From Cliona cf. orientalis (lineage: Eukaryota > Porifera > Demospongiae > Clionaida > Clionaidae), in contig OZ005706.1 in the NCBI GenBank assembly GCA_963930775.1, positions 5,390,546 through 5,454,545 of the forward strand: a DNA stretch of 64,000 nt. The letters are read 5' to 3'. Of the stretch, positions 1 through 64,000 are shown in pieces. The stretch's first letter is position 1. Every line of letters begins with the position of its first letter. Both the position numbers and the translations under genes were made by a program. The notes beneath the pieces are model-generated. The model was not told where the DNA came from, made no database searches, and was given only the letters and a program-made list of their open reading frames with translations.

Positions 1-883
1 CCTGCAAGCCTTCTGTACAGATTTTCTCTGACGTATAAAGGCAAAGAGACTAAAATAAGTCGACTATAAATCTTGTTGGTAGTTGCCTAGCAACCAAAGT
101 TTTTATAGCCAATTTGCCGGCTATGGGAAGGGGTTGGGTCATCATAAAGTAGGTCAACTACCAACAAATAGTTATCTGACAGTAATTGGGATGCATTCGA
201 CCATGCATCTCATGCACCCCAATTACCGTCAGATAACTATTACATATAGGTGCAATCAGCCATACGGTATTGTACATGTATACGTACATGTACATGTAGT
301 GTTCTAGCTGGTCATACATTGTCAACTGTATATGTATACATGTATGTATCTTCTACTATCAATCCTAAACATGAGGGGACAGATACTCCCATTGCCTGCT
401 CAGGCAAACCTAATCCAGCAAAGTCACGCAGCTTTCTCTGACTGCCACAGCAATGGCTTTGTCAGACATGAACATGTACCGTGCTGTTTGCACACTGAAG
501 GTCACAGTATCATGACCCTTACTAGCACCGATTCTAACTGACACTAAGAGGTGACATTAGATCTTCAAAATATATCAGGCACACACTAACATACGAAAGC
601 TATACTAAATATACATGTATATAATCACTCACATTGGAAGCATCGTCTAGGCAGCTATATAAAGAACTCAGAAGATACTAAAAAAACCACACACAAAAAT
701 TGTTTAACTGGTGGAATACGTAGGACTGAAGGAAGGATTTCAAGGAAGAACAAAAAAAGTTCAAAATGTACGTACATGTATAGTTAATGCTACTATATAT
801 GGGCCACTGTTTACAGCTAAATGATATCAATTATACTCGTCTAAAAAATTTTATTATTGTGCATACTATTACATGTAATACAG
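1..883. other. Intergenic DNA with palindromes; missing first exon of dermatopontin gene
   Basis: No convincing coding exon is visible. Two nested inverted repeats occupy about 74-241: an outer pair around 74-86 and 156-168, and a stronger hairpin at 168-241. Many ACATGTAC-type palindromes follow. The start codon and the first part of the signal peptide of the dermatopontin-like gene should lie here, because its first visible exon begins in mid-codon at 884, but no unique donor in the required phase could be picked. Confidence 0.5.
168..241. repeat. Perfect-arm hairpin
   Basis: The left arm (ATAGTTATCTGAC.GTAATTGGG) is matched by its reverse complement at the right end (CCCAATTAC.GTCAGATAACTAT), with a short central loop. 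It looks like a small foldback element or the remnant of a palindromic MITE. No gene is involved. Confidence 0.75.
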
Positions 884-1689
884 GATCTACGCTGGGTTCT
901 TGGTTCTGATTACTTTTTCAGTTGCCGCTCAGTCGGGAGCAAATGCTGGTCAGAGCATGATGATGCCTCTTATTAACAGGCTCCTGGCCAGACTACAAAA
1001 TCAAAATGGGTTTGATCAACCCCACCATGCTAGCTGCACTGGGGGAGACGCTATGTACAAAGTCTCGAGCGTGCATGACAATCACCACGAGGATCGAACC
1101 TGGACTTGGGAGTGCCATAGGATTCTTGAATCCGGATACCCAAAATGCCACACCACGGGATACGTGAACAATTTCGACCAACCGATGTCTTTCTCGTGCG
1201 GTCCGAATGAATTCATCACGGGCACGGACAGCTACCATAACAACCATTATGAGGATAGGAGGTGGAAGTTCACGTGTTGCTCCGCCCCCGATTATAAAGC
1301 AACTGGTTGCCGAATTACTGATTATGTAAATGAGTTTGATGGTCCACTCAAGTTTTCGACCGGTCCTGGGGAGGCTATAACTGGCGTATTCAGCTATCAC
1401 GACAATCACCGAGAGTAAGTTGAACTACTAGCAAGGCTGCATATACATGTAGCGGGGAGGGCAATATTATTATCCTTTTTTGCTGGATGTTTTCCGCCCT
1501 CCCCCCCCCCCCCCCCCCGAGAAATTTACGGTGTGGCTTTGACATGTGTTCGCCTGTCCGCCCCCCCACCACTTAAAAAATCCTAAGTACAATCCTGCTA
1601 TTAGTACTATGTATAACAACATAATACTACTACCATATTATAGGGATCGTCGCTTCAAATTTCAACACTGCAAGTTTGAAAGACATTGA
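884..1689 (+). CDS. Dermatopontin-like secreted matrix protein (5' end incomplete)
   Basis: Dermatopontins are small secreted extracellular-matrix proteins; in vertebrates they bind collagen and decorin. Two exons are visible: 884-1414 (preceded by CAG at 881-883, followed by GTAAGT) and 1644-1689 (preceded by TATAG), joined in phase to a TGA stop. The first bases encode a hydrophobic stretch (AGFLVLITFSVAAQS), which is a signal peptide lacking its initiator Met; that Met must sit on an upstream exon. The mature part has the family hallmark, repeated three times: DNHHEDRTWTWEC, NNHYEDRRWKFTCC and DNHREDRRFKF (the third split by the intron), with paired cysteines and aromatic residues. Visible length is about 190 residues, normal for the family. 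The only uncertainty is the first exon. Confidence 0.85.
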
Positions 1690-2432
1690 GGTGGCTTGCA
1701 TGAAGAATTCATGCAAGCAGCACAGAAGTAAGAAAAAAAACTGTATAGTAACTTTACAAACAATAGTATGTACTAACTTTAAATTGACATTATAGGCCAA
1801 TCAGCACTGCTCTGTATTTAATGTTGCTGAATAATTATTAAGGATTGTTGCTAACAAGTACACTGTATGCATGATGTCTCGATTGTGGGATTCACGGTAA
1901 TTATATGTATTAAGCTGTCGTAGATAATAATATTATATTATTATCAATTAGAGGGAAGAACAACCGTAATAAAGCAATATACGAATCTTCTTGCACTCCA
2001 CTCAGATACACATATTATTATTATACCTAAGGCACATATTAGTCCAATAAGCCTTCAGTTCAGAATTCCCTTTGATGTGGGGAATGGGACAACCCAAAAA
2101 CTTTGATGTGGCTACAAGCTCCACCCACACCACACCCTCCTATCATGCCTTGAATTTTACTTGGAGAGAACACTGAATGTTGAGGCCTCATCCATCCATA
2201 CTAGGACAAGCTTGAACTGGTAAACAAAACAACCTAGCATAGTATTATCTCTAGGTTTCAATGTAATTCACAGTGCAATTCTGAAAAAAAAACTGATATT
2301 TATAGCAGCTCCAACTTCTACAGCTATGATAATACATCAAGAGTTATAATAATATACTTTCGTATACATGTACAGTGATGTTTATGGATCACACACTATA
2401 CAATAACTACATGTAGTATAGTGCACACGTAC
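1690..2432. other. AT-rich intergenic or intronic DNA
   Basis: No exon is recognised on either strand. This is where the remaining exons of the GPR89 gene would be expected next on the minus strand, but I could not find them here. Confidence 0.5.
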
Positions 2433-3334
2433 CTTGACCCCGTGCATGTCGACGTACTCTAGGAAAAGCTGTCTGTTCAGCTCCTCTAGAGCAGACACCT
2501 CCTTCTGTAGAGCACCAATGTCTACAGATCAACCATGGTCAAGATAAAATTGATTCAAAGCTATGACGGGCAGCAAATTAAGATGGAGAACGTGAATGCT
2601 GTACCAGTGTGTAGTGGACTAGAATATGTGCATCTGCAAATAACATACAATGTATAGCAGGACCCTAGGCATTATTAGAATACATGTACATGCACAAAGC
2701 ATTATATGTACATGTGCTTAAATCGAAGTTACCAGCTGTTAAAACAGTATATGCATGTAATCTGTATGTTTGACACCGAGGCAGACTACAGGGATTACCC
2801 TGGGGCAGACTAGAGTGGTGCTGCACTGCTCTACTTGTATTGTTTCCCCTTGATGTGGTCAGTGGAATGTATACAGGGGATGTTAAAGCCTTTGATCTTT
2901 GACCAAAATGAATCTGAATACTGCTCTACTCTAAACTTCTGTCACAGCTACTGTTAGGCACCATTTACATGTAAGACACCCCAAGCTTTTTTCAACAATG
3001 CTTTATACACTGTAATATATGTACCGGATATATTATGTACATGATACATGCAAACTACAGCACATATGACTAACATACGTAGGTCATAACATAACAGTTA
3101 ATAGCCGATTACTAGATGTTAAGGATACTTTCAGAAGAACCAGAGAGTTTGCCACTGAACATGTTCCACATCTTAGCCATGCTACTCCGCCTACCATCAC
3201 GCTGGCTATCCTGGTAACATGAGCTACATGTATATACACAATTATTATAATAAATAGATATCTGAGTATGTAAGAAAAGCTGTTTTATATACATGTAATT
3301 AAGGGAGGGTGAGAGGCATGAAAAGGGACTCTAT

Positions 3335-3375
<41 letters not shown>

Positions 3376-6300
3376 TAAATTATACTATACATGTATACAG
3401 TTACGATAAATAATAGATATCTGAGCGTGCAAAAATAAGCAATGTTCATGATCAAAGGAGGAAGGGAGGGAGGAAGGGAGGGAGAGAGATCACGTACTAG
3501 TGCACCAACAGCTACGATAAATTGGCTTACTTTTGTTTTTCAACAGCTGCTATTCTAGATGTGTGGATAACAAAATACAAACATAGGTTGAGAACAAGAG
3601 TAAACTTTCAACATGTGACCATCATCACGTCATGCACCAAGCAATAACAGAACACATGCACATGCACATGTACATGCACAAGTATACTCACCGTTTCTTT
3701 TTAGATGTTATCATATCCATTGTTTGTGTTAGTCGCTTTTCCTGGTTGACTATATCACTGTCGGTAACATTTCTGTCGGATACATACATGTGTACAAATG
3801 TACATGCATAATATTATTTCGATACGCACATACATGTACAATGCATGCTATAGCAAATATTAATGGAAGGGGATTCAACACTGGGATACATTATCCCAAC
3901 TGCAAGTAATTATTTACATGGATATACATGTCAAAGGCAATAATTGAGAATATCTGAAAATTTCCCAAATTGCTTCTTCACGGAAACGGCTATATTTGAG
4001 AAGTTTGAAAATATCGGTCATGATCATGCAACTATTGCAAAGATATTTCCCACTCCTGAGCTTGATTTATTTTTTTAAGTATAATATTATAACAAGTAGT
4101 ACTAAAATATTGGGAGAATATCTCGATTTTCCCACTCCCAAAGAACCTGCAATCAATAGTCCCTGGCATGCATAATTTAGTATCGCACTACAATAATGTA
4201 CATACGCATATTATAATAATAATAATTCATACATGTACATGTACCTAAGGAAGTAGGCCATGTAAGTGTACGGTGCATTGACAGCACCAAACCCAGAGAG
4301 AACGGCCATGACAGTCACTCCTATCACACCAACACGACTGATCAGCTGCTCTATCGAGAAAATACCTGTGCATGTGTTTAGGGGGGGAGGGGTGCATAAA
4401 ATTATACTAGTGTACGCACGTATATGTGTGTGCATGAGTGTATTATATAGGTGTATATTAGAAGGTCCCCCTTGTGTAGTTATTGCTCAAAGAAAATCAT
4501 CTATTTTAATAATCAGTGAGTATAGAAAGACATGCAATTGACTAGTCTCGAGAAGTATAATTACATGTATACATGTACATACCAGGCAAGTCACTAAAGC
4601 AGAGTGTAAGACAGGTGCTGTGGTTGAATATGAAAGGCTCTTTATGGTTTATTAAAACACATCTATGAAAATGGCATTTTAAGAGCAGTGCTGCACCACT
4701 CTACCGCGTACCGCTCTCTAGTGACTTCCCTGCATACACGTGCAGATTAGTTAGAACTACAATGATATTATTAATGCTTCATGTGTCCTACCATGCTTAG
4801 CGCTGAGCATGGGGAATGGGTCTCCTAGTTTCCAGAACAGGTAGAAGAATGCGATGTAGATGGCAAACGACATGAATCTGGCTACACGACGACGATTAAC
4901 TGCAATAGAGCAAAAGCCAATGGGCTGGTAATACAAAAGAACATATCATTATTGTGCATGTATGTGCATATATTATAATACAAGGTACTAAGGTATATGT
5001 GTCTGGAACTTGCAAGTGCAAGAGTTTGAACCTTACCAGCAAATTTAAGCTTTCACATCTGACGACCATTTACCACACACCGTGATAGTATCTGTGACGA
5101 CCCCTTACCAATATGTCATAGCCACTTTATTCAACGAATATGCATGCACATAATGTCAAGGACTTATACAGTGCAAATGTACTACACGTGTACTTGGTAG
5201 TTAAAGAAATGTAACTGTACAACAGAGGAGGTGGTCACAGATTCTACATATAACTAGAGTGCATTTGCCATAGGTGGCAATACACACCCACACAAACCAG
5301 ATCAACCCAGTGAGTCAGTAAACATTACGGTGCGTGATAATTAAATGCATATTTTGCGAAAACCGTGACCTAAGAAAGGGAGGGGCGAAGCAAAATTTCT
5401 GGGGAAACTCTTGAAGAGGGACTGAAAGAGAGGGAGGGGCGACTCGATCTAATATTACCTATTTTGATTCCACTAACGATGAGGTGAGAGGAGTAGAGAG
5501 GAATAAAGATGATCACCAGAATCAACATCAAGTAGAGATTTAGCTGCCAGTGAAAGTATCGAGAACTGTAGGTGACCGACAGATGGATAAAATTAATAAT
5601 AAATTATTACTTCACAGGAAAGTCATGCAATTTATACAAACACCTATTCACATCAATATCTTGAATATTATCACCTCATATTGTCAGTTTTGATTGGCTA
5701 CCGTACACTGCTGGAACGTCCACTCGTATACACTTTATACAGGTGCACGCAAACTTTACTAATAATTTAAAGCTTGTTGATCTTGCAAAGCGCGACATTC
5801 AATAATGTTAGTCACTTGGGAGGAAGATGTTGCTTGTTTGAGGTAGATCGGGACAAGATCTCCGGCCTTTTCAGGATTATTTTTTTTTATTTGAAAGGGA
5901 ATAAACGATAAGCCGTATTCATCTCACAAAATATACATTCAGTGATAGCCACTTGGGAAGAAGATGTTGAGGAACACACATTAACACATGATTACAAGGT
6001 TTTCAATTCAGAATTATAATAGTTGGGACAAACACCTGATGCTATATACAGATTCATCAGGACAAGCAAGTAACATAGGTCTGTGTGTGTGTTTGGGGGG
6101 GGGGGGGGGGGGGGGGGGTAGGGAGGGTAGGGGTGCTGAAAGCATCCCCTACCACTAATGAATCTTAATGCATAGGCGGAGGAAGATGTTGGGATTGGGG
6201 GGGGGGGGGGGGGCACATATTACCATGTACAGAATTATAATCCATAAGTCTACCCTTAATTTAATCATTCATTATTTTATAATGTGACCTGCATGGTCCA

Positions 6301-7636
6301 GGGTTTTGCCTGACTTGCTCAAGATACCAGCTAGAATCAAACAATAATGGCGGTTATAGTATTGATAGCATGTGTTTGCATGGCTTCAGTGGCTCTGGAA
6401 GGGGGTGGGGGAAAACTGTCCCTACTTCAGGCTGATTGGGGAGGGGGGGGGGGGGCACGTACCCCTGGTACCCTCCCTGCTTCCACCACCTATGTAATGC
6501 TCATCTAAAGTCCAACATTTTCACTGTGCTTGATGTTTTTGGATATGGTATTATCCCATGCACCCCATTATAAGTTGCAAGATCTGACATTGTACATGTA
6601 CAGTGCATATAAGTGTAAGCATAACTGCCTGCTACATTTCCACATGCAATGCACATGTACCTGGGGACTAGGATACCAATTATCTCAAAGATGATTAGCT
6701 CAAACATCGTACACGAGAGTGCAAAAGTCACAGAGAAGATAATTTGAATCACCATGTTTCGAATCTGCAGAAAACGAACATGAGAATACTATTAATATTA
6801 CTTTCGATCGTACAGTTGTGTATTACAATTAATAGAACATTTTAGGACAGCTACATGTAGTTCATACAGGTATGCTCATATTAGTACTAATAAGCGCAAC
6901 GTCATGCATATATATGTACCTCAAAATTCTTGAAGAGTTTTCTCATAAAGAATACCCATCCACCACCAAAAAATAATGCCTACAAGTGAAAACACAAAAC
7001 AAAATAAAAACACTAAAGTCTCATGTACACATAATTGTATGGGTACATATACATAAATAAGTACATGCTATGGAAATTAACTTGAAGACACTCCTTGTTG
7101 AGGATTCAAAGATGCATGGCATTGTACATGTACAATATAATTATTACGTGTAGATAATAAAAAAAGGATAAACTTCAATATTCTACAGGACTAAATGTGC
7201 TGGTCTTTAATTAAATCGATTAGAAGTTTCACTGTATATACACATAATTATGCTTGTCCCTTCCCCAATCCAAAATATTAGCTGTCTTCTGGAATCAATT
7301 CTAGGTGGTAAAAATTAATGCTTTTAAAAATTATTTTAGCTCATTTGGCATGATTGATCATCACATTCCAGCCCCAATTTTGATTGTATAGCTCTTTATT
7401 AAATACTGGAGGTTCACGATTGTACTAAATTGCATTTGGGGAGTGGTGGGGGGGGGGGGGTGCATGCTTGGTATGGTGTACATATGTACAGGCACATATA
7501 CATACCCAACACACATACAATGTACATGTACATGTATATGCACATTTACGTGTATAAAACTACGTTTTCTAAAATAGGGAGCTCCTACCTGTGTCCCAAA
7601 CATAATAATACTGTCCAAGATGAACTGCGCAGCCAT
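2433..7636 (-). CDS. GPR89: GPR89 / Golgi pH regulator (3' part missing)
   Basis: GPR89/GPHR is a multi-pass membrane protein, described as an anion channel that supports Golgi acidification. Ten exons in consistent phase can be read on the minus strand: 7589-7636, 6920-6979, 6661-6764, 5459-5565, 4792-4899, 4245-4365, 3692-3772, 3531-3554, 3129-3205, 2433-2521. They give 273 codons from ATG at 7634-7636. Recognisable blocks include [65 protein letters not shown] and [15 protein letters not shown], close to the animal family. Animal GPR89 is about 455 residues, so roughly 180 C-terminal residues with the last membrane segments are absent. The last exon still ends in a proper donor (GTACGTG), so the gene should continue to the left, beyond or around the dermatopontin-like gene. 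The start faces POLR2H across 118 bp. Confidence 0.93.
3335..3375. repeat. (CT)n(AC)n microsatellite
   Basis: A run of CT dinucleotides passes directly into an AC run, inside a GPR89 intron. Confidence 0.9.
6090..6212. repeat. Poly-G tracts in GPR89 intron
   Basis: Two long G homopolymers (about 6096-6118 and 6198-6213) flank a short segment in the intron between GPR89 exons 3 and 4. They create false proline-rich reading frames on the minus strand and are likely to be of uncertain assembled length. Confidence 0.8.
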
Positions 7637-7754
7637 CTCGTGCAACAGTCAGCCATTCACAAGGGTATTCACGTACTTCACCACCGGCAGGAATATTCTA
7701 ATAAAAGCACACCGTCCAACCCACATGCCAAGTCAGCAGAAATAGAGTGTTGTG
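7637..7754. promoter_or_regulatory. Bidirectional promoter of GPR89 and POLR2H
   Basis: Only 118 bp separate the minus-strand ATG of GPR89 (7636) from the plus-strand ATG of POLR2H (7755). Both genes must therefore share this stretch as promoter and 5' untranslated DNA unless an unseen 5' exon exists. No TATA box is evident, as is usual for compact divergent housekeeping promoters. That it is a promoter is inferred from the spacing. Confidence 0.7.
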
Positions 7755-9134
<1,380 letters not shown>

Positions 9135-9628
9135 TTCTATGACATTGTGCTATTATGTTTCATTCCACTTCGATTCATGGCTCCCATTAATAATATTATT
9201 ATACTAATTAATTTGGCTGATTACCAAGCATTGAATTTCGATGATGGTGCAATAATGTAGCATTTTAGCTATCTATGAATCAAAAAGCATCCACACAATG
9301 TCCACAATAATAATAATACATGACAGTAATAATACTATAATAATAAAATTATTGTTATTAATACTAATTAAAAGTTAAGTTACTGTTAATTTTTGTTCAG
9401 TTTAGGTTCTGTTTTTTACTCAAACAACTATAATTATTATTATTATATTATACCAGGTTCTGTGTGAGTCTCACCTCATTTTTCTGCATGATATTGTGTG
9501 CAATCATTATGAGAGAATTATAATATAAAAACATACTAGAAATTAATGTATCCCATTGTAGCTTCATTATTGATTGGCAATAATAATTAATGATATACAA
9601 TGTCGTGCATGGTACACGTCATGAATGC

Positions 9629-10955
9629 TTACCAGTAACTGTTATTGGTCTCCGGATTATCACACAGTTTGCCTGAAAAAAAGTATATCCAAAATTAATA
9701 TTAAGCACTAATTATAAAGCCATACAATCATATGATGAGTAACTCACTCCCATATTGTTTCAGATCTCCAAGAGTATCAGCTTGTTTCACATATTGACTG
9801 CAAAATGCACCTATAATAAAATTTGATGATAATGTTAAGGGGGCCATCTATTCAGCGTAGTGGCATGATCACATAGCTGCTAGCTACATATACTTTTACC
9901 AATAAAATTAAGTGCAGACTCTAATGTGATATCCTGCCTGTTACCAAATCCTCCAGGAATGCGTATGCCTTGCATCTGAGGAAATCGCACAGTGAAACCC
10001 TGTTCTTTAGCACCATAACGTCTTTGAGCCCAGGGGTAAGAAATTGTGATACCCTGCTCGTTACCAAATCCTCCAGGAACACGTATGCCCTGCTCGTTAG
10101 CAAATCCTCCAGGAACACGTATGCCCTGCTTATTACCAAATCCTCCAGGAATGCGTATGCCCTGCATCTGAGGCAATCGCACAGTGAAACCCTGTTCTTT
10201 AGCACCATAACTTCTTTGAGCCCAGGGGTAAGAAATTGTGATACCCTGCTCGTCAACAAATCCTCCAGGAACACGTATGCCCTGCTTGTTACCAAATCCT
10301 CCAGGAATGCGTATGCCCTGCTCGTTACCAAATCCTCCAGGAATGCGTATGCCCTGCATCTGAGGTAAACCCTCTTCGTTAGCACTGCTGCTTTGCTGAT
10401 TCTGAGGATAGGTGAAGGTGATACCCTCTTTCTTGGCGATGAATGGAAAATCTATATCATAGGTGAAACGTTGACCTTTAGCTTGTTCATTGTACCAGCT
10501 CTCGGGATATGTGAAGGTGACACCCTCCTCCTTGGCAAACTGAGGAGCTTGCTGCTTGGCCCTACGCCATGAGATACTGCGGCCTTGCTTTTCAGCACTT
10601 TGCAGCTGCTTCCTGAGGTAAGCTATGTGGCAGTATGCATAATAATAATAATTTATTATTGTGCAGCGAATTAATATCTCTTAATAGCAGAATTAATAAC
10701 CGCAAAAATTAATGTTAGTAATACCAATAGTAACTAATAAACAGACTTACTGTTATAGGCATCAATTATTTGATCGACTGTAGCTGCATCAGCTTGTTTC
10801 TCGACATCTTTCGAAGCTTGCTGGTATAATGGATAGAGGGTATAATAACTTTGCTCGCTGATACCTTGTTGATTGCTAGCAGTTGGTCGTGCCATCACCA
10901 GGGAAAGCGATCCAAAAGCAACCAATACAACTATAAAAGTGAAGGTTGAAATCAT
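9629..10955 (-). CDS. Secreted protein with QGIR(V/I)PGGF 12-residue repeats, paralogue A
   Basis: The family is not recognised. Four exons in phase on the minus strand: 10751-10955, 9900-10622, 9748-9810, 9629-9672, giving 344 residues ending ..NNSYW. The start (ATG 10953-10955) opens a clear signal peptide (STFTFIVVLVAFGSLSLVMA). Then comes a charged alpha-helical stretch (QQASKDVEKQADAAT), two KEEGVTFTYP / KKEGITFTYP units, and a region with seven copies of QGIR(I/V)PGGF plus linker. These sit in a 64-residue (192 bp) higher-order repeat that also includes GITISYPWAQR and EQGFTVR. The two small last exons add a tail with two cysteines. Repetitive Gly/Pro/aromatic content suggests an extracellular structural or adhesive protein (inference). 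It is convergent with POLR2H and has a TATA box about 100 bp upstream of its ATG. Confidence 0.8.
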
Positions 10956-11052
10956 TTTTGAGAGCTCGAGTGTTTTCTTGGTATCTAAGAATCTGCACCA
11001 GCCACAACTGAATAATTGTAGCTATAGCCTCACCTAACTTGTTAGCTCACCT

Positions 11053-11060
11053 CTTTTATA
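11053..11060 (-). promoter_or_regulatory. TATA box of repeat-protein gene A
   Basis: TATAAAAG on the minus strand, 98-105 bp upstream of the start codon at 10955. The same octamer sits 96-103 bp upstream of the paralogue's start at 18365, so it is conserved between copies. Confidence 0.7.
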
Positions 11061-11498
11061 GACCTCTAAATCTTTCCCAAGTGATAAAATTTCATAATTA
11101 ATGCATAGAAACCTTCATACTGAAACATAAACATGTTTAAGAAGCACAATAATATACAATAATATTATTATGATTATGATCACATGCAATAATTGGATAA
11201 GCAAAAGTCACAATGGTATTACGATTTTTGTACTTATCATTAAGTGGGGTGGGATGGGGGATGGGGGGAGGGGGTGGGGCTCGCTTCACTTATTCCGATC
11301 CCTGATTTTTCATCATAATTATTATACTTGAGTGCAGAATCCTCACTGCTACATGCATGCATGCATCACTCATGTGTGTGTATAGCAATGCTGCATGGCT
11401 CACTGTGTATGCTTGTTCAATATCAGGAACATGCGGCTAGCTACCTTGCACCTGGACATGGTTAGCTATGTGGTACAGTTCAAGTCTCATGATATAGG

Positions 11499-12169
11499 CA
11501 GGGGCGTAGCCAGGATTTTCTGAGGGGTTTTCCTAAGAGTTGCGCGCGAAGCGTGCGCGAAAAATTTAACGACCACGCCCACTTTTCGGCCACGCCCTCC
11601 AATTGACGATCGCAATTTCAGCTAGGATTTGCTCGCTTCTCGAGATTTTGGCAGAGAAAAGCACAAAAAGAGGAGATCTAGGCAGTGGCGGATCCAGGAT
11701 TTCTAGAAGGGGGGTTCTGATATACTTTTGCGCGCGAAGCGCGCGCGAATTTTTGGAAGCCACGCCCACTTTCGGGCGAAACCACGCCCATTTCGCTCGT
11801 TCTTGAGACAAACTACCAGCCCTACCAGTCCAATCGATCTGTTTTCGAACAAATTTCTTCTAAAGCATTCATAAGGTGAGCCATAGCAGCAGTTTTCTAG
11901 TTCTGTAGCCAGAAAGGGGGGTTCCATTTAGCCTAACATCAGTATACTTCTTAGTGCTAGGTGCAGCCCAAAGGGGGGTTCCTGTGCACCCCTGGATCCC
12001 CCTCTGGATCCGCCACTGCTAGGCTAAGTTTCAGGAGACTTTAGTGCCTGCATATTGAATCTGGAAACCAAGGGGGTTTCCTGATAGCCAAATCATACTA
12101 AGATAATGCTGAATCTGACTGCCAGGGGGGGTTTCCGGGCAACAAGGAAACAACTAAGCTACGCCCCTG
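11499..12169. mobile_element. MITE with 5-bp TSD, interrupted by a second MITE
   Basis: Inverted ends CAGGGGCGTAGCCAGG .. CTACGCCCCTG are flanked on both sides by ATAGG, a 5-bp target duplication. Subtracting the nested element at 11683-12018 and its 5-bp duplication leaves 330 bp, exactly the length of the uninterrupted sister copy at 51911-52240. CA-starting ends with 5-bp duplications recall hAT-type elements of the 5-bp group (inference). No transposase is encoded. Confidence 0.88.
11683..12018. mobile_element. Nested MITE (CAGTGGCGGATCC ends)
   Basis: Inverted ends CAGTGGCGGATCCAGG .. GGATCCGCCACTG are flanked by CTAGG on both sides. The sister copy of the host element at 52 kb has a single CTAGG at this point, which is the empty site. 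It contains a GCGCGCGAAGCGCGCGCGAA core and GCCACGCCCAC motifs also found in the other MITEs here. Confidence 0.9.
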
Positions 12170-12277
12170 ATAGGAGTAGCTAGGGGGAAGTTAAGGCACC
12201 TGGCTATATAATAATTATGTCACTATACAAACTGAAAGGAAAAATTGAACCTCTCACACCAAGATTATATTGTATAG

Positions 12278-12690
12278 CTAATAAAGAGAGAGGGAGAGTA
12301 TCCTACTTACAACACTTACTTCATGAGGGTCATGACCTTTGTAATAATATTCACAAGCTTGAGGACTCAGTTTGTAGCCTCGTTCCCAGGCCACTCCCAC
12401 GTTTTCAATGTTACACATGCATGCCCACGTTTTCAATGTTACACATGCATGTGTAACATTGAAAACGTGGGAGTGGCCTGGGAACGAGGCTAAGCCGTTT
12501 GTGGGCATGTAGCTAAACCTCATGTTTTAATGCAGGATGATGCAGCTGCTATGTGATGTTGTAGAATGACCTGTGAAACCACTTTGTATGTGAATATCAT
12601 TACAAAGTTCATGATCCTCATAAAGGGTTGTAACACATACCCATAGTGGAGTAGGATACTCTCCCCTTCTCTATTATAATTATAGCTACT
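12278..12690. mobile_element. Palindromic MITE with GAGAGTATCCTACT ends
   Basis: The left arm (AGAGAGGGAGAGTATCCTACTT ..TGACCTTTGTAATAATATTCAC) and right arm (GTGAATATCATTACAAAG..GAGTAGGATACTCTCC) are inverted repeats of about 90 bp. The middle carries the foldback at 12375-12492. Related ends occur at 40706-40910, about 48670 and 52970-53280. Confidence 0.65.
12375..12492. repeat. Foldback element with TAGCCTCGTTCCCAGGCC arms
   Basis: A near-perfect palindrome: the arm TAGCCTCGTTCCCAGGCC continues through CACTCCCACGTTTTCAATG and returns as its exact reverse complement. The centre holds a short direct duplication of the inner arm. The outer motif TAGCCTCGT.CCCA recurs at 57873. Confidence 0.9.
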
Positions 12691-12806
12691 CCTGCTCACA
12701 CTAGTCTGCCATGTGGGTGTATAGCTAATAAGCCAGATAGTTCCTGATATTAATTTGGGCTTCAAATAGCTAATATGTAATCACATAAACTTAAAGAGTG
12801 TCCTAC

Positions 12807-12851
12807 CTAAGAGATTGAAGATTTGGGATTCGAATGGCACCAATCTCTTAG
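12807..12851. repeat. Single cruciform unit (CTAAGAGATTG palindrome)
   Basis: One copy of the palindromic unit found as an expanded array in the paralogous position of copy B (20346-20878): CTAAGAGATTG, then an inner GGGATTCGAAT, then CAATCTCTTAG. Confidence 0.75.
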
Positions 12852-13050
12852 CATGGTGGTGCTCTTTGCACATGCAATTGAACGGCTAATGTGCAATCTA
12901 GAGTGACCTTCTGGCCACCATAGTAGCTACGACTACCTAATTAAACTGAATTAATATGCACTTGAAAGCCACTGCCTATTTACACTGTCACTGCATTGAC
13001 AACTGACCAGCAAAGCATAGAATGGTAATCAGTCAAGTAGCTGAGGTAAG

Positions 13051-13292
13051 CACTGGCGTAAGAAGCAGGGGGGCTGGGGGACTGTAGTCCCCCCCCCCCC
13101 ACCCCATCTTGTGAGCCAAGTGGGCCTTTAACATCTTCAGATTTGTGATGTAAAGTCTACTTTACAGCCAAATTAGCATAATAATGGGCATGGTTTGAAG
13201 GCATATTGTGTGATCCAAAAAATTTTTTTTTGTGCTTTGCACGCAATTTTATTTACAGCCCCCCTGTTCAAAAATATCTTCTTACGCCACTG
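13051..13292. mobile_element. MITE with GTAAG 5-bp TSD
   Basis: Inverted ends CACTGGCGTAAGAAG .. CTTCTTACGCCACTG (one mismatch) are flanked by GTAAG on both sides. The paralogous site in copy B, near 21056-21064, reads GAGGTAAGAGCC without any insertion. Confidence 0.92.
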
Positions 13293-13807
13293 GTAAGAGC
13301 CATGTAAACACAGACGGCACTCTACTAGCTACACCACCGGTCATGCATGCAGGACTTAACATGACCACAATTCTATTATGTCTCGAATGTGTACTTTCTC
13401 TCAGATGATCCTTATACCATTTAGCATGGGAGGGTTGGGATGGACCATAGATGGACGGACAGACGGACAAAAATCGCAAACAATTGCAGTAGTTCAAAAC
13501 AATGTCATATCCAAATACTTATATTAGTAAAATACGGTCTATCTAGATAGATAAAGAACAGCTGTGGCATGTTTTTAATGCATGCCTCAGCTGTTCTTTT
13601 AATTTTTATCTTTTGGCAAGATACAAACAGATATTCATATCATTGTACGTATACGTACCACATGAATGCCATTTAAGTAAAGGTAACTAATGCCTTTGTT
13701 GTTGTGAAATCATTGAAAGGAATAAATAATTGACAAATATTAATGAATAATTGAGAAGTTTGTTGTATAAAAAACAAAATTTAAATTAATGGTAATAATT
13801 AGGGATG

Positions 13808-15865
13808 CTAGTGGCACAAATAGCACTGATAGAGGTCAGATCTATACAAGGTAGGATTTGATCCTATGCTGTTATTGGTTTTGAATTCTAAGATGTCACT
13901 AGGTTTTTTTATGTTATATTCTGTCTCACATAAATCTATCCACCCTCCAAACAGATCTGCTCCAGCTATTCCCGCTGTATTGTTTTCAAATTCAACATTG
14001 TTACAGTAATATCCTTTTTTATTATAAATATGAAGGAAACATTTCTGTTTTCTTTTCATCCAAAGAGCATTTTCCACATATATTGCACCTCCATATGTGT
14101 CTGCAACATTTCCCATAAACATTACATGTGTATTGTTTTTTAAATTGATCACGGCACCTTCCTTCAGACTAATTGCTCCACCATTCTCAGCTGAATTATC
14201 AATAAAATTCACATTACCTTCAAAGTATAACTCTGAGCTGTATGCAGATATAGCTCCACCCTGCCTTCCACTATTGTTGACAAACATGATCTCACCTTCA
14301 AACCATGCCTGGCTGGAATCACTGACTTTAAATACGCTTTCATATTTTTGTGCAATATTATCAGAAATCAGAACAAAATCCTCAAACTTGATTGCCCCAC
14401 TTAGTAATGAAATGGACCCTTTGTTTGATAAGAAATATGTTTTACCAGTAAGTGTCAAGTAACTACTTGGAATATTAACTGAAAGTATGTTGTTGTGACT
14501 GTTAACGATGAGCAAGTTTGATAATCTCAAATGGTCATTAGTTTTACTGTTAATTACAGAAAGAGCTGTCGGGCACCTGCTTTTATTTATCACGATATTA
14601 TTCATCTCAAAAGTAAACCATGAATATTCAATTGATAAATCTGAATCTCTTACAATCACGCAGCTTCCATTAAAGTATCCATTTCGTAATACAATATACA
14701 CACGTTTTTTCCGTGAATAAATATCAATAAGCTGAGTACCAGGCCATGTCAGCGACGTCAGATCGCAATCGGGGTCATATAGGAATGAGTAGTCATTACA
14801 TCGAATGGGTAAAGTATATGACCATGGCCCACTTGGGTTTGATAAGGTATTCTCAAGTCTGATATCATATTTTATAACCATACCAGGTGGGGCTATCGTT
14901 GTATCTGTCTGGATCGATGATATATTGGTTATTAGTATGTTCATATCAATACTCTTACTATATTTTGGTCGACTTCGTAGTGCCATATAGAGATTTCCAT
15001 GTGTACCTTCATTATTCGAAAGTGTAATATTTGTCAAGCTAATGTTGTGCGTATCCCCATTCAGATCCACAAATAAATTGAGCCCTGATGCAAACTCAAA
15101 ATTATACGACTTTATTTGTCCAAAGTTTATCTGTGAGTATAACATATTAAAGGTAGTGTTTGTGGTATCTAACAGCATAATATAGTTTATGCAATTTATC
15201 TGATTGTACGCCAAAATCGTCTTTGATATCTCTAAACCATTGTTATCAATACTGAGAATACCAACTCCTCTTGAATAAAATATAGCAGTCTGATGTATGG
15301 TGACTTTTTTGTTTTTAAAAGTAGAAAGGAAAACATGGCAGGCAGGATGTTCTTTGCTCACATTTGCATCACAAGAGCTTAAATTATACTCTAAGTATTT
15401 CCCAACCTGTTTGTTGTAAGCTGTTAGAATTGTATTAGTACGTCCTTCCAACTGTAGATGTGCAGAGCAATTATAAATCTGAATATTAGAGATTTCTATC
15501 CAAAGGCTTTTAATAATTGTGAGTCCCCAAGTAGCGCCAGGTTGGCAAATGATGGTCACATTCGGTGACGAGCCCTTGAGGGTAAAATTTACAATTTTAA
15601 TAAGAACCAACTGACCCACCTTTTCAGTGATGTTGTACACACCTGGTAGCAGCTCCAATGTTGTATAGGAGTCAAAAAAGTAGGATGAGTTACCTAGAAC
15701 ATCTTCAAGATGATAGCAGAGATCCACAGGGCAACTGTCTTCAGGTGTGACATAGATGGTTCTCCATTGAATTTCTGAATCAGTGCTATTTTGACTGAAT
15801 GAACTGATGAGAAATGAAGTGGTTAGCAGGAATATAGCAATCAGAAATTGACCAGCACTGTACAT
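13808..15865 (-). CDS. Secreted Pmp-repeat / beta-helix protein, single exon
   Basis: One uninterrupted 685-residue frame with an N-terminal signal peptide (AGQFLIAIFLLTTSFLISSF). It is rich in Asn/Ser/Ile and N-glycosylation sites. The C-terminal third carries chlamydial polymorphic-membrane-protein (Pmp) type repeats: GGAISAYSSELYF, GGAISLKEGAVINL and GGAIYVENA, alternating with F.NN / FIDNS motifs, as in right-handed beta-helices. A conserved-looking GADLFGGWIDLC block precedes the stop. From general knowledge, such repeats occur in large sponge protein families. Function is unknown; a cell-surface or secreted adhesive role is inferred. There is no transmembrane segment after the repeats, so the protein may be truncated or simply secreted. 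A rearranged fragment of its 3' end lies at 16320-16560. Confidence 0.8.
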   Translation of the reverse strand: MYSAGQFLIAIFLLTTSFLISSFSQNSTDSEIQWRTIYVTPEDSCPVDLCYHLEDVLGNSSYFFDSYTTLELLPGVYNITEKVGQLVLIKIVNFTLKGSSPNVTIICQPGATWGLTIIKSLWIEISNIQIYNCSAHLQLEGRTNTILTAYNKQVGKYLEYNLSSCDANVSKEHPACHVFLSTFKNKKVTIHQTAIFYSRGVGILSIDNNGLEISKTILAYNQINCINYIMLLDTTNTTFNMLYSQINFGQIKSYNFEFASGLNLFVDLNGDTHNISLTNITLSNNEGTHGNLYMALRSRPKYSKSIDMNILITNISSIQTDTTIAPPGMVIKYDIRLENTLSNPSGPWSYTLPIRCNDYSFLYDPDCDLTSLTWPGTQLIDIYSRKKRVYIVLRNGYFNGSCVIVRDSDLSIEYSWFTFEMNNIVINKSRCPTALSVINSKTNDHLRLSNLLIVNSHNNILSVNIPSSYLTLTGKTYFLSNKGSISLLSGAIKFEDFVLISDNIAQKYESVFKVSDSSQAWFEGEIMFVNNSGRQGGAISAYSSELYFEGNVNFIDNSAENGGAISLKEGAVINLKNNTHVMFMGNVADTYGGAIYVENALWMKRKQKCFLHIYNKKGYYCNNVEFENNTAGIAGADLFGGWIDLCETEYNIKKPSDILEFKTNNSIGSNPTLYRSDLYQCYLCH

Positions 15866-15994
15866 GGCTGTCTTAAACTGACAGGTTAGCTAGCTTTTCA
15901 CGCCTTTTCTTACATATGTAGCTATAATCCTTCTGATTTTGGGAATGTATTCCTATTTTGATCGCTTCGAGCAGCTACACACAATTTGATATCA

Positions 15995-16062
15995 ATAACA
16001 ACTTGAATCCCTTTGATATCAATAACAACTTGATATCAATAACAACTTGAATCCCATGGCAA
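15995..16062. repeat. Short tandem TTGATATCAATAACAAC repeat
   Basis: Three direct copies of a 20-25 bp unit lie in the 5' flank of the Pmp-like gene. No promoter function can be assigned. Confidence 0.7.
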
Positions 16063-16319
16063 CACCATGCATGCAAGGCTGAAAAGGAATATTACTGTTA
16101 CAGTAGCTAATAATAACAAGTTTAATCCCGTGACAACACCGAAGTTAACCGAGACTCAAAAGGAGTAATACAGCCAATAGTACAAAAATAATATCAAAGC
16201 ATAGCTACAATAACGATAATAACATTATAGTAGTTGTGGCAAACATGTGTTGTAGTAACATAATACAGCTATGCTGTATAATGGCCCTTTTTTATTGCAA
16301 ATGCTATAGGGGAATATAT

Positions 16320-16560
16320 TTCAGTCTTGCTGCATCGTCCACATAAATAGTACTTCCATATGTGTCCGCATGCAACATTAATTTTTATACATAAACATTG
16401 CAAATGTTGAGTTTGAAAACAACACAGCAGGAATATCTGGAGCAAATCTGTTTGGAGGGTGGATAGATTTATGTGAGACAGAATATATATTATGACACCA
16501 AACCTATAGCAATTACTTAAGCTTTAAAACAGACAACAGCATAGGATCACATCCTACCAG
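16320..16560. pseudogene. Rearranged fragments of the Pmp-like gene
   Basis: Bases about 16330-16405 resemble the 3' part of the gene (about 14075-14130) in the same orientation. Bases about 16400-16560 match its final 170 bp (GGAGCAAATCTGTTTGGAGG, then TGGATAGATTTATGTGAGAC) in inverted orientation, with a stop and length changes. It is a non-coding relic. The switch of strand within one short fragment implies a foldback-type rearrangement. Confidence 0.8.
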
Positions 16561-17142
16561 AGAGTGTATATAGCTATGTGTGCTAATTCAACACTAAATG
16601 AGGATAAAGCTGAAGCAAATATTGCAGTATTTCCAGGACAAAGCTTTGAGAAGCTGTAGCAGTGGGCCAAAGATTTGGGATGATATGAGCATTTATCAGG
16701 GCAGAAACAAATTAAATGCCATTGATCGGTTACGAAAAGTTCAAGATACTGAAAATTAAATTTTACTAAGCTAAAGTTTATCGTTCGATCATCTAATAAA
16801 AAAACTGAGACAATGTTACTGAGCACAGATGGACAAATCAGGCCTAAAAAATTTAATGGATCAAATATTCCTGATAAATTCCTTCAATTCAAGGTGTTAA
16901 TTATCTTGCTAGAGTGTATCCACTAGGTTTTGAATTTGATAGCAGACAAAATATTTGCTCATGTCAACCATACCTGTCATGAATACTTATGGAGTGCAGT
17001 GCAATTTTATTACATACAGTCAACAGGTATGCCCATATATCTTAAGTGGCCTAGGCTAAGAGCACTGTACATCATAATTATTATAGTAATTTACCCTATC
17101 CATTCCTTCAATGCATAATTCATGCATGCATGCGTGTACTAG

Positions 17143-17286
17143 GTCAGCATAATTATTATTATTATGTCTCATTTGGTGGTCTGCTGATGCAGCTCCAGTC
17201 CAGGGTGATGCTAACAACCTCCTCGGCTTCGATCGTCATGGAGATGGATGTTTACTTACTCATAAAGAAACTAGCATAATTCTAGT
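17143..17286 (+). pseudogene. Decayed duplicate of POLR2H last exon
   Basis: The sequence follows POLR2H exon 4 (GTCTCATTTGGTGGTCTGCT, GGTGATGCTAACAACCTCC) but has a 12-13 bp AT insertion near its start, a 5-bp duplication around CAGTCCAGG, a 4-bp insertion (GATC) and a changed stop region. Upstream exons are absent, because the duplication boundary falls in POLR2H intron 3. It is not functional. Confidence 0.93.
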
Positions 17287-17530
17287 TTCATGTGCAATGT
17301 TTTCATGGCTACTATAGTAATAATAATTTGGCTGAATACCAAAAAATTATTCACAAGGCTTAGCATTAAATGTCAATAATGTAACATTAAATTTTTAGCA
17401 AATCAAAAAGCATCCACACAATGTCCATAGTGCTAGTATAATAATATACATGCCAATAATATAAAGGTAATAGTGTTATTCACACTAGAAGAGCTATGAA
17501 ATAACTGTTATCAATACTACAGTGAAGTTA

Positions 17531-18365
17531 CTATTCCATTCCCATTGCCTGCTGGTTACCAAATCCTCCAGGAACACGTATGCCCTGCTTGTTACTAAAT
17601 CCTCCAGGAACACGAATGCCCTGCTCGTTGACAAATCCTCCAGGAACACGTATGCCCTGTTTATTGACAAATCCTCCAGGAACACGTATGCCCTGCTGGT
17701 TACCAAATCCTCCAGGAACACGTATGCCCTGCTCGTTGACAAATCCTCCAGGAACACGTATGCCCTGCTCGTTGACAAATCCTCCAGGAACACGTATGCC
17801 CTGCTGGTTACCAAATCCTCCAGGAACACGTATGCCCTGCTCGTTGACAAATCCTCCAGGAATACGTATGCCCTGCTGGTTACCAAATCCTCCAGGAACA
17901 CGTATGCCCTGCTCACCGACAAATCCTCCATGAACACGTATGCCCTGCTGGTTACCAAATCCTCCAGGAACACGTATGCCCTGCTCGCCGACAAATCCTC
18001 CAGGAACACGTATGCCCTGCTGGTTAACAAATCCTCCAGGAACACGTATGCCCTGCATCTGAGGCAGACCCTCTTTATTAGCACTGCTGTGCCATGAGAT
18101 ACGGTGGCCTTGCTTTTCAGCACTTTGCAGCTGCTCCCTGAGGTAAGCTATGTGGCAGTATGCATAATGAATTAATAGCAGAATATTGTAGTAACTAATA
18201 AGCAGACTTACCTTTGTAGGCATCGATTATTTGATCGACTGTAGCTGCTTCAGCTTGTTCCTCGATATCTTTCGAAGCTTGATGGCTAGCAGCTGAGCGT
18301 GCTGTCACCAAGGACAGTGATCCAAAAGCAATCAGTACAATTGCAGCAGTGAAGGTTGAAGTCAT
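17531..18365 (-). CDS. Secreted QGIRVPGGF-repeat protein, paralogue B
   Basis: Paralogue of the gene at 9629-10955. Exon 1 is 18212-18365 (ATG 18363-18365; signal peptide STFTAAIVLIAFGSLSLVTA). Exon 2 is 17531-18147, joined in phase 1, with TAG at 17531-17533: 256 residues. After a shared linker (YLREQLQSAEKQG) there are 14 back-to-back 12-residue units QGIRVPGGF(V/G)(N/G)(E/Q/K), encoded by 36-bp DNA repeats. The TFTYP units, the 64-residue higher-order organisation and the two cysteine-bearing C-terminal exons of paralogue A are missing; the frame ends ..QQAMGME. The homogeneous repeat array suggests recent expansion. The opposite strand and other frames are also open because the unit is a multiple of three; those are shadows. 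Confidence 0.78.
17550..18056. repeat. 36-bp coding minisatellite (14 units)
   Basis: Fourteen tandem 36-bp units with the constant core AATCCTCCAGGAACACGTAT, differing mainly in the two or three codons between cores. They encode the 12-residue protein repeat of the overlapping gene. Confidence 0.95.
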
Positions 18366-18460
18366 TGTGTAGAGCTCGCAATCGAGTGATTTCTTAGTAG
18401 CTATCTGAGAATCTGCACTATAGCTACGACTGAATACATGACTAGCTTGCTGGCTTATCC

Positions 18461-18468
18461 CTTTTATA
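18461..18468 (-). promoter_or_regulatory. TATA box of repeat-protein gene B
   Basis: TATAAAAG on the minus strand, 96-103 bp upstream of the ATG, matching the position of the same octamer in paralogue A. Confidence 0.7.
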
Positions 18469-19982
18469 GATTTCTAAATCCTTACCTAGTAAGTGATTAA
18501 GTTTTGCATAGATAATTTCATACTGAAACATAAACATGATTACACTGCGGTATATACATCATTATTATTATGCAGTATAAACATGTTGTTTGTCTAGCTC
18601 TCAAGACAATCAATTCAATTTGATTGTCTTGATAGCTATAGTGAACAATTATGCTAATCACTGTGCACTGTAGCTACTACATCACTGAATGGCCTATTAA
18701 ATTTTATTGTCTTCTAATAATTATAGTATACTTTCCAGGTCAGCTTCGTTTCGATCAATTTTGGCAACATGCGATTTGCCAACATAAGCATGTACTGATA
18801 ACTGATTAGATTTTGGGACAGTGGCACTTCGATCAGGGTTAGTCCGTGGTCGATAATGGTGATAGCACCAAGTTAATAAAATAATCCACTTTCTTTATAG
18901 TATAATATTATTATAGCTATTGGATTGCAGATCTGATACGGATAGACACAACTTAATCATGCCCCATAACCTACTCATGGTCTCTTGTCAGTAAATCTAT
19001 ACGGTGACCCAGAATGTGTATGCGTATTACTCTGTAACTTAAAGGTGTTTATTATACCAATCTAAGACTTGTGCCATGACCAGACCTGCTCAATTTACTT
19101 TGAATTGATCATGAGTGCACCCTCTCGAACCAATGAGTGTGCATACACGTGTATAGATTGTAAACATGATGTCTTGTTAGTAAATCTATGATGACCCAGA
19201 TTGTGCGTACATATTAGCTACTCTGTAACTTCTCACACCAATCTAAGACTTGTGCCATGACCAGACTGGTATCAATTTAGCCCTCAAATAGTGAAACTTT
19301 GCATGGGTCAATTGATTAATTTTTGTTCCATATCTACCGTGAAAGTTGGATAATTACGGTGGCCCAGAAAGTCACTCTAGATTGCACATTAGCCATTCGA
19401 TTGTGCAAAGAGATTGCACATTGGTGATTCGAATCCCGAATCTTTAATATCTTAGGACAGAGATTGCATATTGGCTATTTGAAGCCCAAATTAATATCAG
19501 GAACAGAATAGTCTATCATATACCCAGACTAGTGTGAGAGGTTCAATTTTTGCAGATGGTGTTTACTGTTTCTAATTTTCGTGGACAAGGATGTTAATCA
19601 TCATGTCCATTACAATGCTATTATTATTATTTTTATATATGATTTGGAAAACACATTCCACAATAGGATTTTCCACAAAAAGGGACCCTTTCCGCTTAAT
19701 ATATTATTATGGTATTAATTATTGATGTCATAGCCAGTCCCATCTTTTTTATATTAGCTACATACACTACTAGAAATGATGATGATCATCATCATCATTA
19801 TGGTGGAACACTCTCAAATCGGGAATGGAATCAATTAATTTCCAGTGCGAAATGTCTTAATTAGCACACACTGATTATAAATTCACTCTAAGACTTGTAG
19901 TCTAAGAGAACTCTAAGATTTGTAAAGAAAGAAACCTATTCGATACTCAAATCCCCAATCAGTAATCTCTTAGCACACCATC
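18469..19982. other. Intergenic DNA of copy B
   Basis: AT-rich DNA with no supported exon. It contains diverged direct repeats (the segment around AATCTAAGACTTGTGCCATGA occurs at about 19060 and 19240) and isolated arms of the CAATCTCTTAG palindrome family at about 19380-19500 and 19890-19980. Confidence 0.5.
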
Positions 19983-20341
19983 CAGGGGCGTAGCCAGGAT
20001 TTTAGATAAGGGGGTGCTGGAGTACGCGCGCGGAGCGCGCGCGCAAAAATTTAAGCCACGCCCACTTATTAACCGTCAAGGTCGAAGTTCAAATTGTCAA
20101 AGAGAACGCGTTCTGAATGTAGCTAGCGAGCTAACTCAAGGTTTTCGGCCGAATCTTGGGATGAGATAAGTTTCTAACTCTCTTCTAAGCTGTCTTTTTT
20201 GTAGTAGATGATAGTTTGGAGTAGCCAAGGGGGTGCTGGATGAGGCTGTTCTATGGACTATGTGAACCGCTAGGCATGACTAGGCCAAGAGCAGAGGGGG
20301 GTGCTCGAGCCCCCTGAGCACCCCCCCTGCCTACGCCACTG
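19983..20341. mobile_element. MITE with CCATC 5-bp TSD
   Basis: Inverted ends CAGGGGCGTAGCCAGG .. CTACGCCACTG are flanked by CCATC on each side (19978-19982 and 20342-20346). The internal GCGCGCGGAGCGCGCGCG and CCACGCCCACTT blocks are shared with the elements at 11499, 11683 and 57885. It is inserted into the palindrome array. Confidence 0.92.
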
Positions 20342-20345
20342 CCAT

Positions 20346-20878
20346 CTACTAAGAGATTGGTGATAGGGGATTCAAATCCCCAACGTGCAATCTCTTAGCA
20401 CATGCAACCGTGATCTCCTATAATAAGGGATTGCAGATGGGGATTCAAATCCCCAATTTGCAATCTCTTAGCACATGCACCATCTCCTAAGGGATTGGAG
20501 ATATATAGGGGATTCAAATCCCCTAGTGCATGCAATTTCTTAGCACACCATCTCCTAAGAGATTGGAGATAGGGGATTCAAATCCCCAATACACAAACTG
20601 TTAGCACACCATCTCCTAAGAGATTAGAGATTTGGGATTCAAATCCCCAATGTGCAATCTCTTAGCACAGAGATTGGAGATTCGAGGTTTGAATCATCAA
20701 TGTGCAATCTCTTAGAAATTGGACATAATTTCGGGGTTCCACAGTGTTCTATTAGAGTTGGATATTTGGGATTCAAATTGTCAAAGTGCAATCTCTTAGC
20801 ACAGTGTCCTAAGAGGTTGCAAGGAGACTTGAGATACGAATTGCTAATGTGCAATCTCTTAGCATAATCAAATGGCTA
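20346..20878. repeat. Tandem array of cruciform-forming units
   Basis: About eight units of 60-80 bp, each of the form CTAAGAGATTG - GGGGATTCAAATCCCC - CAATCTCTTAG followed by CACACCATCTC. Each unit has an outer 11-bp inverted repeat and an inner palindrome. The inner GGATTCAAATCC resembles a tRNA B box (GGTTCRANTCC), which may be chance. There are no coding frames. Confidence 0.88.
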
Positions 20879-22745
20879 ATGTGCAATCTTGAGTGACCTC
20901 TGGGCCAACATATTAAGAGGAGAAAAATTAAAGAATTGGCAATGAGAAATACCCAAATTGGATTCGAAGTTGGCAATGAGAAAAGTAAATAATTATTGTA
21001 ATGCAGGACCCTTCTGGGCCACTGTTAGTAGTAATCAGTCATGTAGCTATGGCTGAGGTAAGAGCCATATAAACACAGACAATACACTACTACACCACTG
21101 GGCATGCATGCAGGACTTGATATGACCACGATTCCTTTATGCCTTGAATGTGTATACCTTAGTGTCACTAAAGTTAACTGCACTTTAATTTAGCGATTTT
21201 CAGGAGAGAGGATTTAGCTGCACTTTAATTTAGCGATTTTGCATGTACCACAATACAGTATCATGAATAATACATTTCGAAAAATATTTGGCCTCATCTT
21301 AATTTAGCGAATTGGGTAAAGGTCGCTAAATTCGCTAAATTAAGGTGTAATTAACTTTAGTGACACTAAGGTATTTTCTTTCAGACAACCCTTATACCAT
21401 TTAGCACAGGAGGGTTAATGGGACGCCAAACGATTGCAGTAACCCTCTGCCTACACTTTGCGGTGAGGGTTAACATGTATTACACTTAATTTACTTACAT
21501 TTCACATAGTTAATATCAAATACATTCTTATGAAATTTCACGTAGCTACACTATTATAACATCATGCGCATACATAATAATAATGTTTTTGTCGAGTGAT
21601 CACAGCTTTCTGCCAGCTTTGTGACTGCATCACAGCTACTTAGACAATTATTGTCCATGCGCCATGCATTGAATATTATCTGCATGGGTTGATACAGCAT
21701 GCAGTATTAGTTTAAACATAATATTATTCAGTTACATTATTATTGTATTGTTTAATGGCCTATCTGTTTGATACATGCCACAGCTGTTCTTTTTAAATCT
21801 GGCATGATACAAACATAAACTATACAGATATTCATAATAATCGTATACCACATACAATATAGACTCTGAGCATATATAGTGTCAACTATTAAATTTGTTC
21901 AAACAAAACTACAGATGTTGGTATTCATAATAATAATATTATCATCATACCAGAGAGCATAATTTATTATTCTAACTATAGCTATAGCTAAAAAGGAACA
22001 TCCTTCATAGCACATACATTTCTGCTCTGAGTCAGTAGTCCTTAATTGTGCTTGTTAATGTTTGACATGATACATTGTCTATAATAATATAGCTTCCAGC
22101 GACAGTATTATGTGAGTGCAAATTAATACTGATTGTATACTAGATTAAGAGACTCTAGTGATATTAATTTTTCTACATAATTTGAGCTAACAACAAAATG
22201 AATTATCATAAATCACTATTATAGATAGCCGCTATGGTACAAATGATTTACATCTTTGTGATATTCATTTCTACAAGTGGATTTACTACTAATGGATAAC
22301 CAGGTAGTTTTGAATCATTTGATACACTCAAACATGTCATGAAAGTATCACTATGACATTTTATAGTTACATGTAGTAGTTGGTGTCTCCCTCAAACTGC
22401 ATGGAGTATAATTATACTGATACCAAATAACAGCCTCATGGATGTAAAATTAATAATCTCCTGTACCTCCTTCTGATCAATAATTTATAAAGTTGCTATC
22501 GATTCTATATTCAGCTAATACCATAGGAAAATTGTAATATTATTATAGTAATTACCTATCTACCAACTCTAAAATTGTCTGCATGCATGGTCATAATTAT
22601 TGAATGAAAGATGAATTATTAATTTTAGTACATATAGCTTAGTTTTCTGTTGGAGCATATCCAGAAAGCCACTGCAATGGATATTATCAAGCAATGATAT
22701 TATTAATTATATACATGCATATATTATATACCATTAATTTTGTAG

Positions 22746-25700
22746 GTGTCTATCTCTTATTGAACGGAACTGCCTATGCTAATAATAGTGTCATTGTTAT
22801 CACCGAGATAGGTGCAGAATCTGATCCTACAGCTGTGAATGGTGCACTCCAGTGTATTACTGACAGAAGGCCATGTTGTCGTACTCCTCCATATAGAGTA
22901 GGAGAGTGGTATTTTCCTAATGGATCCATCATTGGACCAATACAAAGTTCTCTTGCATCATTCTATAGAAGCAGAAGTGATGATGGAGTCATCAACTTGA
23001 ACCGTATCAATTCCAATATCACATTTCCTGTTGGACAATTTTGTTGTCGAGTACCAGATTCTGCTAATGCTCTCCAAACTCTTTGTGCAATGATTAGTTA
23101 GTTGCTTTCTATAGATGACATTTTCCTTACTCATTGAAATACTCTCCATTCTCTCTACCATGCAGTTGCTCCTGCACCAGTGTCTATTAGAATTGTTGCT
23201 AGTATGGATACTCCTACAGTAGGAGAAAGCTACTCTCTGAAATGTACAGTATTTGTAGCTAATATCTCAGGCTATGTGGCTTCATATCGGATTCAGTGGA
23301 GGAAAGATGGAAATGCTTTAGCTGGTGAAACAGCAGCTCTTCTCTCTTTTTCTCCTTTCAGACTGTTGCATGGTGGGCGATATACATGTGAAGTCACTGT
23401 GGGAAATACAATGTTTAGTGACCATCGAGAGCTTACTATTGCTCGTAAGATATCTATTGGCTATTAATTAAATAATTGAGTAATTGATGTCAACACTACG
23501 TAGCTAGCTAGCTATAGCCACATAACACTATAATACTTTTATTTACATAGTTCCACGTCCGGCATCTGTGATAGTCACTAGTTCTCCTCCTAACCCCATC
23601 CGTCCTTATGGATCAACTGTTACTCTGACGTGTGCTGTGGAGTTGAGTCCTTTGGTGGATGTTGTAGTGAATGTCAGCATAGTGTGGAGTGGACCAGCTG
23701 GGTTTATGGCTACCAACTCAGTTACTCTAATGGGAAGCACTACAACCAACGTTAATACAACCGTGAACTCGTTTGGAATAGAGCAATCTGGAGTTTACAA
23801 CTGTACAGCTGTTATTAGCTCAAGGAATGCATATCTTGTTGACAGTGATCCACTATCTGGTACAGTCAGAATCACCACAAGTATGTCTAATCAGCAAAGT
23901 GTGGTATATAAAGCCATAATGTATACCAAAAACACATAACAGTATATATAATACGTAGTTTTAAGCACATGCACGTCAATGCAGTTAACGTTGTGCTTTT
24001 ATTTAATTTCGGGATGAGTACGATATAATAGCATCATAATACATCTTATCCTGGGCCAGATGCAATGCTGTATTGAGTATTTTAAAATAAATAATTTTCA
24101 CAGCTGCACCAGTAGCAGGATGTCCACCTGAAGTGGATACTATGTGGGGTATTGCATGGCCCAGTGCACCACGACGATCAATCAGTGTTCAGATATGCCC
24201 AGGAAGTCTGAATTCAATTGGTATGTGATTATTGCAGTAGCATCCAGAGCTAGCGCTATAGAAGCATAGATGCTTATTATCATATTCTCAATCAGGTAAT
24301 GCTACACGATTCTGCGGCAGTGACAGCAGCTGGGGTGAAGTCAATGTCCTAAACTGTACCTCTCAAGAGTTTGTTCAGCTCGAAGAAATGTTGGTAAGTT
24401 TTAAGTATTATTGTATATGTAGAATGGCTATATTTTAATATTATTTTACTCTGCCTTCATAGGCTAACATCACATTTAGTAAGTTGGAGCCTGAAGAACA
24501 GATCAGTGCTGCTACTGAAGTGACTCAGCAACTCATACAAGCCACTGAGCCTAGGAACAATTCTTTACTGCCACAAGACTTAGGAGCCTCAGCCAGAATC
24601 CTCACAGCTGTTGTTGATGTCTTGGAGAACAATAGTGCATCCGATAATGTAAATCACAAAAATTGATATTCTGAACCATGCACTAAATGGCACAGCTCGA
24701 TAGCCCTTGCTCCATATCTAGCTACATGTACACTGTATATTAATTTTTGTAGGATGTTATTGAAATATTTAACAACGTCCTGGATGACAGCAACAGAGAA
24801 GGATGGAGGAACCTCCAATCTGTGAGTCAACTCAGCCAACTGAAAATTTAATAGCCTATACAATCAATGGCGGAATATTTAATAATCTAGGCTGGACTTA
24901 TTAAGAGTAGCGAACTTTTGCTAAGTAGTGCTGAGAGATTTGCTGCAGTTACTGCCACTTCTGCTAACATCTCTGGGGAGCAAACTCTGAGGCAATCTCG
25001 ACTCAATATTGGTATGCAATGTTCACCATGCACTTCATATTAGCTATGTGGCGTACAAGAATTATGGCACTCATCCATTAATAATAATATTTTTCAGTTA
25101 TTGTTGGAGAGCAGTATGAAAAGCCGCCTACAACTGACCTTCAGTTTCCACTTGCAGATGATTTGATCAACTATACCCAGAGTGATAACATTTCAATAAT
25201 CAAAATTCCACCATCAGTGATTCGAGAGAGGTTGAACATGGCAGAAAATGATGGTGAGTTTCAGTTCATGGTAGCTACCATGCATGAGCATACTTCATGT
25301 ACAGAATCTATGCTACCCAAAATTATTTGCGGGGAATTGTCTACTATGGACTATATTATACTCTACCAAATTTTATAGCTCATGAAACACAGATTCGGGG
25401 GGCCAAGTCAACATTTGTGGGTTAGCCCACTTTGCTTCTGAACCTGCATGTGCCCTTCAAATAATATTATTATGTGTGCATTAATTTTGTTCTGTTGTTT
25501 ACAGGAAAGGTTCCAGTGGTTTTCCTCTTGCTTCGTAATCTTCCTATGGGATTCTCTAACATTACTGCATCCACTACGACTTGCACTGGAAAAGAGGTGA
25601 GAACTCAGGGAGCTACAGATGTTCTTTCAGCCCAGGTTGGATCGAGGAGCAAGAATGATAATCGATTAGAGTCACTGCTATACACACCTATTGACTTGAA

Positions 25701-28700
25701 CTTTATTTTTGTGACTAACATCAATAGTACATTGGAAGCTTATCGCTGTCACTGCGCAAAAACTTGAATTTCCTATTAACCATGTTGGTAGGAAATCTGT
25801 AGTGGAGATAGCTATCAAATTTCCTACACAGAAATGTTGAATGAAAGGTGAACTTTCTTCACTACTGGAAGTCATTTGTGTTAAATTTATGTGGAATATG
25901 TTTGAAAAGTATGTGATCGACTCAGTTAGTATGTGAAAACTGTTTGATATGATTCACTCTGTCATTCAGTAGATGTTTGAATTGGATTGAAAATGATGTG
26001 AAATTCTGGTATCATTTTATGTATGTTTGAAAATGTGTGAATATTATTTTGCATATTGTGTAAAAAATTGTGTGAAATTCTGGTATCATTTTATGTATGT
26101 TTGAAAATGTATGAATATTATTTTGCATATTGTGTAAAAATATGTGAATTCTTTCCACTGTTTTTAAGAATGTATGAAATTGTTTGAATACTATCATTTG
26201 AAAAGTATTTGAAATGAATAAGATTTCATATAGTATGGAAATATGTGTGGATTTATGTGAATATTTCCGAGTATGTGAAACGATATTTGTAGTAAAATAT
26301 GTGAATGTAGCTGTGCTATATCTAGAATATAGTAATAAATAGGAAAGTGTGATTTGCACAGTTTCATATAAATTATTGCACGGTCAATTGCAGTGCAAGC
26401 CACACCCTTCAATCTCAAGGGAACTGGGTGTGGCTGGTCGTACGCGAGTTTCGTGCATGCGTGATGTAATATCATGTGACCAGTTAGATTCAAAATTTTG
26501 CGGGATGACATCGACTGGTTGTTCAGTTCTTGTGCGGATAGGTTCGAGAGCAAACAGAAGTTTCAATGGAAGATATCCTGAAAGAGCTGGGAACATGGGC
26601 AGCAGAAAATCTAGACGCCATACCGCAAAAGTTTCGGGAGGCTTTACAGCAGCGGATCCGGAGGCCATTGCACGCGCCGGAAGATTCATCTATGACTCGG
26701 AGTCAGACGCTATCTCGAGCTGGGCCGAGTCAAGCTTACAGTGGTAAGCCAGGAAAAAGTCTGTGATCGATATCGTAGGTACCTATTTAAATTGTACTGA
26801 CCTGTGAATTTGGTGGGTGAAGTACAGTGAAACGGTATTACAGGCTAGAGTGACTCCCCAGTAATTCTAACCTAAGCTGCCCCAGATAATTGGCATTTTG
26901 CAGTTGTCATCACATCCCTGCAGCTGAGCAGCTGCCCCTGTGCATGCAAAAATGATGTACATGATACAAAAAGAAGCCTCAGACTCCCCTAAATAAGTTG
27001 CCTTTGGCCTTTGCCTATAAAGCCCGAGTCCCTCACTTTCGCTGAGCATCCCTCCTTTTTTGTGGTTTGATGTGTAGCAAAGGTCAATGATCTCTTGAAC
27101 CTTGATTCTCAAGGCCTGTCAAACAGCACCTAGCCAGGGTTTCATCCAGAAAAAAATTTGGGGGGAGAAGTGGGTGTGGTAGTTTCATGCATCGTGTCCC
27201 CCTCCTCTCCCATTAATCATTAAGATATGTTTTTGGATGTCACTGAGTTATTAGCGTAAAGTGCCAATTATCGACATACGTTTTTCTCCCACGTGTGCTG
27301 TTGCTTAGGAACATCGCCTGAACTTCGAATTTGGACCAAAAGGTAGGGGGTCGCAAGGGCTACAAGTACCTAAAGTCTCAGGGGGCTGCCTATCAAAATA
27401 CGTTTGCAATGGCAATTTTAGCTTATAATTGCGAATGCCAGTTATCAACAGTCGGTACGTATTATCGGCACACCGTATACTTTCAATACAATCAATTAGA
27501 GCTTTGTCATCACAGTGCATGCAATCCAAGAGTAAGAAAATTATATAAAAAATACTAGCAGGTGCATAATCATGAGCTCTAACTACTGAGACAACTTCAT
27601 GTTCATAGGTGAGCTTGTTCCATCTTTATCGTTTTTTCAATCTTGGCAGAAGCGCCTCTGGAACGGCACCATCGCGTCTTTGCCCCTGTATTGAGAAAGT
27701 AAGACACTGTGAGGATCATCTTATCACAAATGAGCAAAACTTACCTTCAAAAGTCCAGCCTGAAGCAGAGAAGCGAGTCGCGATCGACCACGCGAAGTTA
27801 TTATTAAACGTGCCACGCCCACTGCCTATACTGAGGCCCTATGTCGATAATCGATACCCGTATTTCCGATAGTTGATACCTGTCGGTAATTGGCTCATTA
27901 CACTACATGATTTCATCTAGTGTTCTTAAATAATTATTACTGATCACTTGCACCACAGTGCAAAAAAATAACATGCTCCCCTCCCCCACTACTTCCTTTT
28001 TTCTTCTTCTCTCTTCCTTTTGGGGGGGGGGAGGGGGGGGGGATGAAACCCTGCTAGCTATAGCTAATTCAGAATAACACACTGCAAATTTTACTATCAA
28101 AATTTTACTATGATAGCTACATGTATGGAAGAAGTAAAAAAAATCATCTCAGTCAAGAATGCAAGGTACCCAGAGACCTTTACAAGCAAACTTTCGACGT
28201 AAAGTATGCATGTGTGAGTGCCCAGACACTCTGAAACACATGGTGGCCTGTGATGGCTGTGACCACTGCATGGTTCTATGGCCACCTTGCATACGTCAAT
28301 GTGCACCACAGAATGATTGGTATAATATTGTTCAAACTGAAGAACATGAGTATAGCTACATGACATTAGCATAGTGACAGACAATAATATTATTAGTTAC
28401 ATCGATTTCGTAGGGGAGTCATTTTATCCTGGAGGGAGTCATTTATTCCTTAGGTGAAAATGACTGGGGTATTCATTTCTACCTAGGTTAAAATGAAGTG
28501 GGATCATTTGAGCCTATAGGCTAGAATTACTGGGGAATCATTTTGAGGGGGAGTCATCTCATGACAACGGACAGGGTGTGCACCGAGATGGCCATGGATG
28601 TATCTGGACTGAGCCTGAATGTATAAAATTAATGATCACACACCTACTTGCAGTGGTTCCCCAATTCTAGAAATGTCGTAGCCATAATATTATTGGAGAT

Positions 28701-31700
28701 TATCACTGAATTTACCAAAGGAGTACTTCTGAGCAATGACAAAATAATTAATATTGCTACTCCCAGAAGTAGTAGCCAGGGTGGAATAAGTTCAGCCATT
28801 GGCAAATTTGGCAACTGATTGTGGAACCACTGTGCATGTACATGTAAGCCGCCAAAGCCTACTTTTGATTGTGAGTGGCAGAGACAATAATATAAGAGCA
28901 GTATATATAGCTACCGATGTTGTAAATTATGGCTAATCATATTATTGCGTAATGGGATCTGGAGGTGCATATAAGCAACTTGATGTACTATAGGCAGAAC
29001 TGTTTAGGAATTATTATGCAATATTATTATGCACTCAGCTTAACTCTACAGTAATTAAGTAGGTTTATATTAATTTTGTGTGTGAAAGGCCAGATTTGAA
29101 AGAGTGAGAGAGTGGAGCGAGATTTTTCCTCTTAGTATGGTACAAAATTGTGAATAGCCTACTCAACTACAGAGTCAAAGGATGATACTGCTGAAGGTGG
29201 ATATGAAATTGAAATATTGGATGATGATGATAATTCTGGATTAGCTAGCTGTGACAGTACCAGCGAAGCTACAATATAAGACACCCAGCCACCAGAGGAC
29301 GTAAGAAACACAGTGTGCATGCTGCAGAATAATAATAAGATTATTACTATAACTCCAAGCATGCAATAATTTATTGTATATACTGGATGTACACAGGATA
29401 CATGAATAGTCTGAGGCTAATAATAAGACCTGTATTATGTGTTAGGGTACATACACGTATTAGCCTCAGGATATTCATGTGTCAATACATGAATATTTAA
29501 ACACTTAGAACTCCTTGGCAAATGGTCCCCTTAGTAATGACTGATACCCTTGCTTCACTCGGGTGTCACTGCCCAGCTGCAGGTGACATCAGGAATTGAC
29601 ATTGTAGATCCCAGAGAGTGGTCCACGAGCAAGGCAAGTATACTAAAATTAATTCCATCTCTTGTGGACTGATACTTATATTCTCAGTCAATTCTTTCTT
29701 ACAGTGATAGTGTTATAGTCCTCAATTCGGGGTTGAACTTGCAAATGCCTTTTATGTCAGGAAAGTTGACGGTAAGTTTAATCTTATCATGATTATGTCT
29801 ACATGCAAAATTTACTTGCAACTTCAACTACCATAGACATGTTCTTAGAACTGATATTTGTGGAGGTGCTGCAACACGTGAACGTTGCAGGTGTTCAATT
29901 GACTCCCAGCAGTGGTGATGGATCAGTCAGGACAAAACGGAACTGGGTCGATTGGAGGTACGAAGTTTATGAATTGTACTGGGTATACATAACAATTTCC
30001 TCCAATGGTTGGCTTGTCACCCCAATGATATCCCATGTCGTTTATTGTCGGATTCAGTACAGAGGGAGGCTAGATAGACACATGCCAATTTTTTGAACCC
30101 ATGGCCAAAGCATGAAGGATGATTATCTATAATATTATGTGTAAGTGAACTGTTTATCGTTGTTATTATCTTCATCTTTATTAGAACGACGACAAATTCA
30201 TCTGGAAGACTGAAAGGGTGCAAACTAGTAGATCTGTTGGACGTTCACCGGGACCATCTCGTCCTCCAGACCGATTGTGCTAATGTAACTGTAATAAATA
30301 CTAAATACTAATATTTATACTTGTACTTTTATGCTGCTAGTTTAGTTTATAGCCAAACTTATTTTGACCTCTGATTCATACATAATATTTCATACACATT
30401 CACATTCTTTTTAGCCCCTAATTCATACATTTTTATACACCTTCACATTGCTTTTGACCGCTGATTCATACACTTTCATATTCCTGATTCATACATTTTT
30501 ATACACTTTCACATCCCTGATTCATACATTTGTATACACTTTCACATCCCTGATTCATACATTTTTATACACTTTCACATCCCTGATTCATACATTTTTA
30601 TACACTTCATCTATATTACTTCACATAATTTCAAATCATTTGCACACACATTTCAATGACTTTTCAAATAAATTTCAATGGAATTTCACACAACATTGTT
30701 CACGCAATTTTCGCTGACGTTTCAAATACATTTGAAAATGAGATTGATTCAAGCATTTTTAAAATAATTTTCACATAGATTTGTCTAGTAGTGCTTGCAG
30801 ATATCATTAAGTGCATAAAATTTCACGTGTCCTGTATAATTTCCTACACGTGATCATTGAATGAAAGGTGAACTTTCATACAGACATAAAACTTCATGTG
30901 TCCTTCATAATTTCCTACACATGATCATTGAATGAAATGTAAGCTTTCATGCAGGTATCAAGTGTATAAAACTTCATGTGTCCTTTAGGATTTCCTACAC
31001 ATGCTCATTGAATGAAATGCAAATTCTATGAGTGTTTAATATTATATTATTATAATTATGTTGTACAACGTCATGTATTACAATGTCATTATTAGTTCTT
31101 TGATCAATGTGTATACAATAATTATTATGCATAATTATTATGAACTTGACAAGTCAGCAATAATAATTATATATTCAACAGAATCTGACTATTATTTTAA
31201 ACTACAGATGTGCTAGTGCTGCTTTGCTTCGCCATCATCAATATTTTATCTCCTCTAGATTGAGACTCCAGAACGGTTAATACCTTATTCTGCCAGAAAT
31301 ACCGAACCCCTTCTTTCTCGTTCTTTAGCTGTCTGCAGCGTTGCTCTAGCTCAGTGCAACTATCTCGGTAAAATCGTGCATGAAATAGGGCATGGTTCTC
31401 CTTCTTCAGCATCTCTTGAAGTTGACTGGAGACAGACACTCTATCAATACCAGATAAGCTTTTTGGGAGGGTAAAGTTGAGGTTGTCACCGCATCTTGAC
31501 AAGCAATATACGGTCGAAAAAATAGTATGAAATCAGCCAGCAAGTCAAAAACAAGTTCGAGCCCGCCATATGTAGCTATCGCACATTAGCTGATGAGCCT
31601 GGATGAGACCTTTAATACTGGATTCAACATGTAACTTGGGTAAGTTAAGCAAGTGCGTGGATTGAAATTTTACCTGTAACAGTGTAAGGTCATTGTCCTC

Positions 31701-33177
31701 AAGAATTTCCCATTCTGTGGCCAATGCTATCGTATGGGTGTGCATGATTTAGAACTCAACTATTTTGTACTTATACTTAGCCACAATTTATTTACTCTAG
31801 CTGCAGCATGTACAGTACTTATTGTCGATGTCTGTGTCAAGAATCATCCCTGGAGAGAACTGAGGGACTGAAACAGGCTCAGGAAACAGACAAGAAGCCG
31901 GGGAACGTATAAATTAGGTAAATCAATGTCTCACATAATCACTGTTGCATATATATGCGTGTTTTAAGGGTTTTAGTTGTAGGCTTTGTCTATCCATTAA
32001 TATATAGTATACCTTACGAACACTTTTGGGATCAAGTGGCAAGAACGGCACCGCGAAAATTTTCAACCATCACAATAGCACACAAAAATATGGGTACCGT
32101 TTATGCCACTTGACCCCACTTTTGTTTGCAGGTACTAAATTTAGGAATTTGCCCAGTTTTACTAAAATTTATATCCGCAAGTATTAAACTTTTAATATTT
32201 TCGAATGTTACCTTTGAAAAATCCCTAAAATGAGTACCCGCTAAACACACTATTTCTGAAATCTACTAAAAGTTGTACCTGCAAATAATCGTAGCCCTGA
32301 GGTAGCTAGTGTCATCCCCAGACACATTCCAAAATTAACAAAATTTTCTTTTTACTTTACAGAAATTAAAGAATTGTGTGTTGGTGTTGTAGAAATCTTG
32401 TATACACGTCTAACGAGCAACCATAGAGGACTTCAAGATGAAGGACAGTCAGCAAGTACCCTCTCCTTGGTTTGCTTCTTAGCCTGAGCCGACTTGCCTT
32501 CTTCTGCTCTTGCTGATAATTGACTGATTGTGATTTTGAAATCATGTGAACGTTCTTCATTCAGTATGTATTCCTACATCTTAATACCCTGCTTAGCCTT
32601 ATGTTTGTCATTGAATTTTTGGATATTTATATTATTACAAAAAATTAATGACTATAATATTATTATGGATAAAATAATATGCAGGAAATTTGTATGAAAC
32701 ACCATTTACTATATACCATAAATGTGTAGGAAACTTGTATAAAAGTAGTATTTACTGTACTTCAAAAATCTGTAGGAAATCTGGGTTTTCATTCAGATAT
32801 CCTCTACTGAAAATTACGCCCTATCATCTATAGGAAATTGTGGATGAAATTTCAACTATACTGCAAGATGGAAATCTGCATGGCAGTTCCTCTTTCCTAC
32901 TGAAAAACTGTATAAATCCTACAGTGGGAAATGTTACATTTGGCCCAGTGTGTGTCTACTGGAACTTCTCAGAACCGTAAGCTAATATTATTTCATTATT
33001 AGTTAAAATGCCATAATGATTATCATGACCTATGATAGTATTGGAAACGGTAGCTGGATAACAGCCGGAATAACAACAGACGACGTTGTGACCAAAGGAA
33101 ACTTAACAATAGTGACATGCCAAAGCACACACTTGACCAGCTTTGCTGTTTTGGTTGACGTAGTTGGAGGACTAGCG
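22746..33177 (+). CDS. Adhesion GPCR, extracellular part (Ig-like, HormR, GAIN, GPS)
   Basis: Exons in consistent phase: 22746-23096, 23166-23444, 23551-23880, 24104-24220, 24296-24393, 24463-24648, 24753-24821, 24891-25011, 25098-25253, 25505-25726, 32925-32976, 33039-33177. A possible signal-peptide exon starts with ATG at 22234 (VQMIYIFVIFIS), but its donor is weak. Domains in order: a Cys-rich Ig-like module (exon 1); two Ig domains (SYSLKCTVF..GGRYTCEV and STVTLTCAV..SGVYNCTA); a HormR motif (GCPPEVDTMWGIAWP, RFCGSDSSWGEVNVLNC); GAIN subdomains (LSAQVGSRSKND); and a GPS (VCVYWNFSEP, TCQSTHLTSFAVLV) with the expected HL/T autoproteolysis site at 33135/33136. Eleven introns are short; the one between GAIN and GPS exons is 7.2 kb. 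This gene continues into the broken seven-TM part downstream. Confidence 0.85.
26566..26757 (+). CDS. Unrecognised first exon inside the aGPCR intron
   Basis: An ATG at 26566 opens MEDILKELGTWAAENLDAIP and continues with basic and Ser-rich sequence to a possible donor (AGTGGTAAGCC, about 26740). The preceding 200 bp are unusually GC-rich for the window and have CpG-containing stretches, as a promoter might. Possible later exons on the same strand lie at about 29554-29630, 29704-29770, 29836-29957 and 30191-30310; phases were only partly testable. No family is recognised. It may be a transposon-borne gene or a nested host gene. Confidence 0.35.
27254..27903. mobile_element. Mariner-type MITE, copy 1
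   Basis: A 650-bp element flanked by TA on both sides, with inverted ends GCGTAAAGTGCCAATTATCG .. CCGACAGGTATCAAC reversed at the other end. It matches 49686-50345 in inverted orientation along its whole length. It has no intact transposase. The TA target duplication is typical of Tc1/mariner superfamily elements. Confidence 0.88.
28160..28374 (+). pseudogene. Possible degenerate PHD-finger exon
   Basis: A short frame includes CMCECPD..MVACDGCDHC...PPC, resembling the C-terminal half of a PHD zinc finger (Cys pairs and the ACDGCD motif). The usual His and the exact spacing are missing. It lies inside the aGPCR intron on the same strand. It could be a relic of a transposon-borne or host gene; confidence is low. 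Confidence 0.3.
28425..28560. repeat. GGGAGTCATTTT short repeats
   Basis: Five or six imperfect copies of a unit around GGGGAGTCATTTTA / GGTGAAAATGA, in both orientations, in the aGPCR intron. Confidence 0.6.
29836..30310 (+). CDS. Unrecognised exons inside the aGPCR intron
   Basis: 29836-29957 is bounded by CATAG and GTACG. It encodes LELIFVEVLQHVNVAGVQL and continues to KRNWVDWR. A following stretch from about 30191, after TTTATTAG, can be joined in two frames to an end with a stop. The earlier exon-like segment 29704-29770 lies between CTTACAG and GTAAGTT. No family is recognised. The splice-like borders support transcription at some time, but the protein is unknown. Confidence 0.3.
30425..30615. 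repeat. 40-bp tandem repeat
   Basis: Four or more units of CTGATTCATACATTTTTATA with CACTTTCACATCC. This is part of the AT-rich block at the 3' side of the intron insertion. Confidence 0.85.
31197..31745 (-). CDS. Unrecognised two-exon coiled-coil-like frame
   Basis: Exon 1 is 31674-31745 (24 codons, TATEWEILEDNDLT-like, acidic, donor GTAAAATT). A longer frame at 31197-31502 encodes a charged, helix-prone sequence (SSQLQEMLKKENHALFHARF, then ELEQRCRQLKNEKEGVRYFW). The second exon has no acceptor in the phase exon 1 needs, so the join is unproven. It is antisense to the host receptor and inside the large intron. It may be a retro- or transposon-borne fragment. The family is unknown. Confidence 0.35.
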
Positions 33178-33244
33178 GTAAAATTAATACTGTGCTAGTA
33201 GATTAAACTGTTATCATGTATATACCGTTTGTTTTCTTTCTCAG

Positions 33245-35078
33245 GATATTGATATTGCTGAGCGAATAGCTCTTTAAGCTGTATCATATGTTGGATGTAC
33301 CATTTCTATTGTTTGCCTCATAGCAACTTCGTGTGGCTTAACTATGATCAGTAAGTGAAAATAACATCATACCCCATGAAAGCAGCTTTTACTCAATAAA
33401 TAGGAGGAGATTACCTGATTCCAAGAGGGTAAAATCTGTTCAAAACTTTGTACACTTGAACTTTTCTCTTTCCCTTTTGCTTGCCCTCACTGTATTTGTT
33501 ATAGGAGTTGAGACAGCTACTGGAAGTGTAGTATGTTTTATATAATGTATATCACACAATATCATTCATTTTAAATCTATAACATGCAGTTTGGTTGTGT
33601 ACTGGTAGCCTCTCTTCTCCACTACTTGTTCCTTTGTGCATTTTGTTGGATGTTGTGTGAAGGAATAATGCTTTATCTTCTTCTCCGTGTGGTCTTTAGT
33701 GAAATATCCAAGAAATGGTGGCCCTTTGTGCTCATTGGCTACTGTAAGTTGAGGCTTAGTACAGCTACTATGGACTCTAAGCTAGGCTATAATTGTATAA
33801 TTGTGCTTATGAAGAACTATGCATACATTACGTACAGTGACTCCTCTGCCAATTGTTGCCATTTCAGTTGGCATAAGATACGAGTACTATGGTGTCAGAG
33901 ATTCCTGTGAAAACTTGCTCTAGTAGGTTCAATAATATTATTAATGATTGTAGCACACTGCCCAGCAGACTGCATTTAATTTAGCAGCTATAGATCTGTA
34001 TAATGTCCAATAATCAGTTACAAAAATACACTACAGCTGCTGGATGTCAGTGGATAAAGGCACTATATTTGGATTTGTGGCACCCATGCTTGTTATTATT
34101 TTGGTGAGTGTATAAACACAAAACATATCTTTCATAGAGAGATAGCATACACATAGATCAATGCCGTGTTCATGGCTCTGGCTCTGCAAACTCTGTGGAG
34201 AGTGAAAAAAAGCCAGCAGCGGAATAAGAATGAAAGAAAATTCCAAGATTCACAAAGACTAGGAAGGTACATCAATGCTGTGATGATTATTCCCCCACTA
34301 CCCATCATACACCACCACCACATTTCCCTCCATAATTGCAGAGCTCTTCTGCTAGCATCCCTCATTCTGCTTCCCCTCCTTGGACTGACATGGGCATTTG
34401 GCACTCTCATAGTCAATGCAAATTCAACAGCAGTCGCATGGCTGTTTACTATCTTTAATTCCCTCCAAGTAAGCTCTACATCCAGTTGCAATTGGATCCT
34501 TGGTATAATTATTATCATTATTACACAGGGCATGTTCATCTTTTTCTTTCATGTGGTTCGAAATGACAAGGTATTAATTATTAAAAAAAAGCATAATACA
34601 ATTTAATATTACTATTGACTAATGTCCAGATATGGAACAGAATCAGCCCAAAACTTCACTCGTTGCGGACTAAGTTGACCTCAACATCAGGCCATGGCAC
34701 ACGATTGGTATGAACACTTTACTGATTATCAAGATAGTGGTATGTTTATTTTTCGACATGCATGATTGTATAGTCATCAGATAGAGTGGGCACACTCAGT
34801 TCTACTAATACTACTAAATCGTCTGGTACCGGTATGTTATGGGGCATGATTAACAACTATGTATTGTCAATTAATACATGTATATACTGTGATCCTCAGC
34901 AGATTCTAAAGAAAAATATGAGCTAGCGCTGTCACTATCAACCATGGACTCTGCAAGCACCAGTACCATTGATCCAAAGCCTGATCATGATCCAGTGTCG
35001 GCATATGCCCATAGTAGCAAACAGCATGAAACCGAACCTGAAACTAAAACTGACCTGGATCTGGAAAGAAAGAATTAG
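33245..35078 (+). pseudogene. Adhesion GPCR seven-TM region and tail, with stop and frame breaks
   Basis: Continuation of the gene starting at 22746. Exons: 33245-33350 (TM1), about 33404-33530 (TM2), 33590-33743 (TM3), 33838-33906 (TM4/5), 34037-34103, 34157-34266, 34342-34468 (TM6), 34529-34570 (TM7), 34630-34707, 34774-34831, 34903-35078 (tail, TAG at 35076). Family signatures: YVGCTISIVCLIA, HLNFSLSLLLALTVF, FCWMLCEGIMLYLLL, LLPLLGLTWAFG and FIFFFHVVRNDK. TAA at 33275-33277 interrupts TM1 in frame. The TM1-TM2 join and the 33906-34037 join are each one base out of phase with every visible splice site. The rest is well preserved. Either a recent pseudogene, a receptor truncated to its GAIN ectodomain, or indel errors in assembly. 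Confidence 0.8.
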
Positions 35079-35450
35079 AAGACGATAAAATTAATGGAAT
35101 CTATTATAATCTTAGAGTTTCTTCTTTCAAATTACGTAGGTCATTAACTTGCAATTGAGTGCATACAATAATTCAACTAGATCTGCAGCTAAAATTAATA
35201 TTAATTCTTAATTGGAGTATAGTCTATGTATCCTACCAAACTTGACTATATAGCCTAGAATATTAAATATAATACAGCAACATTGTTTTAGTCAGAGCTT
35301 GCGCCATGAGTATATAATAATAATTATGCAGTAACATAGCTATTATAATAATACCTAATCACTGTTCATTTGCATGATCACTGGTGCACTGCCAGAGAGG
35401 TCAAAGCTGATGGTTGCTGCCTGCTGACCTTCTAATTTGCTGTTTTCACT
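34157..35450. repeat. Inverted duplication, left arm
   Basis: Receptor 3' exons, introns and about 370 bp of downstream DNA recur as the reverse complement at about 62190-63961. The match extends past the stop codon (ATGGTTGCTGCCTGCTGACC near 35411 against its complement near 62200), so the event was genomic and not through mRNA. Confidence 0.88.
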
Positions 35451-37147
35451 GAGAGAGTGAATGGGATTCAAGTTGCATTTTGATGTGCTTGGCTCATTTT
35501 TCATTCTCAGAATGCCCTAAATTATTTAATTAGAATGTCATCACCGTATTAACACTCCCACTAGGCCTACCCTCACCACAACAGTGTGAGACTCGCTGTG
35601 TCACTGCAGCTACAAACTGGGAGATAAACCAGCCTTGGTTTCATTACAAGCCAACATCATCCTACCTTTAATTTTATATTAAAATTAAAGTCCTTAAGTT
35701 CAACACTCCTATCTAATCTACTCCTGGGATTGTATGTCCTATACTGCACATTAATTTGGTCTAATTTAACACTTTACTGGGCATGCATATTGGTACAATT
35801 CAGCCTTTGAACAAAGCTTTAACTTAAGCGCCATTCACTACTTACATGCATCCTGTCGTCCAGTTTTCAACATTGTTATCCTAGGTTGAGATAATATAGT
35901 CAGTTTTTCACCATCAAAATTAATATTGGCTAAGCTCTACTATAGCAGTGTGAAATATGACTACCACATTACCTCTAATTTAACAAACACAAGAAAAATG
36001 ATTTTGGCTCATGTCCGCTATAATAATGGCATTCAAAGTGTCTGATGTATTAGAACACGCATGCACACAGACATGCACTGTATTGTATATGCGCACGTCA
36101 TGTTGCACACGTGCTCAATGTATCTATATAGGCATGCCAACGTAGTATGTGGATGTTTGACAAAAATGGAGTCGACAGCTGTGACGAGGAATATAACTGG
36201 AGCTTCCAGTTCATGGTGGCCAAGAGAATAATACCCCATTTTCAAATCTGGTAATACCTAGCACTCACTATCCGGATATAACTACAATGTAGAACAGCAA
36301 AGGTTCAAGTCTTAGTGACTGTTTGGTATCACAATAATAATACTATTATTAGTAAAATATGATCTAACTAACAAAATTAATATCTGAATCAAAAGCTTTT
36401 TCACTTAAGTCATTCATTAATTAAAATTGAAGTCCTTAACTTATGACATTATATATTATATACAGAGTATTGTCACTCCTAGTAGCTATTATGGATGTGC
36501 ATGGTCACTGCAAAGTTAGAACCATTTGGGTATTGAAACAAGTCAACTCTTTCTGATCCTGATCTGTCACATTTATGTTATAATAGAATGTTCCCTGAAA
36601 AGTGAAAAGCCACAAATTGAATAATGATACTACTGTATCGGATATGATTATTGCGGACTATATGGACACTTATACCATAATTATGATTCACTGAACATGC
36701 TTTTGCAACTATTTGATCTAAATACTTGTCTTGTATTCTGTACTTTGTTCTTGCCAAAAATATAATTGAAAAAAAAACGAAGTGAGCCCTACAAAAATAA
36801 TCAGTACTACGAGAAAATCGCTCTACTTACATGATTGTATGTATTCACATAGCGATATATGTTGTCCACGTGTTCATCACGCATGTGCATGTGCTACACG
36901 CACACGCACATCTTTAACCAGTAATGATCGTCACAATTTAGTGCTCATCATGAATAGCATGGCCTATGGTGCGTGATATGCCTGAATAGCTAGATTTCTC
37001 GAGGTTTCTAGACAGTAAAAAGGAGGACAGCATTGACAAGGGAAGCATAGCTGATGATAATCAGCTGAGCGAACAATCAAGGTCAGTATTCTTGAATTAC
37101 TTCTTCCTAACTCAGTGTATGTCACTAATATCTCTGACTATTAACAG
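35451..37147. other. Intergenic DNA
   Basis: AT-rich sequence with no supported exon or element. The ATAAAATTAAAG-type repeats near 35660-35700 and 36420 are short and imperfect. Confidence 0.4.
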
Positions 37148-37510
37148 CATGTAGGTGATCGGGTGCTGATGAAGTTCCTCTCAGGAAGAGGCAGGGAAAA
37201 TGAGAAAATTGTCAAGACCATGGTATGGGCCATATATTAGCGCAATTTGACACTTGAAGAGTCAGAGAGCACAGGTGATAAAGTCTACTTCCCCAAAGAA
37301 AAGACCATCCGTGGTCATTTGTCGTGAGTCACACCATGCCCTGCTGAGTTGCATGCCGACCACCAGGACTGTACTGGTATGGCACCAACACCATTCTCTG
37401 GGACATCCTCCAAACTAGCTACATCTTGATTCCAATCCATAGGAAGTCCCCACAACAAAGGAGAATCCAATCCTCCCATTGTAGTTGATTCACCGCTTAC
37501 AGAAGATTTT
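37148..37510 (+). pseudogene. Relic of an LTR-retrotransposon integrase C-terminus
   Basis: Translation gives VGDRVLMKFLSGRGRENEK, then W..Y, then GDKVYFPKEKTIRGHLS with stops in between. This resembles the C-terminal region of Ty3/gypsy-type integrases (GDRV.VK ..K....W.GPY). Later frames give RVTPCPAEL. The segment is heavily decayed and no LTRs are seen. Confidence 0.45.
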
Positions 37511-38234
37511 GATCCACTGTTGTGAATGAGACATGCAGTGCAAAATGGATGAGGCTGAGTCTGAACTAGCCATGATTGCTACAAGAGTCGGAAATGCTAT
37601 TCTCTGGGAAAACAGTTAACTGCTCCAGAGCACTTGTTTGTTGTGAAATTTCACTCGAGGATTAGCTCATTAAAATTTTGAGGGTGGGAAAGATGTACGT
37701 GACAGACGAAATTGTGTAGAACTATGGATACTTATTCTATTGTGCATGCTCATGCAACCATTAATTTTGATCTAAACACTCACATTCTGTAATTTCTTCT
37801 TATGAATAAAAATTAATAATAATTGACCAGCTCCAAAATGCTCAATGTTCAGATAAGCAAAAACTTTGGATAACCGATTGAGCACGCACACCTCATGTTT
37901 CCCCATGATTTACTGCAGATTAATTGAGATTTTTAATCATTTCGTGTTATCTTCAATTGAAATAACAACTTGCTTACGTTTTTTACTTACTTGAGAGCTC
38001 TAATATAAGCGCTGGCACCATGGCTATGGATGGACAGCAAACGCAATGGCAGCCGCATGGCAGCATATTGACGTTCTGCGCATGCGCACATGGATCATGT
38101 AGCCACAATTTTGTACTTTGACCCAGTATTTTCTCTGGTTCTGGAATTCGGATAATCGCTTCGCTTTTGCCCTGAGGATGACTAGAGCATCTAGTCGAAA
38201 CGTCGGCAAATTTTACCGAACAGTTAAATTGTCC

Positions 38235-38546
38235 GAAAAGAATCTTCGTTTTATTCAAGGGTTCCGTTAATCGAGGCTCGAATAATTGAGGTTGCACCGT
38301 ATAGCTTTCACACAGCATTGTATCAGCTAGTATCTCACTAGAGTGTGCAATTGTAGTGTCCAAAGTAGGTACAGTTGAGCATGGTTATCTTAGTAAGTCC
38401 CATATCAAATTTTTTTTATTGACAATAGATCATTTAGACCAAGTGGGAGGTGCTTAACCAAAACTCCCCAATAAAGGACATACCCTGAATAAAGAACAAA
38501 GGCTTATGTACCAAAGTGTCCGTTATTCGGAGAGTCCACTGTACAG
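38235..38546. mobile_element. Pogo/Tigger-like end fragments
   Basis: Two stretches resemble ends of pogo-type elements: the complement of CGGTGCAACCTCAATTATTC near 38279-38302, and TGTCCGTTATTCGGAGAGTC followed by CACTGTACA near 38518-38546. Nearby is GACTAGAGCATCTAGTCGAA with ACGTCGG, often seen next to retroelements. No full element could be delimited. Confidence 0.35.
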
Positions 38547-39098
38547 GTTACACGAGGTGAAGGTCTCTACGAGACTTACACCAACAAGGGCCACAGGCCA
38601 GAGGTGGTGTAAGAAGTGTAGAGACCAAACCAAGGTGTGTGACTTGTACTATGGTGAAAATCAGAATGACTTCAGGCCATGGCAACCACTGACGACTGAG
38701 TCCACGACTGGGCACTTTACAACAGTTATAGACTATACTACAGCCAAATTTTCTCCAGGATGAGGATAAAGCAGACTTGCTTCTTACACACAAGCTGTAT
38801 TGAGCGTAGCCGCGGTACCGAACGAACGCGAGTGCATGATGATCATTCAGTCTTAACCTACTAATCAATTTAGACAACCTGCGAGTGTGCAAGCTAGGAG
38901 AACCTTTGCTATAACTGAAGTTCACACCTACAAAAGATATCTGCACTGGTACTTACTTCTTTTCTCTTCGCTGAGTTTGGACAGTGAGGTTGGCCTGAGG
39001 AATGACTCATTTACCCAACATATCTTTGTTAGTCTAAAGGGGACTTGTTCATCTACTATGAGGTGAATAAGTTATAGTTGATCTGAGGGACGGCTTGT

Positions 39099-41608
39099 TC
39101 ACCTACCAGTAGGTGTGTATGTTATTTGTACACCTTCAATAAAGCAATATGATTGGTCAGGATTTACAACCATGGTACAATTATAATTAACGTTACTTAC
39201 ATATTTGTAGTTTCCAATAGGATTATCAAAGACCAGTGATCCGTGTCCAGCTTTTATTGGGCATTTCCTTTTGACATCATCACAAAGTCCAAAAGAATTT
39301 GTATAGCAATGAAGTACACCACAATTGACGCTCATAGTAAATGTTCCATTAGTCACGTCCCTCTCTGAAAAAGAAAATACAATTACCACTGGCTGAGAAA
39401 AACACATTCACCTTACCATGCAAAGTGGCATAATTATATATTATAGCTACATGCTAGATACAATTAGGCATGTCCTCTCAAATAAAGTGTAATGTATACA
39501 AGTATACTGAACATTCTAGGCCAGAATTTTTTATGCACAGCATTCGTATAATGGTCAGTATACTAGAAGCTGAACCTCCTGCCATGGCAAAATACTGATC
39601 TCTACGAAAGTATCACATTGCGACTAGTTTGTACACATAATACCGTATAGAGCTGGAAAATATGGCGGGGACTTAAGTATATGCGTATGATGATACTGTA
39701 CCGTTCCACCAAATTTAAATACGCCAAATTTTTTGCTAGTGCTGATTCAGGGCAATCTGCCAAATTTAATTCCCGCCAAATTTTCTGGCTATACGGTAGT
39801 CTAAGCCGTGACTTGCCAAGATGACCAAAGATGGCTGAGGTTATATCCATGCATGTCCTAATCTAAATGATTAACTGCATGCATGCACGAGCACTGATTT
39901 AGAAACTGAAAAATGGTCTGTTGTACATTTATGTATACTATATAGTTGTAGCGTAAGCTTTCAGATGTCAGCCACCATTGAATGTTGACCGTCACCTTTA
40001 ACATTGCCAGCAACTCCACTTAACTGATCACTTGACATGTTTATAGTAAACACTGCATGCATGTTCTACTTATCATGTAGAATGCTATAGAAAACTGGCC
40101 TTTTCATGATCTTAAAAATTATGTTAACTGTAGATGACCGTCTAGACGGTGGATAGACAGACACACAGACACACACACATAGACTACTGTAACCCTCGCT
40201 GCACATGCGCTGAGGGTTAATTATTGCTCATCTAATATAGCTTACTAAGAGAGTATGTGGCATTGATGAGAGTCATTTGATCAGTGAAGACGATATCAAG
40301 TACCTTCATAGCATCACCATTTTTTGCTGAAACAAATGGCATAAGTATATCTATAGAGAGAGACTCGGCATGGAGACATACAATAATAAAGGACACAGCC
40401 TCCTCCTTCCCCCTCCTAGGTACTCCGTCAGTTCATTAAGGATGGTAAAAAGAAACATGCCCACTTGCTATACCAACTGGAAATGGTTGTTCAAATCATA
40501 AGTTTCAGTCATCGAGTTCTGCCACTAATCATCACTAGGAAAAACATGAAGTTTGTTACGTCCAGTAATGTCCAAATCACACAAACTTCTTTAACCATAC
40601 ATATAATTTAAAACATATCTACCATCAAGGCTGTCTATATAAGTCACCCTTTCCTCCTTGTCCATTTTGGTCCCGAAGTATGGGTGTCATTATTAGCAAG
40701 AGTATAATAATAGAGAGGGAGGGAGAGTGTCCTACTCCACAGTGTAACAGCTTTTAGGCAAGGTTATGACTTTTATAATCATATTCATGCATGCTTGTGG
40801 GAAGGCGCTAGCGTGCACACTACACTGCAAACAGCTTGTGCAAACTGTTAGGTATGAATATGATTACAAAGACCATAATCCCTAACAGCTGTTACACTGT
40901 ACTATACCGGAGGGGGGGGGGGGGGGAATTTTGATGACCATTTCCAGCTATATAGATGATAAGGTCTGTAGGCATGATGATTACACAGCTAGCATTCAGA
41001 GTTACTCCTCCTAGAGTCTTGATGTAGCCTATAGCATGCTGGCCACTTGAAGGGCTTGGAGGGGGTATGGTCGAACCCCCTTTCAGAATTTCTGTGTACG
41101 GGCCTGGGCATGCATGAGGCAAGTGTTCAAGGCTGAAACCTGGCTAAACCACAATACCACGGTGGCATTCAACATCTCGCACCAACTTTCATCGAGTACA
41201 GTGCTTTGCTGACCGGTTGTCCAGTGGACAAGGTAATTAGGCAGTGGCTCTCAAATGTTCAATTAGACTAACCATATGCATGCAAAGGCTAACAGCTTAC
41301 TTATAGTGATATTTCCAGCTATCTGTTGCCTATTTCTCCAAGAAGAGCCACTATAAGTCAGTTTAGCCTTTAGGTCTGTCCATAGATGAGTTGTCTGACT
41401 ATACATAGAACTTTCTAGGCATAAATAATTATGATCTGTGACATAGCATTCAGTACAGAAGTGCATTTGCCGGACATTGAACTTATAAGTACGTAGCTTT
41501 TATTTCTATATAAATATACTCACAACAGCTACTCCATTTATCAGCCCCACAGTAGGGTGACAGCAGGAGTACACCAGCTAGGCTCAGAAAGGCGAGTAGG
41601 CGAATCAT
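39099..41608 (-). CDS. ML-domain (NPC2/MD-2-related) secreted lipid-binding protein
   Basis: ML-domain proteins bind sterols or other lipids in lysosomes or outside the cell. Exons on the minus strand: 41524-41608 (ATG 41606-41608; signal peptide IRLLAFLSLAGVLLLSPYC), 41301-41481, 40246-40326, 39099-39364. Exons 2-4 join in phase. The last exon has the family end pattern CPIKAGHGSLVFD..NYNCTMVV..YCFIEGVQITY, including the typical paired cysteines. About 200 residues are predicted, longer than the usual 130-150, mostly through exon 2. The join of exon 1 to exon 2 is one base out of phase with the visible donors, so either a micro-exon is missed or there is a break. Which ML subfamily it belongs to cannot be told. 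Confidence 0.62.
39641..39798. mobile_element. Short MITE with TACCGTATAG ends
   Basis: Inverted ends TACCGTATAG .. CTATACGGTA enclose 138 bp with GCCAAATTT repeats in both orientations. It lies in the last intron of the ML gene. The TACCGTA end is shared with 55200-55381. Confidence 0.75.
40706..40910. mobile_element. Palindromic MITE, family of 12278
   Basis: It begins with AGAGAGGGAGGGAGAGTGTC and CTACTCC, and its arms (GTGTAACAGC.....TATAATCATATTCAT and ATGAATATGATTACA.....ACAGCTGTTACAC) are inverted repeats. It lies in intron 2 of the ML gene. Confidence 0.65.
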
Positions 41609-41898
41609 CGTGTTCAATCCTGGCGGTTACAATGTAGGCTTGACGATCATTACCCCGGCAGCATCGCGACCCTCCCCCTCACAGTGAAGGTCAGGGTGGC
41701 CCGTATTAAAGTTACATGCACATGCACATTCAGATTCTGTGCACGATCCACTCACCCTACAGAGGAAGTCAAGCAGTGATGCTGTAATCTGTGGGTGTGC
41801 CCTGAGGGAGTGGTGCATCAGCAGGATGCCTGGCTCTGAGAAACGTTCATTAAAGCTGATTATGACAGTATAATGATATACCACTAAACTAAATTTAA

Positions 41899-43936
41899 GG
41901 TACCATTTAATTGCGTGGGCGTGAGCGTCAGGAATGGCTAATTCAATTAGCGAATCGTGAAGGGGCGTGGCCGAAGAGGCCATACGAGTGCTTTTGGTCG
42001 AAGGTGGGCGCGTCCAGAATCGGCCAGGGATGATTATGCGCGTGTAATTAGCGACCGGAAGTGGCCCCTGAAGAAAAGGCCGGTAATTGCCCACATCAAA
42101 GCAAGATCAAAGCATTCTTTCTTAACTATTAACCGCAACGACTTAATTACACACTAAGTAGAAAAAAAAAAAAGATTTAATGTAAATAATGTTTGAGACT
42201 CTGGGAAGCCATTCACGACAAACTATTCATATCAGCACGCAGAATGGATCGCACCTGGAAATTTCTTGGAAGCGGAATTTTGATTCACACCTTAGAATTA
42301 AAGTTATGGCCCTTTAAAGTTTTCCCATATGTTTGTATAGGGAAGCCATGCGTTTGCAATGTTTTCCGCCCACGCGCTACGTGAAAAACGGGAAATACCC
42401 GTGGTGTGCGTTATTTAGAAACTTTCTCAAAATTGGAGTATAGGTTGTTTGCTTGCTTTGTATGGCTCTACTGTGCATCCTAGGTGTATTATGTGGTTTT
42501 CTGGACAATGATCAGCACTAATAACCATAATATTATACACTCTGTATGTTAGACATTCACTACTTATAGTTGCACATAGGAGTATTATGTGAGCCTACTA
42601 TATGCACATTGCTAATTATGTGCCGCTCTTTTTTTTCTGCTTAGTGTGCACGGTAGCTTGTTTACTAAGTAGAAAAAAAAAAAAGATTTAATGTAAATAA
42701 TGTTTAAGACTCTGGGAAGCTATTCACGACAAACTATTCATATGAGCACGCAGAATGGATCATACCTGGAAATTTCTTGGAAGCGGAATTTTGATTCACA
42801 CCTTAGAATTAAAGTTACGGCCCTTTAAAGTTTTCCCATATGTTTGTATAGGGAAGCCATACGTTTGCAATGTTTTCCGCCCACGCGCTACGTGAAAAAA
42901 GGGGAATACCCGTGGTGTGCGTTATTTAGAAACTTTCTCAAAATTGGAGTATAGGTTGTTTGCTTGCTTTGTATGGCTCTACTGTGCATCCTAGGTGTAT
43001 TATGTGGTTTTCTGGACAATGATCAGCACTAATAACCGTAATATTATACACTGTACGTTAGACATTCACTACTTATTGCACATAGGAGTATTATGTGAGC
43101 CTAGTATATGCACATTGCTAATTATGTGCCGCTCTTTTTTTTTTCTGCTTAGTGTGCACGGTAGCTTGAAAAAAAAAAAAAAAAAAAAAAAAAGCTTATT
43201 AGGCCTAATTAAGCATGTGGGCGTGTTCCTGGCGCTGTGTGGAGTGTGTGCGTGTGCGTTAATGCAGGTTTTATTGCTTCCGATTGGGCGTGGCTTCACG
43301 GGCCAGTGCTTGGACATCGGCGCCTGGGACTTGGCCTCGGCGATAGGTGGGCGTTTCCCGGAAGCGGTGGTGACCTTTGAACCCCGCGAGGAGGCTTTGG
43401 GGGCGTGGCAGGAGGTCAAAGGTGAGGCCATGTCTGTTAATGAGGCACTGTACGGCGGTGCGATCGAGGGGCCTGTACGGCTGGACGGAAGCTGACGATG
43501 GTTTGAAGCGGATGTGGTTGCGATGACGTGTTGTTACTCCGCCCACACAGGAAATGAGGTGAGCTCCTGCGTGGGCGGTGTGGCAGAACGGCCTCCAAGT
43601 GTTTGTGTGTGTTTTGGCCTTGAGGAAGCTGTGTGTTTTAATTGGGATTGATTGTGGGCTTCCGGTGGACATCCGGTGGTTAGTAGGCACTTGATTGAGA
43701 ATGGTGGTCCTTGGGGAACAGGGTGGGGCTGTTTTGGGCGTGGCCTGGCCCCTCCCTTCCGGCTCGGCTTCCGGTCCATGGAGGATATTAAATGAACACT
43801 TCCGGCTCTAGCAGCCACACCCCTGAGACCTGTGCAATTAAAAGGGCGTGGTTACACAACATGCACCTCACTAATGACTTTGATGTGGTTTAGGTGTCAT
43901 ATCCCCCACCTCACGCCCACGCAATTTAATGGTACC
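41899..43936. mobile_element. 2-kb TTAA-flanked element
   Basis: TTAA at 41895-41898 and 43937-43940 flanks inverted ends GGTACCATTTAATTGCGTGG-GCGTGAG and their complement. TTAA target duplication is characteristic of piggyBac and Kolobok-type transposons. The interior is GC-rich with many GGGCGTGG/CCACGCCC motifs. It carries a 511-bp tandem duplication, a poly-A tract at 43169-43193, and a GC-rich open stretch (43201-43493) of no known family. No transposase was recognised. Confidence 0.8.
42153..43168. repeat. 511-bp tandem direct duplication
   Basis: Copy 1 is 42153-42663 and copy 2 is 42664-43168. They begin identically (ACTAAGTAGAAAAAAAAAAA) and differ by only a few substitutions and 1-5 bp indels, so the duplication is recent. 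It lies wholly inside the TTAA element. Confidence 0.96.
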
Positions 43937-44000
43937 TTAATCGTTGGTTTTATCTACAGTATACATTATTAGATGGATCTAGATGTCTGAGGTAGAACTT

Positions 44001-44189
44001 AGAGATGGTTTAAACTGTTACACTCGGAATAGGCTAGAGAAAAAGAATCAGATGCAAGGCTGGAGACTGGGAGTTCTGTAGTTTAGTGGTTAGAACACCA
44101 GCGGCCTAAGTTGGAGACCTGGGTTCGATTCCCAGTAGTGGTCTGCCTGATTCTTTTTCTCCAGCCTATTCTGAGTGTACACCATCTCT
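44001..44189. mobile_element. Foldback element with a tRNA-like centre
   Basis: The left arm (AGAGATGG.. TACACTCGGAATAGGCT..AGAAAAAGAATCAG) is matched by the reverse complement on the right (CTGATTCTTTTTCT, CAGCCTATTCTGAGTGTA, CCATCTCT). The roughly 80-bp centre resembles a tRNA. Confidence 0.8.
44070..44142 (+). tRNA. tRNA-like sequence (SINE head or degenerate tRNA)
   Basis: It has a B box GGTTCGATTCC (44122-44132) inside a good T-stem (CTGGG/CCCAG), an A-box-like TAGTTTAGTGG, and a possible anticodon stem (CCAGC/GTTGG). A proper acceptor stem and a T at position 33 are not evident, so a functional tRNA is doubtful. A tRNA-derived SINE head captured in a foldback is more likely. Confidence 0.45.
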
Positions 44190-44576
44190 ACAGTATACAT
44201 GTACATGTATCATACAACATACATGTAAGTGTACATGTTAGCTACATAGCCTTACACTGGGAGGAACCTGGGGATGAGGCTACATGTACATGTAAACACG
44301 TACCTATGTTCATGATGCTATCAGATTCAGCATTGTATGCCAACCAGTCATAAAATAGAGCAAGTTTAGCATTGGTGAATACTACAGGGTTCCCTTGACA
44401 GAGGGACAGGAGCCAGCCAATCAGAGCCCAGCGTGGTATGATGTCCGACGCTAGAACCTCATTGGTCGGGTGAATCACACAACAAACGAAACAAATCAAC
44501 TCTGGGATTTGGTGAAGATTCTCGGGAGTTGAGAGATACTGCAGAGGTGTGTGTGTGTGTACATGTAGATGTACAG

Positions 44577-44629
<53 letters not shown>
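44577..44629. repeat. (GT)n microsatellite
   Basis: About 25 GT units follow a shorter GT run at about 44546-44560. It is the source of a false poly-Thr/His frame on the other strand. Confidence 0.97.
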
Positions 44630-44632
<3 letters not shown>

Positions 44633-45007
44633 GAGGGAAAGAGAGAGAATATGTGAGTGTGGTTAGTACGTAGTACAAATGCACGAGTACATATTGTGTT
44701 CTGGCATGTATGCATACATAACGATCAGAGTTGACATCCCAGAGAGAACTGACACTAATATAATAGAAATCATAAGTATCATCTGAGTACCGTTGCCCCA
44801 TGTTTATTTTAATTCTATCTAGGAGAATGTGCATACTGTGCGTATGCCAAATTTGTATGATCACATACTATTCATATACAGTCATATTTGGCATGCTGCA
44901 TAGGTTATGTGATGAGGTTGCACAAAATAACATCTATAAATAACACATACATAGCAACCAAACAGACAGAAAAAGGACTACTAGCTTAGGAGTGTGTGCA
45001 AAAAATA

Positions 45008-47206
45008 ATGATGAAGTTTTATGCAGAGCAGATGTTGGCAGTCCCATTACTTGTAATCTGCATCAGTTTTGCAGGTGCTCAGTCTACTGATGCAGACACT
45101 GATACACCAGGTACTTGTCAACTCAACGCATATCCCGTCTACGATGTTCGAAACTGTCACGAACAGCAACGGTATGGAACAGACGATGCCGTACGACGAT
45201 TAGCTAGAAGTTCTACCCGGGCTTGGTTTCGACAATCTCCGGAATCTAGACATGGGACAAGTTCATCTGTACAACTACTCAACATGCAAAGTGACCGAGG
45301 ATGGACAGTACATGATTCCTGACAGTGTATTCGTTGTTCCACTAAAAGAAGGACACTACAAATCCTATGCAGACTACTTTGACCACTGGGATAATTACAC
45401 ATCCATTACCAGTTCAAAAGTTAACGTTGGCTATGGAGGATCAGTGTTTAGCTTGTTCAAGATCAGTGGGTCTTTTTCAAGGGAAAAGCAATCTGTGAGG
45501 AATACCAAGTAACTACAATTCAAAAACTACCCGAGTCAGTGTTCGAAATAGAGTGTACGCAGTTCTTTTAGATTCCTCAGCTGAACTACACCCCAGGTTT
45601 AAATCAAAAGTATATGAAATTGCATCCAGTGTGCAGAACAATGAAACAGCATTAGTGCAGTATCTCTCTGAGCTGTTGGTACGAGATTATGGCACACACT
45701 ACATAACATCGGTAGAGGCCGGAGCTGTTCTGGTTAAACTTGACTCCATCTCAGAAACCTACACAAGAAATGTTGAGAAAACTACTGTGACTTCTTCTGC
45801 GAACGCCGCCTTTCCTTTCTTCAGTGATATTCTTAGTACAAGAAACACTACTCAACAGAACATTGATGCCTATGAAAGTAACACTAAGAGATCTGAACTT
45901 TACACAATAGGAGGAGCTTCATTTTCCCCTAGTTTAAACCTGACACAATGGGTTATAGAGGTACCTAACAGGTTGCAATATTGGCCATAATTGACCGCAC
46001 AGCAGACCCCATTCACTTTGCTATAACCCCTACACGCTTTCCGGAGCTACCCATACTCACAGTAAGAGCGGTATCGGACTCAGTTCTGGCAGCTACTGAC
46101 AGGTATTATCGTCTGAACACAAAGCCTGGTTGCGTGGATCCCAAGGCACAAAACTTTGACTTTCAAGCCAACTTTGGAGACAGCAGTTACTGTAACACAT
46201 CTGTTTCCCACATCGACAGGGCGTTTGGTGGGCTCTATCAGACTTGCCGTCAAGTTGGAAGAGAAGATCTATGTGCTGATCGAATGATTGCTCAAGTCAA
46301 TCCACAAACTGGAGACTACAGTTGTCCAGATGGATATACAGCTATTTCAATCTACACTGGTACGGAATCATATGTTGGTGACTACAGAAGTTATTATCGA
46401 ACCTGTACTGGCTGGCTTTTCAGGAGCTGTAGCACCAGATCTCGTACTTCAACCGAGGTATCGACTGCCTCCTATGAGACATTTTGGTGCGTAGTTATCA
46501 ATACTCCACAGCAGAACTTGGATCTGCGCATGCTGTCAGCTTTGCAGGTTTTCACAGCTGCAGAATTGGTAATCCTCTGTCAGTTCCAGCAAGCGTATCC
46601 TCATCAAGGTTTCCGAATGCGACTGACTGGCCCCACAACTGCCCACGTGGCTACTCCCAGCATCTTGTTTCCATTGAAAATAGTTGTGAGATCAAAGTCT
46701 GCCTCGAGAAAGGAGCGTTTCTGTCCAAAAGTCTACTTCCCCCAATCCTTCCTCCTTTCCAAGCACAACCTCCTTTCGTACCTTACATAATAAATCAACT
46801 CGCAGTTCTGGGCTCAGATGGCAGTGTCTTAGTGAGGAACACTGCAGGTCAGTGGGAAAGGTTTTCACCCGACAGCGATGAAGCCTCCGTATTTCACGAA
46901 CTATTGCGAAGTAACAGTACAACAGTGAATCCATCAACCGCTCCTCCCACTGGTACTGACCTTCCTGATAATGGTACTAATCTCTCACATTCGAGCACTA
47001 CTCCTCTTGGTGCTGAGGGTGAGAGCAGTCACTCTAACACTGAGTTTTCAATCCCAATAATAGCATCACTCACTCTGGCAACCATTGCAGTTGTTGCGTC
47101 ATTGATTGTTATAATTGCATTTGTTCTGGTCATACGCCACATATGCCGCACAAAAAGGAAATATGAGAATGGTGACGACATTGCTCTGAATAATAAGCAT
47201 ATATAA
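45008..47206 (+). pseudogene. MPEG1: Perforin-2 / MPEG1-like MACPF protein, frame-broken
   Basis: MPEG1 is a membrane-anchored pore-forming immune effector of animals, reported in sponges as well. The gene reads as one exon: signal peptide (MLAVPLLVICISFAGA) after ATG 45008; N-terminal region; MACPF domain with the family signature YGTHYITSVEAG (about 45698-45733); MPEG1-specific P2 region with Cys pairs (GCVDPKAQNF, GFHSCRIGNP); Ser/Thr linker; one TM helix (about 47056-47128) and a short basic tail to the stop at 47204-47206. The reading frame changes about five times: near 45201-45207 (pattern of a 2-nt loss), 45487-45497, the A run at 45522-45526, 45972-45981 and 46480-46520. Coding similarity continues across each break. 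It is either a young pseudogene or an allele with assembly indels. Confidence 0.85.
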
Positions 47207-49079
47207 ATTGCATATGTGTAGTATTAAGTAGCTTTATGTACATGTACATGTACGTACATAAAAGAGTTATGTGTTTACTAATAGTGGTTACGGTACATGA
47301 ACAGGTACTGTGTTTCTATACTATTATTTTGTTGTGCCCAAGATAAGTAGTTCTTATAAGCCAGTTTAATTCTTGTGTTACGTTGTTTAGGGACTTTTGC
47401 ATTTGAGTTCTGTAACTATCTATCGATCCCTAGACTATAGTTATGTCATATTTAATTACTCGAGTGAGCCAACTATACATGCATAATATATTACTCTTAA
47501 ACTTTGATGCATGCATGTTCAGTGTCAAGCCCCAGCACATCTGAATCATACATGTAACAGTACACATATTATGCATGTGGCAGCACACTTAGTCTACTTA
47601 TAGCTACTTACAGTGTGCTATTCTTCCATCGCTTCTTTATAATAGTATATACAATGTAGTAACAAGATTTTTCCACATGTGTACAAGTGGACGAAGGAAC
47701 AATATTCCTGCCTCTTTGGACCACACTTTTTGAGTTCACACACTCAGCTGTAACTCAATCTAGAAAATCCAACAGAATACTCAACTGGGTTTATAACACC
47801 TTCCATCTCTGTTTTTGTAAACTGCATGCTTGCATGCACATCAATGCTGTAAAGCATAAACATTGAGTAACATGAGATGTCAGCAATCATACGATTCTCT
47901 TAGTGCCATGCGGGATTATTTTCACTAATGAATATCTAAAACTGTCAGAGGATGATGATTTTATGTACATGTATGTGCACAGTGTACTGTCTGTATAGTA
48001 TTCATTAAAGCTGCAGCAATCTCAGTGGTGGTGTGTATTCATCGTACGTACATGTACACTGGGCATTCAGGAATGTGCACACACATGCACACGCCAGGCT
48101 TCATGAATCTAATTAAATACCCACCTACCAAAAACCTCATGCACGCACATGATGTGCCCAATTAAGCCATATTTCAGGGCTATTTGGGTGAGAGCATAGC
48201 TTTCAGTCCTTATTCCTTGAACAGAGGTCAACATGTAGTGATAGCAACAATGATCCTTGCAAGTTTAAGGAGGGCTCTGAAGCAAAACAGTTGAGATTAC
48301 TTGACAGAGTTGGGAAAGACACAGAAGCTAGGCAAGTAATGATCCTTTGCAAGTGAAAGGAGAGCCATGGAGGACAAGACATTTGAGATTATTGATAGAG
48401 ACTATGAAGAAAGACACAGAAACAGACGATGAGGGACAGTAGTATAATTTTATTATGTAGGATAAACCAGCTACTTTCGCCGACTCAGAGTACCTTCTCT
48501 CTCAATAAATCATACACTTTGCATATCTATTATGTCATTTGAATTAAAGCCACGTGCTTCTAGTTAAGCGCATGTGCATGCAGTTGATACCATGCAGGCT
48601 CTCCTACGAGGATCATGAATAAAATTAAGATAATAAAATTACGAAAAAAAATAGAAAGGCTACATGCAATGGAATAGGATACTCTCTTTCTCTCTCTATT
48701 ACTCTAGCTACTTATCAAATTTAAAATATTATTAGGTTGCCTTCAGCTTCTGATATTAGAAAATTCGTTTATTATTAAAATTAATTTCTGGGTGGGGGGG
48801 GGGGCATGCCCCCAGGCTTGAACGTTACCATACTGGGGCGTCCATGGCAAACGTCATATTCAACAACACTGGTATGTATCATAACATAACATGATTTTGT
48901 GTGTAAATTAAATGATACTGAATGCAACCAGGGAGATAGCATTTGAAGCATGCAGAATCAGGAGTTCATGTAACTTGATCAGAGGTCTCAAAATTACTAA
49001 GTTGTAACAAGTACATGCATATGCTATTGCATTGTTAAAGAAGAAAAACTTAATTATGTGCCTATAGAATCAAATACGT
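47207..49079. other. Intergenic DNA
   Basis: AT-rich with ACATGTAC palindromes. It contains a roughly 100-bp direct repeat at 48240-48430 (TGATCCTTTGCAAGT(G/T) units) and an end of the GAGAGTATCCTA MITE family near 48670-48715. No coding exon is supported. Confidence 0.5.
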
Positions 49080-49618
49080 ATAGAGTAGATCATCGAAATC
49101 CGGACGGTTTTTATAAAGCAACCCATAACTTTCGGACATAACAGTGATTTTAAATGATAGAGTATTCAGTAGATAGAGCTACCAGTCAGCTAACGAATGA
49201 CGCAAACCGTATGTCCCAATCTTTGTTGCAACGCGTGCAAATTGTGCTCAAAGATACAGTGTTAGAAATTTATGAACCGGACCTCCGCTTCAAATCTCGG
49301 ACATGCTTGTATATTCTATCTTGGTGATGATCAAAATCGGTCAACGCTGCTACAGGTACATGCGCTAGCAACTAACTCCGGTCCACCATTTCGATCGTGT
49401 TTAGCCACGCCCACTAGTGGGACTCCACCCAAACATTTTCGATGAATCGGACGCAAATAGAGGATGACTACTGGCTAGCTCCACTTGTAAGCTAAAGAAA
49501 GTTGTAGGAAGCATGAAATCATTTAGTATGTGGCCTACCATGACTATGATTCTGACCAACCTCATCTAAAACCGCATGTCCGGGATTCGACGATATCCGA
49601 TGATCGGTAAATTACTCT
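49080..49618. mobile_element. Pogo-like MITE
   Basis: The left end TAGAGTAGATCATCGAAATC-CGGACGG and the complement of the right end (ATATCGTCGAATCCCGGACA, with TAGAGTAA) are imperfect inverted repeats of the CCGGA type seen in pogo/Tigger elements. The interior is non-coding. Confidence 0.45.
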
Positions 49619-49685
49619 AATAATAATGTCAAAGTAGTTTTTAATATAGTGAACATGTAGTAAACAGTTGTAAATACAGTGCGTA

Positions 49686-50345
49686 GCGTAATGTGCCAAT
49701 TACCGACAGGTATCAACTATCGGAAATACGGGTATCGATTATCGACATAGGGCCTTGTATAGGCAGTGGGCGTGGCGCGTTTAATAATAACTTCGCGTGG
49801 TCGATCGCGACTCGCTTCTGTGCTTCAGGCTGGACTTTTGAAGGTAAGTTTTGCTTCATTTGTGATAAGATGACCCTCACAGTGTCTTACTTTCTCAATA
49901 CAGGGGCAAAGACGCGATGGTGCCATTCCCGAGGCGCTTCTGCCAAGATTGAAAAAACGATAAAGATCGAACAAGCTCACCTATGAACATGAAGTTGTCT
50001 CAGTAGTTAGAGCTCATGATTATGCACCTGCTAGTATTTTTTATATAATTTTCTTACTCGTGGATTGCATGCACTGTGATGACAAAGCTCCAAGTGACGA
50101 TAATTGATTGTATTGAAAGTATACGGTGTGCCGATAATACGTACCGACTGTTGATAACTGGCATTCGCAATTTTAAGCTAAAATTGCCATTGCAGACGTA
50201 TTTTGATCGGCAGCCCCCTGAGACTTTAGGTACTTGTAGCCCTGGCGACCCCCTACCTTTTGGTCCAAGTTCGAAGTTCAGGCGATGTTCCTAAGCAACA
50301 GCACACGCGGGAGAAAACCGTATGTCGATAATTGGCACTTTACGC
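49686..50345. mobile_element. Mariner-type MITE, copy 2 (inverted)
   Basis: Reverse complement of 27254-27903, 660 bp, again flanked by TA. It is almost collinear with the first copy, so the family is young. Confidence 0.88.
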
Positions 50346-51910
50346 TACACAGTCTAAATTCAGTCTAAATTCGATATGCCTCAGTTCTCAAATCAATCTA
50401 GTATAGCTGCTGGTGACTCTATTGCAGTTTTATCTCCCAGGCTCTCCTGCTTTTCACATGCATGCAACTACAATAACAAGCTGCATGCCATATATTGGCA
50501 TGGGAGGCCTAAATTACTTTTAAATTTGACAATTAAATTTATACTTTACCTAACTTACACATGACATGGTATCATGAAGTTAATACTTGGACTATAGTCT
50601 TGAAACATATTATATAACAGTTTGATACTGACGGGCCAAGGCCAGGTCATCTCCATCCGAGCAGAGCTAGCTCTCCAAGGCAGCCATGGATATGCATATT
50701 AAATATTGATAACATCAATCTGAGGAGACATTTTTCAGTGAAATACTGATCACAAATTTCATGGACGCAGTAGGCAAAAATGCACTAGCTATACTTCCAT
50801 TCATTTATTGTTCATAGATTTTTGAGTCTGTGGCAACACCAACGAAAGAAGGTAGAAAAGTCAGATAGTTTTCTCTAGTCTCTCCATAGAGCTCTTATAG
50901 AGGAGTAGCTAGCTATTAATAAGAAAGCAAAATTCAGGTAATAAAAATGTAGTGGTAGCTATACCAAAACCTTATGCAATAGTACATAATTTGAGAGACA
51001 TGTTTGGGATCAGCTCTAGTTGAGACAGTCTAGAGGTCTTATAAGACCTTTTAGATACTGAGGTTTGCAAGGTGGTTGAGGACAGCAGTAGAAGTTGAAA
51101 ATTTACTTGTGTAAACAAGTGGCCACACTCAAACAGCTAGTCTACAGATGGTACAGTCAATTTTTGTTACATTATTTTGAACATTTGCATATTGCATCGC
51201 GTAGCATTATTTCACGATATTCTTCACAGATCTCCACAGGATTGTTCTGCCGAACATTGTGATTGATTCTGTGACACTCTGTAGCCTTGGACATTGACAA
51301 ATATTTCTACACACAATGTTTCACATTATTCGCAAAGTTCGAACGTAAATGAAATCAACTGTACTGTACTTGTCTAGAAATTAAGTTAAATTATAATATG
51401 CTTTATTTGTACATGTACATGGCGATACAGAATTCATAGTGGTACTCGAAAGTACTTGTAGCTAGGATGAAACTTATCGGCCAGTGCCCTTTACAGCACT
51501 AAATGTAATAGATTGATACCAACAACAGCCTTGTACGTTGATCTGGTGTTGAATTACACTGTCGAAGAAGAAGGAGAAATCATGATTTTTGGCACCCTTG
51601 GGGTTTAGTATGTAAACAACCTTTTCTGTGTGTATCAATAGGCTATCTATAGGTGTAAAAATTACTCGAAAAACACAATGGTGAAGATTGAAAGTTCTGA
51701 AATGGTTCAATTTTCGAGATATTTTCGTTTTTGTAATGAATTATGTCTATGTGATGTCCGGGCTATCCCTACTTGTAGGGTCTACCAACCCTATGATAGT
51801 AACATCAGCTCTCTGAACTGCACTATAGATACAGATGAGTATACTATTTTTAGCCTAGATGTACATTTTGCAACGGTATTAACAACATCTTAATGTATAT
51901 GACACTGTAG
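50346..51910. other. Intergenic DNA
   Basis: No gene or delimited element seen. Small frames around 51474-51893 lack splice signals or similarity. Confidence 0.4.
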
Positions 51911-52240
51911 CAGGGGCGTAGCCAGGATTTTCTGAGGGGGTTTCCTAGTAGTTGAGCGCGAAGCACGCGCGAAAAATTTAATGACCACGCCCACTTTTCG
52001 GCCACGCCCTCTAATTAACGATCGCCATTTTCAGCAAGAGTTTGCTAGATTCTCGAGATTTCGGCAGAGAAAAGCACAAAAGGAGGAGATCTAGGCTAAG
52101 TTTCAGTAGATTTATTGCCTGCACATTGAATCTGGAAACCAAGGGGGTTTCCTGATAGCCAAATCACACTAAGATAATACTGAATCTGACTGCCAGGGGG
52201 GGTTTCCGGGCAACAAAGAAACAACTAAGCTACGCCCCTG
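51911..52240. mobile_element. MITE with TGTAG 5-bp TSD (uninterrupted sister of 11499)
   Basis: 330 bp, ends CAGGGGCGTAGCCAGG .. CTACGCCCCTG, flanked by TGTAG on both sides. It contains GATCTAGGCTAAG, the empty site of the nested insertion in the copy at 11499-12169. Confidence 0.93.
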
Positions 52241-52277
52241 TGTAGGGTATCAATACATTTTGCCAAGTGTACGAAAT

Positions 52278-52595
52278 CAGGAGCATATGAGCCGCCCAAG
52301 TACTTAAGACTACACTTCCTTATTTGGAACTTGCAGCTGGTGCAGTGCATAGCAGATTACTTTTGTACAAGCCACACTGTGCTAGCTAATCGACTTAGTC
52401 TGTAGTGTGGTTGTAGACTGTGCACTAGGGGTGGTGCTATCACTATATGGAGATCAGTCAGAGCTTAACCAATGGAAATACCCTGCAGCTGGCCACTCCA
52501 TATAAGGTAAAGCATTGCTAACGAACTTCGCCTAACACATCTGACATGCAGTCGGACGCTCCTTCGCCACCCTTTGGGCGGCTCATATGCTCCTG
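52278..52595. mobile_element. MITE with CAGGAGCATATGAGCC ends
   Basis: Perfect inverted ends CAGGAGCATATGAGCCGCCC .. and complement are flanked by ACGAAAT on both sides (7 bp). CAGG ends with a 7-8 bp duplication fit the hAT superfamily (inference). Non-coding. Confidence 0.88.
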
Positions 52596-52639
52596 ACGAA
52601 ATTAATCACACCCAATTAATAGTAGTAGAGAGAATAAGC

Positions 52640-53390
52640 ACCATTTGTTGTCAACATCACATGAACTGTCATGGGAGTATGCAGGTGGATTCCGAGAAAA
52701 TACATAATGACATTGTTAAAATACGAATGTTGTGATCCATAACCTCTCTTCACTGAATCATCACCACCTCCACCATCCCATGACAGTTTACGTGATGTTG
52801 ACAACGAACAATGCGTATTGTTCTCTTTACTAGCTATACTGATAATACCATAATGGTGCATGATTGTATGGCAATGTAGATATTGTTCTCTACAGTACAT
52901 GTAGTGCATAATTATACATTCCAATATCCGGCCCTGAAATCGTGACAATAGTGATACCAAGAGTATATAAGAGGAGGGAGAGAGAGTATACCTCCTATTG
53001 CTGTGTGCAAACACCCTTTGCCAAGTACAGAGGTCACGTTGCACTATGTTACACACAACCTTACCACAAACCTCTGGCATATAACTGCGAGCTTGTACTT
53101 GCACCATGATAGTGAGCAATGATAAGTAATGAAATACTATGGGTGCATGCATGGTCATGCACCTATACTGGTTTGTGGTAACCTTATGTAGTGCTGACCA
53201 TATTGACCTCTGTACTTGGCAAAGGGTGTTTGCACACAGCAATAGGAAGGACACTCTCTCCCTCCTCTTATATACTCTTGGTGATACTTTCTCTGCTTTA
53301 AACAAGGTCAAGTGCATGCATTATGTATTATTCTCGGAATTGCCACTGCTCACATTCCCATGACAGTTCATGTGATGTTGACATCATACA
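52640..53390. repeat. Large compound foldback
   Basis: GTCAACATCACATGAACTGT-CATGGGA near 52647 is repeated as its complement at 53355-53383, and a third, same-sense copy lies at 52776-52805. An inner pair, TGTGTGCAAACACCCTTTGC near 53000 and its complement near 53213, is flanked by GAGAGAGAGTATACCTCC-type ends. Nested inverted repeats of two families. Confidence 0.75.
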
Positions 53391-53404
53391 CAACAGTGCT
53401 ATTT

Positions 53405-54036
53405 TTACCCCGCGCGCATGCGCAAGGGGGTAAAGTAATCGGTTGTGTCGTCGTTGTCGTTAGCACAAAAATCGCCATATCTCGAGATGTAGGCGTCTAA
53501 GCGACTCGTAAGCACAACGAATCAATCGAATTCGGCGAAAAACTGGCTTTAGTATGCGTGAAATCGAAGGATACGGTCCACGAGCGTCACAAATAGTGAT
53601 TTTTTTTGGCCACCGTAGCCACGCCTATCGACAGTGCCCTCAATGCATATGCATACTTTCTGCTCATGCGCACAACTAAGTGGCCAAGCATATGACAGGT
53701 AAAGATTGTCGATGTTCTAAATATTAATGCTCGTGATGTCTATAGTGACTGAAATCTGGAAACAATCATAATGTAAGACAGCTATACTACTATTGTTACA
53801 AAAAATAAAGGTAGAAATTCATATCTTCCTAGTCTGGGCATAGGGGAGGGGAATATAATAATCTATGGTCTGGGCTAGGTCTGGGTGCAGAGATCACGTT
53901 TTCAAGTGTCACTGGAACCCCCAGTAGGCTAAGCAGTATTAATTTTCTATTTCTCTGAAGTTTACAAACTTAAAGCCATCATGGCATGCACCGAAAGTAA
54001 ATCTATAGATTGCACAATGTGCGCGCGCGGGGTATG
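53405..54036. mobile_element. Possible element with TACCCCGCGCGC ends
   Basis: TACCCCGCGCGCATGCG near 53407 and GCGCGCGCGGGGTA near 54021 are imperfect inverted ends. The interior is non-coding with CpG-rich short motifs. Target duplication not identified. Confidence 0.4.
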
Positions 54037-55199
54037 TGCTCTACAGAGCTCTAGTTTCTGCATGTGGTAACAAACAGATGAACACACACAAGTACCGTAA
54101 CCCTTCAAATTGGTGCATATGCCGAGGGTTAACGAAATAATGCAAAAAAGCAATAGCTAACTTCTTCTATAGCTTCCTAAGGCTTTTCATGGCATTTTCA
54201 AGATTTTAGCTAGTCATGTGGATTTCACTGGAAACGCTTGGTTCAAAAGTTGTGGCATGATTTTGGCCTTCTTGACGAACTCTCAATGGACAAAAGGAAC
54301 AACAATGGCTTTTTTCAACAAGACTGGTGTAGACTACAGGGATAAGTAAAGCTCCTAGCTATAATAAAAGCTTTCTTGGCTTTTCATCGATATCTTTGCA
54401 TTGCCAATTCTGTGTAAGTGCATTTAGCCTGGCTCACGTGCACCTCTGTACATTTAACTAGAAATACACACAGTGCAATAAAATCCTACATATGCGCAAA
54501 TGTGGAATCAAATCATGCGCTATTATAATATATGTATGGTAAATGTCAACGGTGTTGTACGGAAGTAATATGGAGAATGAATCAGCTAACTCCGTTCACA
54601 CATGAAAATGATTGTGAATGAAAGAGCCAGTTAAATTAAGGCATCTGAAGAAATGCCAGTCAAAGGTGTGAAATTATACCGAGATTTGTTAGCCAGTAGG
54701 TATCAGCTTTTGACGTCTGTGGTACTTTGTACTAAACTTCTGAGGGTGCGATTGTTTCTTGCCAGGTGCTATTTTGTTGACAGGGTAAGTCCAATCTAGT
54801 TAAACTGGAGCAGTACGGCCAGCATTGTTCTGCTGTTGGTGGATAGTCTATTTTAATGCAGCCAGTGAGGGGGCCATCATATTATCAGCAAAGAAAAGCA
54901 ACATTTGTTCAGCACGTAAAATTTGTCCAATGGGTAGAATTGAGTTTTGGGCCCTGTCGCTCCTGTAGTATACGTCGATCATCATCTGTCTGTCTAGGAG
55001 TAGGAAAGCTACTAAGAATTAGTGTGTAGAGTAAACAAGAGAGCCAGTGCACATCTGGTAATCAAATTGACATTTTCGAATTTAAGCTAAGCCATATGTC
55101 AGTTCCATGGGACCCCATGTGAAGCTCAATGCATATGTACATTTTGGTGCAGAGTACGTTGAGGAACACACGGTATGAGTGTGTTCAATCACACCATAT
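54037..55199. other. Intergenic DNA
   Basis: No gene seen. A short palindromic motif GTAACCCT..GAGGGTTAA at 54097-54132 also occurs at 21441-21472 and 40190-40219. Confidence 0.4.
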
Positions 55200-55381
55200 A
55201 CCGTAAATCGCGAATATTTCGTGTCTAAAATATTTCATGCGATAACTTTTTGCTTTAAATAATTTTCGGACAAACGACCCTGTACCGCATTGTCGTTAAT
55301 ATTATGCATGTATTTAGTGCGTTTAATTTTCGCACAAGCCATGCTGTCCAAAAATATTTTAACATCGAAATATTTACGGTA
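55200..55381. mobile_element. MITE with TACCGTAAAT ends
   Basis: Inverted ends TACCGTAAATCGCGAATATT .. CGAAATATTTACGGTA enclose AT-rich sequence with TTTCGC/GCGAAA repeats. A TA duplication is compatible. Confidence 0.8.
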
Positions 55382-57227
55382 TAACAAGTATAAAAAACAA
55401 CTGAATAAAATTGAAAGATGAAGTAGGGATGGCAGGGTCAAAAAGTACACAAATAAGATCATTTTCAAGTTTGCAAGGGATAATCACATCTACTATACAT
55501 CCCTACGCTTGCTTTTCTTGATTATTATACACCTATTAATTAATAATGTGCGGTTTGTTGAGTGAGGTGTGTGGGAGACATTCAGGTTGTTCCGTAGCTG
55601 TCATGATGATTCGGGATGGTCAGTTTTGATTCAGTCATATTATTACTGATTATTTCTGCACCCCTCAGTGAGCGATCCAGATAGTCTTGAGTTAGCCCTG
55701 GAAATGAAAAGAAAGAAAGAATGAGAAATGACCATTTTTTTGAACATCTGGTTCTGGCATGTACGATTGATTTAATGAATGATCTTGGTCTTGTTAGATA
55801 GATAATTTTGCTGCAGATTCTGATTTTCCCACTTAGAAATTTCACAAAGTTACCTATTTTGAGATGTGATGTATTACATATATGGCATATCCGGGCCATC
55901 CCTACTTATAGAGTCTACTGACTCTATGATATTATGGGGAGGGGATTGTACTTTGCCTTGAACGAAAAGTAAAAGTACATACGCAACAACAATAATATTT
56001 ATACAACAGGATAAGTGATAGCATGTAGTGGTAGTAGTGTGTGTTGTATACCATTCAGGGTTCTGTTTAGGAGGTGTGGGCAACCCAAGTGTTCCTTCTA
56101 ATAAATGTGTGTCACAGTGTACTTGTACATCGCTCATGACATACATGCACATAATTATGAGAAAGCTCTCTTCTTTATCAAGAAACCTATCTAAAATTGA
56201 GTGTTTTGCTCATTTTAACTCATGAATTACCTTCAGCTTTGCGTGGAATGAGGCATGTCCCCCCCCCCCTCCTACACCCACTCCTTACTCAATGATCACA
56301 TGACGCAGTGTTGCATGGTCTACAAATTTATGCAGATCTCTACAGATTTTTTTGGTGTATAGTTTAGTATTGGGTGATGACAATAAGTGTATATTTTTGC
56401 ATGATTTCTTGACTTTTGTGGAAACCAATCTGGTAAGGGAACGATCCAAATTCACCAGACCCCTTCCCCCTTTTTGGGGTGGGGTCTGGGCACGAGACTA
56501 CCCCCGCTCCCCCATGACCCACACTTGGCATAGATCTGCTGGCCATCCTTACTGAACCAGTAAAAATGGCTAGCATTTGAGAAATTATGTACCATAAGCA
56601 GCCGTGCATGGTTATATTAAGTTGTATCCCACCTATGACGTAGATCAAAGCTACCGTCATGCAGGGCAATATGATATTGCCAAGTGATAAGGGCAATATC
56701 ATGATATTGCCGCCAGTGGTGCATGTGTCTGCGTGGTCAGTTATAAAACCTTGTAGGCTCTGTAGCTGTTGCAGCTGGCTTCCTTATATTGATACAAACC
56801 AGTTAACCCACCCCAAGCAGTGCTGTATGGATAATGCACTTTATACTCAGCAATGCTTGGGGTGGGTTAACCATAACTTAATTTTGTACTGAGAAACAGC
56901 AACAGTGGTACCCATGCATCCTTTCCTAGATTTGTGAATCGAAAATGTCAAGATCTGCCTCACTTCTTAGTTGGTAGAGCCATTACTCTTTCTCCATAGT
57001 ATTCTTGTCATGCAGCTTTATTATACTTTAGATCCTACTTGTAACAAATTCAGTGATCTGATTGGTTGAACTTCAGTATCTATCCTTCATAAAAAACCTT
57101 GTAAGCCCCATAAAAAACCTTGTAAGCTCCATAAAAAACCTGGTAAATTTTGTTTGCCTATGGCTAGTTTGTTGCTAGGCAATTGTTTATATCTAAAGCT
57201 GTTGGGCATTGTTGCTAGGATCTAAAG
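55382..57227. other. Intergenic DNA with palindromes
   Basis: No gene supported. It includes hairpins at 56658-56712 (GGCAATATCATGATATTGCC) and 56804-56871 (AACCCACCCCAAGCA.TGCTG arms), and a 28-bp tandem CATAAAAAACCTTGTAAGC at 57090-57150. Confidence 0.6.
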
Positions 57228-57366
57228 TAGTTAGACACTGTTTAGTCGGTTTCTACGTGATTTAGAAGACCTCAGGGCTCAGTAGAACCCTCGCTTCGCT
57301 CGGGATTCCACACAGAGCCCTTCGGTCTTCTAAATCACGTAGAAACCTCCTAAACAGTGTCTAACT
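57228..57366. repeat. Foldback with GTTTCTACGTGATTTAGAAG arms
   Basis: The arm AGTTAGACACTGTTTAG.. GGTTTCTACGTGATTTAGAA GACC returns as its near-perfect complement, with a GC-rich loop containing CCCTCGCTTCGCTCGGGA, itself a hairpin. Confidence 0.92.
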
Positions 57367-57872
57367 ATTATATATACAACGAAAAATATTTTTCAGACGA
57401 TCATTTTTCTTATATAGTCCGTGTCATTACATGAGGGCATGGATACGCGTCTTGGATGCGCCCGGTTGCTATGAACGAGCCGCACTACAAGGCTCAGGAT
57501 TGGTCAGAACTGTAGGGCCGTGTGCACAAAGAAGAGTGGCCTTAATGCCTCGGGCCATAGCTACAGCTAGAGACGCATTGTCGAACGATCGGCGCGAAAG
57601 CGCCGTGCGCTGGCGCTAGCCACCGAGCCTCGAGCGAAGCGAGAGGCGAGGTTTGTTCATACCTGTCAGTAGTCCGGTAGCTAGCAACGTTCGAGCAGAG
57701 CGAGAACGTTCATGACGTTGCCATTGCACAATCTATGGTCGGAGCTGCTTGCTTTGCCAAGGGGTGTGGCCTCTGCGACCGCTTCCATCTGCGCATGCGC
57801 ACGGTACTATGGGCAATCTTGCCCAGGCAGGATGCTGTTTGTGCATGAACTATGTCTCTATGTTTTGTGAGC

Positions 57873-58304
57873 TAGCCTCGTGCCCATAGGTGTAGGAAGA
57901 TTGTGATGGTTGGGGGGCATTGTAATATTTGCGCGCGAAGCGCGCACGAAAAATTTGCGACCACGCCCATTTTGGATATAAACCACGCCCTTTTCACATT
58001 AATGATAGTGTCAGGTCGGAGTATCTTGGTTGTAGCAATGAACAAAACGAACAGTAAGTCGATCAGAACAGACTTTGTAGCTACTTGTTCTTGAAATTCA
58101 ATATGATATTTCATAGTCAGGCCTATTACAGCATATACAGGCATTGCTCTGGCTGTTGGGGCACTGGCCCCCTTCCTTGCTGGTTGGGGGGGGCACGTGC
58201 CCCCGGTGCCCCCCTGGTTCCTACGCCTATGGTGCCCATCCCTATTCCCACCTTTTCAATATTGCAACATTGAAAAGGTGGGAATAGGGATGGGCACGAG
58301 GCTA
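57873..58304. repeat. Foldback interrupted by a MITE
   Basis: The outer arm TAGCCTCGTGCC continues, after the MITE at 57885-58231 and its duplicated GTGCC, as CATCCCTATTCCCACCTTTT, then returns as the exact complement to 58304. Removing the MITE and one GTGCC restores an arm of about 36 bp. Confidence 0.92.
57885..58231. mobile_element. MITE with GTGCC 5-bp TSD inside the foldback
   Basis: Ends CATAGGTGTAGGAA .. TTCCTACGCCTATG (one mismatch), flanked by GTGCC on both sides. The interior has GCGCGCGAAGCGCGCACGAA and CCACGCCCATTTT blocks like those of the 11683 and 19983 elements. Confidence 0.92.
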
Positions 58305-58543
58305 TTGTGAGCATGTACTACATGTTAATAGATGATCATGCATGCTAGCCACATTATCCCATGATTGTGACATTAAACATACTTGTAATATACCGATTGA
58401 TATATTTTTTATTGTGTGCAGAGCTGCTCCATATGCATGTTGACTACTGTACAGTACAAATTGTAAATGCCATTTTTTGGTAGTTACATTTTATTGTAAT
58501 ATTTCAGTTTTATCTCACTATCCTTTCACTTATTATCTTACAG

Positions 58544-59717
58544 GGTTGTAAGTTGAATATAGTATTGATGGCACAAAAGTTATTCTTTGGACTGCTACTA
58601 ACATTACCTTTGGCAAGCTATGTAATGCAGCTTGCATGTGCGATTGATCTTGTTGTGCCATTATATAGAGGTGGTTCCCACAGTGTACACCAACCGGATC
58701 TGGAGATTGCAATAATCCATGACCACGTTAACATTTTATTTCGCCTTCTCCATGTTATTGAGTACTCAGTGCTGATAGTTGGCATTTGTAAGTGTCATAA
58801 AAGTGAAAAATCCGACTTTAATCTGCTAAAGTCATTGTCTGACTTTAATCTGCTGAAGCCATTGACGAATGTCTGTACTGATCAAAAACTGTTGCAATAC
58901 GAGTATCAAAACAAAACTGCGTGCCTGCAATTTTATTGGTGTATATACATGGTGTAAAGGAGTCTTAGAATGGCTTGTTTTGATAACATTACTGACAACT
59001 TACACAATTGTGATTGTGATGACTAGTTGGAGGTTCCATGATTGGGATCAATCTTCATGCAATGCAACAAGGCATCCATTTTGTGCCAAAGCTTGTGTGT
59101 GGACTGTGTGTATTTCATTGGTATCTACCTATATGGTTAGGATGTTTATGATAGCAGTCACATTTCTGGTGGCAGCAACTTGGTTACGTGGAAAGTCTAA
59201 GTTGAATAAAGCTAATGGCTATTCAAGCCTTGTTGAAGGATATAAAGAAACTGGTAAACAAGCCTCTTCGTTACATGTCATATTCAAAAGGTGGTTCATC
59301 CTGCAGTGGCTAGTTATCTTCTTTGAAATTTTGGAGGAATTTTACTTTATTTATGATTTGCTTAGCAACGGATCAGGGGAATCTTATGAATTTGATTCAT
59401 TACAGCAAAGTGACCATCATCAGCTACTAGTACACATTGCACTCTTATCTTATCGGCTGTTCTCTTTTGTAATCCCTTACCTTTGTGGACTTACCATGAA
59501 CTACTATCATCGAAAATACCGTAAAGCCATGCATAAAGAGCAACAGACGTTAGCTCCAGATCAGTGTGTGTACTTGATTCCTGAGAATCTGAAGTATCAG
59601 TTTCGGCCATCAATCTTTGAGATTAGCATACCCCTGAATGAAACAGCACATATTTTGACAGTAACACTAGCTTTGGTGGCTTTTGCACTGAGTCTAATTA
59701 GTAAATCTGTAAACTAG
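58544..59717 (+). CDS. Multi-pass (about seven TM) membrane protein, one frame change
   Basis: Family not recognised. An acceptor at 58541-58543 opens the exon; the first ATG is at 58568. Frame 1 runs from there to about 58945 and frame 2 carries on to TAG/TAA at 59715-59717; hydrophobic and Cys-rich coding character continues across the change at about 58930-58960. About seven hydrophobic helices: LFFGLLLTLPLASYVMQLA, ILFRLLHVIEYSVLIVGI, LEWLVLITLLTTYTIVIVM, VWTVCISLVSTYMVRMFMIA, FILQWLVIFFEILEEFYFIY, LVHIALLSYRLFSFVIPYLC, TVTLALVAFALSLI. The C-terminal half holds a basic loop (NYYHRKYRKAMHKEQ). It may be a lineage-specific GPCR-like protein (inference). The frame change may be a pseudogene mutation, an unseen short intron or an assembly indel. 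Confidence 0.55.
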
Positions 59718-60891
59718 CTTGTTGATAATAATGAATCTATTATTATAATGATTTATTATGCATGGGTATGTTTTGATTAGCTACCAATGTTATTAATAAT
59801 AATTCTTGGTAAATTTTAATTTTGTTTTGTGTTGTCTTTTCCTTTTATTGAAGTTGTGGTATTGTAATAATTAGGCCACACAAACAATGTCATGATTTTA
59901 TGTTTCTCAGACACATTTGTATCAAAATTAAATGTGACTATAGGGTGGCTGGTTCGGTCCAAAAAAAGGTCAATTAATCCCCACAAGAACTTAATAAAGT
60001 ACTTCACGTTATGGACCTCTTAATTACATTCCTATTTCAATTCTGCTAAAATGAGACCCGCAGAATCTGAGAAACATAAAATCAAGTTGGTATGGCCTTA
60101 TTATCAGCATTAATTATACCTCATTATGTGGCACACTAATATGTATAGCTATAGTCTAGTGCCACGTAGCTATTATTTTACTACTATTAATATTATTATT
60201 CATGTATCATAATATACCAAAAAAACTTTTTATTATACTATTATATAGGGGAGCAACACACTTCCTGCATGTTGTTTTTATACTTCAAATTTTTTTACTT
60301 ACAATAGCATGATTGTAGAGAAATTAATATAATAATACTATAGCCTTTAAGCTAAGGTCGGACACTAGCTCCCGTATAGTACCGTATGTTGTGGACGTGA
60401 TTATATGTAAGTGTTACATAATCTTTATTGACTTTGCTGTTGTCTACTCCACTGCATCAGCTTTGAACTTTGACCTCATATATATTGAAAGACTATCTGA
60501 ATTTCCTCGTAGCAGCAGGCCACGCTCTTCCATCCCCAGAGCAATTTTTTACTATTAAAAGGTAGTAGATCTACTATAGCCAGTGAAGATAGTAAATTAA
60601 ACTTAAGGCAATAGATCTACTAATTAAAGCCAGAAACAACATGATAGTCATTACATTAAACTATGGTTTTTCAATATCACTGCATGGACGATGTTAGGAA
60701 AATAAGTACAAATATTGCTTATCCAATTAAGGAGATCAAGATTATTATGTTAAAACAAAATTAACTGGCAGTCATATAATTGTAATACAATTACTTTAGC
60801 ACTGTACTGTATAGATTATTGTTTGATGATATAATGTCATGAATAATTATGAGATTGCTGGTTCGTTCACATTATCAGAATAATAATTGTT
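59718..60891. other. AT-rich intergenic DNA
   Basis: Nothing recognised on either strand. Confidence 0.4.
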
Positions 60892-61930
60892 TCAATTCTT
60901 ACTGACATCTTCCATTGATGTGTTTGACGATCCTGAGTAGCATATCTTCACACTACCTGTGGAAGAGTAACGAACTCGGCCAAATCTTTGCTGCGGATCT
61001 ACAGCTTTCTGATCAATCTGAGAGAAAATTAAACATTCATAACGATTTTCGAGTACACTGCATGCATGATTCATATAGGCTCAGCTGCAAAATCATGACG
61101 ACACTGCTGATTAAAGTTACTTGTGTTACTCACCTCAACATGTATCAGTAGCATATTTTTCCATGTCACTGATTGAGATGCTCTCATTACGATGGACTGG
61201 AATGTCTCCTTGCTGGTGTGCTGTCATGGTAACTTGAGCCACCCTGCTGCAGCTGATCTGAATCACAGGAGGAATTACTGTTGTCCGAAGCATCTACAGG
61301 ATGAACAGCAAGCATGTGCATTAGACCATGCAGTGACGACTAGCTAATTTTGCACCAAATTTAGATTTTCTGAGCAGGCTAGCTTATGTACCTTTATGTC
61401 TTGGTGTGTCATGTGACTGGTCACTGGTAGTAGCTCAGACCTGATGATCGTTTTCTCCTTCCCAATCTACCATAGTCTGGATGAGACATGTCCTCATCAC
61501 TGAAAAGAGAAAAATTTAATAAATATGACAGTGCGTGATTAGATTAATTTTTATGTTCAGCTCTTTGACTCCCTCCTACAGAATTCTAGAGAGTAGGCCA
61601 ATGGATATACTTTGTCAAGATCCACATTAATATTGTAAAGTTGTAAACATCAGACTCACACATACCCTATCTATACGAAGGATTTGCCTCTCTAAGTACA
61701 CACAAGTGGGTGCATGCCGACACAGTTAATGGTATGTACATTGTAGCTTAAAGAATACAAACATAGGCTCACCTTGAAGAAGTAGTGGTATCATGCTTGC
61801 TACTGATATGATTCTGGATAGACATCATGTATTGGTTGTAGCTGCTTTCTCCTCCATCGTAGACACTGAATGATGGATTCCTTGAGGGCAAGTGGCTATA
61901 TACCAGGCCCAAAGATTGATAATTATCTGG
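60892..61930 (-). CDS. Unassigned C-terminal exons (cytoplasmic-tail-like)
   Basis: Minus-strand exon-like stretches with splice borders: about 61772-61930 (LVYSHLPSRNPSFSVYDGG, then YNQYMMSIQNHISSKHDT; donor GTGAG), about 61440-61495 (DEDMSHPDYGRLGRRKRSS), about 61190-61300 (SDNSNSSCDSDQLQQGG), and 60892-61018 (DQKAVDPQQRFGRVRYSSTG .. MEDVSKN, stop). All are Ser- and charge-rich with Tyr motifs, as in receptor tails. They lie downstream of the receptor copy at 62563-63961 on the same strand. They could be an alternative tail of that receptor or part of another gene. The joins are not all proven. Confidence 0.35.
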
Positions 61931-62562
61931 GAATGAAAAATGAGCCAAACACATCAAAATGCAATAGTTTATGGAAGTCCATCAGGGACAAAAATGTCAC
62001 ATATCCAATGGTGACAGTCATTCCTTACATCAGGGTCAAAGCCATGCAAATGAACAGTGTCACTGCCCGCATCAGGGTCACTTTATGTAGGAGTGTCAAC
62101 TAGCTATAGTGAGACAGGGTCACACCACTCAACTGGGGCAAACCACACTATATACCTACTCCATTCACTCTCAGTGACGACAGCAAAGTAGAAGGTCAGC
62201 AGGCAGCAACCATCAGCTTTGACCTTTCTGGTAGTGCACCAGTGATCATAAAAATGAACAGTGATTATAGCTATTATGATAATAAAATAATATAATTATG
62301 TCACTACATAATACACTCATAGCTCTGACTAAAACAATGTTGCTGTGTTATCAAGTTTGGTAGAATATATACCATCATAGACTATTCTAAGAGTTAATAT
62401 AAATGTTAGCTGCAGATCTATAACTAGTTGATTATGAGAATTAGACTAAGTATGCACTCAATTGCAAGTTATAATGAAAATTAATGATCAAATTCAAAAC
62501 TATCTAAGAAGAAACTCTAAGATTAAAATAAATATCACAGATTCCGTTAATTTTATCTTCTT

Positions 62563-63961
62563 TTAATTCTTTCTTTCCAGATCCAGGTCAGTTTTAGTTT
62601 CAGTTTCAGCTTCATGCAGTTTGCTACTATGGGCATATGCTGACACTATCTTTGGATCAATGGTGCTTGGAGAGTCCATGGTTGATAGTGATAGTGCTAG
62701 CTCACATTTTTCTTTAGATTCTGCTGAGGATCACAGTATTAATAATTGATAATAGGTAATCATAATTTAGGGGATTGTCAAAAGTCCTTGTGGAAAAATT
62801 AATGTCATTATGACGTTGGGGGTGGGGGGGAGGGGGTCTTGGTCCATGACGTTTTACAACTCAGACTTTAGCTTTAGTTGTGATTATGCATTAATTCTTG
62901 TGGTTGAACAAGTCTAGACATGCCTCCAGTAGTGTCAAAATTTGCATTCTTAGTAACAGCTGTGTCAAGCACTATGTAGCTAGTGTACACGTGTAGCTAA
63001 AGTGTACACATAGTTACAGGCAAGCAAGAAACTGTCAAAGAAGCATAGCTAGGTAGGTATGCAAGGAATCCATGAAGGCAAAGCTAGCACTGTAGAATAT
63101 CAAATGTGTAGGCTAAATGGAGTAGAATCAGAGTTTCAGTGTTGAATCCATATTATACTGAAATGCTGTGACGTTAAGAGAGAGAGGAGGGGGTAAAAAT
63201 TTAATGATAACATCATAATGACGTTAATTTTTCCACAAGGACTTTGGACAAGCCCCTTAATCATGCCCCATAACATACCAGTACCAGATGATTTGGTAGT
63301 ATTAGTAGAACTGAGTGTTCCCACTCTATCTGATGACTATACATGCATGCAGAAAAGTAAACATACCACTATCTTGATAATGTGTAAAGTATTCATACCA
63401 ATCTTGTGCCATGGCCTGATATTGCGGTCAACTTAGTCCTCAATGAGAAAAGCCTTGGACTGATTTTGTTCCATATCTGGACATTGATCAATAGTAAAAT
63501 TAATCTTTTCTTAACAAATTAAAAGAATATACCTTGTCATTTCGAACTACATGAAAGAAAAAGATGAACATGCCCTGTGTAATAATGATAATAATTATAC
63601 CAAGGATCCAACTGGACGCAAAGCTTACTTGGAGGGAATTAAAGATAGTAAACAGCCATGCGACTACTGTTGAGTTCGCATTGACTGTGAGAGTGCCAAA
63701 TGCCCATGTCAGTCCAAGGAGGGGAAGCAGAATCAGGGATGCTAGCAGAAGAGCTCTGCAACAACATTATGGAGGAAGGGTGGTGGTGGTGTATGATGGA
63801 TAGTGGGTGAGTAAGAATGCATAGTTAATAATCATCATAGCATTGATGTACCTTCCTAGTCTTTGTGAATCTTGGAATTTTCTTTTATTCTTATTCTGCT
63901 GCTGGCTTTTTTTCACCCTCCACAGAGTTTGCAGAGCCAGAGCCATGAACACGGCATTGAT
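62563..63961 (-). CDS. Second adhesion GPCR copy, 3' exons (partial at window edge)
   Basis: Exons corresponding to the last six of the receptor at 33-35 kb, in the same phases: 63852-63961, about 63643-63767 (TM6, LLPLLGLTWAFG), about 63535-63576 (TM7, FIFFFHVVRNDK), about 63398-63475, about 63292-63350, and the tail about 62563-62732 ending TAA at 62563-62565. No stop or frame break is visible in these exons. The tail has small in-frame deletions relative to the other copy. Upstream exons lie beyond the right edge. This copy may be the functional one. Confidence 0.83.
62770..63256. mobile_element. MITE in the last intron of the second receptor copy
   Basis: Inverted ends of about 50 bp (GGGGATTGTCAAAAGTCC.. 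TTAATGTCATTATGACGTT) are flanked by TAA. The other receptor copy has an uninterrupted 71-bp intron here (34832-34902), so the insertion came after the duplication. Confidence 0.85.
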
Positions 63962-64000
63962 CTGTGTGTATATGCTATATCTCTATGAAAGATATTTTAT

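What the first reader, a model, noticed from the sequence alone, without database searches (positions are those of the whole stretch)
9629..18365. Undescribed-looking family of secreted proteins built from a 12-residue QGIR(V/I)PGGF repeat
Seen: two paralogues with signal peptide, shared linker and tandem QGIR(V/I)PGGF units. A has 7 units in a 64-residue higher-order repeat with GITISYPWAQR and EQGFTVR modules and a Cys tail. B has 14 uninterrupted units and has lost the tail exons. I cannot name a known family. Inference: a fast-evolving extracellular structural or adhesive material with length variation by 36-bp units.
Basis: partly seen in the sequence, partly recalled or inferred. Interest (0 to 1): 0.75.

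Follow-up and report, generated by a model that had tools for sequence, protein, structure and literature searches.

The report
Paired secreted repeat-protein genes, sponge
A boring sponge carries two neighbouring genes for apparently secreted proteins made of near-identical 12-amino-acid repeats that match no family in the libraries searched; the likeliest reading is a precursor from which many copies of a short peptide are cut, but a building-material protein is nearly as likely and no product has been seen.

Summary
Two minus-strand genes, A (10955-9629, four predicted exons, 344 aa) and B (18365-17531, two, 256 aa), encode proteins with an apparent signal peptide, a shared leader and 7 and 14 QGIR(V/I)PGGF units. 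Genome searches give only these two genes as clear matches: one tandem duplication including promoter and 3' flank. Pfam, PDB sequences (A only), bacterial and viral collections and a full-text motif search gave nothing. Across 21 units the nine-residue core is nearly fixed (5 of 27 DNA columns vary) and the three-residue spacer is not (9 of 9). Gene A carries further modules: (E/Q)G, three to five residues, Pro. I favour a secreted multi-copy peptide precursor (0.45), working like sponge macrocyclic-peptide or cnidarian neuropeptide precursors. It fails the latter's C-terminal Gly-basic site (0 of 21), so it is not filed there. A structural repeat protein is the main rival (0.35). AlphaFold gave no confident fold. 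No transcript or peptide evidence was reachable.

The parts
9629..10955 (-). Gene A, predicted four-exon gene, 344 aa, apparently secreted repeat protein
   Evidence: Open frame, GT-AG introns placed by eye, no internal stop, length divisible by 3
10751..10955 (-). A exon 1: signal peptide (by eye) and start of leader
   Evidence: homologous to B exon 1
9900..10622 (-). A exon 2: rest of leader, early EG(V/I)TFTYP modules, 7 QGIR(V/I)PGGF units in two 64-aa higher-order repeats plus one
9933..10365 (-). 192-bp higher-order tandem repeat, 2.3 copies
   Evidence: TRF score 782
9748..9810 (-). A exon 3: tail (63 nt, between two phase-1 introns), first Cys
   Evidence: no counterpart aligned at B
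9629..9672 (-). A exon 4: end of tail with the second Cys and stop
17531..18365 (-). Gene B, predicted two-exon gene, 256 aa, apparently secreted repeat protein
18212..18365 (-). B exon 1: signal peptide (by eye) and leader
17531..18147 (-). B exon 2: leader end and 14 units
17548..18056 (-). 36-bp tandem array, 14.1 copies
   Evidence: TRF score 794
11055..11060 (-). TATA-box-like TATAAA about 100 bp upstream of the A start codon, in sequence shared with B
   Evidence: consensus match only
18463..18468 (-). TATA-box-like TATAAA about 100 bp upstream of the B start codon
   Evidence: consensus match only
9024..9304 (-). 3' flank of A shared in part with the 3' flank of B (tandem duplication)
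   Evidence: matches only at A itself and beside B
17163..17427 (-). 3' flank of B, homologous in part to the 3' flank of A

Best explanation
A and B are tandem-duplicate genes of a sponge (almost certainly Cliona cf. orientalis, chromosome 18). They encode secreted multi-copy peptide precursors: signal peptide, leader, then repeats of a short recognition element ending in (E/Q)G followed by a Pro-containing core. In B the core is one peptide, QGIRVPGGF, in 14 near-identical copies; in A it is the same peptide in 7 copies plus several other modules (GVTFTYP, GITFTYP, GITISYPWAQR, GFTVR(L/F)P). Shown: open gene models, apparent signal peptide, repeats, core/spacer contrast, two genes only as clear matches. 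Inferred: that the precursor is cut in the secretory pathway at the variable three-residue spacers, where Asn or Asp stands in 19 of 21, and that the freed peptides (pyroglutamate-capped, or closed to a ring) act as signals or defence compounds outside the cell.
For: Leader and apparent signal peptide are conserved between A and B (53 invariant columns of 94); A and B give the clear matches to them in the genome (5 of 6 rows, the sixth at E 0.41; 2 of 2). Core of 9 residues: 5 of 27 DNA columns vary; spacer of 3 residues: 9 of 9; Fisher p = 2e-5 for the 21 pattern-selected units. For the 14 B units cut out by position alone, without a pattern: 3 of 27 against 8 of 9, p = 4e-5; for the 7 A units 3 of 27 against 5 of 9, p = 0.013. 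Of 9 hand-picked module sequences (8 from A, 1 from B), one G and one P are the only invariant columns. The degenerate pattern for (E/Q)G(I/V)T-x-x-YP hits 4 places in 216.8 Mb, all in A, against 1 for the reversed control. All 14 B units start with Gln, as do the EQGRFGKR/DQGRFGKR cnidarian and DQPPRWGR/NQPPRWGR placozoan peptides after their first residue (PMC9545775, passages). The order signal sequence, N-terminal extension, repeats of recognition plus core is that of plant ArbA2 (PMC12186524, passages). Sponge hosts are reported to cut proline-rich macrocycles from ribosomal precursors (PMC11382151, passages). A has dibasic sites at residues 88 and 132, before or between early modules. 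AlphaFold sees no stable fold in either exon 2 (single sequence, weak evidence).
Against: B has no dibasic site at all. A has four (residues 72, 88, 132, 269): three lie before the first unit and one inside the GITISYPWAQRRYG module between units 6 and 7, which its sister module (QRSYG) lacks. Directly after GGF none of 21 units has GR, GK or a dibasic; 5 of 21 spacers hold a single K or R. The residue before Gln is not uniform (E 8, Q 5, M 4, K 4 of 21). The core is also depleted in third-position changes (pooled 3 of 9 against 3 of 3; B 1 of 9 against 3 of 3), so part of its constancy is homogenisation between copies, not selection. In gene A the four QGITISYP/QGFTVR modules are left out of the unit counts; with them the core would not look fixed. 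No transcript, peptide or relative in another species was seen. The PRMP precursor paper could not be read.
Confidence: 0.45

Rival explanations
1. Secreted structural or adhesive protein that stays whole: the 12-residue unit is two short beta strands (QGIRV, F(V/G)) joined by a PGG turn and an N/D/G turn, a chain of hairpins or an elastin-like coil that gives a resilient matrix; unit number sets length.
For: G 29%, P 8% in the B array. Spacer position 11 is only N, D or G (18, 1, 2 of 21), residues that favour turns (recalled). No convertase-type site between the units of B, one in A. The low-confidence AlphaFold models show short strands. A has 17 Tyr, which could serve cross-linking.
Against: Mean pLDDT 35 and 41, pTM 0.20: no confident solenoid or sheet (no alignment, so weak). 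Both proteins are short for a fibre; B has no Cys and no Tyr in its array. A beta scaffold would be expected to hold alternate positions rather than nine in a row (inference).
Confidence: 0.35
2. Secreted protein that acts whole without processing, such as a basic host-defence or ligand-binding repeat protein.
For: Mature products are basic (computed pI 9.1 and 10.4); MACPF, Ig-like and dermatopontin exons lie in the same window (10 chosen open frames scanned), which is only neighbourhood.
Against: No Pfam domain above cut-off; no Cys in B.
Confidence: 0.1
3. Expanded coding minisatellite in a decaying or unexpressed gene pair without a present function.
For: dN/dS 0.51 with an interval reaching 1.31; between the two 64-aa repeats of A 8 non-synonymous and 2 synonymous changes, ratio 1.23; no expression data.
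Against: 21 units and the predicted splice sites intact in both genes; no frameshift or stop in the models; TATA-bearing promoter shared.
Confidence: 0.1

Closest known systems
Sponge proline-rich macrocyclic peptide (PRMP) precursors (Lin et al. 2024, doi 10.1073/pnas.2314383121; paper not held; content recalled except for the statement in PMC11382151)
   Same: Sponge-encoded ribosomal precursor of short Pro-containing peptides; signal peptide and many recognition-core repeats (recalled)
   Different: Here one dominant core is repeated unchanged while the spacer varies; one Pro per module; no proof of cyclisation; sequences not compared
Cnidarian and placozoan neuropeptide preprohormones (Antho-RFamide, PRWamide)
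   Same: Signal sequence, 14-19 copies, each peptide begins with Gln after an acidic residue or Asn (PMC9545775, passages)
   Different: No C-terminal Gly-basic cleavage and amidation site after the core in any of 21 units; Gln follows Glu in 8 of 21 only
Plant split-burpitide precursor ArbA2
   Same: Signal sequence, N-terminal extension, repeats of recognition sequence plus core (PMC12186524, passages)
   Different: Plant, side-chain cross-linked FLWGY cores; no sequence relation tested
Elastin-like and silk-like PGG repeat proteins (recalled)
   Same: PGG turn between short hydrophobic stretches
   Different: Charged and Gln-rich units, short chain; no Pfam match above cut-off for A or B, no PDB sequence match better than E 1.3 for A (B not searched)

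Membership tests
Cnidarian/placozoan-type neuropeptide preprohormone | Signal peptide and many near-identical copies of a short sequence | tested here: met
   Copies. The signal peptide was judged by eye, no predictor was available
Cnidarian/placozoan-type neuropeptide preprohormone | N-terminal Gln preceded by an acidic residue or Asn | tested here: inconclusive
   Gln is part of the search pattern for the 21 units, but holds in 14 of 14 B units cut by position; preceding Glu 8 of 21, otherwise Q 5, M 4, K 4
Cnidarian/placozoan-type neuropeptide preprohormone | C-terminal Gly followed by basic residue(s) after each copy | tested here: not met
   0 of 21; a single K or R elsewhere in the spacer in 5 of 21
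Sponge PRMP precursor | Sponge-encoded, secreted, repeated recognition-core units with proline in the core | tested here: inconclusive
   Layout present: Pro in 20 of 21 units and in all 9 hand-picked modules aligned; which part is recognition and which core is inference
Sponge PRMP precursor | Homology of leader or recognition sequence to published precursors | not tested
   Paper not held
Sponge PRMP precursor | Head-to-tail cyclic product | not testable with these tools
   Needs mass spectrometry
Disulfide-stabilised sponge peptides (barrettides, passages; stryphnines, listing) | Core held by two or more disulfides | tested here: not met
   No Cys in B, two in A, both in the tail
Any Pfam family | Match above curated cut-off | tested here: not met
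   Best hits 13.3 and 11.7 bits, below cut-offs of 27 and 21

The most novel reading that the evidence does not exclude
The pair encodes a host-made multicore peptide system of a clionaid sponge. One gene delivers a single peptide in 14 copies; its twin delivers that peptide plus a small set of different Pro-containing peptides. Both would be released at Asn-bearing spacers by a non-convertase (asparaginyl-type) protease and possibly closed into rings, an animal counterpart of plant and fungal multicore peptides outside the standard neuropeptide processing code.
Probability: 0.15. Interest if true: 0.7.

Novelty: new member of a known kind. Interest (0 to 1): 0.38.

Why it matters
Sponges sit near the base of the animal tree, and peptides made by the sponge itself rather than by its bacteria are a recent discovery (PMC11382151, passages). 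A two-gene, one-locus family with a fixed core and free spacer gives an exact mass to look for, so the choice between peptide precursor and material protein can be settled by a peptidomics run. If it is a material protein it is a compact new repeat design; if it is a precursor it shows animal peptide processing without the usual basic cleavage sites.

Tried and rejected
Pfam, two proteins: nothing above cut-off. PDB by sequence, A only: best E 1.3; B was not searched. Bacterial/archaeal genomes with A exon 2: 23 stretches matched a pattern, 0 confirmed. Viral contigs with B exon 2: none. So nothing supports a horizontal-transfer or symbiont reading; the gene models have introns and sit in a 7.76-Mb contig. 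Full text for the motif strings: 0 papers. Ten paper searches in all; of the other nine I saw listings (one search listed none), and no listed title names this repeat; the library lacks most subscription papers. Structure: two single-sequence AlphaFold jobs, pLDDT 35 and 41, too poor for a fold search, which I therefore did not run. Of 17 rows of the repeat query in the genome, 4 are A and B in frame, 4 are the opposite strand of A or B (E 3e-7, 0.003, 4.0, 9.9), and 9 lie elsewhere at E 0.02-4.9; those 9 were not examined. The leader query has one further row on C13 at E 0.41, also not examined. Legumain-type protease search: one partial match over cut-off with two stops inside the hit stretch, searched without regard to introns; it neither supports nor excludes an Asn-cutting route. 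Classical convertase processing was considered and rejected as a route to the repeated core, for lack of sites beside it. I considered reading the core/spacer contrast as pure selection and rejected that, because third positions of the core are also quiet.
Full report
WHERE IT IS. The window is C18:5390546-5454545 of a genome of 216,785,154 bases in 149 contigs. The four contig lengths that I asked for (C1 37,495,003; C2 14,801,553; C12 9,358,149; C18 7,761,131) all equal the published lengths of chromosomes 1, 2, 12 and 18 of the sponge Cliona cf. orientalis, assembly odCliOrie1.1 (37.5, 14.8, 9.36 and 7.76 Mb; PMC12639293, passages seen). Total length (217.17 Mb) and scaffold number (307) differ from the held copy; I take this to be small scaffolds left out (inference).

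OBSERVATION. Both genes lie on the minus strand. A: exons 10955-10751, 10622-9900, 9810-9748, 9672-9629; 344 aa. B: exons 18365-18212, 18147-17531; 256 aa. The four introns are GT-AG and phase 1, placed by eye. A has 7 and B 14 units matching QG(I/V)R(V/I)(P/H)GGF plus three residues. TRF finds the 192-bp repeat of A (2.3 copies, score 782) and the 36-bp repeat of B (14.1 copies, score 794). The signal peptides (MISTFTFIVVLVAFGSLSLVMA, MTSTFTAAIVLIAFGSLSLVTA) are judged by eye.

HOW MANY. Three protein searches and one DNA search of the genome give only A and B as clear matches. The repeat (17 rows): 4 rows in frame in A and B at E 1.7e-50 to 2.3e-18; 4 on their opposite strand; 9 elsewhere at E 0.02-4.9, not examined. 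The leader (6 rows): 5 in A and B, one on C13 at E 0.41, not examined. The A tail and modules (10 rows): all in A and B. Exon 1 plus promoter as DNA: 2 places, A and B, the latter at 65% identity. The searches ignore introns and score only the best candidates. The pattern for (E/Q)G(I/V)T-x-x-YP has 4 matches in the genome, all in A, and 1 for the reversed control. The 3' flank of A matches elsewhere only beside B (3 rows). With the shared 5' flank (TATAAA about 100 bp before both ATGs) this is one tandem duplication. Between the last unit and the shared 3' flank, A has the tail exons and B has nothing alignable to them. Whether B lost them or A gained them is open.

ANATOMY. Leader: 53 invariant of 94 columns between A and B; dS 0.24, dN 0.12, ratio 0.51 (bootstrap 0.23-1.31) over 82 codons. 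Units: 21 in all, found with a pattern that itself fixes Q, G, R, G, G and F; in B the 14 units are contiguous and the result is the same when they are cut by position alone, while in A the pattern leaves out two QGITISYPWAQR and two QGFTVR modules. By residue: Q, G, I, R, (I/V), (P/H), G, G, F; position 10 is A/G/S/V, 11 is D/G/N, 12 is E/K/Q/R. By DNA column 5 of 27 core and 9 of 9 spacer columns vary (Fisher p = 2.1e-5); B alone 3 of 27 and 8 of 9 (p = 4.4e-5), A alone 3 of 27 and 5 of 9 (p = 0.013). Core divergence is 0.053 within A, 0.016 within B and 0.053 between; spacer divergence 0.217, 0.311 and 0.303. The contrast is not selection alone: third positions vary in 3 of 9 core and 3 of 3 spacer codons (read from the codon table), so exchange between copies contributes. 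The two 64-aa repeats of A differ by 8 non-synonymous and 2 synonymous changes. The other modules of A align with the units at one Gly and one Pro, with five residues between them, or three in the QGIR units (9 hand-picked rows), so A reads as a chain of (E/Q)G-started, Pro-containing modules of several kinds.

WHAT IT IS NOT. No Pfam match above cut-off, no PDB relative for A, no bacterial or viral relative found, no paper with the motif strings. It is not a disulfide-stabilised peptide precursor: no Cys in B. It is not a standard neuropeptide precursor: none of 21 units has Gly-basic or dibasic residues directly after the core, though 5 of 21 spacers hold one K or R and A has four dibasic sites elsewhere, one of them between units 6 and 7.

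MECHANISM. I commit to a secreted multi-copy peptide precursor (0.45). Shown: apparent secretory leader, copies, near-fixed core, variable spacer, several modules in the twin gene. Inferred: cleavage in the spacer and activity of the freed peptide. Asn or Asp stands in the spacer in 19 of 21 units, which would suit an asparaginyl-type protease; one partial legumain-family match exists in the genome, which proves nothing. Cnidarian and placozoan precursors also start each peptide with Gln after acidic residues or Asn (PMC9545775, passages). Here Glu precedes the Gln in 8 of 21 and Q, M or K in 13 of 21, a partial fit. Plant ArbA2 has the same overall order of parts (PMC12186524, passages). Sponge hosts are stated to excise proline-rich macrocycles from ribosomal precursors (PMC11382151, passages). 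The primary paper, Lin et al. 2024, was not held; what I say of its repeats is recalled.

RIVALS. A structural repeat protein (0.35) explains the Gly/Pro content, the turn-favouring N/D/G position and the lack of convertase sites beside the cores. It is not helped by AlphaFold (mean pLDDT 35.4 and 41.4, pTM 0.20), though single-sequence models of repeats are weak evidence either way. An intact bioactive protein (0.1) and a drifting minisatellite gene pair (0.1) remain.

VERDICT. The family is new to the libraries that I could search, with clear matches at one locus here. Its kind, a short secreted tandem-repeat protein, is known in animals (recalled). Interest is moderate because the function is open but easily tested.

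Noticed in passing
window 13808-15889 (-): Single open frame of 693 aa with a signal-like start (by eye) and a Chlam_PMP-type repeat match (25.4 bits, cut-off 20.6), lying between A and B.
   Followed up: partly
window 16403-16558: Inverted partial copy of the 3' end of that gene (85 nt at 94% plus 43 nt at 81% complementarity), about 1 kb downstream of the stop of B.
   Followed up: partly
window 12270-12690: Nested foldback element with perfect 49-nt arms; its right half matches dispersed copies across many contigs (709 candidates at first look, 40 scored), a MITE-like repeat.
   Followed up: partly
window 33575-34606 (+): Exons of a secretin/adhesion-family GPCR (7tm_2, two open frames).
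   Followed up: no
window 45499-45990 (+): MACPF/perforin-domain exon.
   Followed up: no
window 879-1418 (+): Dermatopontin-domain open frame (DERM, 141.6 bits).
   Followed up: no
window 7856-8065: Dinucleotide CT array of 105 copies inside a long open frame.
   Followed up: no
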